Part shown: positions 1 to 27,917 of the stretch, in pieces
How the letters are laid out: each line of letters begins with the position of its first letter
How positions within the stretch are numbered: position 1 is the stretch's first letter
Origin: a virus
Virus record (IMG/VR): IMGVR_UViG_3300034418_003415
Span: 1 to 27,917 of that record
Reading direction: 5' to 3' (one strand)
Length of the DNA stretch: 27,917 nt
Position numbers and translations under genes: made by a program
The notes under the pieces: generated by a model
What the model was told of the DNA's origin: nothing
Databases searched by the model: none
Seen by the model: only the letters and a program-made list of their open reading frames with translations

Positions 1-705
1 AACAGTTCCAATATCAGCACCATCTGCGGCAACAGTAGTAACATCTGCTGATATTCCAGCAACAGTAGTCACGTTGCTTGATATACCAGCAACAGCAGTT
101 ACATCAGAAGCAATAGCGGCTGTGTCACTAATCGCGTCTGTAGCTACAGTGCCGTCTTCAATGTCTGCCAGCGTTGCCACATCAGCCGCTATACTTGCCA
201 GTGTGTTTACACCGCTTGTAGTTGGGCCAGCTACTACCGCGCCTGTGCTTGAATCAAATGCTAGTACAGTACCTTTTCTAGTATTAACATCTGGCAAAAC
301 CAATGATACCGCTACATCATAATCTGTTAGTCGCAGAGAGCGACTAATCTCATCTTCTAAGTCTGCTGAGATTGCTGTGAATCTATCTAATTCCGTGTTG
401 AGCGAATCTATCTGAAACGCCCCAGAAGCAGGGAAATCAGTTGTGCGTTCTAATGCTATTGAGCGAGTAATAACTACTGTAGAGCCGCCTGTTGCGCCAG
501 TAACAGATATAGAAACAGAACCAGTAGAACCGCTTCCACCAGTAACAGTGTAATCTGTGGTAAGAGTTTTGAGTGTGCCATCAACATATACGTTAAGGTC
601 TTCGTCATCGAAGAACTCAAACGTAACTGTAAAGCTAGTTTGCGTAACGCCTTGCGCTACGCTATAGCTTACTCTTGGGGTGTTGTCTGCAATATTAATA
701 GTCAT
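1..705 (-). CDS. Tail fibre protein, T7 gp17-like N-terminal part (truncated by window edge)
   Basis: Open for 235 codons from ATG at 705 to the window edge with no stop, so this is the N-terminal part of a longer protein. The first ~130 residues (starting MTINIADNTPRVSYSV, then FEFFDDEDLNVYVDG and VVITRSIALERTTDFP) have the pattern of the T7 gp17 N-terminal domain, which attaches the fibre to the tail. From about residue 195 there are ten-residue repeats (VTAVAGISSN, VTTVAGISAD), typical of the trimeric shaft that follows in marine podovirus fibres. A purine-rich SD (AGGTAAGG) precedes the ATG. It is the last late gene visible on the left, downstream of the internal core proteins as in T7. 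The receptor-binding tip is outside the window. Confidence 0.85.
   Translation of the reverse strand, partial: MTINIADNTPRVSYSVAQGVTQTSFTVTFEFFDDEDLNVYVDGTLKTLTTDYTVTGGSGSTGSVSISVTGATGGSTVVITRSIALERTTDFPASGAFQIDSLNTELDRFTAISADLEDEISRSLRLTDYDVAVSLVLPDVNTRKGTVLAFDSSTGAVVAGPTTSGVNTLASIAADVATLADIEDGTVATDAISDTAAIASDVTAVAGISSNVTTVAGISADVTTVAADGADIGTV
29..118 (-). repeat. 30-bp tandem repeats coding a ten-residue fibre-shaft repeat
   Basis: Three consecutive 30-bp units (29-58, 59-88, 89-118) begin GCAACAG on the plus strand. The first two are close copies and the third has diverged. In the fibre gene each codes one ten-residue unit with valines at fixed spacing (VTTVAGISAD type). The array may continue past the left edge of the window. 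Confidence 0.7.
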
Positions 706-737
706 GGCGAAACCTTACCTTGTAATTAAAAAACCAT

Positions 738-747
738 CAACGCACAA
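738..747 (-). promoter_or_regulatory. Late-promoter motif copy 1 (tail fibre)
   Basis: TTGTGCGTTG on the minus strand lies in the 42-bp gap between the stop of the 1327-aa core protein (748) and the tail-fibre ATG (705). It is one of four exact copies in the window, all on the minus strand and all upstream of a late gene or gene group. Here only about 32 bases separate it from the ATG, which leaves little room for an ordinary host -10 box plus leader. It may therefore be an activator site or an element of unusual spacing. Confidence 0.5.
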
Positions 748-3700
748 TTAGAACCGCTTTGCTGTAAAGGCATTACTTGCCTCATTCATGTAGTCTTTCC
801 ATAACCACAATCTTGCTAATGGCATTGAACGCATAATTTGTTTAGCACCCTCGCCATAATTACCAGTAACCAAGTCACTAACACCCCTGCCAATATCTAA
901 GCCAATACTAGGGCCAGCACCAAGTACGCCTACAGCCGCATCAGCATAGTTTTCTTTCTGGGGAAACTTAGGTTGCAACAAGCCCATAGATATATCAGGC
1001 CCACCAAGAGCAAGAGATGTGTGCATAGCTGTGTAAGTAATGTCTGAGTACAATGCCGCCATACCAGACATATCAAATGACCTAGCTATCTTGTCTTCAA
1101 TAGCCATTTCATCCATCACAAAATCTGGGTTCTTTAACTCAAGACCCATATAAGCCAAGCCCATAGATGCCGCTAATGCAACGGCACGATTTCTTGCCTG
1201 ACCAGTAGCATAAGATGCTGTAATCTTGTTTACTGCCGCCAATGTGTATGAGTAGAACTGGAATGGCAAACCAAGCAATCCATTCTCAATGCGAGAATAC
1301 CCACGAAACTTGGGGTCTTCTTTCATGCCAAAGTTTCTAGCAATACGATAAGGCACATAGGCAACGCCATCATTAATAATTGGTTTATCTGCTGGCGTAC
1401 CCATAAGGATTGTATTCATAATCCCACTGTTCATTGATGAACGAAACTCTTTACGCAATGCTTGAGCATCAGTAGGCCACTTATCTGTGTTAGGCAAATA
1501 CAAACCATTATCAGTTTGCTCGATAATCCCATCATCAACTAACTGTTTGATTTGTTTGGCTTTTGCTTTATCTATGCCATAACGAGCAAGATACTCAACT
1601 TCAAATTTAGTAGGCTTCTTGCCGCCACCAGCTACACGAACAGACATTTGAATTAAAGAATGGCCACGAACAATAGCATCCATCTTTTTCATAATGTTAG
1701 TCATTGGGGCTAGTAAGTTAGCTTGATAAAAGCCCCACTTAATTTTACCCATGTATTTCTGGTATGTTCCTTCTGCAAATGGATTGTTAGTAACATCATC
1801 CACAAGTCTCATGTGAGATTCGCCAGATATAACCTCAAGTATTTCCCCAGCTAATTTACCCTCAAACGAAGACATACGAACACGGCTATCTGATATTGTA
1901 GAGAACAATGCTTTGAACACGTCTTTTAGTTCATGTTCCATCATAATTTTGGCAAAGTCTGGTAGCGTAGAAAAACCAGCAGAACCTAAGTAATTAAGTT
2001 GTGCTAAGTCTCTTAATACTGTTGCGGCTCTTTGGTCTAATGCGTCTGGCTCTCTAAGAACAGTCCCTACAATTCTGTCGTGCAGATGCAAGAAATCACG
2101 CCTTACAGCGTTTATCTCGTTCATTGAGTTGCCAGCCGCCAGCATATCATCATCAATATCATCAAGAACATCATCAATGCTTTTGCCACCAAACATCTTG
2201 GCAAACTCATACTGTGGCGCAACTCTTTGTGTGTATGCCTTCATTACAGCAAGAGGGTCGTTCTGAATAAACTCATAGACCAAAGCATTAGGTATATCTA
2301 ACTTTCTGTGTCTAAAGTGCTTAGATTTACCAGCACCATAATATGCGTTCATATCATTTGCTGGGTCAGACAAACCAATAATTTCGTCTATTGTTTCGTC
2401 AACACGCTTTTGAATTGCCTCTGGGTCTGTAGATAAATCTCTTTTAACTACGGCTGGCTGACGACTACGAATGTCTGGCAACTCTCTATCTAAGAAATCC
2501 ATTGCCGCTTTGTTTACACGCATTTCCAAAGACACAATATCTTCTTTGTACTTTTGCTTTATCTTGCCATGATGCAATTCGTGAGCAATTACAAAGTCTT
2601 GGAAATCATTAAAGGTCTTAAACTTTTCTGAGTTATCCAGCATAAATTTAAGGTGATGCCATTGTACTGTAGCAGGGTCTAGCTGTGCTAAACGCTGTCT
2701 TGCGGCTACAGGGTCAGCCGCATCCTTCTTAATTTGCTCGTATCTTTTGAAGGCTCTCTGCTTGTTTATATAAACAATGCCTTTGTCATTATCAAAATAA
2801 ACGTGCTTGCCCAAAATGGGTGAGCCACCTTGAGCGTCTAATACCTCTTCGGTGCTAGTTACAATTTGTTTTACATTAAATTGATTGCCGTAACGAGCCG
2901 CTATTTCTGTGTCTGATAGTTCAGATATGTTGCGAATCTGCCTACCTTCAAAAGCTAATGGGTTCTGCTCATATACAGTTGGATTTTTTTCGTACCAATC
3001 ATACAAGATACGAGCAAACTCTTCTCTGCGTTCTCGTATAGCATCTCTATTCCAGTATCTAGGGAACATAAATTCTTCGTTTGTTGGCAAGCCAGCTTGT
3101 TCTTTTGCAACAGCTATTGCCATTTCATCATCAATGATAGCCGCTTCTATTCTAGCTTTTCTTGTGCGGAGTTGATTTAATCTATCTTGTTCTTTTGTTG
3201 ACAAGCCTTGCTTTGACCTATCAGAAGCTAGTTCTCTTGACGTAATATCTAAGTCTAACTTTTCTAGCTGACGTTCTCTTTCGATAATCTTAGACTGTAT
3301 TTTCTTTACATCACCAAGCAGACCCACTTCTTTTAGTTTGTCTTCCCAGTTTTTATAAAAATCTTGCAGTAACTTAATTGCTTCTGACTCAGCGTTACTA
3401 TCGCCAGCTATATTGTTTACATACTTACGATTAGTTTCCGCTAAGAAACGAGTAAATGAACCATCAATATTAGAAAGATTTACATCGCCTTTTACATTGT
3501 AGCCTTTCTTTGTATGCTCACCATACTTTTCAAGCATCTTGCTATAAACTTGAAGCCATTCACCGTTAGCTGTTTGTGCATATTGATACACAGACTTAGG
3601 TGTAGCGATACCAAACTCATTCATCTTAAACAATGTGCCAGCATCGCCAGCCAGCTTAACCATAGTGGCTTTTACTGATTGAGGTACTTTACCCTGTATG

Positions 3701-4731
3701 ACACGCTTGAAGGGCGTTGTAACGCCTTTATAGAGCCAAGAATCGGTATATTGGTTATCGACCATATCCCAAAAACCAACATCTTTTTTGCCAGAGTTGA
3801 TATCTTCTGCTCTGCGTAAGCCCTGCTCAATGCGAACATTCTTTAATTCTATCTCTGCATCATTGAGGCTTATCTCTAGTGCGTTCTTTTTATTTAGAAA
3901 CTCTTCTGTGGTTATTTTCTTTAACGCAATATCTTTGTCAGCTTGCTCTAACCCTCTTTGCAAACCTTCTATAGTCTTGGGCAATGATGTGCGTAATGAG
4001 TCAAGTTCTTCTGCTGACTTTGAACCTAGAGTTCTTGCCCCTCTTTGATTGAGCAGGGCTACATCTTCTGCTGTTGCATCACCTAATGCTCTGGTAAACT
4101 CATCTACTTCGTTCTGTGTTTTGGTTATTACAGAAGACCTGCGCCTAGCTGGTATAGAAACCAAACTGCCAATAGTGCCGCCAATAACAAAGGCAGAGCC
4201 AATGTTCATAGCCACTTCGCCTTTGGTTGCTAGAGGGTCAAATGGCGCACGAGCAACTTCTAGCCCTGCTTGCGTTAAACCAACACCAGCACCACTACGC
4301 ATAAACTGTCGCCCAGCAGTAGCGGCCGCACCACCAAAAGGAAGTGCCACAAGATTAATAGGGTCAAAGATACCAGCACCCATACCCCACCAAAAGCCAG
4401 AATCAGCCATAACTTGTCTGCGTTTTTGGCCTTCTTTAATTTGCATCTTAAGGTCGGCCATGTGTTCTGGATTTAACGCATCCATTAAAACGTGCTGATA
4501 CTCTTCATATCCTTTAATGTTATCTAAAGGATTGTAACCTTCTTGACGTTCTGAGCCGTATTTAAGTTGGTTGCCTATTGCATCAAAGATAGGTGCGTAT
4601 TGATAACCCAATGTGGCTGGCACAGTATCACGCCAAAACTCAACAGGACGCTCTTGTTCAACGCCTTGACGAGCAAAAACATTTGAAGGAATGTATGAGC
4701 CAGCAGTTGTTTGCCACGGATTAATTGCCAT
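748..4731 (-). CDS. Giant internal virion (core/ejection) protein, gp16-like, with embedded HExxH motif
   Basis: 1327 residues, close to the usual size of T7 gp16 (about 1318), and last of the three-gene core cassette. By analogy it sits in the capsid core and is ejected to form the DNA-entry channel across the envelope. The N-terminal third holds glycine/alanine-rich hydrophobic stretches (about residues 115-200). Charged helical segments follow (about 250-300 and 500-560), and the C-terminus has further hydrophobic stretches and a basic end. Unlike T7 gp16 I see no N-terminal lytic transglycosylase domain. Instead residues 717-721 read HELHH, with a possible third zinc ligand Glu736 in EMRVNKAAMDF, a gluzincin-like arrangement. 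Its ATG overlaps the stop of the upstream core gene by one base (TAATG), indicating translational coupling. Family role is confident from size, order and style; the peptidase activity is inference. Confidence 0.8.
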   Translation of the reverse strand: MAINPWQTTAGSYIPSNVFARQGVEQERPVEFWRDTVPATLGYQYAPIFDAIGNQLKYGSERQEGYNPLDNIKGYEEYQHVLMDALNPEHMADLKMQIKEGQKRRQVMADSGFWWGMGAGIFDPINLVALPFGGAAATAGRQFMRSGAGVGLTQAGLEVARAPFDPLATKGEVAMNIGSAFVIGGTIGSLVSIPARRRSSVITKTQNEVDEFTRALGDATAEDVALLNQRGARTLGSKSAEELDSLRTSLPKTIEGLQRGLEQADKDIALKKITTEEFLNKKNALEISLNDAEIELKNVRIEQGLRRAEDINSGKKDVGFWDMVDNQYTDSWLYKGVTTPFKRVIQGKVPQSVKATMVKLAGDAGTLFKMNEFGIATPKSVYQYAQTANGEWLQVYSKMLEKYGEHTKKGYNVKGDVNLSNIDGSFTRFLAETNRKYVNNIAGDSNAESEAIKLLQDFYKNWEDKLKEVGLLGDVKKIQSKIIERERQLEKLDLDITSRELASDRSKQGLSTKEQDRLNQLRTRKARIEAAIIDDEMAIAVAKEQAGLPTNEEFMFPRYWNRDAIRERREEFARILYDWYEKNPTVYEQNPLAFEGRQIRNISELSDTEIAARYGNQFNVKQIVTSTEEVLDAQGGSPILGKHVYFDNDKGIVYINKQRAFKRYEQIKKDAADPVAARQRLAQLDPATVQWHHLKFMLDNSEKFKTFNDFQDFVIAHELHHGKIKQKYKEDIVSLEMRVNKAAMDFLDRELPDIRSRQPAVVKRDLSTDPEAIQKRVDETIDEIIGLSDPANDMNAYYGAGKSKHFRHRKLDIPNALVYEFIQNDPLAVMKAYTQRVAPQYEFAKMFGGKSIDDVLDDIDDDMLAAGNSMNEINAVRRDFLHLHDRIVGTVLREPDALDQRAATVLRDLAQLNYLGSAGFSTLPDFAKIMMEHELKDVFKALFSTISDSRVRMSSFEGKLAGEILEVISGESHMRLVDDVTNNPFAEGTYQKYMGKIKWGFYQANLLAPMTNIMKKMDAIVRGHSLIQMSVRVAGGGKKPTKFEVEYLARYGIDKAKAKQIKQLVDDGIIEQTDNGLYLPNTDKWPTDAQALRKEFRSSMNSGIMNTILMGTPADKPIINDGVAYVPYRIARNFGMKEDPKFRGYSRIENGLLGLPFQFYSYTLAAVNKITASYATGQARNRAVALAASMGLAYMGLELKNPDFVMDEMAIEDKIARSFDMSGMAALYSDITYTAMHTSLALGGPDISMGLLQPKFPQKENYADAAVGVLGAGPSIGLDIGRGVSDLVTGNYGEGAKQIMRSMPLARLWLWKDYMNEASNAFTAKRF

Positions 4732-7007
4732 TAAAAAGCATCCTCATAAAACGCACGAGATTCTTCTGCCGCAGTAATGTTAGCCGCTTTTTCTTTTGAC
4801 TCAGTTACTTGAGTTTGCAGTGCCATTTGTCTGCTCAAAACAACCTCATCTTTTGCATCGTGTGTGCTTACAATTAATGGGCCTTTTTCTTTGTCATGCA
4901 AGAAGTCCAATGTACCGTCTTCTTTTACAACAGCAACCATGTATCTATAACTTTCAATAACTGTGTCCCTTGTTGTCCCGTCTTTTAGATTAAGGGTTAC
5001 AGGTATTTGGTCGGGTTCAAATGAGTTCTGTGTAATAGGCACTAACTTAACCATTTGCGCTTTTACATAATCAGGCTTGTCTTCTTTTGAAAACAAATAC
5101 TTACCTTCGCCAAAGTGTTCTTTAAGCTGTTGATTAACAACACGCATAAATATTCTTTGTTCTTTTTCATCTAATATTTTAGACAGCGCAAACATAGAGC
5201 GGTCTTGGTCAGGATTATGCCTATCAATAACAAGACCATCTGTTTCAAGATAATTTACTTCAAATGATGAGTTTACTTGGTCGTTAATTTCATCAAATGA
5301 AACTCTGCTACTAGCTAAATACTGCACAAGAGGCTTGGCTATTGCCCTCATATTGTAATCATTAGGAAACTTAGTCATAAGATATTCATCAACTAACTTA
5401 TTACCGTCAGTTTCTTTTTCGTTTATTGAGCCAAAAACACGCCGAAGATTTGCGTTATTTCTATCAGGGTCATCTCTGTTTTCTTTTAGGCTAATAGCAA
5501 AATCAACAATACCTTGTGGGCCTCTTGTTTTTGTTAGATATGATATGGTTTGAAAAAAAGCATTTTGTTCTTGTGTTATGCCGCCTTGAACAAGCAATGC
5601 GTTTTTGTTCTTACCGTTTACATTTATAGAAGAAAGATTTTCCCAATGTTGCACCATTACTTTTAGTTGCTCATCTTTCATAGCATCTAAGTTAAATGCT
5701 TTTGTAAAACCATCTAATAAACTTTGTGGTATAAGCCCGTCTTTTTGAACTAATTTCAAAACGGTTGGATGGGTTTTGTTATCTTTTGTTAAAGATTGCT
5801 CAGACATCATAAAACCAGTCATGTCTGGATTTTCTAATCCTCTTAAACTTGGAACATCATTAGCAACAACTACATCAGCCGCATTTCTATTTACTTTATC
5901 TGTATTAGTTTTTGCGTGGCCTTTGTTGATTCCATCAACAGATAATTCTAGCTGAGTTTTTTTTCTGGTTGTTTCTACATCATTCGCCAAGTCAACCCTT
6001 AACTCAGTTGCTTTTCTAATAATAGGGTCAGGGTTTTCTTTGTAAGAATCTGAGTCTAAAATTTCTTGAACATAAGGACGTAAAGACTCTGGTACATCAC
6101 TAAGAACTCTACCAGCAGATAAAGAACTTTCTATATCAGATGCAACATCAACATTCATAGCAATGTTTTTGCTATCCTGAGATTCGTCTTCTGATGCAAT
6201 CTCAAAAGAAGCGTCAGCATTTACCACGCTTTGTAAGATGCTAATTGGAAGTGCCGCCTGTATATCTCTTATTCTTGAGCGTCTTTGTTCATCTGTAAAA
6301 ATGTTAGCATCTACAGCCGTATTGAGGGCATTGATTTGTTCATCAATAACAGCCTGTATATGTTTTCTTGGTATTGAGTTTGCATCCATTAAATCAGAGC
6401 CAGCACCTTTGGCTATTGATTGAATGGTTTCAACAACAAATTGATTGTCTCTAGTTAAAGCACCTTGCTCTTGCTCTACTATAGTTTGTTGCCTTTTGGT
6501 CAAAAGATTTAATTTGGTGCTTGCAATGTATGCCGCACCAGTATCACGCACCATATTCTGAAAGCGTGAGTTAGCGTTCTTAGTCATTTGCCCAACGTAG
6601 TCTTCCATATCGACTGCGTATTTTTCTGGGCCTTGTGGGTCGTTTACATATTTAAGGTATGTTTCGTTTGCCTTGTCGCGTATCTCTTGTTCAATCGAGC
6701 GTATATATCTGCGGTCAAGTGTTTCTTCAAAAGCGGCTTGCGCTACTGTACCAAAACCAGCAGGTGCTTGGTACGCTATAGGCTGTCCTGTTGCTGGGTC
6801 AATGGTGCGTAAACGCTTGTCGCTCATATTCTCAGCGACTTCTTTACCAGCTTTTCTGGCTTGAATTTCTGCGCTTTGAAATGCTCTTGCAGTAAGTGTG
6901 TCTGCGGCTTGAGAGACAGTATTCCATAGCTGTTCTTGACCAGTGCTAACTCTAGTAACACCAATCTTTTGATTTCTAAATTGAATCTTCTCTCTAATTA
7001 CGGCCAT
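4731..7007 (-). CDS. Internal virion (core/ejection) protein, gp15-like
   Basis: 758 residues, close to T7 gp15 (747), and located between the gp14-like and gp16-like genes exactly as in T7. By analogy it is the middle component of the internal core that leaves the capsid and builds a periplasmic tunnel for DNA. The protein is soluble and predicted mostly helical, with many charged residues and no membrane segment or catalytic motif that I can see. It ends with an alanine- and glutamate-rich helix. A short, weak SD (AAAGAG) precedes the ATG at 7007, and its stop overlaps the next gene's start by one base. Assignment rests on length, order and overall composition. Confidence 0.75.
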   Translation of the reverse strand: MAVIREKIQFRNQKIGVTRVSTGQEQLWNTVSQAADTLTARAFQSAEIQARKAGKEVAENMSDKRLRTIDPATGQPIAYQAPAGFGTVAQAAFEETLDRRYIRSIEQEIRDKANETYLKYVNDPQGPEKYAVDMEDYVGQMTKNANSRFQNMVRDTGAAYIASTKLNLLTKRQQTIVEQEQGALTRDNQFVVETIQSIAKGAGSDLMDANSIPRKHIQAVIDEQINALNTAVDANIFTDEQRRSRIRDIQAALPISILQSVVNADASFEIASEDESQDSKNIAMNVDVASDIESSLSAGRVLSDVPESLRPYVQEILDSDSYKENPDPIIRKATELRVDLANDVETTRKKTQLELSVDGINKGHAKTNTDKVNRNAADVVVANDVPSLRGLENPDMTGFMMSEQSLTKDNKTHPTVLKLVQKDGLIPQSLLDGFTKAFNLDAMKDEQLKVMVQHWENLSSINVNGKNKNALLVQGGITQEQNAFFQTISYLTKTRGPQGIVDFAISLKENRDDPDRNNANLRRVFGSINEKETDGNKLVDEYLMTKFPNDYNMRAIAKPLVQYLASSRVSFDEINDQVNSSFEVNYLETDGLVIDRHNPDQDRSMFALSKILDEKEQRIFMRVVNQQLKEHFGEGKYLFSKEDKPDYVKAQMVKLVPITQNSFEPDQIPVTLNLKDGTTRDTVIESYRYMVAVVKEDGTLDFLHDKEKGPLIVSTHDAKDEVVLSRQMALQTQVTESKEKAANITAAEESRAFYEDAF

Positions 7008-7020
7008 AATTGAATACTCT

Positions 7021-7467
7021 TTACGTTGTCTTTACTGAGCCATAGTCATGCAAACCAGAAGCTAAAGTTGTGATTGCTTGTATTTGGTAGCCTTTTCTTC
7101 TAGTTTCGCCTTCAAACTTAGCCATACGTCCTTGAAAAGCCAACTGTTGCCCCTCAACAAAACCCTGTGCATCTGAACGTGCTACGTCTGTGTAAGCTAC
7201 TTCACGCTGTTTATTTAGAAATGCTTTTACTGACCTGTCACTTGGGTCGCGTCCAGAGAAGGCAAACCAAGCTAAGTTGCTTGCTCTTGCTGAATCGTAT
7301 GCCGCCATCCTGTCATTATGGCGTTGCATTGTTTCAATCTCATTCTGCCTACGCTCTTGCTCATACATTGCTTGCTGTAAGCGACCTTGTTGTGCGGCCG
7401 CCTTACCAGCTTGCGTTTGACCATAAGCACTAAAGGCCGCCCCTGCTAAAGCTACGAATTGCCACAT
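7021..7467 (-). CDS. Internal virion protein, gp14-like
   Basis: 148 residues. The N-terminus (MWQFVALAGAAFSAYGQ) is a short hydrophobic helix. A long Gln/Arg/Glu-rich helical region follows (about residues 20-60) and then FSGRDPSDRSVKAFLN, a style typical of T7 gp14-family core proteins of podoviruses. In T7, gp14 ends up in the host outer membrane during DNA ejection. The position between tail tubular protein B and the gp15-like gene agrees. The start is fixed by a TAATG overlap with the preceding gene. Somewhat shorter than T7 gp14 (196 aa). Confidence 0.8.
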   Translation of the reverse strand: MWQFVALAGAAFSAYGQTQAGKAAAQQGRLQQAMYEQERRQNEIETMQRHNDRMAAYDSARASNLAWFAFSGRDPSDRSVKAFLNKQREVAYTDVARSDAQGFVEGQQLAFQGRMAKFEGETRRKGYQIQAITTLASGLHDYGSVKTT

Positions 7468-9731
7468 TAAAAAGATACCTCCGCAATAATTCCGTTAATT
7501 TGCAATGGTAACGGTGCTGTTTGAGTTATTGTAATTGTTGGGTCTTTGCTGTAACCAAGCAATCTAAACTCTTGCTTGCCTGTTACTGGCGTTCTGCCTA
7601 GAGCAAAGTTACTTGTTACAGTGCGTATAATTAATGGTTTTGAATTAACAGATACTGATAGAGTAGACAACAAATCAAGTGTCACTCTATTAATTGAGCG
7701 AGGCTCACCAGTTAAAGGGCCATTAGAAACAGTGGCATCAAGTGGCAATGTTTCTGCTTCTACATCAAACTTATATCCAATTTCAGCAGTGGTAATAGAC
7801 TGCACAGCAGACACATCTACGTTGCCACTAGCTACTGTAAACTGTCCTAAGTAGTCAGTCCCATTAACCACATCCACAACTGCTCCGTCAGCAAAGTGAC
7901 TAGATACATTAAAAACGCCAGCAGTTCCAGTAAAGTCATCTGAAAAGTCCAAGTTCAAATTAGAGTCAAACTCCATCAATACAAACTTGTCAGTACCAGC
8001 CCCTAAGTCATATTGACCAATAACAAACACTCTGTCATCTACTGTACAAAGTGAATGGAACTTTCCATTAGTAGTCCATTGCGACCAACCTGCTCGTTGT
8101 TCGCCTCTGTTAGAAGTGAATACTGCGAGAGTACCATCATTGTTTAGGAGGAACGCATAAGATTCTGGGCGATTGATAGCCCCTCGCAGTATAGTCATTT
8201 GCACTGGTTCATTAATCAAATGGCTTGATAAACCAGATACAGCAGTCGTTACATAAGCGGCCTCTGCATCAGAGTAGATATATTCTCTAAGAACAGAGCC
8301 TGTCTTTTGTACAAACAAAGTAGCACCGTCTAATGATTGCGGCCTAACAAAACTAGACCCGTAAGGCGTTTGTCTTTTAATCTGTGCATTGGTTGGGGTA
8401 ATAGGTTTTTCAGTAAATGCTGGAATATACAACTCAGATGTACTGGTAAATATCTGCAAGTCACGATTAGATACAATATGACGAACAGTATTAATTTCAC
8501 CAATACTAGCCGTAAGGTCTAGCGCATCATTGTCTTCTGCATCGCCTGTATCAAAATTAAAATATGCGGCAGACTTACTCGCCCATATTCCATCTGGTTG
8601 TGCAATCGTGCCGCCAAACCACAATCTATTTTCATGGAAGGCTACTGCGGCTGGATACCCACGCAATGCGCTGTACGATTGCTCTGCCCATTCTGTAGTT
8701 GGTGCGTGTGTGGTTATCTTGGGTGAGCCACCGCCAATCGCGGAGGAGTTAGCGTTCTGACCAGCGGTGACTACTATTACGTTTTGATTGCGTACTTCTT
8801 GTACAGTTCTTGTGCCATTGATTTGATTTGCGGCTATTCCGCCTACGCCACCTGCATGAGCAATAGTAATTGAATCGCCTACCACCAGACCATGCAAAGG
8901 AAAAGTAATTTCAATGTCTGAAATACTGTCTGTAGTTTCAATAGCATCTACATCCAAATGTACAGTAAGTTCGTCTGTAATATCACCAGTTGCTTGTGTT
9001 GCAGATTGCACAGAAGTAATTGTTATTTCGTTGTCGTGATAACGTAATACAGTCCCAACGTGTTTAGAATCTGGATAATTACCGCCAGATTGCGTTCCAG
9101 TTGTGTCAAAGTAATTTGCGCTTGTTGTTAATGTAACGCCAGTACCGCTAGTCGCAGATGGGTCAAGCGTTACATTCAATCCCTGAAATGAGTAATATGG
9201 CTGGTTAATTCTGTACCCATCAGCACTTTCTTCAAACTCAAATGTCTGCACCTCAAAGTCTGTCAGGCTGGTACGCACCAACTTACGCACCATAAAGGTT
9301 TGATGCGCTATAAACATAATATCCCCTGATTGGGCGTATGTGACCTCAGGAATGATATCATCAGTAATTGGCAGGGTAGCACTATTAACATCAGCAGTGA
9401 TGGTGCTGACGAGGCTTACAGCCCCTGTAGTAGGGCTAATTTGAAACACCCTAATCTTTTCATGCTCAAGCGATACAATATAACGCTCATCATCAGAAAA
9501 AATAAAAGGTATAATTCTATGCTGTTGAGTCTTGCTTGTGTCTACAGTTGTATCAAACTCATAGATTTTTCTAGTGCCATAGCGTCTAAGCAAACCACCT
9601 TCGTTACGCAGAAAGAAGTTTTCTACCTTCTTCGCGGCATTTTGATACACCTTAGTATCAGTCCTAGAAACAAGCGATGGACTAATTTCACCAAACTGAA
9701 AGTTGCTAATAGGTATTTTAATACTTGGCAT
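7467..9731 (-). CDS. Tail tubular protein B (gp12-like, tail nozzle)
   Basis: 754 residues, near T7 gp12 (794). The opening, with FQFGEISPSLVSRTDTKVY then a KKVENFFLRNEGGLLRRYGT-type segment, is characteristic of podoviral tail nozzle proteins. The rest is beta-rich and Thr/Ser/Asp-rich, as expected for propeller and beta-sandwich domains. In T7 six copies form the nozzle below the adaptor ring. It directly follows the adaptor gene and shares a one-base TAATG overlap on both sides, so it is part of a tightly coupled translation unit. Confidence 0.9.
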   Translation of the reverse strand: MPSIKIPISNFQFGEISPSLVSRTDTKVYQNAAKKVENFFLRNEGGLLRRYGTRKIYEFDTTVDTSKTQQHRIIPFIFSDDERYIVSLEHEKIRVFQISPTTGAVSLVSTITADVNSATLPITDDIIPEVTYAQSGDIMFIAHQTFMVRKLVRTSLTDFEVQTFEFEESADGYRINQPYYSFQGLNVTLDPSATSGTGVTLTTSANYFDTTGTQSGGNYPDSKHVGTVLRYHDNEITITSVQSATQATGDITDELTVHLDVDAIETTDSISDIEITFPLHGLVVGDSITIAHAGGVGGIAANQINGTRTVQEVRNQNVIVVTAGQNANSSAIGGGSPKITTHAPTTEWAEQSYSALRGYPAAVAFHENRLWFGGTIAQPDGIWASKSAAYFNFDTGDAEDNDALDLTASIGEINTVRHIVSNRDLQIFTSTSELYIPAFTEKPITPTNAQIKRQTPYGSSFVRPQSLDGATLFVQKTGSVLREYIYSDAEAAYVTTAVSGLSSHLINEPVQMTILRGAINRPESYAFLLNNDGTLAVFTSNRGEQRAGWSQWTTNGKFHSLCTVDDRVFVIGQYDLGAGTDKFVLMEFDSNLNLDFSDDFTGTAGVFNVSSHFADGAVVDVVNGTDYLGQFTVASGNVDVSAVQSITTAEIGYKFDVEAETLPLDATVSNGPLTGEPRSINRVTLDLLSTLSVSVNSKPLIIRTVTSNFALGRTPVTGKQEFRLLGYSKDPTITITQTAPLPLQINGIIAEVSF

Positions 9732-10318
9732 TAGCTACGCCTTTCAGCAATAAACCTCGATGTAACCAGCTTTCTAGCTGTCTGCTGTTGTGAGTCTAGG
9801 CTTCTAGCTTTTGCCATAGCTTCTGTTGCTTGTGTCTTCATAAGACTGGCAAGTTTAGAGTCTCTAGCAATAGATGTTGCAAATACAACAGCCAAAGCAT
9901 ACTCAACAGCTAATGTAAAATAAGAAGGCCAATCTTCTTCTTCTGCTCTATAAGTGTAATCTGCAATGACCACATCATTTGGGTCTGTATCTGCAAATAC
10001 CTTAGAGCCATAAATCTGATATTCTATTGGTAAGTCTTGTACTGTAACAGCGTGTAACATCAACAAATCATTGGGTAGCTGATAAGCTCTGTCATAGCGG
10101 CCAGTAGGTGCGGCACTTAATAAATTTAATACAGCTTGGTTTGTAGAAAAACGCCAGCGTGAGTTTACCAAAGCGGCTCTAGCTACGTCCTCATACATAT
10201 TGACCGAGACTAATGCCTCGGTTGTTCCATCGTTAAAAGATGTAATCGGGTCTGCGCCTATGAGTATTAAGGCTCTGGCGCAAATGTCGATTGGTGAATC
10301 TGCTGTAGTGCTTGCCAT
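9731..10318 (-). CDS. Tail tubular protein A (gp11-like adaptor)
   Basis: 195 residues, essentially the length of T7 gp11 (196). It begins with DICARALILIGADPITSFNDGT, and SRWRFSTNQAVL follows near residue 50; both are typical of the adaptor that forms a ring between portal and nozzle. It lies directly upstream of the nozzle gene. The ATG at 10318 has no convincing SD: the only G-rich stretch upstream is locked in the hairpin at 10326-10345. Expression may depend on that element or on coupling to upstream translation. Confidence 0.88.
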   Translation of the reverse strand: MASTTADSPIDICARALILIGADPITSFNDGTTEALVSVNMYEDVARAALVNSRWRFSTNQAVLNLLSAAPTGRYDRAYQLPNDLLMLHAVTVQDLPIEYQIYGSKVFADTDPNDVVIADYTYRAEEEDWPSYFTLAVEYALAVVFATSIARDSKLASLMKTQATEAMAKARSLDSQQQTARKLVTSRFIAERRS

Positions 10319-10325
10319 ACGGTGA

Positions 10326-10345
10326 TGGGGGGCTTACACCCCCCA
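10326..10345 (-). promoter_or_regulatory. G6/C6 hairpin between capsid and tail genes
   Basis: A perfect 7-bp stem of TGGGGGG and CCCCCCA around a six-base loop sits in the 35-bp gap after the small structural protein and just before tail tubular protein A. No U-tract follows on the minus strand (next bases TCACCGT), so it is not a canonical terminator. In T7 the attenuating terminator Tphi lies at the same place, between capsid and gene 11, to keep capsid mRNA in excess. A comparable role or an RNA-processing role is possible. Confidence 0.5.
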
Positions 10346-10353
10346 CTCCCTTA

Positions 10354-10623
10354 TTAGTCAGAGTCAGTTGCTGTAACAGCAACACCATTAACGATGTCGA
10401 TATTAGTGCCATCGCTCTGGTTGCAGTATGCGGTTGACACCACAGGAGTTGTTCCTGTTGATGACACAATAAACATTACATCATTTTTGTTAATCATTCC
10501 GATTGCATCAATGAAGTAATCTTCTGTGTTAATATCAGCAATAGGGTCAGCGCTTGTGTAAATCCACATACGCTGTGCTGATGAACCGCCAACTAGGGTT
10601 AGACCATCTGCTGAAAATGCCAT
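10354..10623 (-). CDS. Small structural protein downstream of the capsid gene (unknown role)
   Basis: 89 residues, acidic and beta-rich (MAFSADGLTLVGGSSAQRMW, then FIDAIGMINKNDVMFIVSS and a Thr/Val/Asp-rich tail). It lies between the major capsid gene and tail tubular protein A. Small proteins of this composition follow the capsid gene in many environmental podoviruses and are usually annotated as hypothetical or virion proteins. Capsid decoration is a reasonable guess but unproven. The start is supported by an SD (AGGAG, eight bases before ATG). Confidence 0.7.
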   Translation of the reverse strand: MAFSADGLTLVGGSSAQRMWIYTSADPIADINTEDYFIDAIGMINKNDVMFIVSSTGTTPVVSTAYCNQSDGTNIDIVNGVAVTATDSD

Positions 10624-10637
10624 AATCTTAACTCCTC

Positions 10638-11450
10638 TTAGTTGTTGTCCAGAACTTCGTAAACGCCATTGTCGTCAATAACGACAGAACCCATTGACAT
10701 CATTGATGTGGCAAGGTGCGATACTTTTTCTGCGACATAGTTTAACTCTGTTGTTACGTCTGAGCCAATGCCAAGACCAACAGCAGTTGTATGATAAGCG
10801 ATGTTCTTACCAGCAGTTACGGCTGATGTTGAGAAAATCTTGAAACCAAGAAATTCTTTCATTGTCATACCGCCAGCGAAAGGCAAGTTCTGTTCGCCAA
10901 CAAAATCGCTTGAAGCGAACTCGTTGATTGCAAACAAATCAGCATAACCCTTCGGGTGCATAGCAAGATAACGTCCACCATCTTCGGGAATATCGGCAGA
11001 ACCGAATGTCTCGAACAGTGTAAGCAGGTCAGCCTTATCAACTGCGGCCGCAGTGCTATTAATCTGCGTTGCATTAGCACCAGCATCCATAGCTGTAATA
11101 AGGATTTCGTCAGTCTTACGCCCCAATGCGGCGGCGGCAGACTTAGCAACTGCCTGACGTTCATCAATGTTGGTCTTCAATTCGTCCAACTTATCAATGT
11201 ATTCTGCGGCATAGTAGTCAGCCATTGTTGCTTCCACATTAGTATGTGCAAGTTCCATAGGTGCTACGTTGCCGTTGCGTGATTTAGTTGAAGCAGAGCC
11301 TGTGCCAATCTTTTGGAAACGCACAGTGTTACCCCGTACACTTGATACAGTACGCACAGTGTTCCGCAATTTAGAACCCATGCGCTGATAAGCCATGTGT
11401 ACCTCTGATTCAAACTGTTTAATAAAAGCGGTATCAATAGTATTCGCCAT
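10638..11450 (-). CDS. Major capsid protein
   Basis: 270 residues. It begins MANTIDTAFIKQFESEVHMA, followed by QRMGSKLRNTVR and VRFQKIGTGSA, and has DEILITAMDAG near the middle and YLAMHPKGYADLF near residue 165. This is the pattern of a family of podoviral coat proteins with an HK97-type fold. It follows the scaffold and gp13-like genes and has its own SD (AAGGAC) and a long leader. A copy of the late motif at 11592-11601 lies 141 bp upstream inside the preceding gene, which would give extra capsid mRNA. The fold is inferred from family resemblance, not visible directly. Confidence 0.85.
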   Translation of the reverse strand: MANTIDTAFIKQFESEVHMAYQRMGSKLRNTVRTVSSVRGNTVRFQKIGTGSASTKSRNGNVAPMELAHTNVEATMADYYAAEYIDKLDELKTNIDERQAVAKSAAAALGRKTDEILITAMDAGANATQINSTAAAVDKADLLTLFETFGSADIPEDGGRYLAMHPKGYADLFAINEFASSDFVGEQNLPFAGGMTMKEFLGFKIFSTSAVTAGKNIAYHTTAVGLGIGSDVTTELNYVAEKVSHLATSMMSMGSVVIDDNGVYEVLDNN

Positions 11451-11536
11451 TTTACAGTCCTTTTCATTAGGTTAAGTTTCAGGTTTTTTGCGGTTGTCTG
11501 TGCTATCACCTCAACGCGATTGTCCTTTCGGGTCGC

Positions 11537-12058
11537 TCAGTGCATTACAGGCCGTTGATTTAAGTAATAAACATTATTTTGTCGCTCTCTGCAACGCACA
11601 AAACGCATCATTATGTGTCCATTCATTTCATAGGTTTCCTCGTCAAAGGTAAACCCACACCAACTTAACCACATAATTGTTTCGTGATGGTCAACAGGAA
11701 CAAAGTTTTCTATAGAATCTAAATCGCCTTGCAGTATTTCAATAACCTTTTTGCATCCCCTCAAGAATGGACGAAAGTTATTGTTCACAGCACCAGTGCC
11801 AAGCATCCATACACGCCCCTGATTATCTTCAAGAGGCACAACACCGCACATAGCTATAGGTCTGTCATCTAATTTAATGGTGTATATACGAGAGCCACGA
11901 ATAGCAAAAGGCTCTGTCAACGCCTCAATAGGCGGCAATCCCCATATCATGCACTCTCGTTTATCGTGAAACCGAAGGCTGTCAGCTATTTCTTCGGCAT
12001 GATGAGGGCGACCGTCTATAAGAGATAGTCGCCCTACTCGCGCTAGTTCTTTAACCAT
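11537..12058 (-). CDS. T7 gp13-like protein with GNAT-type fold (virion assembly)
   Basis: 173 residues. The core (MIWGLPPIEALTEPFAIRG, then PIAMCGVVPLEDNQGRVWML, then FVPVDHHETIMWLSWCGFTF) follows the layout of T7 gp13: a GNAT-like beta/alpha fold with a W-x-L-G-T-G strand and a late helix/strand ending in a GF-type turn. T7 gp13 is needed for assembly of the internal core; acetyltransferase activity has not been shown for that family as far as I know. In T7 the gene lies after the tail genes, whereas here it sits between scaffold and capsid. The start overlaps the scaffold stop by eight bases. The 3' part of the gene also carries the late motif and a 15-bp palindrome. Confidence 0.7.
   Translation of the reverse strand: MVKELARVGRLSLIDGRPHHAEEIADSLRFHDKRECMIWGLPPIEALTEPFAIRGSRIYTIKLDDRPIAMCGVVPLEDNQGRVWMLGTGAVNNNFRPFLRGCKKVIEILQGDLDSIENFVPVDHHETIMWLSWCGFTFDEETYEMNGHIMMRFVRCRERQNNVYYLNQRPVMH
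11581..11601 (-). promoter_or_regulatory. Late-promoter motif copy 2 plus 15-bp palindrome (capsid)
   Basis: On the minus strand TTGTGCGTTG (11592-11601) overlaps the start of the palindrome GTTGCAGAGAGCGAC (11581-11595), and an AT-rich stretch containing AATAAT and TTATTA follows. Identical order and spacing are seen at 14863-14883. A degenerate second palindrome lies at 11532-11546. The site is inside the end of the gp13-like gene, upstream of the capsid gene. Confidence 0.55.
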
Positions 12059-12776
12059 ACAGCTTCTTAAAGCCCTGCTCTACTTGCGCTACAAAGTTTT
12101 TATCGCGCCTAGCTGGGTCGTGATAACGTGGGTCGTTCATCATTTGCTGTAACTGTTGCTCATTGATAGCACCAAGCGGTGTGCCATCTGCGGATGGGCC
12201 AGCTTGTTTCATGGCTTCCATAATAGTTTCCAAAGCCATTACGCCCTCTGCTGTTTCGCACATACGCTCAATAGCAGGTAGCTGTTCCTCTGGAAAAAAT
12301 TGGTTGGCAAACAAACTAGCCGCTTCTGTTCTTGCGTTAGCGTTATCACCTAGCTTACCTATTTCTGCATCATAGTCTGGAACATCTGCATTAAGAGCAT
12401 TAAGGTACATATTAATACCTTCGCTAAACTCTTCTTGGCTGTAGCCATTTTCAAACGCAGTTTTAGACCACCAATCTAACAACTCATTATCTGCCGCTAG
12501 TTCTTCGTCAATACCTTCTGGCAGTTGATAATCACCAGCAGATTCAGGGCGATTAGCATAGGCTTCTGCTTCCATTTCTTTTAAGAAAGCATCACGGTAC
12601 TCTTGTTCTTTTTGCCCCAGCTTTCCCTCAAGAGAAGAATATGCAGATGCCATATCCTCTGCTGACTTAAATTTTTCAGGCAACCACTCAGGACGCTCAG
12701 AAGAAACCTCTGTTGGTTCTGGTTGCAGTTGTGGGTCGCCACCTTCGGTTACTATTTCCTGTGCTTCTTCACTCAT
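12051..12776 (-). CDS. Scaffolding (capsid assembly) protein
   Basis: 241 residues, strongly acidic, Glu/Ala-rich and predicted helical. The segments PEWLPEKFKSAEDMASAYSS and EYRDAFLKEMEAEAY near the N-terminus, and DPARRDKNFVAQVEQGFKKL at the basic C-terminus, match the T7 gp9-type scaffold family. A basic C-terminal helix that binds the coat protein is the usual arrangement. It directs procapsid assembly and is lost before packaging. It lies between the portal/Bbp19 genes and the capsid gene, as in T7. Shorter than T7 gp9 (307 aa). Confidence 0.85.
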   Translation of the reverse strand: MSEEAQEIVTEGGDPQLQPEPTEVSSERPEWLPEKFKSAEDMASAYSSLEGKLGQKEQEYRDAFLKEMEAEAYANRPESAGDYQLPEGIDEELAADNELLDWWSKTAFENGYSQEEFSEGINMYLNALNADVPDYDAEIGKLGDNANARTEAASLFANQFFPEEQLPAIERMCETAEGVMALETIMEAMKQAGPSADGTPLGAINEQQLQQMMNDPRYHDPARRDKNFVAQVEQGFKKLYG

Positions 12777-13035
12777 TTTCTTTCACCTTATGTGCGTGTC
12801 TTATTCTAGTTTCAATGAGGCCAACAATATATCGCTGGCCTTCGGCATGGCGTAACTCATCGTTGCCGACTGCCGCACCATGCACTGATTCGATTGTTAT
12901 AGAACGCAAGTATTTTAAGACAGCCGCACCTGCTTCTGTCTGAAATACACTTGCAACATTTAGGCTTATTTTTGCGTCTTCACTCTTATTTCGATGAAAA
13001 CCGTCAATACTTATATAGGCATTACCCTTGACCAA
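12769..13035 (-). CDS. Bbp19-like small protein next to the portal
   Basis: 88 residues from a TTG start at 13035, preceded by GGAG seven bases upstream. The next ATG upstream (13083) would only add residues read out of frame from the glutamine-rich end of the portal gene, so I prefer TTG. The core (VASVFQTEAGAAVLKYLRSI, then ELRHAEGQRYIVGLIETRI) has the pattern F-x-T-x-x-G-x-x-V-L and E-G-Q-R seen in the Bbp19 family of small phage proteins, often found beside portal genes and of unknown function. It overlaps the portal stop by 14 bases and the scaffold start by eight. Confidence 0.65.
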   Translation of the reverse strand: MVKGNAYISIDGFHRNKSEDAKISLNVASVFQTEAGAAVLKYLRSITIESVHGAAVGNDELRHAEGQRYIVGLIETRIRHAHKVKENE

Positions 13036-14611
13036 ACATTTGCTCCATTGGCTGTTGCTGTTGCATCTGTTGTTGCTGTGCATACTGCTGTGCCATTTGG
13101 ATTAGCTGTTTTCTTTCTTCTACATCCCTAATTAATAAATCAGGAACGCCAAATTTCTTAGCCAAGAAAGCGGCAGTTTCCTCAGAATTAATAAGGATAT
13201 TCATTACCTCAGGCCCAAATACACCTTGCACCAACTCTAACCAACGTGAGACAGATGTAATATCTTGATTAGCTTGGGCTTGGGCTAAAGGCGATACCGA
13301 CTTTACCTTGACCTCTCTGCCATTTAACGTTGGCAAATCAATCCTACCTTGTTTTTTCAAAATGTAAACAACCCTTGCAAGGACAGGCTGTACTAACTCT
13401 GCTTGCAGTCTGCCAAAAGCAGACCCAATACGCCTTGATAGGTCAGCCATTCTTTCCGCAACTTCTGTTGCAGATGCTGGTGTTCTGTCTGGATTGCCTA
13501 ACATATCATTGTACAATGCACGTTTAATATTCAAACGCATATCTGAAAGCACAAGATTAGCTACGTCAAAAGAACCAGCCGCCTGAACGGGCTGTAACCC
13601 TAGAGAACCTGCGGCTTTTGGAATAACAGTTCCGGGGACAAGATTGATGGTATCTGGATTGATTACACCATCATCATCCATTTGATAGATGCCAGATATA
13701 GCCATCTGTGCATTTTCTAAGATAAGCTCGATTGTTAGGTTGGTTGTTTTAATCGCGCTTAATGCGTTGATTAATGGGCCACGCCCATATATCTCACCAG
13801 CACATTTAGACCAGCGAAAGCAAACAAATGGATTAGAGCCTACACCGCTATAGTTTTCTTGCTTAACTACGCTCTTTGTTTCTGTTTCAATAGCATAAAA
13901 GAAATATGCCTCTTGATTTTTCTTAGTGTAATCCTTGCAAACTACCTCAAGAACCTTAGTTCTTTCGTCTGGGTAGTTATTTATTTTGGCTTGTAACTTG
14001 TCGTTTATAATCGCCTTTGGATACATAACAGGAATATCAGAGTTGCGGCACTGACGCTCTCTGTAAACGTGGTCAATCCTGTCGTCAGGGCCAGTATCCA
14101 GCACAACATGAGGCAACGGAATTGCTGAAAAAACTACTGGGTTTACAGCATCACCTTCGCTTACAGCTAGAACGCCAGTGCCTACCGCTAGGTCTAGGAA
14201 CGATTCATGTACTTCCTGACCAAAGTTTGAATTTTGTATAACCTCAAAGACGTAATCAGTAACCTCGTCCAGTTCGTTATTGATTGCATCGCGGTCTTCT
14301 GGCGGTACTTCACTGCCAGCATTAAAGTCTGCCCAACGAGCGAAATTCGGAACAAGTCCCGATTGTAAGCGCGAAGCAAATTCCTGCACACCAACAACCG
14401 CAGTCTCGTCAAATATTTTATCATCTCTGCGCTGTCCAATTGTTTCAGCATAGAAAGATTCTCTTTGAGGTAGCGCATATTCATAACATTCCTCAAACAA
14501 TGGCACAAAATTCTCACGCAGAGATTTTGCCTTTTCATATTTCTTAAGAAACTGAGAGGCTACGTTGTCTGCAACGTAAACACCGCTATCGGCTGTAGGT
14601 TGTACAATCAT
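13022..14611 (-). CDS. Portal (head-tail connector) protein
   Basis: 529 residues, matching T7 gp8 (536). Characteristic pieces are FVPLFEECYEYALPQRESFY near the N-terminus, VVGVQEFASRLQSGLVP, the clip/stem region, and NPDRTPASATEVAERMADLS near residue 375. The C-terminus is glutamine-rich (QQYAQQQQMQQQQ). Twelve copies form the ring through which DNA enters and leaves the head. The start is set by a TAATG overlap with the preceding 70-aa gene. Confidence 0.93.
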   Translation of the reverse strand: MIVQPTADSGVYVADNVASQFLKKYEKAKSLRENFVPLFEECYEYALPQRESFYAETIGQRRDDKIFDETAVVGVQEFASRLQSGLVPNFARWADFNAGSEVPPEDRDAINNELDEVTDYVFEVIQNSNFGQEVHESFLDLAVGTGVLAVSEGDAVNPVVFSAIPLPHVVLDTGPDDRIDHVYRERQCRNSDIPVMYPKAIINDKLQAKINNYPDERTKVLEVVCKDYTKKNQEAYFFYAIETETKSVVKQENYSGVGSNPFVCFRWSKCAGEIYGRGPLINALSAIKTTNLTIELILENAQMAISGIYQMDDDGVINPDTINLVPGTVIPKAAGSLGLQPVQAAGSFDVANLVLSDMRLNIKRALYNDMLGNPDRTPASATEVAERMADLSRRIGSAFGRLQAELVQPVLARVVYILKKQGRIDLPTLNGREVKVKSVSPLAQAQANQDITSVSRWLELVQGVFGPEVMNILINSEETAAFLAKKFGVPDLLIRDVEERKQLIQMAQQYAQQQQMQQQQPMEQMFGQG

Positions 14612-14823
14612 TATACATACTCGTTATAGAAGCCCATACCACCACTTGAACCAGTAATTAAAGACCTGCGGCCTCTGCCGCCACGCCTACGGCTTACTGT
14701 TTCAGCTAAAGCTGTTTGCCTTCTCTCTGATTTTACAGCTTGCTCTTGCTGTCTTTGCTCTGTTTGTTGAGCTTCTACAGCAGGGTCTGTCTGTGGTGCT
14801 TTAGGTGTTCTGCCTACACACAT
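14611..14823 (-). CDS. Small Gln/Arg-rich protein upstream of the portal (unknown)
   Basis: 70 residues starting MCVGRTPKAPQ. The middle is a Gln/Glu/Arg-rich helix (about 17-45), followed by RRRGGRGRRSLITGSSGGMG. Small proteins with an MC-x-G start and an RRGGRGRRSL-type basic tail are common immediately upstream of podoviral portals; I know of no function. The SD AAGGAG is clear. It is the first gene after the late motif at 14874-14883, so it leads the portal-scaffold transcription unit. It could be a minor virion or packaging protein, but this is a guess. Confidence 0.7.
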   Translation of the reverse strand: MCVGRTPKAPQTDPAVEAQQTEQRQQEQAVKSERRQTALAETVSRRRGGRGRRSLITGSSGGMGFYNEYV

Positions 14824-14862
14824 GATAAACTCCTTTGGTTTTACTATTCCTAATCATATTTA

Positions 14863-14883
14863 GTCGCACTATGCAACGCACAA
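14863..14883 (-). promoter_or_regulatory. Late-promoter motif copy 3 plus 15-bp palindrome (portal operon)
   Basis: On the minus strand TTGTGCGTTG (14874-14883), just after the large-terminase stop, overlaps palindrome GTTGCATAGTGCGAC (14863-14877). An AT-rich stretch with TATGAT follows before the SD of the 70-aa gene. TTGTGC to TATGAT is 19 bp, long for sigma70. The same arrangement occurs at 11581-11601. Confidence 0.55.
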
Positions 14884-14884
14884 A

Positions 14885-16423
14885 TTACATTCTCGCCCAT
14901 AAACCTTGTCGTTTGGCTTGTCTTGGCTTGCGAGTAAACACATCAAAGTCTTTTCTAGCGTTGAAAGCATTAACTGGTTTATGTCCAGATATAAGTTGTC
15001 TGCCTTCACCAGCACCCAGCATTAGGTATTGCAATGCGTCATGGATGTGGGAATACATATTTTTGTCTGGCTTATCAGCATATCTTTCGCCAGATACTTC
15101 CATACGTTTATATTGATACCCACCTTCAAAACCTTTGATAAGTGATGGGCATCTTCTGTCCACCAAGAACGCTGGTTTGCCATCAACCATCTTGTTTAAT
15201 GACGCTGAAACGCTTTCTAAGCGCAGGTCAACCGAATTGGATGGGGCTGGCAAGGCTCTAAGGCCAGCCCCCCTTAATATCTGGAATGGCGTAGACTCAT
15301 CTGTTTGTGCGCGGAAGTCACCAGCAGGGTCGCCAAAGATATGCACTTCTTGATTGCCAAAACGTGTAGCTATCTCTTGCCGCAGTAATTCAGCAAAGCG
15401 CACGATGCCCATGTCAATGGCTACAATCTCGGACTGAATAAGCCAACGTCCACGCACCTTCTGCCCAAACACAGCCGCAGGGGTAAGCCCAAAGTCAATG
15501 CCAATATACACAGGAACGCCATCAGCAATCGGTATTTCTTCTTTGGCTATGTGTGTTTCGGAAACAAATGATGGGTACACTGGCTTGCCTTCCTGTATAG
15601 AGCCAAGACGATTCATTACATACACATCAATCCAACTCTTAGTCTTGCCCCGTATAAGGTTGGGATAATATGTCTTTAACATATTCTTTGAGTTCTCTGC
15701 GTCCTTGTTAGGCTCGTAATCCTTAACAGAACCATCTTCCTCAAATATTTCTTTCATGCCCTCTGGCTGAATATAAAAAGACCAGTTGTCTGGCTTAACC
15801 AACATCCTTGCTTGTTCTCTAGGAATATGGTCTGGGATAGGAACTTCGCCAGACATGATGGGCCACCAATGGTCTTCTTCTGGGGCGTTGGTGTCTGCAA
15901 TAACGCCTGACCATGATGGCCCACCATCGCGCATGGAGGGAAAGCGACCCACACGCATTGTACAAGCATCTATAATACTTTTAGGCACTTCTCTGGCTTC
16001 GTTAATCCAGATGCCTGTAAGTTCGAGCGACAGCAGTTTCTTAACGTCTTCTGGTCTATCCAGCGCAAGAAAGATAACCTCAAGTTCGAGGTCGCCTTGT
16101 TTGATAAAATGCGTATATGGCACTGACCACATAAACTTTCCCCACTGGTCTTCGGGAAACCAGTCGAGCCATGTTTTGATTGTTGTTGTTCGTAGCTGGG
16201 GGTTTGTGTTTCTAATAATCGCCCAACGAGAACGCCGTACACCATCTTTGTTTGGTTTCTGCTCTAAGGCTCTGCGGAACACCTCAACGCAACATCCAAC
16301 AGATTTACCAGAACCTACTGGCCCTCTAATGCCACGAAAGAAGGTATTGTCCTTCATAAATGCTTTTAATACTTTACCGTCTGGCTTGTAACTAAAGCTG
16401 GTCAACTTTTTTGTCTTTCCCAA
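14885..16423 (-). CDS. terL: Terminase large subunit
   Basis: 512 residues. The N-terminal ATPase has Walker A GPVGSGKS at residues 34-41 and Walker B TGIWINEA at 136-143, with catalytic Glu142. The C-terminal nuclease shows YIGIDFG with Asp310, then FGDPAGD further on, and a HIHDALQYLM helix near the end, as usual in this family. It is the packaging motor and the nuclease that cuts concatemers. The ATG at 16423 lies inside the preceding small gene (32-base overlap). The small subunit lies 2.1 kb upstream, separated by nine small genes. Confidence 0.95.
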   Translation of the reverse strand: MGKTKKLTSFSYKPDGKVLKAFMKDNTFFRGIRGPVGSGKSVGCCVEVFRRALEQKPNKDGVRRSRWAIIRNTNPQLRTTTIKTWLDWFPEDQWGKFMWSVPYTHFIKQGDLELEVIFLALDRPEDVKKLLSLELTGIWINEAREVPKSIIDACTMRVGRFPSMRDGGPSWSGVIADTNAPEEDHWWPIMSGEVPIPDHIPREQARMLVKPDNWSFYIQPEGMKEIFEEDGSVKDYEPNKDAENSKNMLKTYYPNLIRGKTKSWIDVYVMNRLGSIQEGKPVYPSFVSETHIAKEEIPIADGVPVYIGIDFGLTPAAVFGQKVRGRWLIQSEIVAIDMGIVRFAELLRQEIATRFGNQEVHIFGDPAGDFRAQTDESTPFQILRGAGLRALPAPSNSVDLRLESVSASLNKMVDGKPAFLVDRRCPSLIKGFEGGYQYKRMEVSGERYADKPDKNMYSHIHDALQYLMLGAGEGRQLISGHKPVNAFNARKDFDVFTRKPRQAKRQGLWARM

Positions 16424-16586
16424 ACCGAATCATGCGTTCTACAACCTCAGGGCCAATAGAGGCTATAACCTTATCTGCTTCTCGGTCTGTACAAAATTCT
16501 TTGGGATGGTGGGCAAGGTGGACTTTCTTTACCACTCTGCGAAGTATTTCACGCTCTTGTACATTAAGGGTATGCAAGAAACTCAT
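16392..16586 (-). CDS. Small conserved protein upstream of terL (unknown)
   Basis: 64 residues. The segment HHPKEFCTDREADKVIASIG followed by PEVVERMIRFGKD is well formed, predicted helical, and of a type I associate with a small protein upstream of large terminase in marine podoviruses. It has no recognised function. It overlaps terL by 32 bases at its 3' end and is joined to the preceding gene by TAATG, so it is translated in the same chain. A packaging accessory role is possible from position only. Confidence 0.7.
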   Translation of the reverse strand: MSFLHTLNVQEREILRRVVKKVHLAHHPKEFCTDREADKVIASIGPEVVERMIRFGKDKKVDQL

Positions 16587-16789
16587 TAGTTTGTATTTTT
16601 TCTATTTGTGCTATCTTGTAAATCTTTGACTACTTCGCGTATTGCATCGCTACGAGTCATTCCGTATTTCTTGCCCAGCTTTGCAAGTTCGTCAACAAGC
16701 GGTTTAGCAAGGTGTCTAAATTGATTGTCAATTCTAACGCCAGCTTTAATTAAAGATTTTTTCTTTGGCTTAGTAGGTGCTTGTTTCAT
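16586..16789 (-). CDS. Small basic protein with ribbon-helix-helix-like C-terminus and KPKxKSL tag
   Basis: 67 residues. The first 16 residues (MKQAPTKPKKKSLIKA) are a basic tag shared in the same position by two other proteins nearby (17035 and 17532). The remainder (RIDNQFRHLAKPLVDELAKL, then KYGMTRSDAIREVVKDL) resembles a ribbon-helix-helix domain, with an RSDAIR helix like that of CopG/Arc regulators. It might bind DNA, perhaps as a regulator, but it lies in a late packaging operon. TAATG overlaps at both ends. Confidence 0.7.
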   Translation of the reverse strand: MKQAPTKPKKKSLIKAGVRIDNQFRHLAKPLVDELAKLGKKYGMTRSDAIREVVKDLQDSTNRKNTN

Positions 16790-17034
16790 TATCTGTACCT
16801 CGCTGATTTTTTAGCAATATCTTTAGGCTGTTTGCTAAATTGTTTGCCTTTACGCAAAGCCGCCCTCTTTGCTTTGGTTGTTCTAGCGTATTCTTCACTA
16901 GACATAGCCTTAATAGCCGCCTCTGGCAAGTAACGCTCACCAGTAGCCTTAGAGCCTTGAGTGCTAGGCTTGCCTGACTTAGTGCGCCACTTCTGGCGAG
17001 TCCAAGCGCGTAATGATTGCTGTGGAGGTTTCAT
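16789..17034 (-). CDS. Small basic phage protein (W-x-x-x-KW-x-TKSGKPS type; DUF5872-like)
   Basis: 81 residues, very rich in Lys/Arg. The pattern SLRAWTRQKWRTKSGKPSTQ followed by GSKATGERYLPEAAIKAM and KGKQFSKQPKDIAKKSARYR belongs to a widespread group of small basic proteins in phages and large viruses, which I recall under the name DUF5872. The function is unknown; the charge suggests nucleic-acid or capsid binding. The start has a purine-rich upstream region, and the gene abuts the preceding stop without a gap. The domain name is from memory and should be checked. Confidence 0.75.
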   Translation of the reverse strand: MKPPQQSLRAWTRQKWRTKSGKPSTQGSKATGERYLPEAAIKAMSSEEYARTTKAKRAALRKGKQFSKQPKDIAKKSARYR

Positions 17035-17244
17035 TTATTCAAAAATGCCCAGCTTAAAAACAGCACTGCTAAAATCACCGCCTTTACGCTTCATATAATT
17101 ACGAACCATTCTCATTTCTTGTTTTGTCATTAGTCTGGCCATTACCATATCATTGTCACTCAAATTGCCTAAATCGACCTCGTTCTTTGCAGAAGTTTTC
17201 TTTAGAAGTGATTTTGCTTTTGGTTTAATTGGTGCTTTTTTCAT
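17035..17244 (-). CDS. Small protein with N-terminal KPKxKSL tag (unknown)
   Basis: 69 residues. It starts MKKAPIKPKAKSLLKKTS, the same basic tag as the proteins at 16586 and 17532 and beginning at the same residue (7). The body (NEVDLGNLSDNDMVMARLMT, then KQEMRMVRNYMKRKGGD) is helical and unrelated to the other two. The SD GGAGG is clear. Function unknown. Confidence 0.7.
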   Translation of the reverse strand: MKKAPIKPKAKSLLKKTSAKNEVDLGNLSDNDMVMARLMTKQEMRMVRNYMKRKGGDFSSAVFKLGIFE

Positions 17245-17268
17245 GATGTATAACCTCCGCCAGCTTTC

Positions 17269-17532
17269 TTATAAAGTAGAGCTAGTCTTTGCGCTTTTCT
17301 TGCTGACCACTGACCGCTTCTTCCGCCCTTTGACTCCGCCTTTACTTTGTTGAATAGGCGTTTCCTCAATGCTGGTTTGGTGTAATTCCCTGCTTCGTTC
17401 ACCGCCATCTTCTATCTCCACTAGACGTTTGGACTCTGCTGTATAGGTTGAGCCAGAAAGGATGCGACCATCTGGGGTCTTAATAGTCGGCCCATCATAA
17501 GGTGTGCCATCCCTAAATTGATACTTAGGCAT
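17269..17532 (-). CDS. Small hypothetical protein with basic C-terminus
   Basis: 87 residues. The N-terminal half (MPKYQFRDGTPYDGPTIKTP then DGRILSGSTYTAESKRLVEI) looks like a small beta domain. The C-terminus is a disordered, Lys/Ser-rich tail (KGGVKGRKKRSVVSKKS). No family recognised. The start is fixed by the one-base overlap with the upstream gene's stop. The basic tail is in keeping with the rest of this block of small proteins. Confidence 0.65.
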   Translation of the reverse strand: MPKYQFRDGTPYDGPTIKTPDGRILSGSTYTAESKRLVEIEDGGERSRELHQTSIEETPIQQSKGGVKGRKKRSVVSKKSAKTSSTL

Positions 17533-17750
17533 TACTTACTGCCCCCAAACTTTTTATCAATATCTTTAAGTCTTTTGCGAATATATGCCAACCCAGCAGT
17601 AGCACCACCAACTGCAACAGGTGCGCCATATTCACCAATACCTTTAACGATATCTTGAGCCATAGGACCATACTGCATCAAAAGGTCAGCCGCACCGCTT
17701 GTTTTTTTAATGAGCGACTTGCCCTTTGGCTTTTTAATTCCTTTACGCAT
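17532..17750 (-). CDS. Small protein with KPKxKSL tag and hydrophobic segment (unknown)
   Basis: 72 residues. It carries the shared basic tag (MRKGIKKPKGKSLIKKTSG). An amphipathic stretch and a short glycine/alanine-rich hydrophobic segment follow (about residues 42-57, APVAVGGATAGLAYI), then a charged C-terminus. It could associate with a membrane or with capsid protein; no family recognised. Its start overlaps the end of the 35-aa gene upstream by eight bases. Confidence 0.65.
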   Translation of the reverse strand: MRKGIKKPKGKSLIKKTSGAADLLMQYGPMAQDIVKGIGEYGAPVAVGGATAGLAYIRKRLKDIDKKFGGSK

Positions 17751-17850
17751 TATCCTTACCCTTCATCTTTTTAAGAAGTGTTTTAGCTTTCTTTGCGGCC
17801 TTCTTGCCAGCAGGGGTGTATGGATATTTCTTTCCAGCTACGTTAGGCAT
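17743..17850 (-). CDS. 35-residue Lys-rich protein (AGKKYPYTPAGKKAAKKAK type)
   Basis: A tiny gene: ATG at 17850, TAA at 17743-17745, 35 residues. MPNVAGKKYPYTPAGKKAAK is a typical start of very small basic phage proteins with a G-K-K-x-x-P-Y-T motif. Its start overlaps the preceding gene's stop by one base (TAATG) and its end overlaps the next start by eight, so it fills an otherwise empty stretch exactly, which supports it as real. Function unknown; by composition a nucleic-acid-binding or packaged peptide. Confidence 0.75.
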   Translation of the reverse strand: MPNVAGKKYPYTPAGKKAAKKAKTLLKKMKGKDNA

Positions 17851-18155
17851 TATGCTTTGTCCTTCTTTGCTTTGTTACGCTTTGATATTGCTCTGGCCTT
17901 TGCCCTAGCATCAGCCTTAGATGAAGCACCCCACACTTGTAGAGACTTCAGTAAACGAGTAGGTCTACCCTTCTCGTCACGCTCTGGCCCTTTCATGTTG
18001 CCCATACGAGCTAAGAAAGATGCCCTGCGAGGATTGTCACCAGACTTAACTGGGGGCTTTAATGTACCACCCTTATACGAAGCCCTGCCAGCCGCATTAA
18101 GCCCACCTTTAGGGTTCTTCCCTGCTTTCCTAGTCCATGCTGGTGTCGTTGCCAT
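17850..18155 (-). CDS. Small basic phage protein (NPKGGLNAAGRASY type; DUF6321-like)
   Basis: 101 residues, Lys/Arg/Gly-rich and largely disordered. The segments KAGKNPKGGLNAAGRASY, VKSGDNPRRASFLARMGNM, and LQVWGASSKADARAKARAI form the signature of a small phage family that I recall as DUF6321. It is common in marine phages and of unknown function. The start and stop both form TAATG overlaps with neighbours. The domain name is from memory; the pattern match is strong. Confidence 0.8.
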   Translation of the reverse strand: MATTPAWTRKAGKNPKGGLNAAGRASYKGGTLKPPVKSGDNPRRASFLARMGNMKGPERDEKGRPTRLLKSLQVWGASSKADARAKARAISKRNKAKKDKA

Positions 18156-18418
18156 TATAAGTCCATCCCAAAACCAGTTGCTTGCTCGGTGCTAAAACCT
18201 CTGCTCGAAGGCACAGAGCCGCTAAATGAAACGCCAGTGCCTGTATTCCCGTTATCGCTAAAAGATACTAACGACTTACTTTTCTTTGCCGCCTTGCGCC
18301 TCTTGTTCTCAGCCTTCTGAGCGTCACTCAGCGCATAGTTGCTAACAATGGGGTCTTGACTCGTATCCCTGTAACTCGTCTTAGCTACTGGCGCACTAGG
18401 CGAAGTGGAAACACACAT
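18155..18418 (-). CDS. Small hypothetical protein, first of the small-protein block
   Basis: 87 residues. It starts MCVSTSPSAP, has a Lys/Arg-rich helix in the middle (DAQKAENKRRKAAKKSKSL), and ends with a Ser/Gly-rich stretch (SFSGSVPSSRGFSTEQ). The MC-x start and the low-complexity composition resemble the 70-aa protein upstream of the portal. No function recognised. It begins the run of nine small genes between the two terminase genes. An SD is weak (AGAGG, about eight bases before ATG). Confidence 0.65.
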   Translation of the reverse strand: MCVSTSPSAPVAKTSYRDTSQDPIVSNYALSDAQKAENKRRKAAKKSKSLVSFSDNGNTGTGVSFSGSVPSSRGFSTEQATGFGMDL

Positions 18419-18487
18419 TAAACGTACCTCTGGCTAAAAAAATATTTCTTAGGTTCATCGAGCTTTTTTTAACTATCATGTGAGTGA

Positions 18488-18512
18488 GGCATCCCTCGCG
18501 ACATACTATGCC
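18488..18512. other. Short inverted repeat in the 115-bp gap after small terminase
   Basis: The gap 18419-18533 holds no gene. It contains a 5-bp inverted repeat (GGCAT and ATGCC, 15-base loop) and AT-rich tracts. On the plus strand the repeat is followed by AACTTTTT, on the minus strand by no T-run. I do not call it a terminator for the leftward transcript. Confidence 0.3.
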
Positions 18513-18533
18513 AACTTTTTGACCCCACCCCCG

Positions 18534-18905
18534 TCAGCTTAAGTCTATACTAACCTTAATCTCGCCAGCAACTAAATGCTGTGATTTATCTACTGGCTTG
18601 AACCCTGCTCTGTCCAGTATGTCCTTGCTCGCTTCTAGCTGAACATACTCACTCTTAGCACCACGAGCTAGATTCAACAGCTTAGATGCGGCGAAGGTAG
18701 CGTTCAATCCTAACGTCTCACTCACCCTCTGCATCATGTACGACTGCACATGAGGGAGTCGCAAAGTCTTTGTAGCTGTCACTCTGCCACTCTCACCTTT
18801 GGCATACCCAGCTTCTTGAGCCGCTTCTCTGATGCTACAGCCTGTTGCTACAAGCGTATCCACAAGAGCCATCTGTTTATCAGTTAATTTCACTACATCT
18901 GTCAT
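18534..18905 (-). CDS. terS: Terminase small subunit
   Basis: 123 residues. The N-terminal HTH (LTDKQMALVDTLVATGCSI, then REAAQEAGYAKGESGRVTA) is followed by an oligomerisation helix and KDILDRAGFKPVDK near the end. This is the normal layout of small-terminase DNA-recognition subunits (terminase-2-type). It recognises the packaging site and recruits the large subunit. It is the first leftward gene after the divergence point; GAGG lies seven bases before the ATG. A late motif and two G7 tracts lie in its leader. Confidence 0.85.
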   Translation of the reverse strand: MTDVVKLTDKQMALVDTLVATGCSIREAAQEAGYAKGESGRVTATKTLRLPHVQSYMMQRVSETLGLNATFAASKLLNLARGAKSEYVQLEASKDILDRAGFKPVDKSQHLVAGEIKVSIDLS

Positions 18906-18921
18906 GTCTCAACCTCAATAA

Positions 18922-18942
18922 CCCCCCCTTGTGTTCCCCCCC
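18922..18942 (-). promoter_or_regulatory. Twin G7 tracts in the terS leader
   Basis: On the minus strand two runs of seven G (18936-18942 and 18922-18928) flank AACACAA between the promoter-like motif and the terS ATG. Such runs are otherwise rare in this AT-rich window; the only similar element is the G6/C6 hairpin at 10326-10345. They could slow polymerase, pair with C6 RNA, or form half of a quadruplex. Confidence 0.4.
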
Positions 18943-18979
18943 TTTATCCACTCTCAGCGAGTACCTTGTCAACGCACAA
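18943..18979 (-). promoter_or_regulatory. Late-promoter motif copy 4 with sigma70-like boxes (terS)
   Basis: TTGTGCGTTG (18970-18979, minus) runs into a perfect -35 box TTGACA (18967-18972). A -10-like GATAAA (18943-18948) follows after 18 bases, 38 bp before the terS ATG. This is the copy that best fits a host sigma70 promoter, and it suggests that in the other three copies TTGATG, TTGCAG and TTGCAT play the -35 part, with the preceding TTGTGCG as a conserved activator or upstream element. Confidence 0.5.
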
Positions 18980-19212
18980 AACAATAACACAAGGGTCAGA
19001 GATTGCACGAACACGCACCATGTCTTCTCTCCACCGTCAGTTGCGTTTTTCTGGTAGTCAGTCTCCTTTGTTGAGGAGAGGCTCTGCTTTCCTCACCAAG
19101 CCCCCTCATCTGAATCACAGTCCGCTGTGACCATCAAACTGCTTCCGTCTGGTAGAGACATCCTCGCAGATAGATACCTAGCTCCGTTCTTGTCTGTTCT
19201 TCGGTGCGAGTA

Positions 19213-19251
19213 TGGCTATTTGATTGAGCCTCGCTTTGCGAGGCATAGCCA
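19213..19251 (+). other. Double-stem hairpin in the divergent region
   Basis: Outer stem TGGCTAT (19213-19219) with ATAGCCA (19245-19251), and inner stem GCCTCGC (19228-19234) with GCGAGGC (19238-19244) around a TTT loop. An eight-base bulge sits on the 5' side only. All 14 pairs are perfect. No T-tract follows, so it is not a terminator on either strand. Confidence 0.55.
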
Positions 19252-19307
19252 CGTTCGTGAAGCTGTTTGACAGTCCCATCGGCCGGTGATTTCAGTGGAG
19301 GGCATAA

Positions 19308-19327
19308 GGTGAGGGCAGTTCCTCACC
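19308..19327 (+). promoter_or_regulatory. Leader hairpin before the first early gene
   Basis: GGTGAGG (19308-19314) and CCTCACC (19321-19327) form a perfect 7-bp stem with a six-base loop. It ends just upstream of the SD AAAGGAG and 20 bases before the ATG at 19348. It may protect the 5' end or modulate ribosome access. Confidence 0.5.
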
Positions 19328-19347
19328 GTCAACAAAGGAGAACTAAC

Positions 19348-19743
19348 ATGACTACCAAGAAAAACACAACTAACGGCTTCGTTCAGGACATGATGCGTAT
19401 TCATACAATCACTGACAGAACACACAAATCATCAATACAATATTATCTTTCAAAGTTTGTGAAAGATATTAACTGGAATTCGAATCAGAAAGAACTTCGG
19501 ATTGCAGAGATTGTTGCTATGCAAGAAGAACTTGTTGAGAAAGCTCGCAACGGTGAGATGATTGACAATGATGCACTGTTGAAGAACGAGAATGATATCG
19601 AATGGCTTCGGAAACAGGTAGATTTCAATGACGAGATGGTGACATACTTTACACAAGCGTCACAGCAGTTGTTTCCTGATGAGCATAACAAGTCACAGCA
19701 AATAGCTGATAAGACAGCAGACATCCTCAAAAGATACGCATAA
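19348..19743 (+). CDS. First early gene, helical unknown protein
   Basis: 131 residues from ATG at 19348, chosen because AAAGGAG lies eight bases upstream; the reading frame stays open back to 19267, but that part is the non-coding leader. The protein is highly charged and predicted almost wholly helical (IAEIVAMQEELVEKARNGEM, then NDIEWLRKQVDFNDEMVTYF). No family recognised. It is first in the rightward block and is followed at once by a strong terminator, so it forms its own transcription unit. That is typical of an immediate-early host-takeover or regulatory protein, but this is inference from position. Confidence 0.75.
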   Translation: MTTKKNTTNGFVQDMMRIHTITDRTHKSSIQYYLSKFVKDINWNSNQKELRIAEIVAMQEELVEKARNGEMIDNDALLKNENDIEWLRKQVDFNDEMVTYFTQASQQLFPDEHNKSQQIADKTADILKRYA

Positions 19744-19756
19744 CCTCCCAACAACG

Positions 19757-19787
19757 AGCCTCGATGCTTCGGCATCGGGGCTTTTTT
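19757..19787 (+). terminator. Rho-independent terminator after the first early gene
   Basis: An 11-bp stem (AGCCTCGATGC with GCATCGGGGCT, one G-T pair) closes on the stable tetraloop TTCG and is followed by six T. It begins 14 bases after the stop at 19743. A textbook terminator on the plus strand that separates the first early gene from the next operon. Confidence 0.9.
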
Positions 19788-19884
19788 CTTGTCCTTTTCA
19801 CCCGTCCCAACGGGGCGGCACATCACGGTTGAGTATTTGCCAGCCGCCAACAATTCAACAACAGGCTAAGAAAAAAAGTCTAAG

Positions 19885-19899
19885 GTTGCACTCTGCAAC
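19885..19899. promoter_or_regulatory. 15-bp palindrome on the -35 region of the early promoter
   Basis: GTTGCACTCTGCAAC, a perfect six-base dyad with a three-base centre. It contains the -35 box TTGCAC (19886-19891). Same family as the copies at 330, 11581, 14863, 23507 and 23528. A protein bound here would be expected to block or activate the promoter. Confidence 0.55.
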
Positions 19900-19914
19900 T
19901 AAACATTATATACT
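19886..19914 (+). promoter_or_regulatory. Sigma70-type promoter for the second early operon
   Basis: TTGCAC (-35, 19886-19891), 17-bp spacer, TATACT (-10, 19909-19914). A start near 19921 would leave about 20 bases of leader with SD AGGAG before the ATG at 19941. It lies directly after the terminator of the first early gene. It is overlaid by two dyads: 19885-19899 on the -35 and 19911-19928 on the -10/start site. Confidence 0.75.
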
Positions 19915-19928
19915 GCAAGTATGCAGTA
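19911..19928. promoter_or_regulatory. Operator-like dyad TACTGCA-N4-TGCAGTA, copy 1
   Basis: A perfect 7+7-bp dyad (TACTGCA AGTA TGCAGTA) overlaps the -10 box and the likely start site of the promoter at 19886-19914. A second copy with the same arms and the same four-base spacer lies at 24284-24301, also on a promoter. This fits a repressor operator for one of the small HTH proteins of the early region. Confidence 0.7.
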
Positions 19929-19940
19929 CAGGAGAACACA

Positions 19941-20123
19941 ATGAAACTAGTAGCTAAAACATTTATATATGGTGGCATATCAGCAGTCTTACTGGCATCA
20001 ATGGCAGTAGACGAAACCTATGCACCAATGACTAACGAAGAGTTTATGTTGCAGATAATGCTCATTGTATTTGGCATGGGTGCAACATTCATCGGCTTTA
20101 TTATGCACAGCATGGCGGAGTAA
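19941..20123 (+). CDS. Small two-helix membrane protein (unknown)
   Basis: 60 residues with two probable membrane helices, about residues 6-24 (KTFIYGGISAVLLASMA) and 38-56 (LQIMLIVFGMGATFIGFIM), joined by a short acidic loop. SD AGGAGAA before the ATG. It is the first gene of the operon controlled by the dyad-covered promoter. Small early membrane proteins in phages often act in superinfection exclusion or membrane takeover; nothing here decides between such roles. Confidence 0.7.
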   Translation: MKLVAKTFIYGGISAVLLASMAVDETYAPMTNEEFMLQIMLIVFGMGATFIGFIMHSMAE

Positions 20124-20127
20124 TCAC

Positions 20128-20373
20128 ATGGCAAAGAAGAAAAAGAAACTCAACATCAACATACCTGATGATTGGCCTAGACCTTGGAAAGAACTAGGCG
20201 AAGGTAATGTTACAGCTTTCGGTTATACTTTAATAGTATGGAAGAAGTATAAACGTCCATCCAACTTTAAGATATACGGATTTTCTCAAGGAAAATATAT
20301 GCGTATTTGGTACGGCCGAAAGGTTGTGCATTTTATACTATGCTTTTGCAAAACAGACAGCATAGCAAGCTAA
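20128..20373 (+). CDS. Small basic hypothetical protein
   Basis: 81 residues from ATG at 20128, four bases after the previous stop, with GGAG upstream. The frame is open further upstream, but that part overlaps the membrane protein gene. It begins MAKKKKKLNINIPDDWPRPW, is rich in Lys, Trp and Tyr, and is followed by GKYMRIWYGRKVVHFI. No family recognised. Confidence 0.6.
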   Translation: MAKKKKKLNINIPDDWPRPWKELGEGNVTAFGYTLIVWKKYKRPSNFKIYGFSQGKYMRIWYGRKVVHFILCFCKTDSIAS

Positions 20374-20396
20374 CCGTTCAAGAAAGGAGAACTACA

Positions 20397-21260
20397 ATGA
20401 ACGACATGACAACAATCCAAGAACTAGAAACTGTAAACGACTGGGCGTTTCCTGTAGACACATTTGATTTACATACTGTCACAAAGTTTGCATCAATAAA
20501 TGTACCACCATCAATGGCACGTTGCATTGTACGCACTGATACCAACGAGGTGCTTGGTGTTCACGGTTCTAAATACAAAGCAATACACCATGACGATGTA
20601 GTCAACTCAGTCTTTGATGCAGTCAAACAATCTGGCATATCAAAAGACTATGATTACAAAGTAGAACTGTTTGACAATGGCGCAAAACTACGAGGCACAA
20701 TCGACTTCAATGACCTAGTGGTAGAGCCACAGGTCGGAGATACAATACGCTTCCAAGTCCTGTTCTATAATTCTTATGACGGTTCATGGGCGTTTCAACA
20801 GCAAGCCAGAGGCTTGCGCCTATGGTGTCTCAACGGATGCACACACTCAGATACACTGGCTAACACATGGGCAAAGCATACTACCAACGTCAACATCGAA
20901 GGCTCTGCCGCCAAGATACAAGCTGGTCTTGATGCTTTCTTCAACACCAAAGACCAGTACAAAGCATGGATGAGTACGCACGTTAGCGATGATATGGCAG
21001 AGCAGTTCTTCAAACACGCAATGTGCCGCATCCAAAACAAAACATCCACATTCAAGTGGAACGAGCGTCAGCTTGACCAACTCATGTCATGCTGGAACTC
21101 AGACTCGCAGTCTTTAGGTAAAAACAAATGGGCATTGTACAATGCTTGTACTTACTGGGCTACACACACCAGCGAGTCACGTTCACCTGCTAACACACGC
21201 AGGTTGCGCGAGAACCAGCTTTCCAAAGTATTCAAGAAATCAAACTGGGAAGTTGTATAA
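20397..21260 (+). CDS. DUF932 (phage/plasmid-like TIGR03299-type) protein
   Basis: 287 residues from ATG at 20397, which has the SD AAAGGAG at proper distance; the longer open frame from 20307 is not supported by an SD. Features typical of the DUF932 family are an N-terminal domain with NVPPSMARCIVRTDTNEVLG, then GSKYKAIHHDDVVNSVFDAV, RFQVLFYNSYDGSWAFQQQA and a central RLWCLNGCTH motif, followed by a helical C-terminal part. The family is common in phages and plasmids near replication and recombination genes, but its function is unknown. Confidence 0.8.
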   Translation: MNDMTTIQELETVNDWAFPVDTFDLHTVTKFASINVPPSMARCIVRTDTNEVLGVHGSKYKAIHHDDVVNSVFDAVKQSGISKDYDYKVELFDNGAKLRGTIDFNDLVVEPQVGDTIRFQVLFYNSYDGSWAFQQQARGLRLWCLNGCTHSDTLANTWAKHTTNVNIEGSAAKIQAGLDAFFNTKDQYKAWMSTHVSDDMAEQFFKHAMCRIQNKTSTFKWNERQLDQLMSCWNSDSQSLGKNKWALYNACTYWATHTSESRSPANTRRLRENQLSKVFKKSNWEVV

Positions 21261-21268
21261 CTCAGTCT

Positions 21269-21308
21269 GGAACTGCCACCCCTGCCGTGGGTGAGGGTGG
21301 CAGATTCC
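21269..21308 (+). other. Strong hairpin in the leader of the TTG-start gene
   Basis: CTGCCACCC (21273-21281) pairs with GGGTGGCAG (21295-21303), nine perfect pairs, extended by GGAA/TTCC outside one bulged A. The 13-base loop lies between. It starts nine bases after the DUF932 stop. No T-run follows, so it looks like an mRNA-processing or 3'-end-protecting stem rather than a terminator. Confidence 0.6.
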
Positions 21309-21339
21309 ATCCTGTCAATCACAACACAAGGAGAACACT

Positions 21340-21555
21340 TTGTCTTACTCATTTATCACACACCTTTCATCTATCAATCGTAGTCTAACTATTATGTGCG
21401 GCAATTTAGATGCCAGCAAATCAGAGTTCAGACACAAAGCAAACATGGCTCGTGACTACCTCAAGAGCATTGAGGATACCTATCACGAGGTACTTGAAAC
21501 CGATGCTAGTGACAAACAGCCATACACCAAGCCAACAATAGTGGAGAGTAAGTAA
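21340..21555 (+). CDS. Small early protein with TTG start (unknown)
   Basis: 71 residues. The start is TTG at 21340, supported by AAGGAGAAC just upstream, the same leader type as other early genes. Alternative ATG at 21394 would remove the first 18 residues and has no SD. The protein is polar, with a helical middle (KSEFRHKANMARDYLKSIED). It is joined to the next gene by TAATG. No family recognised. Confidence 0.6.
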   Translation: MSYSFITHLSSINRSLTIMCGNLDASKSEFRHKANMARDYLKSIEDTYHEVLETDASDKQPYTKPTIVESK

Positions 21556-21776
21556 TGTCACTCATGCAACAAAGACACTTTGAATATCTAGCTGATGAGG
21601 TTGCCCCACTTATGGGGTGGCCGTCACAGATAGTAGAAATGGCTGACCGATTAGCTAAAACAAACCCCAGATTTAACAGAGAAAAGTTTCTCAAGCGTGC
21701 TGTTGATGCTTGGGAAGAGGCTCACCCTGTGGAGGATTTAAATGACTATATATCGTATCTCAAAGAATGTGAATAA
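21555..21776 (+). CDS. Small helical early protein (unknown)
   Basis: 73 residues. MSLMQQRHFEYLADEVAPLM is followed by SQIVEMADRLAKTNPRFNRE and then KRAVDAWEEAHPVEDLNDYI. The pattern of short helices with conserved-looking Trp and acidic residues is often seen in small phage proteins of replication regions. No function recognised. The TAATG overlap with the preceding gene fixes the start. Confidence 0.65.
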   Translation: MSLMQQRHFEYLADEVAPLMGWPSQIVEMADRLAKTNPRFNREKFLKRAVDAWEEAHPVEDLNDYISYLKECE

Positions 21777-22029
21777 GTGCTATGAAGAATACCACACTTG
21801 CCAAGACTGCAATAAAATCCACAGTTCTTACAATGACTTACGCCATGACAACACTGATGATGGTGGCTTTTGCGTGGTATGCGGTAGCGATAATATAGAA
21901 ATGCTAATCAAGCACACTGTCTATGCAGAAGTTCTTGCAACTAGCAAAGAAGATGCACTGCAAACTGCTATGGAAATGGAAGAGTGGATTGTACTCGAAC
22001 ACTATTATGAGGATGGAAACAATGAATGA
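21742..22029 (+). CDS. Small zinc-ribbon protein
   Basis: 95 residues with two Cys pairs, CQDC at residues 20-23 and CVVC near residues 44-47, the usual spacing for a zinc ribbon. The C-terminal part (AEVLATSKEDALQTAMEMEE) is a small alpha/beta segment like those found in phage proteins that follow a zinc ribbon. The ATG at 21742 has GGAGG upstream and lies 35 bases inside the previous gene. It may bind nucleic acid or protein; the target is unknown. Confidence 0.65.
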   Translation: MTIYRISKNVNKCYEEYHTCQDCNKIHSSYNDLRHDNTDDGGFCVVCGSDNIEMLIKHTVYAEVLATSKEDALQTAMEMEEWIVLEHYYEDGNNE

Positions 22030-22348
22030 TTTATTTGACACCCCAGCATACAAGCTGGTCAGAGCGAGTGACCCCTCAACAAGTCACGAAGCGGCAGAAC
22101 AGCTAGATGCTACCGCAATGGAACGCATCGTTCTATCTGCAATTAAAACTTTTGGCAATGATGGTTGCATATCAGATGATGTTCTAAATATTTTACCTCA
22201 TCATGGCTACAGCACCATCACCGCAAGGTATAAACAACTGAAAGAAAAAGGTTTTGTAATTGTAGATGAACGCAAACGCAAAGGAAAAAGTGGGCGTAAT
22301 CAATTAGTTATGTGGGCTAAAGAATTTTATAGACCAGAGGAGGCTTGA
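22022..22348 (+). CDS. Winged-helix-like DNA-binding protein
   Basis: 108 residues from ATG at 22022, overlapping the preceding stop by eight bases and preceded by GAGG. The C-terminal two thirds read like a winged helix: ERIVLSAIKTFGNDGCISDD, then HGYSTITARYKQLKEKGFVI, then DERKRKGKSGRNQLVMWAKE, that is, helix, HTH and a basic wing. N-terminal motif SDPSTSHEAAEQL is common in small phage proteins of this type. A candidate regulator of the early or late promoters. Confidence 0.7.
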   Translation: MNDLFDTPAYKLVRASDPSTSHEAAEQLDATAMERIVLSAIKTFGNDGCISDDVLNILPHHGYSTITARYKQLKEKGFVIVDERKRKGKSGRNQLVMWAKEFYRPEEA

Positions 22349-22350
22349 CA

Positions 22351-22431
22351 ATGACTGCGTGTTTGCAGATGATGTGTTCATGCTTACATACATGGACACA
22401 CTTATTAAAAAATCTACAGATGCAAACGTAA
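22351..22431 (+). other. 26-codon open frame with the best SD ahead of the small HTH gene
   Basis: ATG at 22351 has AGGAGG at seven-base spacing, the strongest SD in this operon, but its frame ends at TAA 22429-22431 after 26 codons (MTACLQMMCSCLHTWTHLLK...). A slippery A AAA AAT heptamer in this frame lies at 22407-22413, and the HTH gene is read in the -1 frame. It could be a leader peptide, a frameshift entry into the HTH gene, or chance. Confidence 0.35.
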
Positions 22432-22583
22432 ATCTCAAGAGAGCTTTCGTTTATGCTGGCGTACCTGATTCAACTTTCTATAGAGCAAAGCTGGGTTCAG
22501 AACTAAGGCATAGCACAGCTAATAGAGTAGAGCAGGCTATTGAAAAACTTTCAGCACTACAAAAACGAAACGCCAGTGACTGA
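22359..22583 (+). CDS. Small HTH (Cro-like) protein
   Basis: Up to 74 residues from GTG at 22359; ATG at 22380 or 22392 are alternatives, since no SD sits at normal distance from any of them. The middle (NLKRAFVYAGVPDSTFYRAK) followed by RHSTANRVEQAIEKL looks like a short XRE/Cro-type HTH with a recognition helix at DSTFYRAKLG. Overlaps the next HTH gene by eight bases. Together they are the best candidates for the protein that binds the TACTGCA dyads. Confidence 0.6.
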   Translation: MFADDVFMLTYMDTLIKKSTDANVNLKRAFVYAGVPDSTFYRAKLGSELRHSTANRVEQAIEKLSALQKRNASD

Positions 22584-22788
22584 TACATATCAGGCAATCA
22601 TTAATGAACTGGTGTCTCACAGAGAGAGGCAGAAAATATCACAAGAAGAACTGGCGCATCGTATCGGGTGCGCCAAATCTTTAATTCACAAATGGGAACA
22701 GTACAAACGAGTGCCTTCGGGTTTCTTATTTAGCTGTTGGTTAGACGCTCTTGGCTTACAAATCAAAATCCATAAGAAAAAAACTTAA
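22576..22788 (+). CDS. XRE-family HTH protein
   Basis: 70 residues from GTG at 22576 (coupled, overlapping the preceding stop by eight bases); a TTG at 22540 would add 12 residues. It has a complete XRE HTH: INELVSHRERQKISQEELAH then RIGCAKSLIHKWEQYKRVPS, with SQEELAHRIG as helix 2 and SLIHKWEQ as recognition helix, and FLFSCWLDALGLQI after it. This is the classic cI/Cro-like fold without a second domain. Probably an early transcription regulator. Confidence 0.75.
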   Translation: MTDTYQAIINELVSHRERQKISQEELAHRIGCAKSLIHKWEQYKRVPSGFLFSCWLDALGLQIKIHKKKT

Positions 22789-23086
22789 CGATAAAGTAGG
22801 CAAGCCAGCCCTTTGTGATTCATGTGACCAAACGAAACTCTGGTTTACTTGTATTCTTGCATCTATAGAACCAGCAACTTACCACATAATATGCCTTGAT
22901 TGCATGGAAAGAGGGAGGGATTGGTGGCTTCAAAGAGTCGCAACAAAGGAAACTATCACGAGCGAAAAATCACCCAGTGGTTACAAGCAATGGGGTTCAA
23001 AGCCAAGAGGCAACCACTCTCAGGGTCGCTGGGAGGAGAGTATTCAGGGGATATCGTCTGGCAAATCGGAGGACACAGAATGGTAA
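22751..23086 (+). CDS. Possible small zinc-finger protein overlapping the resolvase gene
   Basis: Frame open for 111 codons from TTG at 22751. Residues 22-25 are CDSC and CLDC lies near 48-51, with PALCDSCDQTKLWFTCI between them, so the first ~60 residues look like a real zinc-binding module. The last ~50 residues overlap the resolvase gene in another frame and look like low-complexity shadow. The start lacks a good SD. The N-terminal half is probably real; the exact ends are uncertain. Confidence 0.5.
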   Translation: MAYKSKSIRKKLNDKVGKPALCDSCDQTKLWFTCILASIEPATYHIICLDCMERGRDWWLQRVATKETITSEKSPSGYKQWGSKPRGNHSQGRWEESIQGISSGKSEDTEW

Positions 23087-23286
23087 CGGAAGTAAAGTAC
23101 CGTGATAAGTCTGGCTTTCCTAACCCATTCACTGTAATGCGTGACGCTTTAATCTACAAACGTAGGACAGGCGAACCAAAAACTATTATAATGTTTGATG
23201 CAGATGTGTTTGAAAAACATATTGCACCATTACTCAAGGAGAACTGCAATGTCATTCATACTAATGGCGAGGGCAATCAAAGCTGA
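22924..23286 (+). CDS. Hjc-like Holliday junction resolvase (PD-(D/E)xK)
   Basis: 120 residues from GTG at 22924, with GGAGG five bases upstream (TTG 22921 is a worse alternative). It begins (V)ASKSRNKGNYHERKITQWLQ and shows Glu13, Asp43 in GGEYSGDIV, and Glu56-x-Lys58 in TEVKY. This E...D...ExK spacing is almost identical to that of archaeal Hjc resolvases (E12, D42, E55, K57 in the Sulfolobus enzyme, as I recall). It would cut branched DNA made during recombination or replication before packaging. It overlaps the initiator gene by 38 bases, so the two are coexpressed. An alternative is a related restriction-like nuclease. Confidence 0.8.
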   Translation: MASKSRNKGNYHERKITQWLQAMGFKAKRQPLSGSLGGEYSGDIVWQIGGHRMVTEVKYRDKSGFPNPFTVMRDALIYKRRTGEPKTIIMFDADVFEKHIAPLLKENCNVIHTNGEGNQS

Positions 23287-23884
23287 TATACCTGATTGCT
23301 ATGCCAAGTGGCTACTAGTTGTACTAGCAGACCACGCCAACGAAGAGACAGGCCAATGCTGGCCTAGCCTCGAACGTCTTGCTGACCGCACACAAATGAA
23401 CAAAGCAACTGTAGCTAGAAAACTAAACTGGCTAGAGGAGCATGGCCTTGTAATTAGAGAACGTGGTAACAGCAGACGGTCAACGCTTTATACTATATTC
23501 CCAACTGTCGCAGAGTGCGACACCACTGTTGCAGAGAGCGACACTAACCTATCAGTAACCAGTAATAACAATAAAGTTGTTAGGCGCAAACAAGTTCCAG
23601 ATGAGTGGATGCCATCTGATGACCTGCGCTTTTCTATAGATACAATTATGAAAGAGGAATTTGACCATGACTTTGAAGCCAATCAGTTCCGTGACCACCA
23701 TCAATCAAAAGGCACAACGTTCATCGACATCGACAAAGCCTACCGAAACTGGATACGAAATTCAGTTAAGTTCGGAACAGCGAAAACAATCGGTGGCCAG
23801 ATTACTAGAGATAGGCGACCCAATGCAGGTGGACAAAAGGCTAGTTACTTCGGTCGAATCAATACTAGGCTACACAGTCAATGA
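23249..23884 (+). CDS. Replication initiator-like protein with N-terminal winged helix (lambda O-type organisation)
   Basis: 211 residues from ATG at 23249, supported by AAGGAGAAC. The N-terminal domain is a winged helix of the HTH_36 kind: YAKWLLVVLADHANEETGQC, PSLERLADRTQMNKATVARK, LEEHGLVIRERGNSRRSTLY. A linker then carries the exact seven-residue repeat TVAECDT-TVAESDT, which is the translation of the 21-bp DNA repeats at 23504-23545. The C-terminal part (PDEWMPSDDLRFSIDTIMKE, then QFRDHHQSKGTTFIDIDKAY) resembles the C-terminal region of phage O-type or DnaT-like proteins. Iterons inside the initiator gene are the known arrangement in lambda O. It probably binds the origin and recruits host helicase. 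Confidence 0.75.
   Translation: MSFILMARAIKADIPDCYAKWLLVVLADHANEETGQCWPSLERLADRTQMNKATVARKLNWLEEHGLVIRERGNSRRSTLYTIFPTVAECDTTVAESDTNLSVTSNNNKVVRRKQVPDEWMPSDDLRFSIDTIMKEEFDHDFEANQFRDHHQSKGTTFIDIDKAYRNWIRNSVKFGTAKTIGGQITRDRRPNAGGQKASYFGRINTRLHSQ
23504..23545 (+). repeat. Two 21-bp iterons inside the initiator gene (candidate replication origin)
   Basis: Two adjacent 21-bp direct repeats (23504-23524 and 23525-23545) agree at 18 of 21 positions and start ACTGTYGCAGAG. Each contains the 15-bp palindrome (23507-23521 and 23528-23542). Their centres are 21 bp apart, two helical turns, so a protein would bind on one face. An AT-rich stretch follows at about 23546-23582. This matches the layout of lambda-type origins (iterons next to an AT-rich region within the initiator gene). 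Confidence 0.65.
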
Positions 23885-24293
23885 GATATCACGCACTAGG
23901 TTTACAGACCACGGCACTGATATACTTGTTTCTGGTTTCAAGATAGAAGCAGATTCAGTTGAACAAGTAGAGCAAGCAATCAAAGCTGTGCTGGCTTCGA
24001 TGACCCCGTTGTCGGTGGAGGCCATCGAGAGCCAGCTGGCTTTGTTAGCTACGCTGGTGGTCAAACCCTCAGGCGAGACACCAGAAGACCACTCACTACG
24101 CATGAGAAGCCTAGCAATGCAGTTATCAGATTATCCAGCAGACATTGTGCAACGTGCAATCAAGAGAGTATCTGAATCTGCAAAGTTCTGGCCATCATAC
24201 GCAGAGTTTTACGAACACATTGGCTGGCGTGTACGCAAGCGTCAGCTACTGTTAGATGCGCTTCACAAAAAGCGTGTTGACATTACTGCATAG
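23823..24293 (+). CDS. Possible helicase-loader-type replication partner
   Basis: 156 residues from ATG at 23823 (AGG seven bases upstream), overlapping the initiator by 62 bases; the frame is open further upstream only as a shadow of the initiator gene. The C-terminal part (LRMRSLAMQLSDYPADIVQR, then KRVSESAKFWPSYAEFYEHI and KRQLLLDAL) has the YPADIV...FWPS-x-AE pattern of small proteins found next to phage replication genes, sometimes considered helicase-loader or P-like partners. It has no Walker motifs, so it would not be a DnaC-type ATPase. Position after an O-like initiator supports a P-like role, but this is inference. Confidence 0.6.
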   Translation: MQVDKRLVTSVESILGYTVNEISRTRFTDHGTDILVSGFKIEADSVEQVEQAIKAVLASMTPLSVEAIESQLALLATLVVKPSGETPEDHSLRMRSLAMQLSDYPADIVQRAIKRVSESAKFWPSYAEFYEHIGWRVRKRQLLLDALHKKRVDITA

Positions 24294-24305
24294 TTGCAGT
24301 ACAAC
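24277..24305 (+). promoter_or_regulatory. Sigma70-type promoter for the recombination operon
   Basis: TTGACA (-35, 24277-24282), 17-bp spacer, TACAAC (-10, 24300-24305). The -35 lies in the end of the preceding gene. The predicted start, about 24312, is exactly where the long leader stem begins. The operator-like dyad 24284-24301 fills the spacer, so the promoter should be repressible. Confidence 0.7.
24284..24301. promoter_or_regulatory. Operator-like dyad TACTGCA-N4-TGCAGTA, copy 2
   Basis: Perfect 7+7-bp dyad (TACTGCA TAGT TGCAGTA) across the spacer and first -10 bases of the promoter at 24277-24305. Arms are identical to those at 19911-19928. Part of it overlaps the stop codon (TAG 24291-24293) of the preceding gene. 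Confidence 0.7.
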
Positions 24306-24311
24306 AAAAGA

Positions 24312-24383
24312 ACAGGTGGCGGTTCGTTCAGGACTGTTGTAAACCGCAGTGTTTACATTAGTGGATACCTTCTCGTCACCTGT
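24312..24383 (+). ncRNA. Structured 5' leader closed by a 7-bp stem
   Basis: ACAGGTG (24312-24318) at the predicted transcript start pairs with CACCTGT (24377-24383), and GCGGTT (24319-24324) with AACCGC (24342-24347) stacks inside. The 72-base span with a 7-bp closing stem resembles a tRNA acceptor, but T-arm and anticodon arm are missing. The structure ends seven bases before the SD AAGGAG. A stabilising or regulatory leader for the exonuclease gene is likely. Confidence 0.5.
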
Positions 24384-24404
24384 GCAACATAAGGAGAACT
24401 ACAC

Positions 24405-25202
24405 ATGAATAGACAAGGCTTTATTGGCGGCTCAGATATGAGGCGCATCATGGATGGTGATTGGGTATCACTATGGGAAGAAAAGACTGGCCGCACCCAG
24501 CCAGAAGATTTATCAAATCATCTTGCGGTACAACTCGGCACACACACAGAAGATTTCAATCTACAATGGTTTGCAGATAATGAACTCAATGCAACAGAGC
24601 AAGGGCTAGACCTGCTCAGTAAGCAAAGAACATTTGAGATGAACTGGGAAGGCGTACCATGTAAGGGTACTGTTGATGCTTGCATACACAACACACATGA
24701 AATTGTAGAGGCAAAGCATACATACGAACGCAACACTATGGAAGGTTGCCTTACTATGTATATGCCGCAGATACAATTCTACTTATGGATTGGCGTTAAG
24801 GATGGATGCTATCTATCTGTAATCTTTGGCAATCGCAGATGGGAATCTGTTTATATCAAAAAGGATTGGGATTACATCCACAAGATGCAGGTACATCTCA
24901 AAGAGTTTTGGGGTCATGTTAAAGCAGACACTCGCCCTTTCGGTGATGACCAAGTAGCACCAATATCTATAGATAAGATTCCTGTAGATGGCATGACACG
25001 CAGGGATGCCTCAAGTGACAACGAGTTTATCTCTCGTTGCCATGATTACATTGAGCAAGAACAATCAGCAAAGTCTTTTGAGTCTGCAAAGTCAGACCTA
25101 AAAGCTATGGTATCTGATGATGAGCGAGAAGTATATTGCGACTTGCTTACAATCAAGCGTGACAAGCGTGGCTCGTTACGCATAACAACAAAGGAGAACT
25201 AG
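24405..25202 (+). CDS. YqaJ/lambda-exonuclease-type recombination nuclease
   Basis: 265 residues; SD AAGGAG before ATG. It has IGGSDMRRIM near the N-terminus, LGTHTED with Glu49, GTVDACI with Asp91 and EIVEAKH with Glu102-x-Lys104, then MPQIQFYLW with Gln122 and Gln124. This is the motif series of YqaJ-type viral recombinases related to lambda Exo, which resect dsDNA 5'-3' to give 3' tails. The Rad52-like annealing protein follows at once (next base after the stop), making a two-component exonuclease/annealase pair as in lambda Red. It has its own promoter and a structured leader. Confidence 0.88.
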   Translation: MNRQGFIGGSDMRRIMDGDWVSLWEEKTGRTQPEDLSNHLAVQLGTHTEDFNLQWFADNELNATEQGLDLLSKQRTFEMNWEGVPCKGTVDACIHNTHEIVEAKHTYERNTMEGCLTMYMPQIQFYLWIGVKDGCYLSVIFGNRRWESVYIKKDWDYIHKMQVHLKEFWGHVKADTRPFGDDQVAPISIDKIPVDGMTRRDASSDNEFISRCHDYIEQEQSAKSFESAKSDLKAMVSDDEREVYCDLLTIKRDKRGSLRITTKEN

Positions 25203-25655
25203 ATGTCAGACAATATGAAACTTTGGAACGCTGTATCCAAATCAGACAAACAATATCTAAAGAAGGTATCGTTTGGTCAACGTTCGTTCACAGCAATTGA
25301 CCCACAATATCAGGTGCGCTGTGCAACAGAACAGTTCGGCCCTGTTGGTCAGGGCTGGGGATGGAGAAACGAAACACGGTTTATCAATCTGTCAGGTGGT
25401 GACACTGCTGTAATTGCAGACGTTTCTATCTGGACTGTTTCACGTGAAAATGAATTTGGCCCATTCTCAGGCTGTCGTACATTCTACAATGCAAGTAAGG
25501 GACGCATTGCAGAAGACGCACCTAAGATGGCTATCACTGATGGCCTAACCAAAGCCCTATCACATCTAGGCTTTAACGCTGATGTATTCTTGGGCGAAAT
25601 GGATGGCAACAAATATGCCGCAGACAGTGGCAAAAAAGATAAGGGAGGCTGGTAA
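25203..25655 (+). CDS. Rad52-like (Sak-type) single-strand annealing protein
   Basis: 150 residues. The segments TAIDPQYQVRCATEQFGPVG and QGWGW in the N-terminal half, then SGCRTFYNASKGRIAEDAPK, AITDGLTKALSHLGFNADVF and LGEMDGNKYA, follow the Rad52/Sak pattern (a D-P-x-x-x-x-x-x-T-x-x-FGP-x-G-x-GW motif and a KALSxLGFxADVFLG motif). It would form rings that anneal complementary strands exposed by the upstream exonuclease. Length is on the short side for the family (about 150-240). SD AAAGGAG present; TAATG joins it to the next gene. Confidence 0.85.
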   Translation: MSDNMKLWNAVSKSDKQYLKKVSFGQRSFTAIDPQYQVRCATEQFGPVGQGWGWRNETRFINLSGGDTAVIADVSIWTVSRENEFGPFSGCRTFYNASKGRIAEDAPKMAITDGLTKALSHLGFNADVFLGEMDGNKYAADSGKKDKGGW

Positions 25656-26020
25656 TGTTTGGAGCAATCAAACAAATCAAAAAAGACATAGAAGAAATCA
25701 AACACAAGCAAGAGCGTATCATTTGGATAATGAATGAGGTAATGAAATATGGCAAGAAGATGCAAAGCCATAATCAATCAGCCAGAATTTATAATCCTGC
25801 AATTAAAACGCCAAGACAAAAGCATGAGTATTATCATGCACTGTTACCCCTAATTAAAAACAAATTCAAAAGAATTGACCAACTTGCAAAGTCTTTGAAA
25901 ATAACTGAGGGGTCAGTAATTACATACATCAAACTAGCTAGAAAAGCTGGCTATACAATCGAAACAAAAAGAAGAAGAAACGGAAGAGCATCTTATAAAC
26001 TACACACGGAGAATTTCTAA
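25655..26020 (+). CDS. Coiled-coil plus HTH small protein
   Basis: 121 residues. The N-terminus (AIKQIKKDIEEIKHKQERII) is a probable coiled coil. The C-terminal part (FKRIDQLAKSLKITEGSVIT then YIKLARKAGYTIETKR) is a helix-turn-helix, with SVITYIKLARKAG as recognition helix, and a basic end (RRRNGRASYK). No family recognised. It lies between the annealing protein and the SSB-like protein and may modulate recombination or transcription. TAATG overlaps at both ends. Confidence 0.65.
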   Translation: MFGAIKQIKKDIEEIKHKQERIIWIMNEVMKYGKKMQSHNQSARIYNPAIKTPRQKHEYYHALLPLIKNKFKRIDQLAKSLKITEGSVITYIKLARKAGYTIETKRRRNGRASYKLHTENF

Positions 26021-26403
26021 TGACTGAATATGATAACACAAACAGAGGCGCGGCCTTCCAGCCATTCCCTGAACAAAAGTTTATCTTACAAGGTAAATTA
26101 AATATGTATGGCGATGACCATAACGTTGCACTCATATTAGCCGAATCAAAGTCTGGTGAAAAACGTATTGAGATTTACCAAAAGATTGGTGTAATGTTTG
26201 ACAACGATAAAAATGGTAACGACAAAGCACCTGATTATTCAGGGCCGCTTGATGGCATACATTCAAATTGGCGCATTGCTGGATGGAAAGGTATGAAAGA
26301 TAGTAAGCCTTACATGACAATGCAAATGTCAGAAAGATTAAACAAAGACACTGTTATAGAACCAGAAACTAAAGCAGAACCAATTGATGAAATACCATTC
26401 TAA
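26020..26403 (+). CDS. SSB-like protein with IPF acidic tip
   Basis: 127 residues. The core (FILQGKLNMYGDDHNVALIL, then DYSGPLDGIHSNWRIAGWKG and KPYMTMQMSERL) looks like an OB-type beta barrel of the kind found in DUF736 and other small phage SSB-like proteins. The C-terminus ends EPIDEIPF, matching the acidic D-D-x-IPF tip by which bacterial SSB proteins recruit host repair and replication enzymes. It ends the recombination operon (exonuclease, annealing protein, HTH protein, SSB). A candidate sRNA and terminator follow within five bases. Function is well supported by the tip but the fold is inferred. Confidence 0.75.
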   Translation: MTEYDNTNRGAAFQPFPEQKFILQGKLNMYGDDHNVALILAESKSGEKRIEIYQKIGVMFDNDKNGNDKAPDYSGPLDGIHSNWRIAGWKGMKDSKPYMTMQMSERLNKDTVIEPETKAEPIDEIPF

Positions 26404-26407
26404 CATA

Positions 26408-26483
26408 GGCTTGGTTTCGAAGTAGTTCTCCTTTCCAAGCCGAGGCGCATCAGTTTAAGTCGTTCCCACTGATGCGCCTTTTT
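26408..26483 (+). ncRNA. Candidate regulatory RNA: anti-Shine-Dalgarno loop plus terminator
   Basis: Stem GGCTTGG (26408-26414) and CCAAGCC (26435-26441) holds a 20-base loop whose last 13 bases, GTAGTTCTCCTTT (26422-26434), are the exact reverse complement of AAAGGAGAACTAC. Early leaders carry that sequence around their SD: 14 bases match at 20382-20395, 12 each at 19334-19345, 24391-24402 and 25190-25201, 10 at 23236-23245, 9 at 21328-21336. Loop also resembles the CCUCCUUU end of 16S rRNA. A strong terminator follows, as in many 3'-UTR-derived sRNAs. Function is inferred. Confidence 0.55.
26444..26483 (+). terminator. Rho-independent terminator of the recombination operon
   Basis: GGCGCATCAGT (26444-26454) and ACTGATGCGCC (26468-26478) form a perfect 11-bp stem around a 13-base loop, followed by five T. 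It ends the transcript that begins at about 24312. On the minus strand no T-run follows, so it does not stop the leftward lysis transcript. Confidence 0.9.
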
Positions 26484-26497
26484 CTATAGGTGATGCT

Positions 26498-26734
26498 ATG
26501 AAAAACACAGTAACAAAATACAAATACAAAGCTGTAAGATACACTGTCTATGTAGAAACAACTATCGAAAGAGAGGTTTCTGTTTTAGCTGTAGATGCAG
26601 AAGAAGCAAAGCAACTAGCAATTAACAGAATGGACAAAAACAAAAGTGTTATCCGCAAGTATAAAATAATTGAACATGAGGCAGTAGATGTTGAGCCAGA
26701 AAAAAACCCTAGCGTCTCAAATGACACCCTATGA
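26498..26734 (+). CDS. Small hypothetical protein after the terminator
   Basis: 78 residues. A beta-rich first half (YKYKAVRYTVYVETTIEREV) leads into SVLAVDAEEAKQLAINRM, a pattern seen in small phage alpha/beta proteins, and an acidic end. SD GGTG lies six bases before the ATG. No family recognised. No clear promoter of its own, so it may depend on readthrough of the terminator. Confidence 0.6.
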   Translation: MKNTVTKYKYKAVRYTVYVETTIEREVSVLAVDAEEAKQLAINRMDKNKSVIRKYKIIEHEAVDVEPEKNPSVSNDTL

Positions 26735-26870
26735 ATTTAGTTTGTATCTAAAGAACGCAAGAGACAGAGTGTTTTACTTTGACAAATACAGGACAGACCA
26801 AAGAAGAAATGGCCCAACCTTTATTGACAAAGCAGTACGCCACTCAATGAAACGAAGAAAATCTAAGTAA
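26688..26870 (+). CDS. Small basic protein at the convergent end (unknown)
   Basis: 60 residues from ATG at 26688 (GAGG six bases upstream), or 49 from ATG at 26721. The C-terminal part (LKNARDRVFYFDKYRTDQRR then IDKAVRHSMKRRKSK) is basic. It overlaps the preceding gene by 47 bases and its 3' end overlaps the opposite-strand endolysin stop by eight bases, so the two transcripts meet here. No family recognised. Confidence 0.5.
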   Translation: MLSQKKTLASQMTPYEFSLYLKNARDRVFYFDKYRTDQRRNGPTFIDKAVRHSMKRRKSK

Positions 26871-27312
26871 CCAAACCTTTGCGATACTTGTTTATTCTAT
26901 CGTAAGTAAGAACCTCTTTACGATTGCCTTCTGCTTTGTAGCTACAATGTATCCAGCCAGTATTGCCACCCTCATAATGCTCAAGAATTAGCTGGTCAAA
27001 ATCTAAATTACCAACTATCCAGCCAGCAACTTCTAAGTTAGAAATACTTGGCACTTCAAAGTCAACCGCCTCACCCTTTGTGTGCTGTGAATTGACACCA
27101 CTGCCTATGGATATGCACAACTCTGCGCTACGATACCCACTGCTGGGGCTAAAAGGTATGCCGTATTGCGTTCTTACTGGTTCTAGTATGTTAGTACACA
27201 AAAGAGCTAATGCTTCTATATGAGCTTCTGAGGGCTTATTAGGTATGCCTTTACGCAAAGCCGTTTGGCTCTTAACCATTTCTTCTAAACTAAAATGTGG
27301 TGATAGTTTCAT
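26863..27312 (-). CDS. Endolysin, peptidase M15 family (D-Ala-D-Ala carboxypeptidase type)
   Basis: 149 residues. Zinc-site residues are visible: SGYRS (58-62), S-Q-H77-T-x-G-x-x-x-D84 in NSQHTKGEAVDFEV, and W-I-H122 in GWIHCSY. This is the M15_3-type layout of phage endolysins that cut peptide cross-links in peptidoglycan. The opening MKLSPHFSLEEMVKSQTALR is the usual short N-terminal segment. No signal peptide, so export needs the holins encoded just upstream; stop/start overlap by one base (TAATG) with the holin gene. Confidence 0.92.
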   Translation of the reverse strand: MKLSPHFSLEEMVKSQTALRKGIPNKPSEAHIEALALLCTNILEPVRTQYGIPFSPSSGYRSAELCISIGSGVNSQHTKGEAVDFEVPSISNLEVAGWIVGNLDFDQLILEHYEGGNTGWIHCSYKAEGNRKEVLTYDRINKYRKGLVT

Positions 27313-27650
27313 TATCGTTTCCTAAATCTATCCAAGCCTTTTAATCCAAGACCAGCCAGAATAGTAACATACAATATATTCTGATACCAATCAGGTAACT
27401 CAGCAATAACATCAAAGCCACGCTTGGCAAGGTCAGGGTCTATCCAAGCCATAACACACGGAGCAAGAACAACTATAGTTATAATCTCATCTTTCCAGCT
27501 ATTCTTTGTAGACTCAGCCATGATAAGCTCCCACTTGCTATCATGCTGTGCCGCAGTCTTCATAATCTCTGACTTGGCTTTTTCTTTCTCTACCTTTCCC
27601 TCAAGAAATGTTTGAGCAAGATTACCTACAACGCCTAGTAACTGTATCAT
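27312..27650 (-). CDS. Holin of the GTA three-TM superfamily
   Basis: 112 residues. A mildly hydrophobic N-terminus (MIQLLGVVGNLAQTFLEG) is followed by a charged helix (KVEKEKAKSEIMKTAAQHDS), then W-KDEIITIVVLAPCVMAW (about 52-70) and NILYVTILAGLGLKGLDRF (about 90-108) as membrane helices. This is the GTA_holin_3TM layout, common in alphaproteobacterial phages and gene transfer agents. It would release or permit action of the M15 endolysin. The ATG lies four bases inside the preceding gene (ATGA). Confidence 0.8.
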   Translation of the reverse strand: MIQLLGVVGNLAQTFLEGKVEKEKAKSEIMKTAAQHDSKWELIMAESTKNSWKDEIITIVVLAPCVMAWIDPDLAKRGFDVIAELPDWYQNILYVTILAGLGLKGLDRFRKR

Positions 27651-27853
27651 TTTTCATGTCCTAACCAGACCGCAAATGCACCTGTCATTGCACCTGTAAC
27701 TGTAGCTGTAAGGGCTGTAGCCTGTGATGTCATAGCATCAACAGACAAGTTCATAAACCAGAACAACACCTCGATATACATCCATGTCATCACTGCCATC
27801 ATAGCTCTAGGCAGTAGCTTCCATGCTAATATTTTTTCCATAGTGTATGTCAT
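27647..27853 (-). CDS. Small membrane protein, probable second holin
   Basis: 68 residues from ATG at 27853, chosen for AAGGA seven bases upstream; an earlier in-frame ATG (27880) lies within the preceding gene and lacks an SD. Two membrane segments: about 12-32 (LPRAMMAVMTWMYIEVLFWF) and 44-63 (TALTATVTGAMTGAFAVWLG). This composition (LLPR start, G-A-M-T-G-A-F) is typical of small holin-type proteins in marine phages. It may act with or antagonise the other holin. Confidence 0.7.
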   Translation of the reverse strand: MTYTMEKILAWKLLPRAMMAVMTWMYIEVLFWFMNLSVDAMTSQATALTATVTGAMTGAFAVWLGHEK

Positions 27854-27917
27854 TTTAAATTCCTTAAATACAAAACCCACCAGACCATTAATCCAAAAGC
27901 AATGCCAACAAGTATAA
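27850..27917 (-). CDS. C-terminal end of another small membrane protein (partial)
   Basis: Reading continues in from the right edge: the last 21 residues are ILVGIAFGLMVWWVLYLRNL followed by K and a TGA at 27850-27852. TGA overlaps the ATG of the next gene (ATGA, four bases), as elsewhere in the cassette. The segment is a clear membrane helix with a short basic end. It could be a holin or a spanin-like part; its start is outside the window. Confidence 0.65.
   Translation of the reverse strand, partial: ILVGIAFGLMVWWVLYLRNLK

Follow-up and report, generated by a model that had tools for sequence, protein, structure and literature searches.

Several of the regulatory systems that invite comparison with the locus described here rely on leaderless messages. 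The mRNAs of lambda cI and of PaaR2 are leaderless (PMC8630535), and so are those of the C genes of restriction-modification systems, whose products are small and autoregulated (PMC4824078). Temperate T7-like phages have also been documented, a Pelagibacter phage among them (PMC10134795), and a strictly lytic lifestyle can no longer be safely assumed for T7-like phages (PMC10134795; see also PMC8776855). The locus lies in the record of an uncultured marine phage, which we refer to as the window, meaning the whole analysed stretch of 27,917 nt. Its virion genes are T7-like, including an internal virion protein with an endolysin domain, a head-tail adaptor and tubular tail proteins, and its early region is lambda-like, with an O-like initiator, a RecE-like exonuclease and a single-stranded DNA-binding protein (SSB). 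T7-type polymerase genes were not seen in the searches made, and the early genes, as classified by PHROGs and Pfam, comprise replication, recombination, DUF932 and unknown functions, with no restriction-modification gene. A sequence-only reading of this DNA had called a repressor regulon unusual for a T7-like virion type that is normally strictly lytic; this part of the argument is weak, given the lambda-like early region and the documented temperate T7-like phages (PMC10134795). Our main proposal, to which we assign a probability of roughly 0.77, is that a repressor encoded by the phage, HTH-A, uses the palindromic dyads of the early region as its operators and negatively controls its own gene, and that these dyads tie three promoters into one early regulon (Table 1).

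Table 1. Features of the proposed regulon and its surroundings, with positions counted in the window.
Feature	Coordinates	Strand	Basis and description
Second, different dyad GTTGCA-CTC-TGCAAC	19885..19899	.	over the -35 of P1
Putative promoter P1	19886..19914	+	TTGCAC-N17-TATACT; predicted start near 19921; first gene 19941-20123
Putative operator O1	19911..19928	.	exact dyad over the -10 and start region of P1; like-placed in relatives L042, L126, L127, L149, L198 and L200
Promoter P_HTH	22345..22373	+	TTGACA (22345-22350)-N17-GATGAT (22368-22373); listed by consensus scan; predicted start is the A of ATG 22380
Putative operator O2 (degenerate)	22353..22370	.	fills the spacer of the HTH-A promoter; aligned copies in relatives
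HTH-A, predicted repressor, 67 aa	22380..22583	+	homologue alignment; model; co-occurrence with operator
XRE-family HTH protein, 70 aa	22576..22788	+	overlaps HTH-A; PF01381 (HTH_3), 31.1 bits against a cut-off of 23
Promoter P_rec	24277..24305	+	TTGACA (24277-24282)-N17-TACAAC (24300-24305); predicted start near 24312
Putative operator O3	24284..24301	.	exact dyad in the P_rec spacer; like-placed in most HTH-A-bearing relatives
Structured 5' leader RNA of the P_rec transcript	24311..24385	+	covariation; between P_rec and RecE
RecE/YqaJ-like exonuclease, first gene under P_rec	24405..25202	+	phrog_434, 2.4e-22; PF09588

The proposal starts from a pair of dyads whose 7-nt arms are identical and separated by 4 nt, TACTGCA-AGTA-TGCAGTA (O1) and TACTGCA-TAGT-TGCAGTA (O3). 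Both are exactly as the sequence-only reading had described and located them; they are the only two copies of TACTGCA-N4-TGCAGTA in the whole window, and each lies on a putative promoter. When all 7+7 dyads with gaps of 0-8 were considered, these arms were the only ones to recur, and none of 200 Markov shuffles of the window held any recurring 7+7 dyad. Two operators had been counted; both dyads are real, but the number was understated, as a third, weaker copy (O2, GACTGCG-TGTT-TGCAGAT, with four mismatches to the full dyad) lies within the promoter of the small helix-turn-helix gene HTH-A. The looser core [CT]TGC[AG]-N4-[CT]GCA[AG] has exactly three matches in the window, namely O1, O2 and O3. 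Since about one match would be expected by chance, this count says little by itself, and it is the placement of all three on promoters that matters.

The way in which the dyads are built into the promoters differs between sites. At P1, the -10 element TATACT spans 19909-19914, and O1 begins inside it and extends across the start region. That much had been recognised before, but the description of P1 as a clear sigma70 promoter was overstated: its -35, TTGCAC, has three of six consensus bases, and P1 is absent from the list produced by a consensus promoter scan. The TTGCA of this -35 is retained in many relatives. O3 was likewise correctly assigned to another early promoter, although its placement is unlike that of O1, because O3 at P_rec, like O2 at P_HTH, occupies the 17-nt spacer between -35 and -10 instead of the -10 and start; it also overlaps the stop codon of the gene upstream. 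A column profile of the RecE promoter from 65 distinct relatives reads TTGAnC-N17-TAnAAT with the operator embedded. Its right arm, GCAGTA, is 98-100% conserved, and the final TA of this arm forms the first two bases of the -10, while the outer left arm is less conserved. HTH-A-lacking relatives, of which the cultured Pelagibacter phage Hodr is one, carry a TTGAAn-N17-TATAAC-like promoter before RecE with no dyad, so the dyad is not required for the promoter. Upstream of P1, between it and the gene at 19348, we also observed a strong hairpin resembling an intrinsic terminator (12 pairs and a T tract, 19756-19783).

Dyad and HTH-A are found together in hundreds of related uncultured viruses, and relatives lacking HTH-A also lack the dyad. 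A scan of IMG/VR for the exact pattern returned at least 119 stretches, and the following counts refer to the matches listed. Homologues of the window phage were present in 66 of these 119, where the dyad is mostly found ahead of the gene for the RecE-like exonuclease, ahead of the first early gene, or overlapping the start of HTH-A; the other 53 have no such homologue and may be chance matches. Relatives were also fetched from IMG/VR by protein homology to HTH-A and RecE, so that they were not selected on the motif. In the 79 loci obtained by HTH-A homology, counted here with near-identical contigs included, 36 sites are exact and 65 have one mismatch, where about 0.2 would be expected, and they cluster before RecE; the sets used for co-occurrence, profile and tree were dereplicated. 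Upstream of RecE, a pair of TGCA motifs with a gap of 4 was found in 106/139 loci with HTH-A and in 0/28 without it. Upstream of HTH-A itself TGCA-N4-TGCA was found in 100 of 131 relatives, and pairs with gaps of 0-3 and 5-10 are rare. In the subset untouched by the pattern scan, the dyad precedes RecE in 93/106 loci with HTH-A and 0/29 without, whereas a control stretch inside RecE in the same loci held TGCA-N4-TGCA in 1/106 and 1/29, respectively.

Phylogeny sets a limit on this argument. On a tree of 99 exonucleases the operator and HTH-A labels are concordant at 99/99 tips with five changes each, when locus L265, whose sole HMM hit is a weak one of 30 bits, is counted as lacking HTH-A. The co-occurrence is nevertheless limited as evidence because the tree leaves just three independent pairs with good support, which are all concordant and with which a sign test cannot reach 0.05. 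Overall, the comparative evidence gives good support to the earlier idea that the phage contains a repressor regulon, both through the conserved placement at three promoters across a large viral group and through the co-occurrence with one phage-encoded HTH protein.

Which protein would bind the dyads is addressed by the same material. The sequence-only reading had named four candidates, at 22359, 22576, 22022 and 25655, and only the first of them, HTH-A, follows the operator: among 97 covered, dereplicated loci it is present in 66/66 of those that bear the operator, and the other three do not track it. The proteins at 22022 and 25655, present in just 23/66 and 9/66 operator-bearing loci, were rejected as binders. 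A better rival is the XRE-family protein at 22576, which could bind the dyads as repressor instead of HTH-A, or together with it as a pair; it is a bona fide HTH_3 protein encoded in the same operon, its gene overlaps HTH-A, and it occurs in 64/66 operator-bearing loci. However, it also occurs in 24/31 operator-less loci, and where the two genes are separated the operator goes with HTH-A, being present in 4/4 loci that have HTH-A but not XRE and in 0/22 loci with the reverse combination. Additionally, the recognition segment of the XRE protein changes (SLIHKWE, SLIGKWE, DGLVAKWE) while the operator stays unchanged, and the corresponding segment in the predicted recognition helix of HTH-A, ST[YF]YR, is invariant as STYYR or STFYR in the homologue alignment. 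We consider it unlikely, on these grounds, that the XRE protein is the repressor in place of HTH-A or in a pair with it. Its model resembles HipB, P22 c2 and C proteins, and it is possible that it acts as a partner of HTH-A or as a second regulator.

HTH-A itself had been listed as an open reading frame from GTG 22359, but its homologues begin at ATG 22380, which is most likely the true start. A profile search found no convincing family match in Pfam, PHROGs or PDB sequences, and tblastn against 50,697 deposited phage records gave no match. The structural model, a confident one (pLDDT 91.6), is a four-helix HTH whose nearest folds are Cro, HipB, the C proteins C.Esp1396I and C.AhdI, and a ClgR-like HTH, all with weak scores (best Foldseek E 0.5, VIA Z below 8), which leave the fold class not firmly assigned. 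Judged by these searches, HTH-A belongs to a well-known type of regulator but forms a new family within it, not found in cultured phages. The -10 of P_HTH ends 6-7 nt before the HTH-A ATG, and a Shine-Dalgarno-like sequence precedes HTH-A in 14/114 relatives, compared with 102/137 for RecE. Because of this short distance and the rarity of such a sequence, HTH-A transcripts that start at this promoter probably have no leader.

Taken together, these observations suggest how an HTH-A regulon could work. P1 would drive the early operon from 19941, P_HTH would drive HTH-A, the XRE gene and replication genes, and P_rec would drive the RecE-like exonuclease, its partner and the SSB. A homodimer of the small Cro/C1-type HTH-A would recognise TACTGCA-N4-TGCAGTA; the half-site centres lie about 11 bp apart, roughly one helical turn, a spacing that would suit a dimer on one face of the DNA. 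Since the operators sit in the spacer or over the -10, repression is predicted to act by steric block, with HTH-A excluding RNA polymerase from within the -35/-10 spacer at P_HTH and P_rec, or from across the -10 and start at P1. Operator and promoter would be interlocked, as the TA of the right arm is shared with the -10. The presence of an operator at its own promoter points to autoregulation, and HTH-A synthesis would depend mainly on a leaderless mRNA from a promoter that HTH-A itself represses. Such a circuit would be expected to play a Cro-like role, with early genes on at entry and off as HTH-A accumulates.

A variant of this scheme would have HTH-A behave like a C protein, activating while scarce and repressing once abundant; the dyad over the -35 of P1 would then serve as a further control site. 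C proteins are likewise of small size, control their own expression and have leaderless mRNAs (PMC4824078), two of them, C.Esp1396I and C.AhdI, are weakly scoring fold neighbours of HTH-A, and P1 does have this additional dyad, which is found at the same spacing in L126, L149, L155, L198 and L200 and with one change in L042, L127, L138 and L176. Yet activation by C proteins uses two palindromes per promoter, and P_HTH and P_rec each have one site, inside the promoter; moreover, the arms of the P1 dyad are different and lie 3 nt apart, and several relatives lack it. This makes a C-protein-like switch, in our estimation, quite improbable compared with simple repression by HTH-A.

The remaining explanations fare much worse. 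The tra box of TraR has the same 7+4+7 layout with an inner TGCA, and a host regulator, for example of the LuxR type, could in principle bind the dyads and couple the early genes to host state. This likeness is one of geometry only. The dyad tracks a phage gene, HTH-A, through gains and losses on the exonuclease tree, is present at the promoter of that very gene, and is common to contigs from genome bins of such dissimilar hosts as Opitutae and Novosphingobium; a host LuxR-type binder is highly improbable and was rejected on the first of these grounds. That the dyads are RNA hairpins, terminators or products of chance is scarcely credible, as one minus-strand terminator-like match does overlap O1 but the predicted starts lie within or downstream of the dyads, which would not be transcribed whole, their copy number in the HTH-A loci is far above chance, and their fixed placement relative to -35 and -10 in the RecE-promoter profile led us to reject the terminator or hairpin reading.

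Downstream of P_rec lies a separate element, a structured leader RNA in which 17 of 21 pairs show compensatory change across 22 distinct sequences. It starts close to the predicted P_rec transcription start in the window, has the conserved elements TCGTTCRGGACTGT...TTAGTG...ACCTT, and has no match in Rfam 15. The same leader RNA is present in L017, L045, L177, L195, L201, L374, L383, L392, L402 and L414, and its core pattern matches 53 IMG/VR stretches; dozens of other viral contigs carry it, upstream of a wide variety of genes. Because it is absent from the leader of a close relative (L042/L123), the element looks insertable. Other, unrelated hairpin-rich inserts are found between P_rec and RecE in L126, L156, L167, L196 and L335. 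It is as if this leader site accepts different RNA elements.

Integrase, resolvase and S24 repressor domains (PF00589, PF00239, PF00717) were found in none of 20 relatives, including the cultured phage Hodr discussed below, most of which are 30-34 kb, the window record itself being possibly incomplete; for this reason we do not take the regulon as evidence of lysogeny. HTH-A was found in only six MAG contigs (6-29 kb) among 84,980 species genomes. With integration genes missing from the 20 relatives and so few MAG contigs bearing HTH-A, a Cro-like early shut-off is likelier than an immunity repressor; we regard the former role as likely, and participation in immunity or in a carrier state as possible. 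A literature search on Cro-like regulation in lytic phages found nothing. A broader and more speculative idea, which we consider rather unlikely, is that HTH-A is the founding member of a family of phage mini-repressors that is absent from cultured phages and has an operator code of its own; it would provide reversible early shut-off in a large group of non-integrating marine podoviruses, and hence immunity to superinfection, or a carrier state, with no lysogeny involved.

For a large group of uncultured marine phages, the analysis provides a predicted protein-DNA pair, the 67-aa HTH-A and its 18-bp operator, and a simple binding test of this pair could open up the group. Operator-bearing early promoters in lytic-looking phages bear on infection timing or superinfection resistance. 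Furthermore, synthetic biology could use HTH-A and its operator as a small orthogonal repressor system.

Judged by the terminase (64.6%), RecE (37.4%) and the XRE protein (37.9%), the closest cultured relative is Pelagibacter phage EXVC031P Hodr (OQ414635). Hodr has the same general gene layout as the window phage but, unlike it, has neither HTH-A nor the operator, for which no match within 3 mismatches was found beyond chance. At 15431-15958 in Hodr (L122), the XRE HTH forms a fusion with sequence similar to the C-terminal part of the replication initiator, and another helix-turn-helix-like gene lies close by (14657-14962), where HTH-A is missing. A literature search on Hodr found no paper. 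T7-like phages of the LUZ100 type resemble the window phage in combining a T7-like virion with a regulator driven by host promoters (PMC10134795); LUZ100 encodes an integrase together with an RNA polymerase and a MarR-like regulator, whereas no integrase was found in the 20 relatives examined here.

Among regulators, those of lambdoid phages (434 Cro, P22 c2, lambda cI) are like HTH-A in being small phage HTH proteins with palindromic operators over early promoters and in autoregulation, and lambda cI also in its leaderless mRNA (PMC8630535); autoregulation and a leaderless mRNA are predicted for HTH-A. The window phage differs from lambdoid systems in having no divergent cI/cro pair, no S24 domain or integrase as judged from the 20 relatives, and one operator per promoter over about 4.4 kb with all genes on one strand; HTH-A has no family-level sequence match. 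C proteins such as C.Esp1396I, C.BclI and C.Csp231I resemble HTH-A in size, in the Cro/C1-type HTH fold class (a weak match), in autoregulation and in a leaderless mRNA, the last two being predicted for HTH-A. Unlike C-protein systems, the window phage has no restriction-modification genes and carries one operator instead of a tandem pair at each of P_HTH and P_rec, and HTH-A, unlike the C proteins, is predicted to regulate the replication and recombination genes of a phage.

Follow-up and report, generated by a model that had tools for sequence, protein, structure and literature searches.

The window considered here, namely, the whole of a linear IMG/VR virus record of 27,917 bases, has the gene content of a podovirus-like phage, as reflected in profile matches. 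The late genes, encoding a head-tail connector, major head protein, terminase, tail proteins and internal virion proteins, lie mostly on the minus strand, and the plus strand carries an early block spanning positions 19348-26870, inside which a 12-bp terminator is found between genes (19756-19783). An M15-type endolysin gene is located beyond the early block, on the minus strand. Among the gene products examined, none was identifiable as an integrase.

A hairpin is housed in the 3' UTR of an SSB-like gene (26020-26403, plus strand; PHROG 18154 single-strand DNA-binding protein, E 2.6e-4), the last gene before it, with the stop codon being at 26401-26403. On the basis of sequence and fold, this candidate antisense hairpin (26408-26441, plus strand) comprises a 7-bp stem, with arms GGCTTGG (26408-26414) and CCAAGCC (26435-26441), closing the 20-nt loop TTTCGAAGTAGTTCTCCTTT (26415-26434). 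The loop contains the seed GTAGTTCTCCTTT (26422-26434, plus strand), the reverse complement of AAAGGAGAACTAC, in which the core GTTCTCC is near-constant among relatives and the 2-4 bases upstream of the core co-vary with the early leaders. A rho-independent terminator follows (26443-26483, plus strand), also recognised from sequence and fold and predicted to form the 3' end of the RNA; it consists of an 11-bp stem (AGGCGCATCAG, 26443-26453; CTGATGCGCCT, 26469-26479), a 15-nt loop (TTTAAGTCGTTCCCA) and a U-run that reaches 26483. The 83 nt from 26404 onwards fold at -33.5 kcal/mol (z = -6.6 relative to shuffles), and the interval between the SSB stop codon and the hairpin offers no room for a promoter. 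Direct reading confirmed, base for base, the hairpin, loop and terminator of a preliminary description of this DNA, as well as the seven matches between the loop and early leaders quoted there, all of which are exact. No Rfam family was matched at E <= 1 in the window, nor was any matched at the gathering threshold in eight diverse relatives.

Predicted pairing of the loop with early leaders

Pairing energies between the loop and the leaders of the window, proposed with the preliminary description as a check, were calculated using RNAduplex, with random 28-mers serving as reference (median -5.2 kcal/mol; 0.1% quantile -16.4 kcal/mol). Six early genes (starting at 19348, 20397, 21340, 23249, 24405 and 25203) yielded loop duplexes of -16.6 to -20.1 kcal/mol, as opposed to -12.1 kcal/mol or weaker for the late (minus-strand) leaders. 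On the plus strand, the leader of the 19348-19743 gene presents a 12-nt match (AAAGGAGAACTA, 19334-19345; -17.2 kcal/mol), that of a DUF932 gene (20397-21260; E 7.6e-22) a 14-nt match that includes one stem base (GAAAGGAGAACTAC, 20382-20395; -20.1 kcal/mol) and that of the 21340-21555 gene a 9-nt match (AAGGAGAAC, 21328-21336; -19.2 kcal/mol). Further along the same strand, matches of 10 nt (AAGGAGAACT, 23236-23245; -19.4 kcal/mol), 12 nt (AAGGAGAACTAC, 24391-24402; -19.3 kcal/mol) and 12 nt (AAAGGAGAACTA once more, 25190-25201; -16.6 kcal/mol) precede, respectively, a replication-initiator-like gene (23249-23884; PHROG 1032, E 2e-26), a YqaJ/RecE-like exonuclease gene (24405-25202; YqaJ E 1.5e-7) and an ERF-like annealing-protein gene (25203-25655), whose product is homologous to the single strand-annealing protein of HTVC035P. 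A weaker target leader of 8 nt (AGGAGAAC, 19930-19937, plus strand; -13.4 kcal/mol) belongs to the 19941-20123 gene, and the remaining early leaders gave values of between -4 and -12 kcal/mol. The leaders of the SSB-like gene and of the gene at 25655 are unmatched by the loop, such that the operon is targeted non-uniformly, and some early leaders with a good SD carry the 7-nt core GGAGAAC only.

Directly upstream of a small gene of 56-60 aa, a palindromic TACTGCAAGTATGCAGTA was noted (window 19909-19930; loci L003, L030, L045, L053 and L054 in the relatives described below). This palindrome, possibly an operator or a regulatory hairpin, is retained across loop classes that differ elsewhere.

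The hairpin in related phages

Searches with the SSB-like protein yielded 80 viral contigs, and further scans with a divergent SSB-like protein, an ERF-like protein and two divergent exonucleases added about 240 loci, many on the same contigs. The hairpin family comprises about 90 related viral contigs with 24 distinct hairpins and about 14 unrelated stem sequences, many loci being near-copies of one virus, so that contig counts do not correspond to independent events. The phages concerned are uncultured and mostly marine. A hairpin and terminator were found in almost all relatives with at least 53% SSB identity, while no hairpin with terminator was seen after the SSB stop codon in more distant relatives (L055-L080, 38-44%). 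In 51 of 52 measured loci, the hairpin begins 0-7 nt past the SSB-like stop codon or overlaps it by 3 nt, and a terminator-like inverted repeat lies 3' of the hairpin in all family members listed.

The nearest cultured relative by head-tail connector (61% identity) is Hodr, a pelagiphage that infects Pelagibacter. Hodr presents plain AAGGAGG leaders and no such hairpin was seen there; moreover, the GGAGAAC leader class is absent from Hodr, HTVC035P, Lederberg and one Sulfitobacter phage. A genome scan with the SSB-like protein returned one contig only (L253, a Rhodospirillales MAG), as a distant match that stops at the contig edge.

The same kind of loop is closed by stems that are unrelated across lineages, namely, GGCTTGG, TGCTCGG, TGAGGCAAG, AGCAGG, TGCGATAG, TACCTATG, AGCAAAGG, AGCGAGGG, TCGTGG, GGTCGG, TTTTAGGGT and others. 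Over the 24 distinct hairpins, 4-6 base-pair types occur at stem positions 3-6 and three at position 7. As stems were located by a search for complementarity, independent support is provided by the fold z-scores, which range from -2.8 to -6.9 for 15 hairpin types. Three loci with mis-assigned stems (L030, L168 and L194) were left out of the stem comparison, and in the L029/L046/L053 group, CUCC lies partly inside the stem, which would need to open. A 5'-extended candidate in L154 (CTCCTTGTAA) was dropped, being inside an open reading frame, and the TAGCCTCC matches of the L226 group appear to represent an opposite-strand ribosome-binding site read in antisense.

The window contains four early-strand copies of GGAGAACTA, all at SDs, and one reverse-complement copy, in the loop. 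Across 11 long contigs, 65 of 159 early leaders and none of the 82 late-strand leaders contain the class 9-mer (GGAGAACTA or GGAGAACCA), bearing out the earlier claim that late leaders lack the SD extension. Of the 67 early-strand copies of this 9-mer, 65 lie at an SD, and each genome has a single copy of its reverse complement, within the hairpin loop. As background, 101 strands from loci not belonging to the family were considered at the same stringency; among their 2262 CTCC sites, no context matched at least three SD leaders. Since a duplex reads identically in either orientation, the shared sequence could in principle act at the DNA level, with a protein binding double-stranded AAGGAGAAC(TA), or be a repeat, the hairpin copy being one more inverted site. 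This is highly improbable and was rejected, given the concentration of early-strand copies at SDs and the location of the only inverted copy within a hairpin, the stem of which has been rebuilt from unrelated sequences.

Co-variation of loop and leaders

The loop bases 5' of CUCC vary by lineage and the early leaders vary to match. The loop versions are UAGUUCUCC, UGGUUCUCC, CUGUUCUCC, UCGUUCUCC and GCUUUCUCC, with the matching leader complements being GGAGAACUA, GGAGAACCA, GGAGAACAG, GGAGAACGA and GGAGAAAGC. Phages with loop UAGUUCUCC carry leaders with GGAGAACUA and those with loop UGGUUCUCC carry GGAGAACCA, while UCUGUUCUCC is accompanied by GGAGAACAG(A) and the L318 loop UUCGUUCUCC by GGAGAACG. 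In L153, where loop GCUUUCUCC is matched by leaders with GGAGAAAGC, the core itself is altered on both sides (CUUUCUCC with GGAGAAAG). The leaders of a single orthologous gene, that encoding the exonuclease, read GGAGAACTAC, GGAGAACCAA, GGAGAACAGC, GGAGAACGAA and GGAGAAAGCT according to loop class, with extensions AACTAC, AACCAA, AACAGC, AACGAA and AAAGCT in the matching classes. The DUF932 and replication-initiator-like leaders likewise change class in relatives.

When the loops and leaders of 14 representatives were compared in a matrix, 70 own-class matches reached 9 bp or more, as compared to a permuted mean of 27 (p about 1e-5), with off-class matches being near zero. With 24 representatives, 83 leaders showed matches of at least 9 bp, against a permuted mean of 25 and maximum of 65; none of 200,000 permutations, in which loops were shuffled among genomes with relatedness uncorrected, reached 83. 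In the latter test, L105 was counted as having no match because its loop was misread (extension GAGAACGG), although a separate comparison revealed no matching leader either. As the permutation ignores relatedness, loop and leader states were placed on an exonuclease tree as a partial remedy. On this tree, the co-varying base changed about 9-10 times, and one supported clade contained both T/T and C/C subclades. Loop and leader states, the latter by majority assignment, were concordant in 26 of 29 tree rows, with L285 and L297/L303 being discordant. At the level of single leaders, the base after GGAGAAC agreed with that predicted from the loop in 109 of 140 cases (A, 25/28; C, 34/39; G, 4/8; T, 46/65).

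Several exceptions were encountered. L285-L288 present a good stem and loop UUUAGUUCUCCUUU (the UAGUUCUCC version), yet their early leaders are mostly GGAGAACA (AACA), possibly reflecting a recent loop change or recombination. L035, like L105, also fails to match, and L107, L308, L312 and L340 show mostly 8-bp matches, chiefly to the GGAGAACA stretch only. In L305/L306, GGAGCAAA leaders precede the exonuclease, the next gene and a third gene, and no matching CTCC loop was found; this lineage may have a different solution. The 7-bp core GUUCUCC/GGAGAAC thus represents the deepest conserved part, with the extension co-varying in most lineages. The preliminary description had looked to joint change of loop and SD extension in related phages for support and to a loop that drifts within a conserved stem for refutation. 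Loop and extension were found to co-vary across lineages, and the opposite of the refuting pattern was seen, with the loop core being conserved and the stems being unrelated.

These observations also bear on the likeness of the loop to the 3' end of 16S rRNA. CUCCUUU resembles the 16S tail and the terminator of the window is in itself unremarkable, such that one could be dealing with an ordinary strong SD consensus and an ordinary terminator, their complementarity being coincidental or due to general mimicry of the 16S 3' end. However, 16S rRNA pairs with GGAGGU and not with GGAGAAC(U/C/A/G). Duplexes of the 16S tail with the target leaders reach -7 to -13 kcal/mol and are mostly weaker than, and at best equal to, those with the GGAGG-type leaders that suit it, whereas the loop pairs with the same leaders at -17 to -20 kcal/mol. 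Judging from these pairings, 16S rRNA cannot explain the leader extension. Coincidence or mimicry is moreover contradicted by the co-variation of loop and leaders and by the zero background in the 101 unrelated strands, and we consider this reading to be extremely improbable, refuted as far as sequence allows. The related suggestion that the loop competes with ribosomes through its 16S likeness is likewise not needed, the conserved specific part being the extension, which 16S rRNA leaves unpaired.

Predicted mode of action and known systems

The core claim of the preliminary description, namely, an antisense loop directed against the ribosome-binding sites of early genes, draws strong support from the co-variation across lineages, the divergence of stems and the 0/82 count for late leaders; complementarity, placement on early SDs only, the hairpin with its terminator and compensatory change of loop and leaders can all be read from the sequences. 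The 3' end of the early operon would thus probably serve as an antisense RNA that occludes the SDs of early genes, with early protein synthesis falling as transcripts accumulate, a single RNA very likely allowing the phage to dampen its early gene set as a whole. In the proposed mechanism, the hairpin loop would display a seed of 9-13 nt, with the terminator closing the RNA, and the seed would pair with the SD and the next 3-6 spacer bases in about 5-8 early leaders of the same phage, namely, those of the 19348, DUF932, replication initiator, exonuclease and ERF annealing protein genes, and others. As there is no room for a promoter between the stop codon and the hairpin, the RNA would be made by 3'-end processing of the operon mRNA. 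It would act in trans. Because the paired bases would include the SD and some of the spacer, a region that the 30S subunit has to occupy, blocked 30S binding and, hence, repression rather than activation would be the natural effect. Such repression would limit or close the early phase. The preliminary description had proposed a switch from early to late expression; since this RNA would come from the 3' terminus of its own target operon, a feedback limit on early expression is no less natural a reading than a timed switch. As such, negative feedback on early translation, which would fall with rising early transcripts, by a 3'-UTR-derived RNA is the reading favoured here, by analogy with the systems discussed below, and early shut-off by the hairpin RNA is possible.

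The hairpin shares its strand and gene block with its targets, no promoter of its own is visible and it adjoins or overlaps the SSB stop codon. These features would also fit a 3' UTR hairpin that acts in cis, pairing with leaders within the same polycistronic early mRNA (through long-range 5'/3' or internal contacts) and never existing as a free small RNA. We deem this unlikely, as several leaders across about 7 kb share one loop, an arrangement more easily served in trans, and as intergenic terminators inside the block, such as the 12-bp one noted above, suggest several transcripts.

A free antisense RNA could also be directed mainly at other phages, silencing the early genes of an incoming relative of the same class during co-infection, with class switching offering escape from cross-silencing. 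Loop and leader specificity has indeed diverged repeatedly despite a constant core and the many leaders that had to change, and c4 RNA sets P1/P7 heteroimmunity via antisense pairing around the ant ribosome-binding site (PMC12197685). Still, the phage itself would be silenced too, and slow co-drift around the 7-bp core also accounts for the divergence, making interference as the main role quite unlikely.

Translational shut-off of early genes in phages is known mainly via proteins such as RegA. The latter, a T4 protein, competes with the ribosome at the initiation regions of about 30 phage mRNAs, creating a hierarchy among early and middle genes (PMC3014915). As with RegA, the nearest counterpart in function, a single regulator is proposed here for the initiation regions of many phage mRNAs; here, however, the regulator would be an RNA, with specificity via base pairing. 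Among RNAs, the alpha-r14 or cuckoo RNAs (NfeR1 in Sinorhizobium) present anti-SD loops on highly different stems and block translation initiation by SD pairing (PMC10746234), the alphaproteobacterial NfeR1 working in the manner proposed here. In the 24 distinct phage hairpins, too, the anti-SD loop core is conserved and the stems have diverged. Cuckoo RNAs are, however, chromosomal sRNAs with metabolic targets and with three hairpins sharing one ultraconserved motif, CCUCCUCCC, whereas the phage element usually has one hairpin, lies in the 3' UTR of its own regulon and changes its loop with its targets. Three hairpins with CCUCCUCCC were not found here; there is one loop motif, GUAGUUCUCCUUU, and a terminator loop with UUCCC only. 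Likewise, c4 RNA of P1 and P7 is encoded by phages, bears in its loops complements to the ribosome-binding region of a phage mRNA and blocks translation (PMC12197685). The hairpin described here shares the complementary loop and would act similarly, although c4 has one target (ant) and serves the immunity of temperate phages, as opposed to the 5-8 early replication and recombination genes targeted here. The Rfam covariance model for C4 antisense RNA found no match in the window or in eight relatives. By the features tested, the predicted RNA is not a member of the cuckoo RNA family or of c4.

Together with the cuckoo RNAs and c4, the nearest in design are OppZ and CarZ of Vibrio cholerae, operon 3'-UTR sRNAs that pair with their own transcript, inhibit translation and so limit their own operons (PMC7398697). 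The phage hairpin similarly lies in an operon 3' UTR ending in a terminator and offers a seed complementary to translation initiation regions of its own operon or regulon. By contrast, OppZ and CarZ are bacterial, processed by RNase E and experimentally shown, and neither is an SD-class-wide regulator or serves a phage early regulon. The consulted sections of a 2025 review of phage sRNAs list none aimed at a set of the phage's own early leaders, and in the literature covered in part here, no phage-wide regulon with co-evolving loop and targets was found described. The parts are thus already known from cuckoo RNAs, c4 RNA and OppZ/CarZ, and the phage-wide co-evolving regulon would be the new element. 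The broadest version of the proposal, about which we are tentative and somewhat doubtful, is that one 3'-UTR antisense RNA could globally repress translation of the early regulon of a lytic phage, in the manner of T4 RegA but as an RNA, with a seed that co-evolves with 5-8 leaders and mutually orthogonal classes that could decide mixed infections.

In this family of uncultured phages, base pairing appears to perform early shut-off for the full set of early genes, and this can be recognised from sequence, as a single loop and its many leaders vary in concert. To our knowledge, such joint change of a loop with several targets is rare, and it offers a strong natural test of sRNA-target pairing. 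The loop classes provide ready-made pairs of sRNA and ribosome-binding site, apparently orthogonal between classes, as well as a testable hypothesis on competition between related phages.

Two additional sets of sequences were noted. In some members, the long 5' region that precedes the first early gene contains TCTCC-bearing stretches (GTCAGTCTCCT, CGTTCTCCT and CAGTTCTCCT; about 19060-19068 in the window and about 200-320 nt ahead of that gene in L004, L009, L021, L036 and L110), where a second antisense element, not clearly conserved, is possible in the 5' leader. In the terminator loop (26454-26468 in the window; also L003, L035, L054, L105 and L133), a second C-rich, anti-SD-like stretch (UUCCUCC, CCCUCC) is common, and in L107 (8464-8477), L297 and L316, the terminator loop itself carries UUCUCC, such that some members may present two antisense loops.
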